Shown piece by piece: positions 1 through 35,002 of a DNA stretch of 35,002 nucleotides. The DNA is from a virus, in the IMG/VR virus record IMGVR_UViG_3300048778_000058, positions 1 to 35,002 of that record; one strand, 5' to 3'. The translations under genes were made by a program, and so were the position numbers. Positions within the stretch are counted from its first letter, which is position 1. Every line of letters begins with the position of its first letter. The notes beneath the pieces were generated by a model that was not told the origin of the DNA, did not search any database, and saw nothing but the letters and a program-made list of their open reading frames with translations.

Positions 1-127
1 TTAATAATGGTTCTACAGTAGTTTCTAGAAGTATTTCCGCAAGTGATGTAGGAAATCTTTCGAATCTTTATCTTCCATTATCTGGAGGAAATTTATCTGG
101 TCCTGGAAATCTAAACGTTTCCGGAAC
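1..127 (+). repeat. Exact 127-base copy of 34363-34489
   Basis: The match ends exactly at base 127 (A here, T in the other copy). The reading frame is the same in both. It is either the third unit of the fibre repeat after a short gap or a break point left by assembly in a repeat. Confidence 0.9.
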
Positions 128-1829
128 AACTACTCTAGGAGCTTTGAATGGCATTTTGAAAGGTAATTCCGGAATAGTTACAACTGCTTCAGTTTCAGAT
201 TTTCCTTCCTTTTCTGGATTGTATCTCCCACTATCTGGAGGAAATGTAACTGGGAATGTATCTGCACTAAATTTCTTTGAAGGAGGCCAAACACTTAATA
301 CGAAATATGTTCTGGTTTCCGGAGATACTATGACAGGAGGTTTAATCACGCCTTCATTATCTGCCATATCAATTTCCGCAGGTGTAGCAAATCTTTCGAC
401 ATATAATTCCGGAGGTGGTAATAAAGCTTTTGTAGGGTATGCTGGAAACAATACGAATGTTTTTGCGACAACTTACGGAGCAGTTTTCGATAGTGTAGGT
501 TCAAGCGTTATAAACACTTCTAATTCCCATGTCCTTACAATTGCTAATTCGGGAACTACAAATTTAACGATAGGCGGTAATCAGACTTTCTCTGGTGCTT
601 TATACGCTAATGCCGGAGCTTTGCAAAACGTTGTTAATAATACTTCCGGATATCTTGTTTTAGGAAATGGAGGAACATATCCAGTCTCTGCAATTTCTCC
701 TATTGGTGCTTATCTTCCGTTGAGTGGCGGAACGTTAACAGGAACATTGACTACACCAGCTGTTACAGTAAATGGTTTGACTACTGGTCAAATTGTCTAT
801 GCCGCTGTCGGTGGTGCGCTAACTGGGTCTACTGGATTGATAATAGGTGGCGGTCCTGGTCAAATCATCCTCAACAGCACAGATAATAGTTACAGGTCTC
901 AAGTAACAGGCCAAGGCACGGACGGCAAATACTGGGACATTGAGACAACATCGAATCTAATGAATTTCCGACTCATCAACGATGCACAAACCGCGTCCAC
1001 AGTATTCGCACAGTATGGCAGGGTCGGAATGACATTCACAGGTATGACTTTGAATGGTGCATTTACATCAACAGGTAATATTGTTACTCCTGGTGGTATT
1101 AGTGCTGGAAATGCTTCTATGGGAACCATGGCCTTCGACAATACTCAGGCATGGTTCGGTTATAATGGATATAATCAAGTTGCGTTTCCATATGGATTTT
1201 CTCAAGCATCTAACGGATCTTTAGGAATATATTCCACAAACAGCCAAATAATAAATTTAGGAACTCAATCAAAATTTAATACTTTAATTATTTCTAGTGC
1301 CTCTACTACAGTAAATTCAAATCTAAACGTTTCCGGGACAATTCAGACAAACGCCACCGGCACCGCGATCAGCGCGCCGAATGGGGGAGCTACGATAAAA
1401 GGGTATACGGATAATTCATCTGCGGCATCTGGGATCGTCGGAGAGTACATAGAGACAGTTATTCCGGATGCAAGCCAAGTATCGGTAGTCAACAATACAG
1501 CAAAAAGTATTATGTCAGTGTCCCTCACTGCTGGAGATTGGGATATAGAGGGGGGATTGATAATCTTTTATAATGAAGCAACAGTTGTAGGCAATAGCGT
1601 AATTGTTGCCAACATAACTTCGACAACCAATACGATAACTAACAATGGCCGAGAAAGTGTTATCCTTATTCCTGCTTTATCAGTTGTATCGACCGAGACT
1701 GGAATAGTATGCCCTAGGCAAAGGGTAAGCATTACATCGACTACAACCTATTATCTGGTTGCACAAGTTCCGTTTACCGCTGGTTCCGCTGCATGTGCGG
1801 GTCAACTGACCGCGAGACGGATCCGCTGA
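1..1829 (+). CDS. Tail fibre protein, C-terminal part (5' end missing from this side of the window)
   Basis: The frame is open from base 3 with no in-frame start needed, so this is the 3' part of a longer gene; the TTG at 144 is not a real start. It carries repeated YLPLSGG modules (near residues 27 and 75 of the open frame, again near 240) and a VSGDTMTGG copy, the standard shaft repeats of phage tail fibres. The last 160 residues differ: they hold SVSLTAGDWDIEGG and end ITSTTTYYLVAQVPFTAGSA...ARRIR, a C-terminal tip type I recognise from other phage fibres. The DNA coding for this tip is clearly richer in G+C than its surroundings. The first 127 bases equal 34363-34489 in the same frame, so the missing N-terminal part is most likely the ORF at 32676-35002. 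Receptor binding is the inferred role. Confidence 0.85.
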   Translation, partial: NNGSTVVSRSISASDVGNLSNLYLPLSGGNLSGPGNLNVSGTTTLGALNGILKGNSGIVTTASVSDFPSFSGLYLPLSGGNVTGNVSALNFFEGGQTLNTKYVLVSGDTMTGGLITPSLSAISISAGVANLSTYNSGGGNKAFVGYAGNNTNVFATTYGAVFDSVGSSVINTSNSHVLTIANSGTTNLTIGGNQTFSGALYANAGALQNVVNNTSGYLVLGNGGTYPVSAISPIGAYLPLSGGTLTGTLTTPAVTVNGLTTGQIVYAAVGGALTGSTGLIIGGGPGQIILNSTDNSYRSQVTGQGTDGKYWDIETTSNLMNFRLINDAQTASTVFAQYGRVGMTFTGMTLNGAFTSTGNIVTPGGISAGNASMGTMAFDNTQAWFGYNGYNQVAFPYGFSQASNGSLGIYSTNSQIINLGTQSKFNTLIISSASTTVNSNLNVSGTIQTNATGTAISAPNGGATIKGYTDNSSAASGIVGEYIETVIPDASQVSVVNNTAKSIMSVSLTAGDWDIEGGLIIFYNEATVVGNSVIVANITSTTNTITNNGRESVILIPALSVVSTETGIVCPRQRVSITSTTTYYLVAQVPFTAGSAACAGQLTARRIR

Positions 1830-1879
1830 TGCTCCCCGTGAACGTAGATTTAACAAATAATAATTTATAGTAAGGATTA

Positions 1880-2071
1880 TTGAAATCATTAAAAAAATAT
1901 TCCGGAACTACTACTTTAGGAACTACCTCTCATACTGGTAATATAGGGTTTAACGGAACTTCTCCGATATCTAAACCAACTGTAACAGGCGCAAAAGGTG
2001 GGAATGCGGCTTTAACAAGTCTTTTAACAGCTTTGGCAAGTTATGGTTTAATTGTGGATTCTTCTACTTAA
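1880..2071 (+). CDS. Short fibre-associated protein, 63 aa
   Basis: It starts at TTG 1880, four bases after a good TAAGGA site (1871-1876); no in-frame ATG is better placed. It contains NIGFNGTSPISKPTVTGAKG followed by GNAALTSLLTALASYGLIVD. This pattern (IGFxGxxPxxKP, then a short helix ending in GLI) is widespread in small proteins and domains next to phage tail fibre genes, so it is probably a virion or fibre accessory component. It lies 50 bases downstream of the giant fibre gene and is probably on the same late transcript. The exact role is unknown. Confidence 0.7.
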   Translation: MKSLKKYSGTTTLGTTSHTGNIGFNGTSPISKPTVTGAKGGNAALTSLLTALASYGLIVDSST

Positions 2072-2090
2072 TATATTTTTATTTTAAACG

Positions 2091-2111
2091 ATAAATATAA
2101 AATATAAGGAG
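2091..2111 (+). promoter_or_regulatory. TAAATA promoter-like element and ribosome site before 2122
   Basis: ATAAATATAA at 2091-2100 is followed directly by AAGGAG (2106-2111). It is one member of the genome-wide TAAATA set, here in an AT-rich gap after the 1880 gene. Confidence 0.5.
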
Positions 2112-2121
2112 ATTTTTAAAA

Positions 2122-2283
2122 ATGCCTGTAGAAAAGAATCCTAAAGGTGGTTTCAAAGTACATAATACAAACGATAAAAAACCAATGTCAAAAAAGGAAG
2201 CCGAAAAACAATTAGCGGCCATAGAAATTTCGAAAAATCTTTCAAAAGATCTATTCAAATCTTCGAAAATGAGTAAAAAGTAA
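2122..2283 (+). CDS. Small basic protein, 53 aa, unknown
   Basis: It begins at ATG 2122 after a strong AAGGAG site (2106-2111) and stops at TAA 2281-2283, which overlaps the next start in a TAATG. The product begins MPVEKNPKGGFKVHNTNDKK and ends in a lysine-rich helix. The KNPKGG(F/Y)KVxNT...SKxxAE pattern is common in small phage proteins of unknown function. It is the first gene of a transcription unit beginning at the ATAAATATAA element at 2091-2100 and is coupled to the membrane protein gene at 2283. Confidence 0.7.
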   Translation: MPVEKNPKGGFKVHNTNDKKPMSKKEAEKQLAAIEISKNLSKDLFKSSKMSKK

Positions 2284-2663
2284 TGTCCGATGATCTTAAT
2301 GTAATCAATACTATTCGCGGAATGTTAAATGACCAAACAGACCAATTTAACAAAAGAATTGATCGCATGGAAGATCGTATTGCAGATGATATTTCAGAAA
2401 TTAATACAAAATTGAACACACACTCCGAAAAAATAGCGAAAATCGAAGAAAAAATTGAACCAAAAAGAGTATTTTCTGCGTCGAATCTTTGGAAATATGG
2501 ACAAGTAGCTTTTTATATTTTTATATTTGCTTATATGATGGGTTCTGGAACGCCCGCAACAAAATCTTTAGATAAAACTCTTCAAGTTGTAACAAATACA
2601 GAAATCCCTAGAATCAATAAACCTCTTGTAGATGATACTTCAGTAAAAAAATACGGAAAATAA
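2283..2663 (+). CDS. Coiled-coil protein with one membrane segment, 126 aa (lysis-type candidate)
   Basis: Residues 1-60 are a heptad-like coiled coil (DRMEDRIADDISEINTKL). Residues 70-87 form one hydrophobic segment (WKYGQVAFYIFIFAYMMG), followed by a polar tail of about 40 residues. An N-terminal coil followed by a single membrane helix recalls XhlA-type or holin-like accessory proteins. No sequence motif proves this, and the tail after the membrane segment is longer than in XhlA. Its start overlaps the previous stop (TAATG), and a perfect-stem terminator follows at 2680-2713, closing a two-gene unit. Lysis is only an inference from architecture. Other possibilities are a superinfection-exclusion or virion membrane protein. 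Confidence 0.7.
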   Translation: MSDDLNVINTIRGMLNDQTDQFNKRIDRMEDRIADDISEINTKLNTHSEKIAKIEEKIEPKRVFSASNLWKYGQVAFYIFIFAYMMGSGTPATKSLDKTLQVVTNTEIPRINKPLVDDTSVKKYGK

Positions 2664-2679
2664 TTCTAAAAATCTTTCG

Positions 2680-2713
2680 AAATTTCCTCTAAAATCTTCA
2701 GGAAATTTTTTAT
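2680..2713 (+). terminator. Intrinsic terminator after 2283-2663
   Basis: A 9-bp perfect stem AAATTTCCT/AGGAAATTT with an 11-base loop, followed by TTTATTATT. Confidence 0.75.
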
Positions 2714-2722
2714 TATCCTTTT

Positions 2723-2737
2723 ACATAAATAAAAATG
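2723..2737 (+). promoter_or_regulatory. ACATAAATA promoter-like element before 2759
   Basis: ACATAAATAAAAATG matches the early-region copies at 5600 and 6152 base for base but points rightward. It lies ten bases after the 2680-2713 terminator, a good place for a new transcription start. Confidence 0.55.
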
Positions 2738-2758
2738 AAGCTTAATAAAGGAGATTTT

Positions 2759-2941
2759 ATGAAAGACGAGACTAAACAGGAAATTTGTAGGATGTTAGAA
2801 AATCATGTAGAAGAGCTTAATAATATTTTCGAAAATGGTTTTCAAAAAATTGATAAGAGTTTTGACGAATTGGAAAACAAACTTGATAAAAGTATTGCTA
2901 GACTTTCGAGAATTGTTAAGAAATTGGAAGATGAAAAATGA
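2759..2941 (+). CDS. Small coiled-coil protein, 60 aa
   Basis: The ATG at 2759 is chosen over an in-frame ATG at 2735 because a strong AAAGGAGATTTT site sits directly before it. The product MKDETKQEICRMLENHVEEL continues as one long amphipathic helix with two FDELENKLDKSIARL-like heptads, so it is predicted to be a soluble coiled coil. It starts the right-hand small-gene unit whose promoter-like ACATAAATA element lies at 2723-2730. Its stop overlaps the next start as ATGA. The function is unknown. Confidence 0.65.
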   Translation: MKDETKQEICRMLENHVEELNNIFENGFQKIDKSFDELENKLDKSIARLSRIVKKLEDEK

Positions 2942-3099
2942 ATGAAAATGAAAATATTATTAAAATAGAATCTTTTTATGGCTTTGTTAATTATATTCCG
3001 GAAAGTGTTGTAGAATTAAAAAATATTGATTTAGAAACAAGTTATGGATATACTCATTATAATTCTTTTATGTTTATTCCAGGAATTTTCGCATGGTAG
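2938..3099 (+). CDS. Small ORF, 53 aa, unknown
   Basis: ATG 2938 overlaps the previous stop in an ATGA arrangement, and its TAG at 3097-3099 overlaps the next start at 3093, so translational coupling is expected. The product MNENENIIKIESFYGFVNYI...GIFAW is acidic and aromatic-rich, with no motif I recognise. Support comes from the tight chain of overlaps on both sides and the lack of any gap in the operon if it is counted. It falls below common gene-length cut-offs and is easily missed. Confidence 0.55.
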   Translation: MNENENIIKIESFYGFVNYIPESVVELKNIDLETSYGYTHYNSFMFIPGIFAW

Positions 3100-3284
3100 T
3101 AATAAAAACTAATAACGATTTTACGATTTCTACATATCCTGAAGAAGAGTTTTCCGAAATTGTTGCAGATGTAAAATTTATTTTGAATAACGCTCGCAAT
3201 ACTGATATTAAAATTTTTAGAGAAAATGTTATTTCAAAAGATATTACAGAAAAGGTTTTAGAAGAAGTTTTGAAAAGGAATTAA
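3093..3284 (+). CDS. Hypothetical protein, 63 aa
   Basis: ATG 3093 lies inside the end of the preceding ORF. The product MVVIKTNNDFTISTYPEEEF... has alternating strands followed by a helix. It resembles in layout (TNxDFTIxT...) its neighbour at 3286, and the two could be small paralogous alpha/beta proteins. No catalytic motif is visible and the function is unknown. Confidence 0.65.
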   Translation: MVVIKTNNDFTISTYPEEEFSEIVADVKFILNNARNTDIKIFRENVISKDITEKVLEEVLKRN

Positions 3285-3285
3285 C

Positions 3286-3468
3286 ATGATAACTTTTATA
3301 GCTGCAAAAAATATTGGATTAGAAATAGATTTTGATGATTCTGAAATGTCAGATATATTAAATTTAACTAAAGAATGTATTTTGAAAAAGATAAATTTCA
3401 AAATAGTTTTAGAAAAAGATAATAATAAAACTGATATAACATCGATTGTAAAAGGAATGAGGTATTAA
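3286..3468 (+). CDS. Hypothetical protein, 60 aa
   Basis: It starts one base after the previous stop (TAACATG), with AAAAGGAATT serving as ribosome site inside the upstream gene. The product MITFIAAKNIGLEIDFDDSE has the same strand-helix-strand outline and length as the preceding 63-residue protein, including a C-terminal TDITSIVK that parallels SKDITEKVL there. This suggests an old tandem duplication, but similarity is weak by eye. The function is unknown. Confidence 0.65.
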   Translation: MITFIAAKNIGLEIDFDDSEMSDILNLTKECILKKINFKIVLEKDNNKTDITSIVKGMRY

Positions 3469-3470
3469 AA

Positions 3471-3944
3471 ATGAAAAAGAAATGCACTAAATGTGGTGAA
3501 CTAAAAGAATTATCCGAATACTATTTGGACGTCCATTGTAGATATTTTTCCGAATGTCGTGCATGTAATCGAAAAAGAAATAAGCAACGTTACGATAAAA
3601 ATCCGGAAAAAGTTAAAGAAATTGTAAAAGCTCATAACGAAAAAGTAGGAACAGATGTTGTAAAAGGATATCTAAAAAAGTCTAGAGAAAAACTTCCAGA
3701 AGGATTTCTAAATTGGGAAGCAAAAATTAACAAAGAAGCTAGAGGCATTTTAACACCACCAGAAGGCTTTCAAATTTCCAGACGCATACCTGCACGTTTT
3801 TTCTTTGAAACCTCTCTACAGACACTCGTAAACGTTTCTGATAATCTTTTTATAATACCTAGATACTCAAAAAATAAGATTGATTGGGATTTTATCAATT
3901 CTAATCAAATTTTGAAAGATATTTGCGAAAAATTGAAGAATTAG
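3471..3944 (+). CDS. Zinc-finger protein, 157 aa (HNH/endonuclease VII-like N-terminus)
   Basis: The N-terminus KKKCTKCGELKELSEYY...CRACNRKRNKQRY has two CxxC pairs (C5/C8 and C30/C33), a treble-clef zinc finger found in many phage proteins of the endonuclease VII/HNH superfamily. No obvious HNH catalytic His-Asn pair follows, so nuclease activity is not assured. Residues 50-157 are basic, then mixed, and unfamiliar. It is the last gene of the rightward chain and converges with the leftward HNH-AP2 gene, overlapping it by four bases (3941-3944). No terminator separates them. Confidence 0.65.
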   Translation: MKKKCTKCGELKELSEYYLDVHCRYFSECRACNRKRNKQRYDKNPEKVKEIVKAHNEKVGTDVVKGYLKKSREKLPEGFLNWEAKINKEARGILTPPEGFQISRRIPARFFFETSLQTLVNVSDNLFIIPRYSKNKIDWDFINSNQILKDICEKLKN

Positions 3945-4444
3945 TATAGTCCAAGCATTTTATTAGTTAGAGCAAATTCTCCAAAATACTTGATAGCCGC
4001 TGAGTCATAAGCTTTAGCGGCTTCTATTTTATCAGAAAAATATCCTAAGAAAACAGGTTTTTTATTACCTTTTATTTTACACTGCCAATTTTGATATTTT
4101 TTATACCAAACAACTCCTTTAAATCCAGAAGTATTATTTTTAGACATTAAACATTTTCTACAATTTTCTGTGTTAGTTACTAATTGAAGATTTTCTATTT
4201 TATTATTTGAACGATTATTATCTATATGATCTATAAAAATACCTTTCGGAATTTTTCCATTAAACATTTCAAAAATTATTCTATGACATTTATATATTTT
4301 CTTATTATATCCAATGTCATAATAATTAGTTTTTTTTAAAGTTCCGGCTATTAAATCTTTATTTTTACCAGATCCTAACTCTTTCCATCGCAAACAACTA
4401 GGGCTTGTTTCATCATATTCTAAAATTTCATTCCAATTTATCAT
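3941..4444 (-). CDS. HNH homing endonuclease with AP2 domain, copy 1 (167 aa)
   Basis: Residues 54-90 carry the HNH core: CHRIIFEMFNG, then FIDHIDNNRSNNKIENLQL, with His54, His73 and the conserved Asn residues. Residues 106-161 are an AP2 DNA-binding domain (SGFKGVVWYKKYQNW...FGEFALTN). This HNH_3 plus AP2 pairing is typical of free-standing phage homing endonucleases. The start is ATG 4444, where all three paralogues begin MINWNEI; an upstream in-frame ATG would give an unrelated N-terminal tail running through a terminator. It has its own TAAATAG element (4463-4471) just behind that terminator. Paralogues lie at 6297-6803 and 9839-10363. Confidence 0.9.
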   Translation of the reverse strand: MINWNEILEYDETSPSCLRWKELGSGKNKDLIAGTLKKTNYYDIGYNKKIYKCHRIIFEMFNGKIPKGIFIDHIDNNRSNNKIENLQLVTNTENCRKCLMSKNNTSGFKGVVWYKKYQNWQCKIKGNKKPVFLGYFSDKIEAAKAYDSAAIKYFGEFALTNKMLGLY

Positions 4445-4462
4445 AATAACCTCAATTACACA

Positions 4463-4471
4463 ACTATTTAT
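4463..4471 (-). promoter_or_regulatory. ATAAATAGT element before the HNH-AP2 copy 1
   Basis: On the minus strand ATAAATAGT stands between the terminator at 4489-4515 and the start codon at 4444. It is the only promoter candidate for the endonuclease once the upstream operon has been terminated. Confidence 0.5.
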
Positions 4472-4477
4472 CTTATT

Positions 4478-4515
4478 AGAAACAAAAACTCCCAGAACCA
4501 AAAACGCTCTGGGAG
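4478..4515 (-). terminator. Intrinsic terminator of the leftward early operon
   Basis: On the minus strand an 8-bp stem CTCCCAGA/TCTGGGAG is followed by TTTTTGTTTC. It lies between the 4551 stop and the HNH-AP2 promoter element. Confidence 0.8.
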
Positions 4516-4549
4516 AAACTGTATTATAAGGAGATCGCAACTACAGTTT
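4516..4549. repeat. Inverted repeat with an orphan ribosome-site motif
   Basis: AAACTGTA (4516-4523) and TACAGTTT (4542-4549) enclose ATAAGGAGATCGCAAC. This looks like the AAGGAGATCACAAA leader of early genes but has no start codon after it. It may be a relic of a rightward gene or part of the 4551 transcript end. Confidence 0.45.
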
Positions 4550-4550
4550 T

Positions 4551-5153
4551 TTATCTATTTATTTCACTCATCGGTTCGTTTTCGGAAGGAATTATGAAAA
4601 AAGTAGGAAAAAATGCTAATCTAATAATTGTTTCCGGAGATGACGCAAAACTTTTAGAACTGCCAGCGGATAATCCAAGAAAATCATCTCTAAACGAAAT
4701 ATTTGCGAAAAAATTATAAAAATTAATTTCGAAATGTTCTACTGTAAAAGAATTTATATTTGTATTAGTATAATGACTATTAATAGATAATTTAGCTTCT
4801 TCTGGATATTTTAGTTTCAAAAGTGTTTCTGGTATATTATATAAAGATTTATCTCCAATATTCATTAAACATATTCCACTATTTAATTTACATTCTTCAA
4901 AAGTTTTTATGATTCTTTCGAAATATCTTTTAACTTCCTTTGCTAATTTTTTTGTTACATCTGTCTGAATATAATCAACTGTTGAACATTTATATTGTAT
5001 TTCTACATTTCTTTCTTCTAATAAATCAAATGTGTTAATATATGGTTTGAAAGGAGTATTATTTGATATTTGTCGTGTATAATAATCATCTAAAAATGAT
5101 AATTCTTCGTAAAATATTTCATTATAACTGTTTTGAAGTGAATTTGAAGACAT
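4551..5153 (-). CDS. Hypothetical protein, 200 aa
   Basis: It begins MSSNSLQNSYNEIFYEELSF and is rich in Asn, Phe and Ile. The first 130 residues look helical, and the last 70 are strand-like and hydrophobic (FFPTFFIIPSE). I recognise no family. The start at 5153 overlaps the stop of the small membrane gene upstream (TAATG on the minus strand), and an inverted-repeat terminator follows at 4489-4515, so it is the last gene of the leftward early unit. Confidence 0.7.
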   Translation of the reverse strand: MSSNSLQNSYNEIFYEELSFLDDYYTRQISNNTPFKPYINTFDLLEERNVEIQYKCSTVDYIQTDVTKKLAKEVKRYFERIIKTFEECKLNSGICLMNIGDKSLYNIPETLLKLKYPEEAKLSINSHYTNTNINSFTVEHFEINFYNFFANISFRDDFLGLSAGSSKSFASSPETIIRLAFFPTFFIIPSENEPMSEINR

Positions 5154-5320
5154 TATGAAAAAAATCCTCCATAAAATTCTACTCCAGTTATAAACAAATC
5201 TTTCAAAATTTTATATATAAACTTAAAAATATTCCATAAAATTCTATAAAAAGTTTTCGAAAAAATAATTTGTCCAACTGTAGTTCCTATTAAAGATCCT
5301 ATTAAAATTTCTAATATCAT
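5153..5320 (-). CDS. Small membrane protein, 55 aa
   Basis: The start ATG at 5320 is preceded by AGGAGAAGAAATAAA, a good ribosome site; an upstream in-frame ATG lies within the previous gene. The product MILEILIGSLIGTTVGQIIF has a glycine-rich N-terminal membrane segment (about residues 2-20) and a second aromatic hydrophobic stretch (residues 25-42), then GVEFYGGFFS. It is probably in the inner membrane. It sits in the early leftward operon, so host takeover or exclusion is more likely than lysis, but nothing proves either. Confidence 0.6.
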   Translation of the reverse strand: MILEILIGSLIGTTVGQIIFSKTFYRILWNIFKFIYKILKDLFITGVEFYGGFFS

Positions 5321-5321
5321 T

Positions 5322-5570
5322 TTATTTCTTCTCCTGCAAAAATTTCTTAGCAATCTTTTTGTCTATAATTTTATTAGATTCTTCCAAATAATGTTTCTGA
5401 AATAAATCATACATAGATAAATTTTCTACATTTTTAGGAATTTCGAAAGTATCTGATATATCTTTTCCAAATTTTTTCTGAATTTTGTTACAAATATCTG
5501 CCCATACTCTAAGATATTTTACGAAATTATCCGGATTTCCTGTTTCGTTTGGTGTGTATTTTTCTAACAT
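5322..5570 (-). CDS. Hypothetical helical protein, 82 aa
   Basis: It starts at ATG 5570 after AAAGGAGATCACAAAA, a leader shared almost base for base with the genes starting at 6124 and 9240. The product MLEKYTPNETGNPDNFVKYL is charged and helical with a lysine-rich tail (KKFLQEKK), and no domain is recognised. The ACATAAATA element at 5600-5614 (minus strand) probably starts its transcript inside the longer early operon. Confidence 0.65.
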   Translation of the reverse strand: MLEKYTPNETGNPDNFVKYLRVWADICNKIQKKFGKDISDTFEIPKNVENLSMYDLFQKHYLEESNKIIDKKIAKKFLQEKK

Positions 5571-5599
5571 TTTTGTGATCTCCTTTGATCTTTGTCTCT

Positions 5600-5614
5600 C
5601 ATTTTTATTTATGT
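5600..5614 (-). promoter_or_regulatory. ACATAAATA element before 5570
   Basis: On the minus strand ACATAAATAAAAATG is followed by AGAGACAAAGATC and AAGGAGATCACAAA. The whole stretch from element to ribosome site is nearly the same as at 6124-6166. Confidence 0.55.
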
Positions 5615-5627
5615 TAAACTCTAAAAA

Positions 5628-5936
5628 TTAATTTGGAGAGTATTTTTCTATCTCTTTTCGAAGATTTTCTAGAAGGTTTTGTCCAACATCCGTTAATGAC
5701 CAATCTTCTAAAATCTGATCTGTAATTAAACAAAAATCCTCCAGAAAATCTTCGAAAAATCCTAAAACTAATTCTATCGTAAACGCTTCAGGAAGCCTTA
5801 TAAACGGTCTTTGTTTTTTGTGGCTCGTATTTGTCACCTCTACATAGTAAACGTTGTGCTTGGCTTCATATCCCCAAATAAATGCTCTGGATTTTGGAGA
5901 TAGCTTTTCAAATTTACATCTAATACGTAAGTTCAT
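5628..5936 (-). CDS. Hypothetical protein, 102 aa
   Basis: ATG 5936 overlaps the stop of the preceding gene (TAATG), with only a weak ribosome site, so coupled translation is likely. The product has a strand-rich N-terminus (RIRCKFEKL...AFIWGYEAKHNVYYVEVTN) and a helical acidic C-terminus (ELVLGFFEDFLEDF...LLENLRKEIEKY). No family is recognised. The layout, a small beta domain followed by a helix, would suit a DNA- or protein-binding early factor. Confidence 0.65.
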   Translation of the reverse strand: MNLRIRCKFEKLSPKSRAFIWGYEAKHNVYYVEVTNTSHKKQRPFIRLPEAFTIELVLGFFEDFLEDFCLITDQILEDWSLTDVGQNLLENLRKEIEKYSPN

Positions 5937-6124
5937 TAGTCGTAAAACCCGTTTTTAATTTTAGTAGTTTCCGCAATATAACATTGAACAGCCATATCTC
6001 CAATAATTTCTGTTAATGGAAGATTTATTTCAATATCCTTTTTGTAAATTTTCTTAATTCTTTCTTTAATTAGGTTCTGTAATTTTACTCTTTTTAACAT
6101 TAGTCTGTGCTGTTGAAAAGTCAT
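5936..6124 (-). CDS. Small basic protein, 62 aa
   Basis: The start is ATG 6124 behind AAGGAGATCACAA. An earlier in-frame ATG at 6154 lies within the conserved AAAAATGAGAG promoter/leader element and has no ribosome site. The product MTFQQHRLMLKRVKLQNLIK is strongly basic in its first 35 residues, then neutral (TEIIGDMAVQCYIAETTKIK), consistent with a nucleic-acid binding early protein. It is first behind the best sigma70 promoter in the window (6208-6236). Confidence 0.65.
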   Translation of the reverse strand: MTFQQHRLMLKRVKLQNLIKERIKKIYKKDIEINLPLTEIIGDMAVQCYIAETTKIKNGFYD

Positions 6125-6151
6125 TTGTGATCTCCTTGTGATCTTGTCTCT

Positions 6152-6166
6152 CATTTTTATTTATGT
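6152..6166 (-). promoter_or_regulatory. ACATAAATA element before 6124
   Basis: This is a second copy of the ACATAAATAAAAATG cassette, 40 bases downstream of a sigma70 promoter, so the gene at 6124 may have both an early host-type start and a later phage-type start. Confidence 0.55.
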
Positions 6167-6169
6167 TAC

Positions 6170-6203
6170 AAGTGAGAAAAACTTTTGGAGGTCTTTCTCA
6201 CTT
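6170..6203 (-). promoter_or_regulatory. Ten-base-pair inverted repeat at the transcription start
   Basis: AAGTGAGAAA (6170-6179) and TTTCTCACTT (6194-6203) are perfect inverted repeats with a 14-base loop. They begin about where the 6208 promoter would start RNA. This could be an operator for a repressor or a hairpin leader that protects or attenuates the transcript. Confidence 0.55.
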
Positions 6204-6207
6204 CTTC

Positions 6208-6236
6208 ATTATAGCAAATTTAATCTAGCTTGTCAA
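6208..6236 (-). promoter_or_regulatory. Consensus sigma70 promoter
   Basis: On the minus strand TTGACA (6236-6231) and TATAAT (6213-6208) match both consensus boxes exactly, with a 17-base spacer. It drives the leftward small early genes 6124 to 4551. The spacer GATTAAATTTG recurs in the promoter at 24695. Confidence 0.9.
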
Positions 6237-6271
6237 GGACTTTTAGAAGATTTTAAGAACGTTTTCGAAAC

Positions 6272-6296
6272 GTCGCTACGCTCCAGCCTTCGGCTA
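6272..6296 (-). repeat. GC-rich 25-bp inverted repeat, left arm
   Basis: The core GGCTGGAGCGTAGCGAC on the minus strand is preceded by a small AGCC-GAA-GGCT hairpin. It matches 7111-7135 at 24 of 25 positions in opposite orientation. It abuts the stop of the HNH-AP2 gene copy 2. Confidence 0.8.
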
Positions 6297-6803
6297 TTAC
6301 AATAATCCAAGCATTTTATTTGTAAGAGCAAATTCTCCAAAATATTCTATAGCCGCTGAGTCATAAGCTTTAGCGGCTTCTAATTTATCATTGAAGTATC
6401 CTAAATGAATATATTTTAAATTTATTAGTATATTTGCTCTCCATATATTTCTTCTTTTTTCCAGTGTCACTCCCTTATAACCAGAAGTATTATTTTTTTG
6501 CATTAAAGATTTTCTATTATTTTCTGATTTAGTAGCTAGTTGTAAGTTTTCTATTTTATTATTTTCTCGATTATTATCAATATGATCTATGAACAATTCT
6601 TCAGGAATTTCTCCATTAAACATTTCGAAAATTATTCTATGACATTGATATTTTTTCTTATTATATCCAATTTCATAATAATTAGTTTTTTTTAAAGATC
6701 CAGCGAATTTACCTATCTTTATTGCAGGATTTGTAGAAACTTTCCACCACAAACAACTCGGACTTGTTTCATCATATTCTAAAATTTCATTCCAATTTAT
6801 CAT
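6297..6803 (-). CDS. HNH homing endonuclease with AP2 domain, copy 2 (168 aa)
   Basis: Its architecture matches the copy at 3941: MINWNEILEYDETSPSC start, HNH core CHRIIFEMFNG...DHIDNNRENNKIENLQL (His55, His74), and AP2 domain from about residue 107 (SGYKGVTLEKRRNIW...FGEFALTN). The last 40 codons are close to copy 1 at DNA level, so duplication or conversion is recent. Its ATG overlaps the polymerase-like gene stop in ATGA, so the two are translated together. One arm of a GC-rich 25-bp inverted repeat (6272-6296) begins right at its stop codon; the other arm is at 7111-7135. Confidence 0.9.
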   Translation of the reverse strand: MINWNEILEYDETSPSCLWWKVSTNPAIKIGKFAGSLKKTNYYEIGYNKKKYQCHRIIFEMFNGEIPEELFIDHIDNNRENNKIENLQLATKSENNRKSLMQKNNTSGYKGVTLEKRRNIWRANILINLKYIHLGYFNDKLEAAKAYDSAAIEYFGEFALTNKMLGLL

Positions 6804-8356
6804 TTTATTTTTCCTTTTAATATTTTTTCTATAAATTCTTCTTTCGACATTTTACTTTGTAATACAATCTGGTCCCTACCACCCTTTTTTTGATATCTCC
6901 AATACTTTTTTCCTCTTTTTGTCTTTTCTGTAACATTAATACAACATCTTGTGGTTTTTGAATTATATACACTACATAATGTGGTCCCTACCAATAAAAA
7001 GTCGCCCATATAGGAGCTGTGCTCTCTGCCCTGTGATTCTTCTTCTTTTTTTAGTGCTTGGTTATTTTCTTTATTGGTAGGGACCAGATTTTCAATCAAA
7101 AAAGATTTGTTAGCCGCAGGCTGGAGCGTAGCGACTTGATTTCCAATTTTAAGACCACATTTAAAAGAAACATTGAATTTCTCGAAAGATTGCTTTAAAG
7201 TTACTTCAACAGTCTCTAGATCAGAAATTTTAAAAATTAGACAGTCATGCTTAGTTATTACAGGAATATTTTTAGAAATAAGAAATTTTGAACAATTGTC
7301 TAGAAAAATTTTAGATTCCATCCCAAATGCAAGATATGGAAATGAATTTTTAGATCTTAATGCATCTAGATATAGTTCAGTTTTAGGAAATTTCTTAGAA
7401 AACCACTTATTAATTTCTTTTTTGGTATCGGTCATTGCGGAATTAGAATCACAAAGCCAAGATATTACATTTTGTTTAATTTCTAATCTTGTAATATCTT
7501 TATTAATTTCCAATTTTATAGATTCATATATATCAGAATTAGAAACAATAAACTTTTCTAATTCTTTTAATTCATTCCATAATATATCTTTTTGTTTAGA
7601 AATAGTTTTATAAGATAATTTTCTAATTATTTCCGGAATTAGAGTAAAATAAGTGCAATGTTGGTCCAATTCGGCTGTTTGTTCTCCATCAATAAAAATA
7701 TATTTGTTTACTGGAGAAGATAATTTACAAATGTTATTATAAAGTCTAGTATCTTTTCGTCTTTTCGGATTGCATTTTCCAGTTTTGTTAATTTTTTGGA
7801 TAATTTTCCATTGATCTTCTAAATTTTCTTCAGTAAAATCATTTTTTGGATAATTTTTTAATTCTTCTTCTAGTTGTTTTTTAGAAATGTTTATTAAAAT
7901 TCCTTTATTCCAACATGATTTTTCACCTCTTAATAATTGTTTTTTAAAAATTTTTTGAATAATTTTATAATCTTTTTCTTCAAATTTATAAAAAGTTTCT
8001 CCAGAATATATAGGATTGAGATAATATTGTGTAGATTGAAATAATCCAGACGCAGAAGTTAAAACTATATCAGAAAAATTTAAAATAGTATCTAAAAATG
8101 GTTTATAATTTTCTTTAATATCTTTTATAGTTCTTGTTCCAATATATTTTGCATTTATTTCATTATAATATTTTTCTTTGTTTGGTTTAGCAACATAATT
8201 TACAAAATCTAGTGCTCTAATCCAATCATTTTTGTTAATATTTGAATTTTTAGTAACAAACGGTAATTCTTTAACCTTTTCAATAACTTTTTCTGAAAAA
8301 TAAAAACGAACCATATTTGATAGTGATCCGTTTTTTATATTATTTTCTATTTTCAT
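6800..8356 (-). CDS. Family A DNA polymerase-like palm protein, 518 aa (putative replication protein)
   Basis: Three blocks in the right order resemble family A polymerase motifs. A motif A-like ELDQHCTYFTLIPEII (residues 229-244, Asp231) comes first. A motif B-like RLEIKQNVISWLC (Arg290, Lys294, spacing RxxxKxxxIxxxC) follows. Then LAFGMESKIF precedes a motif C-like ITKHDCLIF with His370-Asp371. This is the outline of short palm-only family A-like proteins seen in phages and mobile elements; no 3'-5' exonuclease domain is evident. Residues 405-518 form an unusual extension whose DNA contains a palindromic element and iteron-like repeats. It is first behind the 8500-8528 sigma70 promoter with a structured leader. 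It is the only recognisable replication gene. It could instead be a primase-polymerase or an inactive relative. Confidence 0.6.
   Translation of the reverse strand: MKIENNIKNGSLSNMVRFYFSEKVIEKVKELPFVTKNSNINKNDWIRALDFVNYVAKPNKEKYYNEINAKYIGTRTIKDIKENYKPFLDTILNFSDIVLTSASGLFQSTQYYLNPIYSGETFYKFEEKDYKIIQKIFKKQLLRGEKSCWNKGILINISKKQLEEELKNYPKNDFTEENLEDQWKIIQKINKTGKCNPKRRKDTRLYNNICKLSSPVNKYIFIDGEQTAELDQHCTYFTLIPEIIRKLSYKTISKQKDILWNELKELEKFIVSNSDIYESIKLEINKDITRLEIKQNVISWLCDSNSAMTDTKKEINKWFSKKFPKTELYLDALRSKNSFPYLAFGMESKIFLDNCSKFLISKNIPVITKHDCLIFKISDLETVEVTLKQSFEKFNVSFKCGLKIGNQVATLQPAANKSFLIENLVPTNKENNQALKKEEESQGREHSSYMGDFLLVGTTLCSVYNSKTTRCCINVTEKTKRGKKYWRYQKKGGRDQIVLQSKMSKEEFIEKILKGKIK
6869..7086. repeat. 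Iteron-like GGTAGGGACC repeats and a 17-bp inverted repeat
   Basis: TGGTCCCTACCAATAAA (6982-6998) and its exact reverse complement (7070-7086) are 71 bases apart. A further CTGGTCCCTACCA lies at 6869-6881, and a shorter GGTCCTACCAAC lies at 8401 in the gene leader. All sit in or next to the replication gene, as origin iterons do in some phages. Confidence 0.6.
7111..7135 (+). repeat. GC-rich 25-bp inverted repeat, right arm, inside the polymerase-like gene
   Basis: It has the same core as 6272-6296 (GGCTGGAGCGTAGCGAC), read here in frame by the polymerase-like gene as VATLQPAA near residues 408-415, directly after the polymerase-like domain. Confidence 0.8.
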
Positions 8357-8367
8357 TCCGTTCGACC

Positions 8368-8427
8368 TCGAATAGTTGGTGCTTCACTAGGATCCTATTT
8401 CGGTCCTACCAACTATCCGAAGTGAAG
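8368..8427 (-). promoter_or_regulatory. Structured 5' leader with pseudoknot-type pairing
   Basis: Arm A ATAGTTGGT (8371-8379) pairs with ACCAACTAT (8407-8415). Arm B GCTTCACT (8380-8387) pairs with AGTGAAGC (8420-8427). The order A-B-A'-B' is that of an H-type pseudoknot; the AGGATCCT palindrome (8388-8395) and TTCGG/CCGAA offer alternative pairings. It lies in the leader of the polymerase-like gene, just before its GAGGT ribosome site. Confidence 0.5.
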
Positions 8428-8454
8428 CGAACAGATGGTGCAAGATTTTGTCTC

Positions 8455-8468
8455 ACATTTTTATTTAG
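8455..8468 (-). promoter_or_regulatory. CTAAATAAAAATGT element before the polymerase-like gene
   Basis: On the minus strand GCTAAATAAAAATGTGAGAC is a variant of the early cassette, located about 30 bases after the sigma70 minus-10 box, as at 6152. Confidence 0.45.
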
Positions 8469-8499
8469 CATAAACATAAATCCCGCAACTTACATGCCA

Positions 8500-8528
8500 A
8501 GTTTATCATCTTTAATGTAGTATGTCAA
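8500..8528 (-). promoter_or_regulatory. Sigma70 promoter of the polymerase-like gene
   Basis: On the minus strand TTGACA (8528-8523), a 17-base spacer, then TAAACT (8505-8500). The minus-35 is perfect and the minus-10 has four of six consensus bases. The leader to the start codon at 8356 is about 135 bases and strongly structured. Confidence 0.75.
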
Positions 8529-8549
8529 GAGTTTTTTGTAAATAACTCC

Positions 8550-9002
8550 ATGAAAAGAAAATATTATCCAGAAGAAGACTTAGAAACAACTTTAGCAAAG
8601 ACTTTCTTAAAATGTAAAAAGAAGTCTCCCGAAAAGAATATAATTTATTACAGAAAAAGTATTATAAACGGTATTCAGTCAAGATGTGGTAAAAAGAGAT
8701 CTTACAAAAATATAAAAAATGAATTTACCACAGATACATATAATATTTGGTTTACATCGCAGGAAAATATTATTCAGAAAATTTTGGATGCTGGTTTGAC
8801 TCCTAGTTGTGAGAGAGTAAATTCTGCAAAAAATTATTGTCCGGAAAATTGCATCGTCATACCTAACAATTTGAACCGTGTATTAGGTAAAATAAACGGC
8901 TTAAAACGTGAATTAGATAATTATCGCAAGTATGCCAAGGAGAATTTAAGATGGCTTCCAGAGGCTCTAAAAGGCTATTACAAGGAAACTTACAAATTAT
9001 GA
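8550..9002 (+). CDS. HNH-like endonuclease candidate, 150 aa
   Basis: The C-terminal half has LTPSCERVNSAKNYCPENCIVIPNNLNRVLGKIN (about residues 83-115). This follows the phage HNH-type pattern PSxDRxDxxxGYxxxNxxVIxxxxN, though the catalytic Asp position is Glu88-Arg89 and no classic HH pair is visible. The N-terminus is basic and helical. It is the first rightward gene after the divergent region, and GTAAATAAC directly before it may be its promoter element. Nuclease function is inferred from pattern only. Confidence 0.6.
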   Translation: MKRKYYPEEDLETTLAKTFLKCKKKSPEKNIIYYRKSIINGIQSRCGKKRSYKNIKNEFTTDTYNIWFTSQENIIQKILDAGLTPSCERVNSAKNYCPENCIVIPNNLNRVLGKINGLKRELDNYRKYAKENLRWLPEALKGYYKETYKL

Positions 9003-9157
9003 AAAACTCTCCAATAACTCCAGAAAGACTTGAGCAAGTGATTCCGAAAAAACTTTTAGATGAAGTTTCAGATATTTTCGAAAAGAATATTGAAATATTA
9101 AATTTAGAAATATCAGAAGCAGAAAAATTCCTAGAAAATTTTCCGAAAGACTTGTAA
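8999..9157 (+). CDS. Small acidic helical protein, 52 aa
   Basis: It starts at ATG 8999, overlapping the previous stop as ATGA, with AAGGAAAC upstream. A longer reading from 8951 would lie entirely within the preceding gene. The product MKNSPITPERLEQVIPKKLL continues as an acidic helix ending in NFPKDL. No family is recognised. Confidence 0.55.
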   Translation: MKNSPITPERLEQVIPKKLLDEVSDIFEKNIEILNLEISEAEKFLENFPKDL

Positions 9158-9190
9158 GAATACTCGTAGAAAAACTTTTTTAAGAAAATC

Positions 9191-9207
9191 TATAAATAAA
9201 AATGAGA
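9191..9207 (+). promoter_or_regulatory. TATAAATA element before 9240
   Basis: TATAAATAAAAATGAGA, preceded by an AAAACTTTTTTAAGAAAAT stretch and followed by AAGGAGATCACAAA. It is the best match in the window to the T4 late promoter core TATAAATA. Confidence 0.55.
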
Positions 9208-9239
9208 CTCGAAAGTTTCAATTTTAAGGAGATCACAAA

Positions 9240-9836
9240 ATGTTCCACAAAAATAATGTAAAAGTAAAGAAAGGTATCGAAGTAGAGAGCTATACAGTTA
9301 GAGTTCCTGGATTTTGGTTGCAGAGAGATACTTCCAAAATATCTCTAGAAAGCTTCCTGGATATCGCTGACAGGCTTTACAAGGAAAAGACGGGTCATTA
9401 CTTCGCTGGATCGTGGCAGCGTTCTAGAGGCACTGTTACCGCCTGGGACATACTCAAGCATAATCGCTGGTCGTCCATCAAGCAAAGATGTATAAACACA
9501 GATTACACTAGAGAGTTAAAGAGTCGTAATACCCCTCAAATAATGTCTTATCACGCAAAAAATATCAAACTCGAAATGACTAAAGATGAGTTTTACACAT
9601 GGATGGATGGAAACTATGAAAAACATCAAGAGATAGTCGTAAAAGGAGAAGTCAGTAGCATTGATAGGATTGACGACAATATTGGGTATAGAGTATCAAA
9701 TCTACAATTAATATCTAGGCACGAAAATATTGAGAAACGAATTGGAAAAAAATGTAGATATATTACAGAAGAAGAGAAAATTAGTGCTAGAGAAAGAAAT
9801 GCAAGAGCATATAAACGTGCGACACAAGGAAAATAA
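9240..9836 (+). CDS. Putative HNH-type endonuclease, 198 aa
   Basis: Residues 139-163 read SSIDRIDDNIGYRVSNLQLI then SRHEN, the signature of a phage HNH-like group (SIDRIDxxxGYxxxNxxLVxxxxN). Upstream, DILKHNRWSSIKQRCINTDY matches the WxxIKxRCxNxxxxxY motif that usually precedes it. The ribosome leader AAGGAGATCACAAA is shared with the early genes at 5570 and 6124, behind a TATAAATAAAAATGAGA element at 9191-9207. The 5' half has higher G+C and different codons (CGC, TCC, GGC) than the AT-rich 3' half, suggesting a mosaic origin. Confidence 0.75.
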   Translation: MFHKNNVKVKKGIEVESYTVRVPGFWLQRDTSKISLESFLDIADRLYKEKTGHYFAGSWQRSRGTVTAWDILKHNRWSSIKQRCINTDYTRELKSRNTPQIMSYHAKNIKLEMTKDEFYTWMDGNYEKHQEIVVKGEVSSIDRIDDNIGYRVSNLQLISRHENIEKRIGKKCRYITEEEKISARERNARAYKRATQGK

Positions 9837-9838
9837 TT

Positions 9839-10363
9839 ATGATAAATTGGAATGAAATTTTTGTATATGATGAAACTAGTAAATCATGCTTACGTTGGAA
9901 AGAACGAGGATTATTAAAAAGTAAACATAAAGATTTATCGGCTGGATGTTTCAATAAAGTTTCAAAATATTATTCTGTAAAATTTAATAAAAAAAATTAT
10001 CAAGTTCATAGAATAATTTTTGAAATGTTTAATGGAAAGATACCAAATGGAAAATTTCTAGATCATATTGATAATAATCGTTCTAATAATAAAATAGAAA
10101 ATTTAAGATTGGCAACACACTCAGAAAATATGAAAAATAGAAATATTCCAAAAAATAATAATAGTGGGTATAAAGGAGTATATTTTAGAAAAGATATTAA
10201 AAAATGGTATGTTCAAATAACATTAAATAATAAGAGAATAAATTTAGGAGTATTTTTAGATATTTTAGAAGCATCCGCTGTATACGATAAAGCAGCTATC
10301 AAATATTTTGGAGAATTTGCTCTAACTAATAAAATATTAAAAATAAAGGAGGATATAAGATGA
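9839..10363 (+). CDS. HNH homing endonuclease with AP2 domain, copy 3 (174 aa)
   Basis: It is the third paralogue, here on the plus strand. It has MINWNEIFVYDETSKSC, the HNH core VHRIIFEMFNG and LDHIDNNRSNNKIENLRL (His57, His75), and an AP2 domain from about residue 109 (SGYKGVYFRKDIKKW...FGEFALTN). Its C-terminus differs from the other two (KILKIKEDIR). It starts three bases after the preceding gene, with ribosome site AAGGA inside it, and overlaps the next ORF by ATGA. It probably spread within this genome by homing. Confidence 0.9.
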   Translation: MINWNEIFVYDETSKSCLRWKERGLLKSKHKDLSAGCFNKVSKYYSVKFNKKNYQVHRIIFEMFNGKIPNGKFLDHIDNNRSNNKIENLRLATHSENMKNRNIPKNNNSGYKGVYFRKDIKKWYVQITLNNKRINLGVFLDILEASAVYDKAAIKYFGEFALTNKILKIKEDIR

Positions 10364-10554
10364 TAGATTACTATTTCTTATTAAAAAATATTAAAAATGT
10401 TAATATTAGTAAGGAAGAGTATTACTTTAATCTTAACCATTTCGAAAAAGAAGGAGTGATTCTTGAATGCTGGAAATTAGACACTAGTGACGATCCTTTA
10501 GTTTTTACGATATATAAACCAAATAATAACTTTGTTAAAATATTTAATAAATAG
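10360..10554 (+). CDS. Hypothetical protein, 64 aa
   Basis: The ATG overlaps the stop of the HNH-AP2 gene in an ATGA. A strong AAAGGAGGAT site within that gene decides the start. The product MIDYYFLLKNIKNVNISKEE is aromatic and mixed in charge, with no recognised domain. Its TAG stop lies within the TAAATAGT promoter element of the next unit (10548-10555). Confidence 0.6.
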   Translation: MIDYYFLLKNIKNVNISKEEYYFNLNHFEKEGVILECWKLDTSDDPLVFTIYKPNNNFVKIFNK

Positions 10555-10602
10555 TTTAGTAAAATCGTCCTAAGAGACGTTAAAAAATTAGGAGAAAATA
10601 AG
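10548..10602 (+). promoter_or_regulatory. TAAATAGT element plus CGTC/GACG hairpin leader, copy 1
   Basis: TAAATAGT (10548-10555) is followed by a hairpin with stem CGTC/GACG and loop CTAAGA (10566-10579), then an A-rich spacer and AGGAG. About 40 bases are identical to the scaffold-gene leader at 15495. The element overlaps the stop codon of the preceding gene. Confidence 0.65.
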
Positions 10603-10998
10603 ATGATAAAAGTTGAATTAAAAGAACCAAATAGATATATAAAAATTTTAGGATATGTTAAATATGATACAAAAGATTATAATTTTATAAAATATCTTGA
10701 TATAAAATCATTTAAAATTTTAGGAACAAATGATAAAACTTCCGAAACTTTTTACGAATATGTAGTAGACATAGATGATAAAATTTTAATTGATACTTAT
10801 GATATTGGTATGATTTATGATACAAAAGATTTAAAAAGAACTGGACAAATTGATACTTATGATACATATGATTTTAATTTATGTCAATTTGTTCCTCAAA
10901 ATACTCCAAAAATATTATATGATTTTGATTTAGACGATTATCTTGATATTATTTTTAAAAAGTTAAGAACAAATAGAGATTTTATAAAGCCTGAATAA
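10603..10998 (+). CDS. Hypothetical protein, 131 aa
   Basis: It starts at ATG 10603 after TTAGGAGAAAATAAG. The product is Asp-, Tyr- and Lys-rich with an internal echo (LIDTYDIGMIYDTKD and QIDTYDTYDFN) and an acidic stretch DFDLDDYLDIIF near the end. No family is recognised. It forms a single-gene unit bounded by the hairpin leader at 10548-10602 and a perfect 10-bp-stem terminator at 11007-11044. Its leader is almost identical to that of the scaffold gene, suggesting shared late regulation, so a virion-assembly role is plausible but unproven. Confidence 0.65.
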   Translation: MIKVELKEPNRYIKILGYVKYDTKDYNFIKYLDIKSFKILGTNDKTSETFYEYVVDIDDKILIDTYDIGMIYDTKDLKRTGQIDTYDTYDFNLCQFVPQNTPKILYDFDLDDYLDIIFKKLRTNRDFIKPE

Positions 10999-11006
10999 AA
11001 ATTTCT

Positions 11007-11044
11007 AAACCTCTTTTTAAAAACTTAGAAAGAGGTTTTTATTT
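11007..11044 (+). terminator. Intrinsic terminator after 10603-10998
   Basis: A perfect 10-bp stem AAACCTCTTT/AAAGAGGTTT with a 12-base loop, followed by TTATTT. Confidence 0.85.
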
Positions 11045-11051
11045 GGTTTAA

Positions 11052-11101
11052 TAAATATATAGTGAAGTCGTCAAAAAGACGTTAAAAAAATTAGGAGTAA
11101 A
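11052..11101 (+). promoter_or_regulatory. TAAATATA element plus CGTC/GACG hairpin leader, copy 2
   Basis: TAAATATA (11052-11059) is followed by CGTC-AAAAA-GACG (11069-11081). The loop sequence differs from the other copies while the stem is kept, which argues that the hairpin itself is selected. It heads the terminase operon directly after a terminator. Confidence 0.65.
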
Positions 11102-11102
11102 T

Positions 11103-11450
11103 ATGTCAGAATTAGAAGTAAAACCGCATAAAGTTATTTCCGTAAACAAAGTTAAAGATTACGACGAAAAATCTCAAGAAGAAATCCAAAAAGAGCTAGA
11201 TGATCGTGCAGTAGCTTTGGAAGACGAACTCCAGACAAAAATGAATGCAGATCTAACAAAGATGATTGCATTTTATAGTGACACAACTCCTTGGGATGCT
11301 ATGTCAATTATTTCGATGGCTAAGTTGCTTGTAGATAGCTATTATGATCTTATAAAACAGCGTTGGGCAGATTATAATGCAGATCCCGAAAATTTTAGAA
11401 AAGAATCGGCAGAAGATTTAAAGAAACTTGCTGAGACTGTGGAGGAGTAA
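11103..11450 (+). CDS. Hypothetical protein upstream of terminase, 115 aa
   Basis: It starts at ATG 11103 after TTAGGAGTAAAT. The product MSELEVKPHKVISVNKVKDY is acidic, with a central helix (SIISMAKLLVDSYYDLIKQRW) and an acidic C-terminus. It is first in the terminase operon, six bases before the next gene. Size and place would suit a packaging accessory protein, but no motif supports an assignment. Confidence 0.65.
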   Translation: MSELEVKPHKVISVNKVKDYDEKSQEEIQKELDDRAVALEDELQTKMNADLTKMIAFYSDTTPWDAMSIISMAKLLVDSYYDLIKQRWADYNADPENFRKESAEDLKKLAETVEE

Positions 11451-11456
11451 TTTAAA

Positions 11457-12014
11457 ATGTCAAATCGTGAACGACCACAAGCAGTAAACATATTAACTCC
11501 TGGAGAATCTTATACATATAATTTTCAAGATGAATTAGGATTTCCTTTAGTTGCTCCATGGGGTATTGCTGTTCCCGATTTGACAATTGATTGTGTAAAA
11601 AGAAATCCTAATGGAAAAGCTTTACGATGGGATTATACAGAAATTTTCATAGATTTTATTTTCGAAAGTTGTTCTAAAGGTGTATCTAATAAACGTTTTG
11701 ACAATTATATTTGGGATATATCCGGTCATCCATGCTATAGTTTGACAATAGTGCAGGAACCAACTAGACGAGAACGTTACGAATTATTGACAAAAACTCG
11801 TTTACAATTACATAAAGATGCTATTTTGAACTTACAAGATTTGGATACTGTTCCTCAATATTTCCGAAAAGAAGATATAGATTTAGCAAAAGAGTATACA
11901 AAAGCTCGTCTAGGTGTTTTAGGAAAGTTGGATCCAGATTTTAAGAATGATCTCGAAATTAATCATAAATTTGCTCAGATAAATATCGCTCCAAAAAAGA
12001 AGAAAGATGAATAG
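11457..12014 (+). CDS. Putative terminase small subunit, 185 aa
   Basis: It starts behind GGAGGAGTAATTTAAA. The position directly before the large terminase, the size and the helical basic C-terminus (KARLGVLGKLD...APKKKKDE) fit a small terminase. The middle, NYIWDISGHPCYSLTIVQEP followed by a helical TRRERYELLTKTRLQLHKDA, resembles the region of small terminases that begins with SVKRWCRDNPEFGEAY-type segments, but the match is loose. The role would be recognising phage DNA and presenting it to the motor. Confidence rests mainly on gene order. Confidence 0.5.
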   Translation: MSNRERPQAVNILTPGESYTYNFQDELGFPLVAPWGIAVPDLTIDCVKRNPNGKALRWDYTEIFIDFIFESCSKGVSNKRFDNYIWDISGHPCYSLTIVQEPTRRERYELLTKTRLQLHKDAILNLQDLDTVPQYFRKEDIDLAKEYTKARLGVLGKLDPDFKNDLEINHKFAQINIAPKKKKDE

Positions 12015-12040
12015 ATCTACTTTTGAAAGAAATTTCCGAA

Positions 12041-13390
12041 ATGGTATGTATAATGTCTGAACCATTTTTAATGACTTTAACAGATAAACAACAAGAATTT
12101 GTATCAAGTGAGTCTGATATATTGATGTTTGGCGGAAATTTTGGAGGCGGCAAGTCACACGTATTACTTATAGATGCGCTTGGACTTAATGACCCTAAAG
12201 GACCCAGAATAAAAATACCAGAATATAGAGCATTGATTTATAGAAAACAATATAAACATCTATTAGAACTTGTTGATAAATCTCAGCAAATATATCCTAA
12301 AATTGATGGAAATGCTATATATAATAAAACATCTATGACTTGGGTATTTGGTTCTGGTGCTACATTAACATTTGCATATTTCGAAAATTTAGAAGGTGCT
12401 CAACAACTTCAAGGCAGAGAACTGGATTTCGCGGGTGGAGACGAAGTTGGCTTATATGAATCTGCATCGGTTATGGAATTCGTAATATCTAGATTAAGAT
12501 CTTCGCATGGATTAAAACCATACTACCGCTGCACTTCAAATCCTAGTCCGTTCAAATGGTTAAGACAATATTTTAATATATCTCCAACAGGCGAATCAAC
12601 ATATCAAAAACTTGAAGTAACTTTGTCAGATGGTTCTAAAGTTTATAAAGAAATCGAGTATATACAATCAAAACTTTCCGACAATCCTTATATACCGAAA
12701 GAATACGAAGCAAATTTACAACTATTACCAGAAGCTGAACGATTAGCATATTTGGATGGTAGATGGGACTCTTTCGATATAAGTGATGCAACAGTTTATC
12801 GAAAAGAACTTGATATATTTTATAAAGAACATCGTTATTGTAGAGTTCCATATCAAAGAGAATTTCAATTATATGCAAGTTTTGATATAGGACGTAATGA
12901 TAACACTTCTGTAATATTTTTTCAATTGGTTGGTAAGGAAATACATATAATAAATTCTTTCGAAAATAGATTTCAAGATATTTCATATTATATTGCAGAA
13001 ATTTTGAAAAAGTATGATAAAAATGTTTACATAATACTTCCACATGATGCAAAACAACATAGAATAGAAACTAAAAATAGTGTATATGATACTGTTAAAG
13101 AGTCTTTCAAAAATGTTACTGTATTAGAAAAGTATGGAATTGAAGATGGGATTGATATTTCTAGACGTAAATTTAAGAATATTTTTATAGATAATAAGAA
13201 TAATGATCGTCTTATAGAATGTATAACCAATTATAAAAGGCAATTTAATGCTTCTCAGAATGTTTATGGAAGCCCAATACATGATGAGTTCAGTAATTTT
13301 GCAGATTCATTTCGTTATATGTGTGTTTTCGAAAAAGAAGAGCCAGTAGTGTTAGAGATGGGTTATTATGCTCCTTTTTCAGGGATTTAA
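12041..13390 (+). CDS. Terminase large subunit
   Basis: This is the DNA-packaging ATPase and nuclease. The Walker A loop GGNFGGGKS lies at residues 31-39, followed by LIYRKQYKHLLELVD. Walker B is LDFAGGDEV with the catalytic Glu, then a CTSNPSPFKWL motif III. The C-terminal RNase H-like nuclease shows ASFDIGRNDNTSVIFF, YIILPHDAKQHR and HDEFSNFADSFRYM, supplying the acidic triad. The length of about 450 residues is normal. The start is uncertain: ATG 12041 and ATG 12053 are both possible and neither has a clear ribosome site, so coupling to the previous gene (stop 12014) is likely. Confidence 0.95.
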   Translation: MVCIMSEPFLMTLTDKQQEFVSSESDILMFGGNFGGGKSHVLLIDALGLNDPKGPRIKIPEYRALIYRKQYKHLLELVDKSQQIYPKIDGNAIYNKTSMTWVFGSGATLTFAYFENLEGAQQLQGRELDFAGGDEVGLYESASVMEFVISRLRSSHGLKPYYRCTSNPSPFKWLRQYFNISPTGESTYQKLEVTLSDGSKVYKEIEYIQSKLSDNPYIPKEYEANLQLLPEAERLAYLDGRWDSFDISDATVYRKELDIFYKEHRYCRVPYQREFQLYASFDIGRNDNTSVIFFQLVGKEIHIINSFENRFQDISYYIAEILKKYDKNVYIILPHDAKQHRIETKNSVYDTVKESFKNVTVLEKYGIEDGIDISRRKFKNIFIDNKNNDRLIECITNYKRQFNASQNVYGSPIHDEFSNFADSFRYMCVFEKEEPVVLEMGYYAPFSGI

Positions 13391-13400
13391 TAAATTTTTT

Positions 13401-13410
13401 TATAAATAGT
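13401..13410 (+). promoter_or_regulatory. TATAAATAGT element before the portal gene
   Basis: TATAAATAGT is followed by TTGGCAAAGC, with a small GGC/GCT-type hairpin in place of the CGTC one, then AAAGGATTTTTCAA and ATG. Confidence 0.55.
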
Positions 13411-13451
13411 TTGGCAAAGCTTTATATAATTTTTCTTAAAGGATTTTTCAA

Positions 13452-15473
13452 ATGGATATAGATAACATTTCCGAAAGTTTACCAGATGAGATTTCTGAGG
13501 ATATTTCGAAAAAACTTACAAAAAAGGATTTAACAGATATTTACGAAGATTCTTTAGATAATTTGAAAACATCTCAGGATGCTTTTTCCGAAATACATAA
13601 CAAATATATTAAAGATATACAGTTCGGATTGTTAGGAAATCAATGGGACGATTCTACACTTTCAACAAGAAAACTTGAAAATAGAACTTGTAAAACTTTT
13701 AATAAATTAGTGTCGAATATTCGCTACGTCGTTAATAGCAACATGCAAAATCCTCCTGCAATTAAGGTTCATCCTATTTCGGAAGGGACTAAAGAAGTTG
13801 CCGAAATCTATGACGGACTTGTAAAACATATTGAGAATGAATCTAATAGCAATGATTTAAGATCTGCTGCATTCCAGGATGCGGTGGCCGGGAGTGTAGG
13901 TGTTTGGAAAATTATTACGAAAGACTGTGATGATTATCCTGGACAATTAGAGATTTATGAGGAAAGAATTGTAGATCCGACTACAGTATTCCCAGATCCC
14001 GAAGCAATAGATCCTACAATGTGTGATGCCAAATGGTTATTCCACATTAAAGACCTTGATATAAAGCGTTTCGAAAAACTTTATCCAGATGCAGAAACAA
14101 CAGACGTAAAAGAAGTTATGTCAGATTGGTTTAAAAAAGATTCCGTAACAATTGCTGAATATTGGATTAAAGATGGTTCAAAAGTTTCTTGGTATATCTT
14201 AAATGGTAACGAAATTTTGGATAGTTCTGAATGGAGAGATTTACCTTATCCTGGAAAATATATCCCTTTCACTTTTATATTGGGAGAAGATATTACAATA
14301 GATGGCACAAGGACTATTAAATCTATTATAAGAGATAGTATTGATTATCAGACTACTTTAAATTATATGCAAAGTGAAGCTATAGATTATGTTCAAAAGT
14401 CAGCTAAAACTCCTTGGTTAGCGTCTGATGCATCTATTCAGCCATATAAAAAGGTCTGGGATATTGCTAATACTGCTAATCTACCTTTCCTGCCTTATGT
14501 CCATGGCGAAGAGAAACCCTCCAGAAATGATCCTCCTGCCGCTCCTGTAGGTTATTTGGAAGCTGTTTCTGATATGTCTAATGCTATTAAAGAAACAGTT
14601 GGAATCAAAGATACATTTCAAGATCTTCCCGCAGGTGCTTCAGGAAAGGCTATTAAATTACAGATGGCACAAAGCAATATTGGAACATATGTTTGGACAG
14701 ACCATCTTAATAGAGCTATCAAACATGCTGGAAAAATTATTGTAGATCTTATTCCGCATTTTTATTCCCATGAACATATTCAGCAAATTTTGGGAATAGA
14801 TGGCACAATATCTTCCGTAAAAATTGGTGGAATAGATGGAGTAAATCTTAAAGGAAAATATTCTGTGACACTTTCGACAGGTGCCTCTTACGAAGATCAA
14901 CGCCAAGAAACAAATGAAAATATGCTAGATCTTTTCAAACTTGATCCAGAAATGATTAAAGTTTTTGGAGATATGTTCGTCCGAAATATGGATTATCCCG
15001 AATCTAATCAAATGGCGGATCGTTTACAAGCAACTATGGATCCAAAGATACTAGCAGCAGGAAAAAATACTTCCGAAAATACTATGAAAGGTCAAATGAT
15101 GGCTTTAACACAGCAATTCGAACATGCCCAGCAAACTATCGATCAATTGACAAAAGCTCTCCAAAACGAAACTCAAGCTGCTAAAGCTCTTCAAGCCAAA
15201 CTTCAGGATAAATTTAATACAGAACAGTTGAGAAGCCAGACGGAATTACAAAAGACTCAGCTTGATAATAAATCTTACGAAAATGTAGAGCAAATGAAAG
15301 GAGAATATGATTTAAAGATGAAAGAAATGGAAGATATGTTAGAACGGTTCAAAGTTTTTATGAATCCGGTTGTTCCAGAAGGTCCAAAATCAGTTCATAT
15401 CGAAAAGCATGAAACAAATATAGTTCCTACACACGCTCCAGAACAACACCTGCATTTAGGAATGGGTATGTAA
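13452..15473 (+). CDS. Portal protein (P22 gp1-like), 673 aa
   Basis: The size, the position after terminase and the features match P22-type portals. An N-terminal QWD...ENRTCKTFNKLVSNIRYVVN region leads into IRDSIDYQTTLNYMQSEAIDYV and GASGKAIKLQMAQSNIGTYVW, typical of this family. Residues about 555-640 form a long coiled coil (QQTIDQLTKALQNETQAAK...MKEMEDMLERF), the equivalent of the P22 C-terminal barrel helix. A dodecameric ring at the DNA-entry vertex is the known role. It has its own TATAAATAG element (13401) and ribosome site AAAGGATTTTTCAA. Confidence 0.9.
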   Translation: MDIDNISESLPDEISEDISKKLTKKDLTDIYEDSLDNLKTSQDAFSEIHNKYIKDIQFGLLGNQWDDSTLSTRKLENRTCKTFNKLVSNIRYVVNSNMQNPPAIKVHPISEGTKEVAEIYDGLVKHIENESNSNDLRSAAFQDAVAGSVGVWKIITKDCDDYPGQLEIYEERIVDPTTVFPDPEAIDPTMCDAKWLFHIKDLDIKRFEKLYPDAETTDVKEVMSDWFKKDSVTIAEYWIKDGSKVSWYILNGNEILDSSEWRDLPYPGKYIPFTFILGEDITIDGTRTIKSIIRDSIDYQTTLNYMQSEAIDYVQKSAKTPWLASDASIQPYKKVWDIANTANLPFLPYVHGEEKPSRNDPPAAPVGYLEAVSDMSNAIKETVGIKDTFQDLPAGASGKAIKLQMAQSNIGTYVWTDHLNRAIKHAGKIIVDLIPHFYSHEHIQQILGIDGTISSVKIGGIDGVNLKGKYSVTLSTGASYEDQRQETNENMLDLFKLDPEMIKVFGDMFVRNMDYPESNQMADRLQATMDPKILAAGKNTSENTMKGQMMALTQQFEHAQQTIDQLTKALQNETQAAKALQAKLQDKFNTEQLRSQTELQKTQLDNKSYENVEQMKGEYDLKMKEMEDMLERFKVFMNPVVPEGPKSVHIEKHETNIVPTHAPEQHLHLGMGM

Positions 15474-15494
15474 AACTTTTCTGAAAATTTTTAT

Positions 15495-15546
15495 TAAATA
15501 GTTTAGTAAAATCGTCCTAAGAGACGTTAAAAAAAAAGGAGCAAAT
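15495..15546 (+). promoter_or_regulatory. TAAATAGT element plus CGTC/GACG hairpin leader, copy 3 (scaffold)
   Basis: This is the same element, hairpin (15513-15526) and A-run as at 10548, then AAAGGAGCAAAT and ATG. Five kilobases separate the two near-identical copies. Confidence 0.65.
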
Positions 15547-16413
15547 ATGTCAGAAGAAAATGTTAATGATATTGTAGAAGAAGTTGTAGATAATTCCCCA
15601 GAAGTTTCCGAAAATGAGACTGAAAATACTGAAGAATTACCAAAAGAAGAGCCATATAAACCATGGATTTCCGAAAAAAAGGTTCCAGAAACTATTCCTT
15701 ATTCAAGATTTTCAGAAGTAAATTCCCGAAAAAATGAATTGGAAAGGGAATTAGAAAAAGAAAGAGAAGAATTAAAGAAATTTAGAGAAACTTCCGAAAA
15801 GGTTTCCAAATATAATTCTGTAGATGATTTGAAACTTTCGAATTTTGATAATATTGAAGATTATCAGAGAGCTTTAGTAGAAGTTATTCAGAAAAATACC
15901 GAAAAAGTTTACGAGCAGAAAGATGAAGCAAAACGTATTCAGAAAATTGAAAATGATATTGCTGAAACTTTTAATAATCGTTTGATAAAAGCTTCCGAAA
16001 GTAATCCAGATGTTATAGATGCTGCTAATTATATTGCGGAAAAGGCTAATCTATTCTCGCCGGAAACTAGATATGCACTTGTTACCGACGATCATGCCCC
16101 GGAAATTATGCACGAAATAGCAACTACCCCAGGACTTCTGAAGAGTCTTTTGCAAATGAATCCTGTAGATGCTTCTCGAAAAATTGGAAGGATGTCTGCA
16201 AAATATGATGATCGGCCAGAAGGAGTTTCGAAAGTTACTGCAAGAGGTTCCGAAATACCTGATGTAATGCCTGGAACAAAAACTCCTGCGAAAACTGGTT
16301 CTCCAAATACTCAAGGTAAACCTGCAAATGTTGGTAAGGTAAAATGGCACCCAGGAATGTCTGCCTCAGAACAAAAACAATTACAAAAAGAAGGAAGATT
16401 AATTGGATGGTAA
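15547..16413 (+). CDS. Scaffolding protein (P22 gp8-like), 288 aa
   Basis: It is highly charged, with an acidic N-terminus (IVEEVVDNSPEVSENETENT), a long helical coiled-coil region (NSRKNELERELEKEREELKK) and a basic C-terminus ending in KVKWHPGMSASEQKQLQKEG. This is the standard scaffold layout, in which the C-terminal basic helix-turn-helix contacts the coat. It lies between portal and coat as in P22, with size close to gp8. A terminator with a U-tract follows (16443-16473). The leader (15495-15546) is shared with the gene at 10603. Confidence 0.85.
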   Translation: MSEENVNDIVEEVVDNSPEVSENETENTEELPKEEPYKPWISEKKVPETIPYSRFSEVNSRKNELERELEKEREELKKFRETSEKVSKYNSVDDLKLSNFDNIEDYQRALVEVIQKNTEKVYEQKDEAKRIQKIENDIAETFNNRLIKASESNPDVIDAANYIAEKANLFSPETRYALVTDDHAPEIMHEIATTPGLLKSLLQMNPVDASRKIGRMSAKYDDRPEGVSKVTARGSEIPDVMPGTKTPAKTGSPNTQGKPANVGKVKWHPGMSASEQKQLQKEGRLIGW

Positions 16414-16442
16414 ATTAAGAAAACTTTTTGAAATAATTTACG

Positions 16443-16473
16443 AAAAGACTCTGCAATATGGGTCTTTTTTGTT
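16443..16473 (+). terminator. Intrinsic terminator after the scaffold gene
   Basis: The stem AAAAGACTC/GGGTCTTTT (one T-G wobble) is followed by a run of T. Confidence 0.8.
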
Positions 16474-16666
16474 TCTGAAAATAATTAAAAATAGTTTTGC
16501 TAAATAAATTGTAGAAGTTCAGCCTTCGTAAAAAACCTGAAACCATTCTCCAGTAATTTTTGAAGAGAAATTTCTGAAGAAGTAAAACTAAAAATCTTTC
16601 TTCTTCGTTTTAGAAATTGTTTCGCAAAATATTAACAAAATGTGCTTTATGCACGGAGAATTTAAA
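16474..16666 (+). promoter_or_regulatory. Coat gene leader region
   Basis: These 190 bases lie between the scaffold terminator and the coat start. They hold a weaker AAAATAGTTTTGC element (16487-16500) like the other late units, a TTCAG/CTGAA inverted repeat near 16517-16540, and the GGAG ribosome site at 16654. No gene is visible. A long leader is in keeping with strong, stable coat mRNA. Confidence 0.45.
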
Positions 16667-17959
16667 ATGGCTCTCGGTCAGAACTCAAATCTAATTACTA
16701 CCTCTAAGGTAACTCGCGCCGCTCTAATGCAGCTCTCAAACAACATGATTATCGCTTCAAAAGTTGACTGGTCTTACTCTAAGGAATTCGCCAGGCCGAC
16801 CGAAATGATTGGTGATACTCTGCTTGTTCGTAGGCCCATTCTCAAAAACGTCCAGGTCAATAACATGGTATGGTCTAATGCTCTACCTTTCGAAGGAAAA
16901 TCTGCGCTACAGGTTGGAACCTCTTTTTCTGTACCCCTAGGTTTTCAGGACGCCGACTTGGTCTTGAAAATTGAAGACTTCAAGAAAAGATTTATCGATC
17001 AGGTTGTTGTTTCCTTGGCTAACGTTATGGACTCCTACGTTTATGGAGTAGCTATCAATAACACTGCTAATACTGTTGGACAATACGGTGTGGCAATCAC
17101 TTCCGATACTATACTCGCAGCTAAGGAATTGCTTGACGCATATAATACCCCAGATGATGATGATATTTTCGGAATTCTTACCCCAAGACTTTCCAGAAAT
17201 CTTTCGAATGCTCAGCTTACTCTTTTCAACGCTCAAAAAGAAATTTCGGACATTTATAAGAGAGGCCGTATCGGATACTTCGCCGGGGCCGATTGGGCAG
17301 TATCCAATAGCTCTCCCACACATACTGACGGCACTGCCTGGAGTGGACTTACCTCTGCTTCTATCGGTGTTCTTTCAGCCGGAGCTGGTGCAACATATCT
17401 AACTTCTGGTTGGGCCGAATCCTCCACTATTTCCGTAACTGGATTTACTGCCGGAACTACTCTTAATCAGGGTGACGTGTTTTATCTTTCTGGTGCAACT
17501 CCTGTATACTCATATAATCCTCTAACTGATGCTACAATGCCTTACGTTCAGCAATTCGTTGTCCTTACTGCTGTGGCTGCCGTTACAAGCGCCAGCCAGT
17601 CGGTCGTTGTTTCTCCCGCTCTCATCGCGGGCGGAGATTACCAGAACATATCCGACCCAGGAACTGTTGTAGGTGTTGTTCCTTACACTTCTGCTGGAGC
17701 CAAATCAACTGGTCAGGAAGGTATTGTATTCCACAAGACCGCTATTGGTATTGCAAGCCCGGAACTCATTCGTCCTAAAAACGAAGACGAAGGATTTGCC
17801 GAACGTGATCCTGACACAATGATAAGCATTCGTTACATTCGTCAATTCATGGCGGCTGGTGCGTATACCAATGCCCCTCCTACTTTCGTAACTAGACTGG
17901 ACGCGTTTCTCGGAGCCAAGGTCCTACGTCCAGAATGGGTTTGCAGGATAAGAGGATAA
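16667..17959 (+). CDS. Major capsid protein (P22 coat-like), 430 aa
   Basis: The start is MALGQNSNLITTSKVTRAAL at 16667, preceded by GGAGAATTTAAA; an upstream in-frame ATG would add an unlikely MCFMHGEFK. Residues about 215-330 resemble the inserted domain of P22-type coat proteins (AGTTLNQGDVFYLSG, then LQFVV-like QQFVVLTAVAAVTS, then SPALIAGGDYQNIS). The end, FVTRLDAFLGAKVLRPEWVC, matches the C-terminus of this group. G+C and codon choice (GCC, CTC, GGC) are richer than in neighbours, as expected of the most highly expressed gene. It is monocistronic, flanked by terminators at 16443 and 17988. Confidence 0.93.
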   Translation: MALGQNSNLITTSKVTRAALMQLSNNMIIASKVDWSYSKEFARPTEMIGDTLLVRRPILKNVQVNNMVWSNALPFEGKSALQVGTSFSVPLGFQDADLVLKIEDFKKRFIDQVVVSLANVMDSYVYGVAINNTANTVGQYGVAITSDTILAAKELLDAYNTPDDDDIFGILTPRLSRNLSNAQLTLFNAQKEISDIYKRGRIGYFAGADWAVSNSSPTHTDGTAWSGLTSASIGVLSAGAGATYLTSGWAESSTISVTGFTAGTTLNQGDVFYLSGATPVYSYNPLTDATMPYVQQFVVLTAVAAVTSASQSVVVSPALIAGGDYQNISDPGTVVGVVPYTSAGAKSTGQEGIVFHKTAIGIASPELIRPKNEDEGFAERDPDTMISIRYIRQFMAAGAYTNAPPTFVTRLDAFLGAKVLRPEWVCRIRG

Positions 17960-17987
17960 TATCAAAAAGGTTTTCTAAATCTTTTCT

Positions 17988-18022
17988 AAAGGCTTTCGGA
18001 GTAATTTCTGAAAGCCTTTTTT
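17988..18022 (+). terminator. Intrinsic terminator after the coat gene
   Basis: A perfect 10-bp stem AAAGGCTTTC/GAAAGCCTTT with a 12-base loop and T-run. Together with the terminator at 16443 it makes the coat mRNA monocistronic. Confidence 0.9.
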
Positions 18023-18051
18023 AATATTTTTCTAAAAATTTTCAAAAAAAC

Positions 18052-18060
18052 TAAATATAA
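18052..18060 (+). promoter_or_regulatory. TAAATATAA element before the gp4-like gene
   Basis: It follows the coat terminator and an upstream TTTTCTAAAAATTTTC tract, the AT-rich block that precedes most late elements here. Confidence 0.5.
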
Positions 18061-18087
18061 ATGATTCTAAATTTTTAAGGAATTACT

Positions 18088-18798
18088 ATGCTACAAATCT
18101 ACGATATCATCCACCAAGCTGCTGCAAGAAATGGTGTAGTAAATCTTGGTCAGGCTTTAGATAATGAATCTTCAACAATAATGTTTAACAATTATAAAAT
18201 GATGCTAGATGAGTTTTCGATCAGATCTGTAAATTATTCACCATATGATTATATAGTTTCGGCAAGTAATTTAATAACAATAGGAACAGATACTACAAAT
18301 AATATTTCAGGAACTATTCCAACGTTACCTGCCGAAATTAAAGAAGTTGTAGCAATAATTAACGGGATAAATTACAAATTAGCTATTAAAAAGTATGAAG
18401 ATTACAGAGCAATTCCGATAACACCATTAAATGCTATTCCAGAAGCTGTATATATTTTATATAATTTTCCGTTTATTACTTTATATTTTTATCCAGGATT
18501 TAATCAGAGTGCTTTTGTAAGAGTTTACGGAAGATCTTATTTAATTTCGGAAAATCCTACGATAAATGATTATACAAATTTGCCGAGAGAGTTTAATCAA
18601 TTTTTAGTAAGTCAATTGGCACTAAAATCTGCACCTTATTTTGGTGTAGCTCCATCACCAGGGTTGATAACTGAAGCGAATGATGCATTAAAACATTTGA
18701 AAGAACGTGAATTAATGCGTGAAATGAGCACTTTAAGAAATGATATTGGTGGAGAGGGTGGATTTAACTATCTAAGTGGTTTGGCAGGGCTAATTTAA
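18088..18798 (+). CDS. Head completion / tail accessory factor (P22 gp4-like), 236 aa
   Basis: It begins MLQIYDIIHQAAARNGVVNL with AGxxNxxQ-type helices and includes YxxP...INxFxxLPREFNQFLVSQLALKSAPYFGVAPS, typical of the gp4 family that closes the portal after packaging. The position directly after coat and before the gp10-like gene agrees with P22. The ribosome site is AAGGAATTACT. It starts the 18052 transcript and overlaps the next gene by one base (TAATG). Confidence 0.85.
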   Translation: MLQIYDIIHQAAARNGVVNLGQALDNESSTIMFNNYKMMLDEFSIRSVNYSPYDYIVSASNLITIGTDTTNNISGTIPTLPAEIKEVVAIINGINYKLAIKKYEDYRAIPITPLNAIPEAVYILYNFPFITLYFYPGFNQSAFVRVYGRSYLISENPTINDYTNLPREFNQFLVSQLALKSAPYFGVAPSPGLITEANDALKHLKERELMREMSTLRNDIGGEGGFNYLSGLAGLI

Positions 18799-20291
18799 TG
18801 CCAGCTAATCAAAAACTAATGGGATTTGGAGACACGCCTTATGCTTCTCCATATTATTCGATTGGTGTAGAAGATTGTATTAATTTATATCTCGAAAAAG
18901 CTATTACATTAACTTCTAAAATACCTAATTATTATATTTCTATACCAGGATTACAATTATTTTCTCAACAGACTTCCACAGATGTTTGCCGAGGACTTTA
19001 TAGGACTGCTGACCAGAGACTTTTTGGAGTATTCGGAGCAAATCTTGTGGAAATTCTTCAAAATGGTCAGAGATTAATTAAAGGAAGTATCACAACATAT
19101 TCTGGAACAGTTGGAATGGTAGATAATACCCATCAATTATTTTTAGTAGACGGAGCTTTCGGATATATTTTAGAATTATCTACGAATGTTTTTTCACAAA
19201 TTGATCCAGACACTTTTGTAAATGGTGCCACACATTGCGATTGTATTGATACACAGTTTTTAGCAAATCAACCGAATAGTATAAATTACAATTGGTCAAA
19301 TAATAATGATGGTTTGACATGGGATCCTCTTAATTTTGCAGACAAAGAAGGATTACCTGATAATATAGTTGCAATAAAAGGTTTGTCAAATCAATTGTGG
19401 GTTTTCGGAAGTTATTCTACAGAAGTGCATTATGATACTGGAGATATTACTACACAACAATGGCAAAGATACGAAGGTGCAGTAATAGATATCGGTTGTA
19501 GTGCTCCATATAGCGTTGCAAAAGTAGAGGGCAATATCTTTTGGCTAGGTTCTGATAAGGCTGGTAACGCTGCTGTATGGTCAAACAACGCACTAACTCC
19601 AGTAAAGATATCAAACAGAGGCATAGAACAACTTATACATAGTTTTGCAAATAATTCTGGTGGACAAATTAATGATGCTTTCGGATATACCTATGCACAA
19701 GCTGGCCACGTTTTTTATGTATTAACTTTTCCTAGTGCAGATTTAACAATTGTATATGATATGACAACTGGACAATGGCATCGAAGAACATTTTTAGATA
19801 CTCTCGGAGTAGAACATAAATGGCAAGGATATTATCAAGCATATATTTGGGGATTAAACATTTTTGGAGATAATACTGGAGATGGCGTTTATCAATTGTC
19901 TGTAGATTATTACTTAAACGATAATCCAAATGGTGTGGGATATAATCAAATAAAACGAACTAGAACAACTCCAGTTATACAAATAAATCAGAAAAGAGTT
20001 CGGCATAATTCTATTCAAATAATTTTCGAACAAGGTGTAGGACTAATAAATAGTTTACAATTAGGATATGGAGTTAATCCTCAATGTATTTTATATACTT
20101 CTGATGATTCTGGATTTACTTTTCAAAACGGAAGAACCGCGGATATTGGAGCAATTGGAAATTATCAAACTCGGACAATTTTTAGATGTTTAGGACATTC
20201 GCGAAATAGAGTTTATAGAGTTATTGTCTCTGATCCTATTCAAGTTATTTTGGTAGGATTTACCTTAGATCTTGAGGAGTTGGATTTCTAA
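18798..20291 (+). CDS. Packaged-DNA stabilisation / tail hub protein (P22 gp10-like), 497 aa
   Basis: Features shared with the gp10 family include EDCINLYLEKA early on, SIPGLQLFSQ, and a repeated strand pattern with DNIVAIKGLSNQLWVFGSYS, then TEVHYDTGD, then IFWLGSDKAGNAAVW, and FPSADLTIVYDMTTGQWHRR. These describe a beta-propeller-like plug below the gp4 ring. The size (497 versus about 470 residues) is right. It is translationally coupled on both sides (TAATG at start, and again at 20291). Confidence 0.88.
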   Translation: MPANQKLMGFGDTPYASPYYSIGVEDCINLYLEKAITLTSKIPNYYISIPGLQLFSQQTSTDVCRGLYRTADQRLFGVFGANLVEILQNGQRLIKGSITTYSGTVGMVDNTHQLFLVDGAFGYILELSTNVFSQIDPDTFVNGATHCDCIDTQFLANQPNSINYNWSNNNDGLTWDPLNFADKEGLPDNIVAIKGLSNQLWVFGSYSTEVHYDTGDITTQQWQRYEGAVIDIGCSAPYSVAKVEGNIFWLGSDKAGNAAVWSNNALTPVKISNRGIEQLIHSFANNSGGQINDAFGYTYAQAGHVFYVLTFPSADLTIVYDMTTGQWHRRTFLDTLGVEHKWQGYYQAYIWGLNIFGDNTGDGVYQLSVDYYLNDNPNGVGYNQIKRTRTTPVIQINQKRVRHNSIQIIFEQGVGLINSLQLGYGVNPQCILYTSDDSGFTFQNGRTADIGAIGNYQTRTIFRCLGHSRNRVYRVIVSDPIQVILVGFTLDLEELDF

Positions 20292-20668
20292 TGTTACTTC
20301 AACCAGCACCATTAAAAAATGATTTAACAAGTTCGAATGTTTTGACTCAACCTTGGTATATATGGTTTAGAAATCTTTCGCAAAATCTTGTAGAAAGTTG
20401 CACCGTAAAACAAGGAAATGATTCTAATTATTTTTATACAACTAATGAAAATAATCTAACAATAATTTATAATGGCCCAGGCGGAATATCTTTAACATTG
20501 CCTTATAGTGCCGCTTTAGATCAGATTTTACCATATTTTTTACAAGATTCTTCTGGAAATTGGAACTATACTTTCGTAAATCTTTCTAAAAATGATTCCG
20601 AAATAGTTTTGCCGAATAGTAATATAAAAATAAATCATCAAATAATAATTCAACAGGTTAACAGATAA
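20291..20668 (+). CDS. Neck/tail-associated protein, 125 aa
   Basis: It opens MLLQPAPLKNDLTSSNVLTQ then PWYIWFRNLSQNL, a motif (QPAP...PWxxWF) frequent in small phage proteins encoded after gp10-like genes. The rest is strand-rich (NNLTIIYNGPGGISLTLPYS...HQIIIQQV), like a fibre or needle head domain. The ribosome site GAGGAG lies within the preceding gene, with a TAATG overlap. It occupies the place where P22 has its tail needle gene, but the coiled-coil shaft of gp26 is absent, so a different fold is likely. Confidence 0.65.
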   Translation: MLLQPAPLKNDLTSSNVLTQPWYIWFRNLSQNLVESCTVKQGNDSNYFYTTNENNLTIIYNGPGGISLTLPYSAALDQILPYFLQDSSGNWNYTFVNLSKNDSEIVLPNSNIKINHQIIIQQVNR

Positions 20669-20703
20669 ATTATGTATAGTTTTTGTAAAAGTTTTCTAAA
20701 ATT

Positions 20704-20712
20704 TATAAATAG
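20704..20712 (+). promoter_or_regulatory. TATAAATAG element before the injection genes
   Basis: TATAAATAG is preceded by GTTTTCTAAAAT and followed 12 bases before the start codon by AGAGGT. Confidence 0.5.
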
Positions 20713-20728
20713 AATAGAGGTATAATAA

Positions 20729-21550
20729 ATGGATCCAGCGACAATTGCATTACTAGCATCTACGGGTGGAAGTTTGGTTCAAGGTCTTGGGAGTTTTTTA
20801 GGAAGTAACTCTCAAGCTGATGCTGCCAAAGCTGCTAATGCTGCATATCAACAGCAAGTTCAACCTGGAGTTAATTTTACTAATGGTGTTTACAATACTG
20901 CTCAAGGTAATCTTAATCCATATATACAAGCTGGTGCCACAGAGCTTCCACAATATCAAAATTCTGTTAATAATTATACTCAGGCAGCTAATCCAACTGT
21001 TTCAAACACATTTAACGAAAGTAATTGGCAAGATCCAGGATATGCTTTTCGAGTAGATCAAGCGAATCAGGCAATTGAAGGATCTACTGCAAGCAAAGGA
21101 ATGACACTTGGTTCAGGAGCGCTAAAAAGTCTTCAAACAAGAGGTCAGGATATGGCATCGCAAGAATATCAAAATGCTTACGATAGATATAATACAGATG
21201 CTAATAGACAATTTAATCAAAATCAGCAAATATATACAAATAATATGGGATATCAGAATCAAAACATTGCTAATCAAGGTAATTTAGTAAATGCTGGATA
21301 CACTGCCTCAAATGCCTTGAATGGTGTGGGAGAAAATACAGCAACACAATTAAATGGACTTTATACAGGATTAGGAAATATGGCAGCTGGAAGTCAATCT
21401 ATACAAGGGCAAGCTCAGAACAATATGTGGAATAATGCTGGTAATTTCCTAGGTGGTAAAAATGGATTGTTTCAAAATCTTGGAGCATATTTCGGAGGTT
21501 CTGCTCCAGGTTCTGCCGGTGGTGCAACTGGAACTGGAGGTCTATCATAA
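20729..21550 (+). CDS. DNA injection (ejection) protein, 273 aa
   Basis: The hydrophobic, small-residue N-terminus (ATIALLASTGGSLVQGLGSF...NSQADAAKAANAA) and the core motif QDPGYAFRVDQANQAIEGSTA then GALKSLQTRGQDMASQEYQN plus YDRYNTDANRQF match a widespread podovirus and siphovirus ejection-protein family, comparable in position to P22 gp7. It is delivered with DNA to help cross the envelope. It starts the 20704 unit (TATAAATAG, then AGAGGTATAATAA before ATG) and overlaps the next gene by TAATG. Confidence 0.75.
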   Translation: MDPATIALLASTGGSLVQGLGSFLGSNSQADAAKAANAAYQQQVQPGVNFTNGVYNTAQGNLNPYIQAGATELPQYQNSVNNYTQAANPTVSNTFNESNWQDPGYAFRVDQANQAIEGSTASKGMTLGSGALKSLQTRGQDMASQEYQNAYDRYNTDANRQFNQNQQIYTNNMGYQNQNIANQGNLVNAGYTASNALNGVGENTATQLNGLYTGLGNMAAGSQSIQGQAQNNMWNNAGNFLGGKNGLFQNLGAYFGGSAPGSAGGATGTGGLS

Positions 21551-23493
21551 TGGCTGATACAACATCAAACCAAGGTCCTACAACAACTTTAGGAAACTTT
21601 TTATTCACAGCAAATAATCCACAAAATACGGGAATATCAGATGTATTATCAAATATGTCGGATATGCAAAAATTAAATGGACAATTTGCAGTTAATAAGG
21701 CAATTGCTACAGCAGGATATAAAAAAGATTCTAAAGGAAATTTAATAAAATATTCCTTGGATACTTCTGGAAATCCTGTTATAGATCCAAATGGTCAGCC
21801 TATTATAGATGCTGCCGGTATTGCTGATAGTCTTAATAAACAAGGTTTCGGAAATCTTATTGATCCTACTTTGCAAGCTCTTTCGAATGCGCGTATTACA
21901 AATTCAACAAATCAAGCTGGACTAAATCAGATTTTAGCTGGTCAAAAAGCTGCTGGTATTGCTGTTGGTCAAGGAACTGCTTTCAAACCTACTATTGCAA
22001 CTCCTTCGACACCTGCTGGGACTCCTTCTTATACTCCTCCAGCATCTAATGATAATTCTACACCAGCCAGTTCAAATGCTCCCACAAATGCTCCTACACC
22101 TTCTGGAATAGATTTATCAAAATATTCCGATGGTGATTTGATGATACTTTCCAGAAAGGATCCTGCAACTTACAAAGCAATACAGGCACAAATCGGAACA
22201 ACTGTCGATGGAAAATTTGGCAATAATACTCTTAAAGCTTTTCGTCAAGCTAAAGCTCAAAATATGACACCAACTCCTGCAAATATTGCCGCAGCGTATG
22301 GTTCAAATTCTGGAGATAATGCTAATGGCCAAGTCCAACCTGGAAATACCGTTCAAGTAACTCCTCCAGCATCTAGTGATAATTCCGGAACATTTACTTT
22401 ACCAGATATTTCAACATCAGCACCTTCGTCAGCTCCTGCACCTTTAGCAATGGGTTCTCAAGTTGGTTTTGGAGGTGTCGCGCCTGGAACATTTCAAGGA
22501 TCTTATCCAACACCTTCACAAAACATTCCGAAAAGTTTACCAGGAACGACTTTTGATGCAGGAGCATTAAATGATTCAGATAAATTAAATGTTGTTAGAA
22601 AGCTTTCTCAAAATGGTGTAGCTCCGAAAAGTTTATCTACAAACGATATACAAAATGCTGTAGAACAATTTGCAAATAAGGGAGTTTCAGATATTCCAGC
22701 ACCAATTTTAAAAAATAACTTCGAAACAGATCCTCAAAAACGTGCTGATATAGATTCTCAAAATGCTAAAGCTATTGCAGATTATAATGCACAAATTTCC
22801 ACAGTTAGAACTAAAAATCTTCAGGCGCTTGGATTGGCTACTTCAGAACAGCAATCTCAAAAATCACAAGCACAAGGTATTGCTGGGCAAGAGAATCAAT
22901 TACAATCCTATTTTACTAATAAAAAAGTAGCAACAGATGAAGCAACAAAATGGGGGACAGATGCGGCTAAATTTGGAACTCTAGGATCAGCAGAATCTGT
23001 AGCAAATTCTAACAATGTTGAGAAATTAACCTCAAGTCAAATAGCATTAAAAAATCAAGCACAAGTAACATCAACATTTTTGAATAATTTTGATCCTACA
23101 AATGCTAGACAACAGCAAGAATTAAATCAGCAAGTAGCATCATTTTTGAGATCGGTGCAACAGGTAGCAGGAGCAACTGGAACTGAAGCAGATTTAGGAA
23201 GATCATTAAAAGAATCTGGATTGCCGGAATCTGTATATAATGCAACAAGTCCAACAGAAGCTCTTAAAACATATATTTTAAATAATCCAAAAGAATCAGC
23301 CAGACTTGTAGTAAATGTTCCTTCAATAATTAAGAAAAATGTTGTTATTCCTTTTTATAATTCTTATGGAATAAAAGACAATAATATAATCGATAAAAAT
23401 CTTGGAGATGTTACAAAAAAAATAGGTGATATAAAAGTATTCCCAAATGGTAAGAAAGGAAAATGGAATGGTTCTGCCTGGGAGCAACAATAA
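21550..23493 (+). CDS. Putative second injection/internal virion protein, 647 aa
   Basis: It is a low-complexity Ala/Asn/Pro/Ser/Gln-rich protein. Residues about 145-190 and 250-300 are Pro-Ser-Thr linkers (ATPSTPAGTPSYTPP). Between them, residues 195-235 (MILSRKDPATYKAIQAQIGT then VDGKFGNNTLKAFRQ) look like a peptidoglycan-binding type 1 repeat. The C-terminal third is helical and Gln-rich (QQELNQQVASFLRSVQQVAG). The position corresponds to P22 gp20/gp16. A cell-wall-contacting ejection protein is the best inference; no lytic active site is visible. Confidence 0.6.
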   Translation: MADTTSNQGPTTTLGNFLFTANNPQNTGISDVLSNMSDMQKLNGQFAVNKAIATAGYKKDSKGNLIKYSLDTSGNPVIDPNGQPIIDAAGIADSLNKQGFGNLIDPTLQALSNARITNSTNQAGLNQILAGQKAAGIAVGQGTAFKPTIATPSTPAGTPSYTPPASNDNSTPASSNAPTNAPTPSGIDLSKYSDGDLMILSRKDPATYKAIQAQIGTTVDGKFGNNTLKAFRQAKAQNMTPTPANIAAAYGSNSGDNANGQVQPGNTVQVTPPASSDNSGTFTLPDISTSAPSSAPAPLAMGSQVGFGGVAPGTFQGSYPTPSQNIPKSLPGTTFDAGALNDSDKLNVVRKLSQNGVAPKSLSTNDIQNAVEQFANKGVSDIPAPILKNNFETDPQKRADIDSQNAKAIADYNAQISTVRTKNLQALGLATSEQQSQKSQAQGIAGQENQLQSYFTNKKVATDEATKWGTDAAKFGTLGSAESVANSNNVEKLTSSQIALKNQAQVTSTFLNNFDPTNARQQQELNQQVASFLRSVQQVAGATGTEADLGRSLKESGLPESVYNATSPTEALKTYILNNPKESARLVVNVPSIIKKNVVIPFYNSYGIKDNNIIDKNLGDVTKKIGDIKVFPNGKKGKWNGSAWEQQ

Positions 23494-24473
23494 TGGCAAT
23501 TCTTCTCGATGATAATGGAAATACTATTAATAATAATTCACCAGTTCTTCTCGATGATAATGGAAATACTATTAATAATAATTCACCGCAAAATATTCAA
23601 GGATTAAAAACTACCGACGATCTTAATAAATTTAATATTTCAAATGTATATCCACTTCTCCGAAAGGCTGTTGCATATCCTGAATCTGGGATTGCTGGTT
23701 TAATTGGAGGAGTCAGTTCATTTTTGGGTGGAGATGGTTTTGCAAAAGGGGCTACACAAGAACTAGATGAATTTCAAAATAATGCTAATACGAATGGAAC
23801 TCTCGAAAATGCTGCTGCCGATCCTGCTAATATTATTTCATTAGCTCAGCCAGAATTATCTCCATTAAAAGCTGCTTTATATCAGGGATTAGGACAAGTT
23901 GGTGGATATTTAGGTAATACAAATTCTCCGACTTTATCTGGAGGTTTATTACAAGGTGGATTAGGAGCTTTAGCAAGTGGTATTGGACATATTGCCGGAC
24001 AAAAATTAGAAGAAGCTGGAGATAAGGGAGGTAATTTTTTAAACCAACTAGCAGCATCGGAACAAGCACCTAAAATTTTAGAAGGAAAAACAGTTAAAGA
24101 AGCTACATTAAATTATAGTCCAGATGTTTTAAGTATGTATAACAGTATGGGTGTTGATATCCCGAGACTTAGAGCTAATCCAGATGCATTGGCAACAGAT
24201 TATATTAATATTTCTAAACCTAATCCTATTACAAGTCCTTTAGGAGGTACACAAACAAAAATATTAGAAACAATTGGCGCAGGAATGTTACATTCACATT
24301 TTCCATCCGTATTACCATTAACTTTAGCAGCGTTGGGAACAGATTATGTATTTCCGAAAGCTATTCCATATGCTCTTTCAAAAAGCGCTCCAATTGTGGC
24401 TCCTACACTTTCAAAAATAGCTCCTTTATTTTCCGGAATTGGAGCAGATTATTTAAGAAAATATAATTTTTAA
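23493..24473 (+). CDS. Putative third injection protein, 326 aa, with duplicated N-terminus
   Basis: The start ATG 23493 overlaps the previous stop (TAATG) after GGGAG; an in-frame ATG 30 bases upstream lies inside the previous gene. Residues about 3-32 are a perfect tandem duplication of a 15-residue unit, VLLDDNGNTINNNSP. The rest has glycine- and alanine-rich helices (GLIGGVSSFLGGDGFAKGAT, GGLLQGGLGALASGIGHIAG) able to insert into membranes, as expected of an ejection protein. It is the last gene of the 20704 transcript. Confidence 0.6.
   Translation: MAILLDDNGNTINNNSPVLLDDNGNTINNNSPQNIQGLKTTDDLNKFNISNVYPLLRKAVAYPESGIAGLIGGVSSFLGGDGFAKGATQELDEFQNNANTNGTLENAAADPANIISLAQPELSPLKAALYQGLGQVGGYLGNTNSPTLSGGLLQGGLGALASGIGHIAGQKLEEAGDKGGNFLNQLAASEQAPKILEGKTVKEATLNYSPDVLSMYNSMGVDIPRLRANPDALATDYINISKPNPITSPLGGTQTKILETIGAGMLHSHFPSVLPLTLAALGTDYVFPKAIPYALSKSAPIVAPTLSKIAPLFSGIGADYLRKYNF
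23500..23587 (+). repeat. 45-bp tandem duplication in the 23493 gene
   Basis: Two units of 45 bases (starting 23500 and 23545), identical over 43 bases, encode two copies of VLLDDNGNTINNNSP at the N-terminus. Confidence 0.9.
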
Positions 24474-24496
24474 ATATCATCTATTGTAAATGTTTG

Positions 24497-24661
24497 CTAT
24501 ATACGGCGGTTTCTTTTTTCTTCAATTTCTTCCATGTCTTTTATCCATTCATCTATTTTATATTCTATTTTTTTTGATTTATATACTTGTCCCCCGTCCT
24601 CATCGAATAAACTCCAAATTGCTGCCATTGCTATAGGGATAAAATATATAATAGAAAACAT
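24497..24661 (-). CDS. Small membrane-anchored protein on its own leftward promoter, 54 aa (moron-like)
   Basis: It reads from ATG 24661 to TAG 24497-24499. The first 20 residues (MFSIIYFIPIAMAAIWSLFD) are one hydrophobic segment with an aromatic and small-residue character, followed by a charged helix (KIDEWIKDMEEIEEKRNRR). It is therefore probably anchored in the inner membrane with a cytoplasmic or periplasmic charged tail. AAAGGAGATTACA gives a strong ribosome site. A sigma70 promoter (TTGACC, 17 bases, TATAAT) lies at 24695-24723. It is the only leftward gene within the late rightward block, and its promoter copies the early one at 6208. The function is unknown; exclusion or host-modifying roles are possible. 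Confidence 0.7.
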   Translation of the reverse strand: MFSIIYFIPIAMAAIWSLFDEDGGQVYKSKKIEYKIDEWIKDMEEIEEKRNRRI

Positions 24662-24686
24662 TGTAATCTCCTTTCTCGTTACCTGA

Positions 24687-24723
24687 CTATTTATATTATA
24701 ACAAATTTAATCTCTCTGGTCAA
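24687..24723 (-). promoter_or_regulatory. Sigma70 promoter of the 24661 gene, overlapping a TATAAATAG element
   Basis: On the minus strand TTGACC (24723-24718), 17 bases, TATAAT (24700-24695), running straight into TATAAATAG (24695-24687). The spacer and minus-35 surroundings (AGTCCTTGAC, GATTAAATTTG) match the early promoter at 6208. Confidence 0.85.
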
Positions 24724-24773
24724 GGACTTTCTTCGACTTTAGGAAGATTTTCAAGAAATATTTTCAAAAACTC

Positions 24774-24785
24774 TAAATATAATAG
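24774..24785 (+). promoter_or_regulatory. TAAATATAATAG element before the tailspike gene
   Basis: It is preceded by GATTTTCAAGAAATATTTTC and followed by AAAAGGAAATATTATAA and ATG. The layout closely matches that of the 27752 unit, so the two adhesin promoters are probably duplicates. Confidence 0.55.
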
Positions 24786-24810
24786 AAATCTGCAAAAGGA
24801 AATATTATAA

Positions 24811-27714
24811 ATGCTCACACGTTTACCATCGGCTAGACTACAATGTTTCTTAGATGATGGGAAGCCCAATGCTAATGGATTTTTATACACATATGCGCTA
24901 GGCACTACCACACCAAAAGCAACATATTATGATATATATGGAATTGCCCCCCAAAGTAATCCTATTAACTTAGATTCTGCTGGAACTGCACCTGTTTACT
25001 TATTTGGTTCATATACTATTTGGCAATACGATTCTACCTCCGCACAAGTCGGCCCCCCGGTAGATATAGAAGCAGGGTTGAACGACTCAATTATAACATC
25101 TGGTTCGGGTGGTTTCGCAAATAATCAGTTTCTATTGGTCAATACTTACGCAGATGTTAGAGCAATTACTGATGCATATGCTTTGGTTTATGTCCAAGGA
25201 AGAGTTAATCAAGCTGACGGTGGCGAGGGGCTATTTTATCTAGACCAAAGCTCAACAGATTCAGATGATGATGGAATAACACTTACCCCAAATGTTACAG
25301 GAAGATATATTCGATATAATGTTGAAACAATTGATCCAAGATGGTTTGGTCTTGTATATAATACTTCAATAGATCAAGGGATATATCTAACAAAGTCCGC
25401 ACAAGCCTCTCAGAGATACGCTAAAGACGTTGAAATAGATGGTAGCACATATCTTAATCAAAATTATACAACCTCTGCATACAACTCTACATGGAGTTTT
25501 ACAAGTAATGCGAAGATGATTTCAACTGCCGGAATAACTTTTACATTTACTTCTAATACATTTTTAATAGATTGTGGATCAAAAGTTTGGGGATTGAACG
25601 TTCAACCTATTTTTCAAACTGGAGTGACAGAAGCTATAAAATATTCTTGGGTGGATGCTTCAAATGACGAAGGTAGAGTTACAAAATGGATTAATTCAAG
25701 CACTGTCCCGAATGTTATGGAAATGGACAAGCAAGTTAATATTACTTTAGACTTCATTTTGCCATCATATTTGTCGTTGTATGTTCCGAATGGTTCAACT
25801 TCAGGAACGATTAACATAAATGGAACTGGAAAGAATGTAACTATTCCAAATATTACAGATGGTTCTTCAAAAGTTAATATAATAAATTTTCAGAATTTAA
25901 CAACTGTAGGAAATATTTCTGTCCCGGCTGGATTATCTCCTGAATTCTTTTCTGCAAATGGAACCGGCCTTTCGGCAGATGATATACCATTATTTGCAAG
26001 TCTGAAATCTGGAAATTTTAATTTAGTAAACAAATATTTGGTAGGAAGTTCAACATTAACTATTCCAAATCAAGTTATTATAAATGGTCCTAGTAATTTA
26101 CTTTCGGAAAACTTTGTAAATGATATAACAAATATTTCTTTAATTCCTTCTCAAAGTATTATTTTACAAAGTATTTCTGGAGTGTCTGGAACAAGTGCTG
26201 CTGAAATAAATTTTAATAATCTTTCCGAATTAAATTATGTAAACATTTTTGGAACATCTGGTTCAAATATTACAAGTCTTTCCGCATCATTTTTTAATAC
26301 TGTTTACACACAAATTTCTGGAAATATAGGAAATTTTCAGAATTTAATATTAACAAATTCTTATACGATTGGAAATATTTCTGCTACAAATTCTATTGTA
26401 AATTCTTCTATAATTTCTGGAACTCTTTATTCTGTAAATCCAGTAACTGTAGATAAATCAATTATTTCTAATGTTACAAATGTTAATACTGTAGATAAAT
26501 CAACTTTTACGAATTTTTCTGGAAATGTTTTCGGAAATATTTCTAACTCAACTATAAATGCTATTTCTCAAATATATTTTTCGGAAGGACTTACACATTC
26601 TTATACAAATTTCTTAAAAAGTAATACTTATGATATTTCTGGAGTTCCTTTATCAAATTTTTCTGGAACACTTTTGCAATTTAATTTTTGTAATTTTAAT
26701 TTAAATGGGCCAATTCATTATTCAGTATCGACAACGACTACATTAAAATTTGTAGAATGTACTTCTGTAGATAATTGGACAAATGCTGTATCAAATGGTT
26801 ATTCAATAGTTGATTGGCAAAATTCTCAGCCAGTTCAAAATACTTCATTTACATATAATAATGGTTTATATATAAGTACACCAATTGCAATAAACACTAA
26901 TTTAACAGCATGTAAATCTACTTCAGAAATTTTAACACATTGGAGAGGATATGCTTCAGCCTGTACTCAATCTTTTCAAAGTATTACTACAAGTGCTGAT
27001 ATAGCTTTATCAAATGATTATAGAAGTAGAAATACAATAAGATATTACGGAACTGTTCAAGATAATTATTTATATCTAGAAACAATAAATCCAATTATTT
27101 TATTAATAAAAAGATATGGTGGTGTAGCAATAACTCAATTTGATTATCCATCAACTATTTCAAGTGCTTCAAGTGCATTTTTTCCGAATGTTAAAGTTAT
27201 TCAACCTACATATCTTTTAGATGGTTCTCCTATTACTGGTTGGCTCACAGATGTTGATTCCGGACTTTGTAATAGTTATAATTATCTTCCTAAAAATGGT
27301 TCTGTAAAACTTCAGACAAATATATGGATAGGACAGAGAGATATTATACAAGCTACTGGAGATCATCACTATACAGATCAGTGGGGAGATATTGATTTAC
27401 ATTATGTTCCAGGTACTGCTGAACCAATCAATAATATAATGTTTGTAATTCTTAATTCAGGTGCTTTATCAGCCGCTTGCCCAAATGGTACAAAAATTAC
27501 ACAAACAATTTACGCAAATCTTCCAAATGGTGTTGTAAATTATAAAGCTTTCTTTCCAGTTCCAGTATATCAAGGAAACTTTATTGGAATTCCGGACGGT
27601 CAAGTATTATTAACACACAATCAAATTTATAGAAATGCTGATTATGCCGGATTACAAGTTTCAAATATGCAAAATAGTAATTCTCCTGGGCAAATTCCAA
27701 TAACAACAACTTAA
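24811..27714 (+). CDS. Tailspike/fibre with beta-helix-like body, 967 aa
   Basis: Residues 1-90 are a virion-attachment domain shared with the next gene: FLYTYALGTTTPKATYYDIY...NPINLDSAGTAPVYLFGSYT. Residues 128-180 carry the entry motif of pectate-lyase-like tailspikes (QADGGEGLFYLDQSSTDSDD...GRYIRYNVETIDPRWFG). The long body, about residues 240-680, is rich in Asn, Ile, Ser and Thr with short repeating strands, consistent with a right-handed beta-helix. The C-terminal 200 residues look like a separate domain (QRDIIQATGDHHYTDQWGDI). No catalytic residues can be assigned by eye. It is expressed from its own 24774 element. Confidence 0.8.
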   Translation: MLTRLPSARLQCFLDDGKPNANGFLYTYALGTTTPKATYYDIYGIAPQSNPINLDSAGTAPVYLFGSYTIWQYDSTSAQVGPPVDIEAGLNDSIITSGSGGFANNQFLLVNTYADVRAITDAYALVYVQGRVNQADGGEGLFYLDQSSTDSDDDGITLTPNVTGRYIRYNVETIDPRWFGLVYNTSIDQGIYLTKSAQASQRYAKDVEIDGSTYLNQNYTTSAYNSTWSFTSNAKMISTAGITFTFTSNTFLIDCGSKVWGLNVQPIFQTGVTEAIKYSWVDASNDEGRVTKWINSSTVPNVMEMDKQVNITLDFILPSYLSLYVPNGSTSGTININGTGKNVTIPNITDGSSKVNIINFQNLTTVGNISVPAGLSPEFFSANGTGLSADDIPLFASLKSGNFNLVNKYLVGSSTLTIPNQVIINGPSNLLSENFVNDITNISLIPSQSIILQSISGVSGTSAAEINFNNLSELNYVNIFGTSGSNITSLSASFFNTVYTQISGNIGNFQNLILTNSYTIGNISATNSIVNSSIISGTLYSVNPVTVDKSIISNVTNVNTVDKSTFTNFSGNVFGNISNSTINAISQIYFSEGLTHSYTNFLKSNTYDISGVPLSNFSGTLLQFNFCNFNLNGPIHYSVSTTTTLKFVECTSVDNWTNAVSNGYSIVDWQNSQPVQNTSFTYNNGLYISTPIAINTNLTACKSTSEILTHWRGYASACTQSFQSITTSADIALSNDYRSRNTIRYYGTVQDNYLYLETINPIILLIKRYGGVAITQFDYPSTISSASSAFFPNVKVIQPTYLLDGSPITGWLTDVDSGLCNSYNYLPKNGSVKLQTNIWIGQRDIIQATGDHHYTDQWGDIDLHYVPGTAEPINNIMFVILNSGALSAACPNGTKITQTIYANLPNGVVNYKAFFPVPVYQGNFIGIPDGQVLLTHNQIYRNADYAGLQVSNMQNSNSPGQIPITTT

Positions 27715-27750
27715 TTTTAAGAAAACTTTTCAAAAAATATTTTCAAAAAG

Positions 27751-27764
27751 ATAAATATATAATG
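27751..27764 (+). promoter_or_regulatory. ATAAATATATAATG element before the second fibre gene
   Basis: It has the same upstream block (AAAATATTTTCAAAAAG) and ribosome leader (GAGGAATATTATAA) as the tailspike gene. Confidence 0.55.
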
Positions 27765-27788
27765 AATCGTTTAAGAGGAATATTATAA

Positions 27789-29726
27789 ATGTCAAATGGG
27801 TTTCAAGTGCCATGGTTTTTCCAAGAAATACGAAATACTAATCAAAATCCTCTTTCAAATGGATTTTTTTACACTTTTCAAACAAAAACGCAAATCCCAA
27901 AAACAACTTATTACGATTTAGCGAAAACCGCTCCATGTCCAAATCCGATTCCTTTAGATTCCGCAGGGTTTGCTCCTCAATATTTTCTCGACGCGGGACT
28001 TTATACATTTGCTGTGTATGATAAATTAATTGAAAATGGTGGAGTTAAAATAGCTGGAAGAGACGATATTGAAGGTATTTTAGGAAATAGTTATAATCCT
28101 TTCGGAAGTCCTTCTAATAGTGGTTATCTTTATTATAATTCAAGTACTTCCGCATATACTTGGCAAAGTGTTTCTGGAACTACTAATTTTCCTACTCCTA
28201 CAAGCTCTAGTTATCTTTATTATAATAGTTCTACAAGTGCTTATCAATGGGCAAACCCGACTACAAACACTTATACTGTAAAAGTAACAAGTTCGGACAA
28301 TACTCCTGGATATCTTTTCGGAAAAGTTTCTGCAACATCTGATATAAATCTTACAAGTGCTGGTAATATTTTAGGAATATCTTTAAATAGTCTTTCTGGA
28401 AAATATTTGCCTTTATCTGGTGGAGAGGTTTTTGGACCAGTGACTTTTGATCTTACTCCAGGGCGAGCTATTACAATAAATGCAGCAACTGGACTACCTT
28501 CATCTGCACAATGGTTGCTTTCAAATTCTAATCCAAATCAATTAAGTTTTGGAACCTCTGCATATAATCAAATGTTTCAGTTTTATGGTTCGCCCGGAAA
28601 TGAGCAAATAACTTCGAATGTTCCTGTAACTATTTCAAATAATTTAACAGTTACTGGAAAAACCAATTTAGAGCTTTCTGACGGCCTTTTGGAATCTATT
28701 GGAGGAGTTGTAACAAGTGTTCCCGGAAACCCTTTTATGGTTCTTACAAGTGGTGATGATACAATTCCAGGATATCTTTCGAATAAACTTCAGCCAGGTT
28801 TTGGAATAAATTTTAATGTTACTAATGATAGTGTAAATGGAGAGGTTATACATGCATCTGTCGTTACTTCTGCATTTTTAACATCTGCATCAACTTCTGC
28901 ATTTTTAACATCTGCATCAACTTCTGCATTAGCTCAACCATCTGGCCAAATTGTTTACGGAACTGGTCCAAGTATTACTTCCGAAGCTGGTTTAAGATTT
29001 GATACAACTGGGATAAATGCTCCTGGAACATTTTGTCTAAAAGTATTAGATAATTCTGGAAACTTTGTAGATAGAGTAATGTCTGCTGCAAATAATGGAT
29101 CTTATATATATGGTGGTCCAGTCCCAAGAATAGAATTAGTAGGAAATAGTATAGGTGGGACATCTGGGCTTACTAATTTCGGTATTGATAATCATCTTTC
29201 AAAGTTTAGAATCGCGGATTTTGGAACTGGTAATACGATTTTGGCAACCGATGATCTCAACGGAGCTATAACTACATCAAACACTTTTTCAATTACTACC
29301 ACAAATTCGGCAACTACCGCTGGAATTACTTTTACCGGATATACTTCCCAAGTCGTTTTACAAAATAATTATGCACAACTTTCTGACGGCGCGGGAGCAC
29401 AAATTACGGTCCAGGGAACAGTAATTACACTTAATGCCGGATATACAAGTATTTTAAATCAACTTGTAATACCATATCAAAAACTATCAGCGACATCGGG
29501 AGTATATCAAATAAATTTTCCGGGAACTTTTGTAAATTTGAATGGAACTTCCGGAACCCTTAATAGTATATCTAATGGTGTAGTAACAGGACAACAAATG
29601 ACAATTGCTAATAATTCTTCTGGAAATATTAGTATAACAGCGCCAAATATTTTTAGAAATTATACATTACCATCCGGAGCAAGTAGGACATATGTTTGGG
29701 ATAATATTTTAGGAGCGTGGGTATAA
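27789..29726 (+). CDS. Tail fibre protein, 645 aa
   Basis: The N-terminal 95 residues repeat the attachment domain of the preceding gene (SNGFFYTFQTKTQIPKTTYY, then CPNPIPLDSAGFAPQYFLDA). Next come SGYLYYNSSTSAYTWQSVSG and SSYLYYNSSTSAYQWANPTT repeats, a YLPLSGG module, and tandem SAFLTSASTSAFLTSAST. The C-terminus ends in TLPSGASRTYVWDNILGAWV. These are shaft-type fibre repeats. Having the same adaptor domain as the tailspike implies both compete for, or share, one virion site. It heads the 27752 transcript that probably runs through the giant fibre gene. Confidence 0.82.
   Translation: MSNGFQVPWFFQEIRNTNQNPLSNGFFYTFQTKTQIPKTTYYDLAKTAPCPNPIPLDSAGFAPQYFLDAGLYTFAVYDKLIENGGVKIAGRDDIEGILGNSYNPFGSPSNSGYLYYNSSTSAYTWQSVSGTTNFPTPTSSSYLYYNSSTSAYQWANPTTNTYTVKVTSSDNTPGYLFGKVSATSDINLTSAGNILGISLNSLSGKYLPLSGGEVFGPVTFDLTPGRAITINAATGLPSSAQWLLSNSNPNQLSFGTSAYNQMFQFYGSPGNEQITSNVPVTISNNLTVTGKTNLELSDGLLESIGGVVTSVPGNPFMVLTSGDDTIPGYLSNKLQPGFGINFNVTNDSVNGEVIHASVVTSAFLTSASTSAFLTSASTSALAQPSGQIVYGTGPSITSEAGLRFDTTGINAPGTFCLKVLDNSGNFVDRVMSAANNGSYIYGGPVPRIELVGNSIGGTSGLTNFGIDNHLSKFRIADFGTGNTILATDDLNGAITTSNTFSITTTNSATTAGITFTGYTSQVVLQNNYAQLSDGAGAQITVQGTVITLNAGYTSILNQLVIPYQKLSATSGVYQINFPGTFVNLNGTSGTLNSISNGVVTGQQMTIANNSSGNISITAPNIFRNYTLPSGASRTYVWDNILGAWV
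28866..28930 (+). repeat. 27-bp tandem repeat in the 27789 fibre gene
   Basis: Units start at 28866, 28893 and 28920 (partial), encoding repeated TSAFLTSAS. It keeps frame, so copy number can vary without breaking the fibre. Confidence 0.85.
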
Positions 29727-29728
29727 TT

Positions 29729-30727
29729 ATGATACTACATCCAGGAACAATACAAAGTATCAATACAAATTTAATTTCGGTTGATAATGGATGGTTATAT
29801 TCCTCTTTAGATGTTTGGGATCCTACATATACAGCTATTTTAACTCAACCAATTTCTTTAGAAGCTATTGGTTTAGAAGAATTAAGATTTCTTTCTAATC
29901 CAACAACTTTAACAATTCGGCAAAATCCTCTACCACTTTCTTTAGTTCTTTGGTCAGGTATTTCCGAAACTATTGCAGATCCTATTTCGAATGGTTCTAC
30001 AAGTGCTTCTGGAGTATCTGCCGGAACTTATGGAGATTCTACGGATATACCTGTTATTACTGTAAATTCTTCTGGAAATATTACGAATGTTACTTTGGTT
30101 CCTATTTCGGCAAATTCTTCTCAAATAGCTAATTCATACTATTTTCAAAATATTGGTTGGAATATTTCAGGAACATCTTCTTTAACAAATATAGTTCCTG
30201 GGATAATACCTTTCGGAATACCAGATCAAGCTCCTGGCAGCATTATTAAAATAGAAGGTTCTGGACAAATTTCCTGGAATTCTTTAACAGATTTTATAAC
30301 ATTTAATTTAACAGATGGAAGTTCTTTATTAACAAACTTTTCAATAGCTGGAACTAATCTTTTTGCAAGTAAAATAAATACTCTTTATACTTGGAAATTA
30401 AATTTAGAAATAGTTCCTCAAACTTCTGCCGGAACTTCTGCAAATGTTATATTAAATGGTTTGCTTAAAATTTGGGATGATACAACTGCTTCAGAATTTT
30501 CTTTCAATGAATTAGCAACTGTTAATACAACTATTGCAAACACTTTCGGAAATACTGTTCAATGGAATAATGCGTCTTTTAACAATTTATTAAATATAGA
30601 AGAATATAGAGTTTATCAAATATTAGTAAATGGAGAAACTGTGACATCAATAACTTATCAAATCGACGGTGGAGTTCCTAATAGCATTTATGGCGGCACT
30701 TCAATTATAGATGGTGGTTCAGTCTAA
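29729..30727 (+). CDS. Virion/fibre-associated protein, 332 aa
   Basis: ATG 29729 is preferred to GTG 29717, which lies against the AGGAG site; the spacing to ATG is rather long (13 bases). The product MILHPGTIQSINTNLISVDN is Ser/Thr/Asn/Ile-rich, with strand repeats such as NSSGNITNVTLVPISANSSQ and a compact C-terminal domain ending TYQIDGGVPNSIYGGTSIID. It is a likely jelly-roll or fibre-like structural protein by context. It overlaps the end of neither neighbour except by TAATG at 30727. The precise role is unknown. Confidence 0.65.
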   Translation: MILHPGTIQSINTNLISVDNGWLYSSLDVWDPTYTAILTQPISLEAIGLEELRFLSNPTTLTIRQNPLPLSLVLWSGISETIADPISNGSTSASGVSAGTYGDSTDIPVITVNSSGNITNVTLVPISANSSQIANSYYFQNIGWNISGTSSLTNIVPGIIPFGIPDQAPGSIIKIEGSGQISWNSLTDFITFNLTDGSSLLTNFSIAGTNLFASKINTLYTWKLNLEIVPQTSAGTSANVILNGLLKIWDDTTASEFSFNELATVNTTIANTFGNTVQWNNASFNNLLNIEEYRVYQILVNGETVTSITYQIDGGVPNSIYGGTSIIDGGSV

Positions 30728-32676
30728 TGGCATTACAAATACAGCTTAGAAGAGGTAATAAGGCGACCTGGGCATCCGTAAACCCTATTCCATCACAGGG
30801 AGAACCTTGTATTGAATTAGATACCGGAAATATCAAAATAGGTAATGGAAGTAATAATTACAATACTCTTCCTTATGCTTGGACTAATTCAGGAATATCT
30901 GCAATAAACATTACGTCAACTACTCTAAATGTTTCTGGAAGTCCTTTAACTAGTGCTGGAACAATAGATTTGGAATTGATTACTATAGGAACTTCAGGAA
31001 CATTTACTAAATTTGTTTCAGATAATTATGGTAGACTAACTTCAGGAGGATTTTTAACAAGCGCTGATATTCCTTTACTTCCATATGATGCTACAAGTGC
31101 TTCAATACTTTGGAGTAGAATTTCCGGAACACCTACAACACTTTCCGGATATGGTATTACTAGTTCTGATACTATGTTTGATAAGAAATACCTTTCGGCA
31201 GTTTCTACAAACTACGGTTCGGTTTCTTCAGTTGGAATAAGTTCAACCACACTAAGCATTGGATTAAGTCCTGTTACAACTTCTGGAACTATTTCCGTAA
31301 ATCTTTCTTTATTTGGAACATCTGGAACATATACAAAGATTTCTTCTGATCCTTATGGAAGAGTTATTTCAGGAACTACTTTAACTTCTGGAGATATTCC
31401 GGTTCTCCCATATGATGCTACAAGTGCTTCAATACTTTGGAGTAGAATTTCCGGAACACCTACAACACTTTCTGGATATGGGATAGTTTCCGCCGACGCT
31501 TTATTTAATAACAAATATGCTCAGATTTCGGCCCTTCCCAACATTTCTTTGTATCTTCCTTTAAGCGGTGGAACATTAACTGGTGCAGTGTCAGGAGTTT
31601 CTGCCAATTTCAGTACTGTAGTAACGCAAGATATCAACGTAATTGCTTCTAGTGCATCATTTAAGAATTTCCCGACCAGTCCAATTGAAATGGACGGGTA
31701 TATTAATTCATATTTTCAAATAATTTCTCAAAATCAATCATCTGGTATTTCTAATTCTACAGATTTTATTGCTACATCTGATATTGGAAATAATACTAAT
31801 TTTTATATAGATTTTGGAATAAATGGTTCAAACTATTCTCAATCTGCTAATAATTGGTATGTAAATGGTCCGAATGATGGATATATTTATACACAAGGAA
31901 GCAATTTATCTATTGGATCTATAGGAAACTCCGCAACATCTGGAAACTCGATAAACTTTTTCGTAAACTCTACGTCTGCCCAAAATATAATAGTGAATAT
32001 AACATCTTCTGGTATTTCTGCTACAAATATTTCGGCGAATTCTCAAACATTAACATCTACAGTAGATTCTCCATTAACAATAAACATGTCTGCTACTGGT
32101 GGGTTTATACATCCTATTATTGCTTTGAATACTGGAATGTCCGCCACTGTTGGTAATCGACTTAATTTCGATTTTGGTTTACAGGAAGCTACAAATAATG
32201 CTGCGAACTTTGGTTTTTGTTATCAAGGAAATGGTTCTGCAAATAATTTTATAACATTTGGAGTTTATGGAACAAATGATTTATTAACAATTTCTGCGAA
32301 CAAAACCGCGACATTTTTAGGTCCTGTGTATGGTTCCTCTGGAATAGGTTATAATATTGGTTCTGGTGGTCAAATTGTTCAAGCAACTAATAAGGCGACC
32401 GGCGTTACTTTGAATAAACTTACCGGAAATATTATTATGAGTAGTGCCGCATTAGCTTCTGCAACTACAGTAAACTTTGTTCTTACAAATTCGTTTATAG
32501 GTGCAAATGACTTTGTAGATATAAATCACACATCTGCCGGAACTTTAGGTGCATATGGATTCGCTGTGACTCCTGCAAATGGTTCAGCAACAATATTCAT
32601 TAGAAATAATACGAATGCGTCATTATCAGAAGCTATAGCAATAAAATTTATGGTTTTCAAGGCGGCAATTTCCTAA
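30727..32676 (+). CDS. Tail fibre protein with Mtd-type N-terminus, 649 aa
   Basis: Residues 1-55 (MALQIQLRRGNKATWASVNP...QGEPCIELDTGNIKIGNGSN...LPYAW) match the RRG-xxW...GE...DT...KIGDG...LPYA pattern of the Mtd N-terminal domain found at the base of many phage fibres. Two shaft units 109 codons apart follow, each containing LPYDATSASILWSRISGTPT then TLSGYGI; 65 bases of these are identical at 31081-31145 and 31408-31472. A YLPLSGGTLTG module and a distinct C-terminal head complete it. It is coupled to its neighbours through TAATG overlaps. Confidence 0.85.
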   Translation: MALQIQLRRGNKATWASVNPIPSQGEPCIELDTGNIKIGNGSNNYNTLPYAWTNSGISAINITSTTLNVSGSPLTSAGTIDLELITIGTSGTFTKFVSDNYGRLTSGGFLTSADIPLLPYDATSASILWSRISGTPTTLSGYGITSSDTMFDKKYLSAVSTNYGSVSSVGISSTTLSIGLSPVTTSGTISVNLSLFGTSGTYTKISSDPYGRVISGTTLTSGDIPVLPYDATSASILWSRISGTPTTLSGYGIVSADALFNNKYAQISALPNISLYLPLSGGTLTGAVSGVSANFSTVVTQDINVIASSASFKNFPTSPIEMDGYINSYFQIISQNQSSGISNSTDFIATSDIGNNTNFYIDFGINGSNYSQSANNWYVNGPNDGYIYTQGSNLSIGSIGNSATSGNSINFFVNSTSAQNIIVNITSSGISATNISANSQTLTSTVDSPLTINMSATGGFIHPIIALNTGMSATVGNRLNFDFGLQEATNNAANFGFCYQGNGSANNFITFGVYGTNDLLTISANKTATFLGPVYGSSGIGYNIGSGGQIVQATNKATGVTLNKLTGNIIMSSAALASATTVNFVLTNSFIGANDFVDINHTSAGTLGAYGFAVTPANGSATIFIRNNTNASLSEAIAIKFMVFKAAIS

Positions 32677-35002
32677 TGAAAATAATCCAAAATGTTTCTA
32701 CAATATCTATTCAAACTTCTGGAGATGTTAATTACAATGCTCTTTATAGTTCCGGAACTTGGTATGGCCCAGCTACACTTTCTTTAATTGGAACTTCCGG
32801 AATTTATTCTAAAGTTCAAACAGATTCGAAAGGGCGTGTTGTTTCCGGGACTACTTTAACTTCTGGAGATATTCCGGTTCTTCCTTATATTTCCGCAATC
32901 GGGACTTTACCATGGTCTCAAATTTCCGGAACTCCTACAACTCTTTCTGGGTATGGAATAACTTCTGCCGATACTTTATTCGACAAAAAATATGCACAAC
33001 TTTCTGCAATACCATCTCTAAGTATTTTATCCGCATATTTACCACTTTCTGGCGGAATATTAACAGGAGATCTTTCCGGAACTAACATATATGCTAATAA
33101 TATTTCTGGAACAAATTTAACTTCAGATCATCTAAAAACTAATATAGATTTTAATTGGGCTTTCGGATCCCTTACTAATAATGTTGTTACAAATACTACT
33201 GTATTAAATGAGAATTTGGCATATTGGGGATTTGACTTACAAGCAAACAACTCTTCAATAATTAAAATTATGTCTAGTGCATATGGTGGTATTGTTGCAA
33301 ATGCTAATATACAAGCAAACTCTTTTATAAAAACTGGTGGGACTTCCGCTCAAATATTATTAGCAAATGGTTCTGTATTACCAATTAGTGCGATAACTTC
33401 CGGTATTAGTTCATCCGGAACAAGTGGAACCGTTACATCTATTGGAGTATCTTCTACCACATTAACAATTTCCAATACTCCTATAACGACTTCCGGAAAC
33501 ATTTTAGTAAATCTTTCTGCAATAGGAATTTCAGGAATATATACAAAAGTTCAAACTGATACTTTTGGTAGAGTTGTTTCAGGATCTACTTTAACTTCTG
33601 GAGATATTCCGGCTCTACCTTACTATCCGTCAAGTGCTTCATTAAATTATCTTCCTTTATCTGGAGGAAATTTATCTGGTCCTGGAAATCTAAACGTTTC
33701 CGGAACTTTAAGAGTCAGTAATTTTATAAATTCCGTTGGAGGTTCCGAATTATTTCTTGGCGAAAATGCTGGACGAAACAATAGCACATTAGGACTTAAT
33801 ACTTTTGTTGGGAATGGTGCCGGACAAAATAATACAATTGGTAGTAATAATACCTTTTTGGGGTATTCTGCTGGTTTCGAAAATGCTGTTGGTAATGTTA
33901 ATACTTTTATTGGCGAAAATGCTGGAGTTGTAAACGTCTCCGGTAGTTTTAACACCTATGTTGGAGCTGGCGCTGGTGTAGGTCAAAGCACAATGATAAA
34001 CGGTTACGGTAATACTATGATAGGGGCGCGAATCGGTAATTGGCAACCAGAGTCTATTAATACGTTAATGATAGACGCATATGCTTTTCATAATTTCGGA
34101 ACCGTTTATAGTGATCGCGGGTCAAGTGCGGCGGAAAATGCCGGAGTATTGATTATTGGTAAGGGAAATACTACACCATCCTTACAAACACTTTCCTTAA
34201 ATGCTAATACTACGGTTTCTCAAAATTTAACTGTTTCGGGAACAACTACTCTAAACATTTTAACGACATCTGCCGGAGGAGATTTAACAGGGAACTTACA
34301 AACTCCGACTGTTTTAGGTTTAGTCGGGCATCCAGTATTTTTAGGATTTAATGGATATCTTTTTAATAATGGTTCTACAGTAGTTTCTAGAAGTATTTCC
34401 GCAAGTGATGTAGGAAATCTTTCGAATCTTTATCTTCCATTATCTGGAGGAAATTTATCTGGTCCTGGAAATCTAAACGTTTCCGGAACTTTAAGAGTCA
34501 GTAATTTTATAAATTCCGTTGGAGGTTCCGAGCTATTTCTGGGTGAAAATGCTGGACAAAACAATAGCACATTAGGACTTAATACTTTTATTGGAAATGG
34601 TGCTGGTCAAGGTAATACAGTTGGTGGTAATAATACATTTATCGGTTATGCCGCTGGGGGAAGTAATACTTTTGGTAACGTCAATACTTTTGTTGGAGAG
34701 TTAGCGGGCAATCAAAATATATCCGGATGTTTTAACACATATATCGGAGCAGGCGCTGGTGTAGGTCCTGGCACAATGGTAAACGGTTACGGTAATACTA
34801 TGATAGGGGCACGGATTGGGTACTGGCAACCAGAGTCTATTAATACGTTAATGATAGACGCATATGCTTTTCATAATTTCGGAAACGTTTATAGTGATCG
34901 CGGGTCAAGTGCGGCGGAAAATGCCGGAGTTTTGATTATTGGTAAGGGAAATACTACACCATCCTTACAGACATTAAAATTAAATGCTAATACTACGGTT
35001 TC
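32676..35002 (+). CDS. Giant tail fibre, N-terminal part (runs off the window end)
   Basis: It starts at ATG 32676, overlapping the previous stop (TAATG), and stays open to the last base. Its shaft unit (GIYSKVQTDSKGRVVSGTTL then TSGDIPVLPY...PWSQISGTPTTLSGYGITSA) is shared with the preceding gene. From about 33640 it has a 783-base (261-codon) unit repeated in tandem: YLPLSGGNLSGPGNLNVSGT, then repeats of the NTFIGxxAG type (LGLNTFVGNGAGQNN, SNNTFLGYSAG, VNTFIGENAG) that recall trimeric beta-roll adhesin repeats, then MIDAYAFHNFG. The second copy is cut by the window end. The gene most likely continues at base 1 after about 143 missing bases, for roughly 1430 residues in all. Confidence 0.85.
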   Translation, partial: MKIIQNVSTISIQTSGDVNYNALYSSGTWYGPATLSLIGTSGIYSKVQTDSKGRVVSGTTLTSGDIPVLPYISAIGTLPWSQISGTPTTLSGYGITSADTLFDKKYAQLSAIPSLSILSAYLPLSGGILTGDLSGTNIYANNISGTNLTSDHLKTNIDFNWAFGSLTNNVVTNTTVLNENLAYWGFDLQANNSSIIKIMSSAYGGIVANANIQANSFIKTGGTSAQILLANGSVLPISAITSGISSSGTSGTVTSIGVSSTTLTISNTPITTSGNILVNLSAIGISGIYTKVQTDTFGRVVSGSTLTSGDIPALPYYPSSASLNYLPLSGGNLSGPGNLNVSGTLRVSNFINSVGGSELFLGENAGRNNSTLGLNTFVGNGAGQNNTIGSNNTFLGYSAGFENAVGNVNTFIGENAGVVNVSGSFNTYVGAGAGVGQSTMINGYGNTMIGARIGNWQPESINTLMIDAYAFHNFGTVYSDRGSSAAENAGVLIIGKGNTTPSLQTLSLNANTTVSQNLTVSGTTTLNILTTSAGGDLTGNLQTPTVLGLVGHPVFLGFNGYLFNNGSTVVSRSISASDVGNLSNLYLPLSGGNLSGPGNLNVSGTLRVSNFINSVGGSELFLGENAGQNNSTLGLNTFIGNGAGQGNTVGGNNTFIGYAAGGSNTFGNVNTFVGELAGNQNISGCFNTYIGAGAGVGPGTMVNGYGNTMIGARIGYWQPESINTLMIDAYAFHNFGNVYSDRGSSAAENAGVLIIGKGNTTPSLQTLKLNANTTV
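33648..35002 (+). repeat. 783-bp tandem repeat in the giant fibre gene
   Basis: Copy 1 runs from about 33648 to 34430, and copy 2 from 34431 to beyond the end. The offset of 783 bases is constant at both 33661/34444 and 34068/34851. A third partial copy is implied by bases 82-127 of the window. Differences cluster in the NTFIG part (about 33830-33960); flanks are nearly identical. Confidence 0.85.

Follow-up and report, generated by a model that had tools for sequence, protein, structure and literature searches.

Metagenomes contain many phages with next to no replication proteins of their own, and how replication begins in them is usually obscure. The question takes a specific form in a viral record from IMG/VR (hereafter the window, meaning the whole stretch of 35,002 bases that was analysed), in which the sequence TGGTAGGGACCA occurs exactly three times in the whole record, all inside 217 bp at the 3′ end of a single ORF, 6800-8356(-). 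Do these sites mark a replication origin within a replication gene, or are they better explained by chance, by regulation at the level of RNA or transcription, or by insertion of a mobile element? The features of the gene and its repeats are as follows:

8500-8528, minus strand: sigma-70-like promoter of the polymerase gene (10/12 consensus match)
6800-8356, minus strand: polymerase gene P0001 (518 aa), a predicted small polymerase of the PolA/T7-RNAP superfamily, extended at its C terminus by a linker and a domain
7157-7924, minus strand: codons of the palm/fingers core (residues 145-400), well predicted by AlphaFold
6986-7147, minus strand: codons of a disordered linker (residues 404-457; pLDDT ~26-36), unconserved in length and sequence among homologues
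6803-6985, minus strand: codons of a C-terminal bbb-alpha domain (residues 458-518), with predicted secondary structure (pLDDT ~57)
7075-7086, plus strand: repeat copy A, TGGTAGGGACCA, with a 21-nt extended arm (7070-7090)
6982-6993, minus strand: repeat copy B, TGGTAGGGACCA, with a 21-nt extended arm (6978-6998)
6870-6881, minus strand: repeat copy C, TGGTAGGGACCA, with 16 nt (6866-6881) exactly common to A
6978-7090, no strand assigned: inverted repeat A/B, which folds as a strong hairpin in the transcript of the coding strand (z -5.6)

The original prediction for this locus described a perfect 17-bp inverted repeat, and this is present (TTTATTGGTAGGGACCA, 7070-7086(+) and 6982-6998(-)); with one mismatch the A/B inverted repeat reaches 21 nt (6978-6998 and 7070-7090). 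Two "related" copies of GGTAGG(G)ACC had also been mentioned. Further copies do exist, but all three are exact 12-mers rather than merely related sequences. They had been placed partly towards the 3′ end of the polymerase gene and partly in its leader; the first is right for all three copies, but the leader has none, and copy C lies 66 bp upstream of the start of the downstream HNH ORF. As anticipated, a genome-wide count finds TGGTAGGGACCA three times, at this locus only, and the backwards control pattern has 0 occurrences in the record. In a genome search with GGTAGGGACC allowing up to two mismatches, no other copy is nearer than two mismatches, and no other 12-mer of the genome reaches three copies in any 400-bp span. 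Each site is an imperfect dyad, TGGT-N4-ACCA, and the spacing is irregular (112 and 93 bp).

In the protein, the sites correspond to residues 424-428 (A), 455-459 (B) and 492-496 (C), which the AlphaFold model places in the linker, at the linker end and in a low-confidence loop (491-501), respectively. The peptides encoded by the three copies differ (VPT, VGT and RDQ), which points to a constraint on the DNA or RNA and excludes protein-level repetition as the cause. Two classes of dispersed element were considered and rejected. A widespread repeat does not fit an exact scan of viral contigs for ATTGGTAGGGACCA, which is found in 59 stretches but in more than one copy solely in a near-identical contig. 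An in-frame palindromic repeat element of the Rickettsia RPE type requires copies dispersed through the genome, whereas here there is a single locus.

The record encodes a P22-type portal (phrog_156, E 2e-92) together with terminase, capsid and head-closure proteins; judged by the portal, the nearest phages with annotation are podoviruses (26-31% identity), and the phage is podovirus-like. Terminase, portal and capsid queries against viral contigs return near-identical fragments only. One contig (G001, 24,424 bp, 98.6-99.8% identical to the window) spans the window start into the window end, so the window is probably a circularly permuted genome that is close to complete. The crossing in G001 falls inside tail-fibre repeats, which belong to tail-fibre-like genes of repeated segments at 30976-35002 and 1-127; because the record ends inside these repeats and is joined by G001, the length of the genome can be given only to within some hundreds of bases. 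Rfam and tRNA scans over the window found none. Two other repeat families were observed. A leader repeat (TAGTAAAATCGTCCTAAGAGACGTTAAAAA...AGGAG), possibly a shared regulatory leader, precedes three genes (10524-10600, 11060-11103 and 15471-15547; 73-93% identical), and a 36-nt promoter-like repeat is present at 6208-6236, 8500-8528 and 24695-24730.

The ORF that contains the sites has no sequence match in Pfam, PHROG, NCBIfam or PDB; a sequence search of solved structures gave nothing credible, and hhalign matched it to neither T7 RNA polymerase nor T7 DNA polymerase when these were taken as single sequences. Its earlier description as polymerase-like is borne out by fold and profile comparison. 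An AlphaFold model built with three homologous sequences has 10-residue pLDDT means mostly of 65-87 in the core (145-400), with a dip to 57 near residues 199-205; the mean pLDDT of a single-sequence model is only 37. In structural comparison, residues ~96-408 match T7 DNA polymerase (Z 11.6, rmsd 3.9, 240 residues), other matches include mitochondrial RNA polymerases (Z ~11) and PolA enzymes, and the best 50 matches all belong to the PolA/T7-RNAP superfamily. Foldseek is weak alone (best E 0.0097), with viral matches that include the Rheinheimera phage Barba DNA polymerase. Profile comparison links the family to phrog_4756 (probability 93%, E 3e-7), and phrog_4756 in turn to AUR84708 (probability 96%, E 5e-9), the divPolA2 protein modelled in PMC11348598; the direct comparison between the family and the divPolA2 profile covers the common motif A region at a probability of 6.7% (E 0.005). 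The aspartates of motifs A and C (D231 and D371) are invariant in the three homologues. Of the fingers RxxxK motif and the template-contacting arginine looked for in comparison with TV-Pol, the lysine (K294) and an arginine (R204) are likewise invariant, and the first R of RxxxK is present in P0001 alone. From the fold match and the profile chain, P0001 is predicted to be a small PolA/T7-RNAP-superfamily polymerase, whether its product is DNA, RNA or both, to which a linker and a C-terminal domain have been added. The C-terminal bbb-alpha domain, for which there is no database match, is proposed as a candidate site-specific DNA-binding domain, and its tail is weakly similar to that of one homologue (P0003). 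Among the window proteins scanned, which took in only part of the small ORFs, P0001 is the only replication enzyme found, and no D5 helicase, resolvase or integrase was found in the same set.

When P0001 was searched as a single protein against phages, plasmids, viral contigs and genome contigs, only the near-identical contig was detected. The search that worked proceeded from a 38-residue match to Vibrio phage proteins, through an alignment and profile, to a second round, and it yielded P0003 (locus L102, contig G003; 518 aa, 25% identity to P0001 overall and 31% in the core) and P0004 (locus L107, contig G005; 509 aa, 33% identity over 198 residues). Queries with these two proteins gave no matches in phages or plasmids.

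The near-identical contig retains all three copies of TGGTAGGGACCA; the loss of the repeat in close relatives, named in the original prediction as evidence against an origin, is not seen there, though this relative is too close to be informative. The L102 locus is more distant. G003 has terminase and portal families that differ from those of the window, and a GC content of 57%, as opposed to 33% in the window. The L102 linker contains three exact copies of TGCACCGATAAG, a sequence unrelated to the window motif, at 8576-8587(+), 8597-8608(+) and 8732-8743(-). Two are direct and 21 bp apart and one is inverted, giving a 16-nt perfect inverted repeat; there are no copies elsewhere in the 28.6-kb contig, in which this is the only exact 12-mer triple. 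Genes for tRNA-Tyr and tRNA-Thr (9042-9200) lie directly 3′ of the L102 polymerase gene.

The L107 locus is a weaker and looser third case. CTCCCTTYGGTC occurs in the linker (6703) and twice downstream (7063 and 7219), and three copies of TCCTTAGTTGAC lie in the intergenic region just 3′ of the polymerase gene; these are the sole two fuzzy clusters in the 24.4-kb contig. A recoding test confined to the G005 gene, which contains a single cluster copy, was negative. G005 also carries SbcC, SbcD and UvsY genes, and by its gene content the phage looks T4-like and probably has other replication genes. An IS605-type TnpB-like gene (2915-4156) lies ~1.2 kb upstream of the P0004 gene. Across 62 kb around phrog_4756 and divPolA2 genes, which are without the linker and tail, no cluster was found. 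A comparison of the loci thus suggests a cluster whose position is conserved while its sequence is replaced, strictly in L102 and loosely in L107.

A neutral or accidental repetition without function was assessed by several tests. In 100 whole-genome shuffles that preserved dinucleotide content in 1-kb blocks, no 10-12-mer triple of at least half G+C appeared (0/100). Within an 800-bp target, any GC-containing triple appeared in 0/400 shuffles, and shuffles at three targets gave 0-1/400. With the protein fixed and the last 125 codons recoded synonymously, three copies of any GC-containing 11- or 12-mer were obtained in 0/2000 trials, a result common to two separate genes. Phage DNA does hold repeat clusters: among 800-bp windows covering 762 kb of further viral DNA, 1.8% contain an exact triple and 6.8% a fuzzy one, and the homologous families number only three. 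With the window taken as the discovery, these base rates give a joint chance of ~0.001 for the two relatives, a guide rather than a formal p-value because the scan rules were fixed only after L102 had been seen. The recodings, the shuffles and the joint base rate all argue against chance, which is considered very unlikely.

Because the gene codes for a predicted polymerase, and no other replication enzyme was found in the proteins scanned, the sites would most simply be an origin. We give about an even chance to the reading, drawn from sequence comparison, that they are iteron-like binding sites of the phage's own replication protein and mark its replication origin. Sites that co-evolve with the protein reading them are expected to keep their position while their sequence is replaced, and the C-terminal domain, as modelled, would be their natural candidate reader. 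The encoded segment had been described as a linker free to tolerate such constraint, which agrees with its low confidence in the AlphaFold model, and the linker is the place where DNA sites cost the protein least. In the mechanism envisaged, the three TGGTAGGGACCA sites would be set in the flexible-linker-coding part of the replication gene, where the C-terminal bbb-alpha domain would bind them; the bound tail would bring the palm domain to the DNA, so that the first primer could be made or extended, and the host replisome would complete replication. Site sequence and polymerase tail would then co-evolve. More tentative is the idea of a one-gene replicon, in which a PolA-superfamily polymerase is its own initiator and its C-terminal domain recognises an origin in its own linker codons. 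The extension of that idea, that site and domain co-evolve and that the same place in the gene is the origin across phages with unrelated virion genes, is likewise possible but doubtful.

Several observations count against an origin or do not discriminate. There is no AT-rich tract beside the window sites, the linker being less AT-rich than the gene mean, and G003 has a modest AT-rich tract at its sites (top 2.3% of the contig). No DnaA box was found near the window repeats. GC skew, suggested as a check in the original prediction, does turn in the window, with a minimum at ~8.5 kb, but this coincides with the divergent promoters and thus does not discriminate; G003 shows a change of skew beyond its polymerase gene, in a sense opposite to that expected of an origin, and this too is taken as uninformative. 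The irregular spacing and the presence of only three copies also count against an origin, being unlike most iteron arrays, as does the fact that the hairpin is strong in two of the three homologue loci.

The main rival to an origin is an RNA element of this kind or an autoregulatory operator. In the transcript, arm A can pair with B or, alternatively, with C, and on the RNA reading, which we regard as unlikely, such hairpins would govern translation, message decay or the passage of transcription out of the polymerase gene into the HNH gene by read-through. The window transcript hairpin is indeed very stable (z -5.6), that of L102 is comparable in kind (z -4.3), and A also pairs perfectly with C over 16 nt. 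However, in L107 the hairpin within the linker does no better than shuffled sequence (z 0.08), a hairpin does not call for a third, directly oriented copy, nothing like a terminator was found close to the repeats, and hairpins are a by-product of inverted binding sites. A transcriptional operator, at which a repressor or the polymerase itself would bind to control expression of the polymerase or a downstream gene, would fit the imperfect dyad TGGT-N4-ACCA in each window site and for an arrangement (three sites in 217 bp) like that of a multi-operator control region. Promoter positions argue against it: no strong promoter is found from the sites to the start of the downstream gene, that of the polymerase gene (8528-8500) is 1.4 kb away, and the next strong one is the promoter-like copy at 6236-6208(-), a 12/12 match to the sigma-70 consensus. 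The sites also keep their position in phages whose neighboring genes differ, and an operator is judged distinctly unlikely.

Insertion or homing has to be weighed against the origin on account of the gene directly 3′ of the polymerase and a second inverted repeat, which have the following coordinates:

6297-6803, minus strand: HNH-AP2 endonuclease gene (Pfam HNH_3 and AP2), overlapping the polymerase stop, with two further copies in the window
6272-6296, plus strand: one arm of a 25-bp GC-rich inverted repeat, directly adjoining the HNH stop codon
7111-7135, minus strand: matching 25-bp GC-rich arm, at the linker start

The three HNH-AP2 paralogues (3941-4540, 6297-6803 and 9839-10363) lie on both strands and are 72-80% identical in DNA, and the HNH-AP2 gene is probably a separate mobile gene. 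The 25-bp repeat (GTCGCTACGCTCCAGCC-T[T/G]CGGCTA, one mismatch) is GC-rich within an AT-rich genome and may form a further element of this region. In the form TCGCTACGCTCCAGCC it is present in 27 other viral stretches with flanks unlike those of the window, and its 21-base form is absent from genome contigs; a host repeat was rejected as its source. On this reading, which is judged very unlikely, the 12-mer repeats would be what a mobile palindromic element left behind or its termini, or else the site targeted by the neighboring HNH-AP2 enzyme, and the 25-bp repeat would represent the ends of the element. The position of the HNH gene, its two paralogues, and the bracketing of linker, tail and HNH gene by the 25-bp repeat are in favor of such an event. 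Against it, the 12-mer is restricted to this locus and missing at the other two HNH genes, inspection by eye showed no target-site duplication, the repeats of L102 and L107 recur with other sequences, and a 14-base form of the repeat has two copies, among viral contigs, in the near-identical contig only. The bracketed C-terminal tail, moreover, has a weak counterpart in L102, and the bracketed segment is therefore probably native.

An origin at the three sites, to return to the preferred reading, can be compared with several known systems. In lambdoid phages, initiator-bound iterons lie in the middle of gene O, in a segment tolerant of length change, and the likeness is in having repeated initiator-type sites within the phage's own replication-protein gene (PMC7466680). 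However, O is a non-polymerase initiator, whereas P0001 has a predicted polymerase fold and no O-type match; lambda has four tandem iterons and an AT-rich tract in mid-gene, whereas in the window the 12-mers number three, are scattered and in part inverted, and lie towards the 3′ end, and the tract is lacking in the window and only modest in G003. In T7, the promoters phi1.1A and phi1.1B directly follow the RNA polymerase gene (gene 1), and the primary origin is located at these promoters. The two arrangements share repeated sites that adjoin the 3′ end of the gene for a PolA-superfamily polymerase and that this polymerase recognises or, in the window, would recognise. The T7 sites are promoters, intergenic and found genome-wide, whereas those of the window are coding, number three, are confined to one gene, do not precede other genes and are not known to act as promoters.

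The polymerase itself has two relatives in kind. TV-Pol is a stand-alone minimal PolA-superfamily polymerase of mobile elements (400-600 aa), predicted to act as both primase and polymerase (PMC2579912). P0001 resembles it in being stand-alone and minimal, but the fingers RxxxK arginine is unconserved in the window homologues and no D5 helicase or resolvase partner was seen among the window proteins scanned. The divPolA2 proteins of barbaviruses and Vibrio phages are ~430 aa long, with a PolA-like palm, an N-terminal domain of unknown function and no exonuclease (PMC11348598). The PolA palm fold, the profile chain and a common signature (GRxY...IDGxxT...D) connect them to P0001, but they are without the linker and C-terminal domain, there is no repeat cluster near the one examined, and their phages carry another DNA polymerase. 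If the origin reading is true, the 3′ linker of this already described class of small PolA-like polymerases would be a predictable place for an origin, even where no sequence is shared between phages, and a class now guessed to be a repair polymerase or an RNA polymerase (PMC11348598) would gain the functions of initiator and polymerase. Origins inside initiator genes are already known; what is new here, in comparison with these systems, is the gene class (a predicted PolA-like polymerase that carries a C-terminal tail), the arrangement as three scattered sites, and a position conserved without conservation of sequence across unrelated phages.
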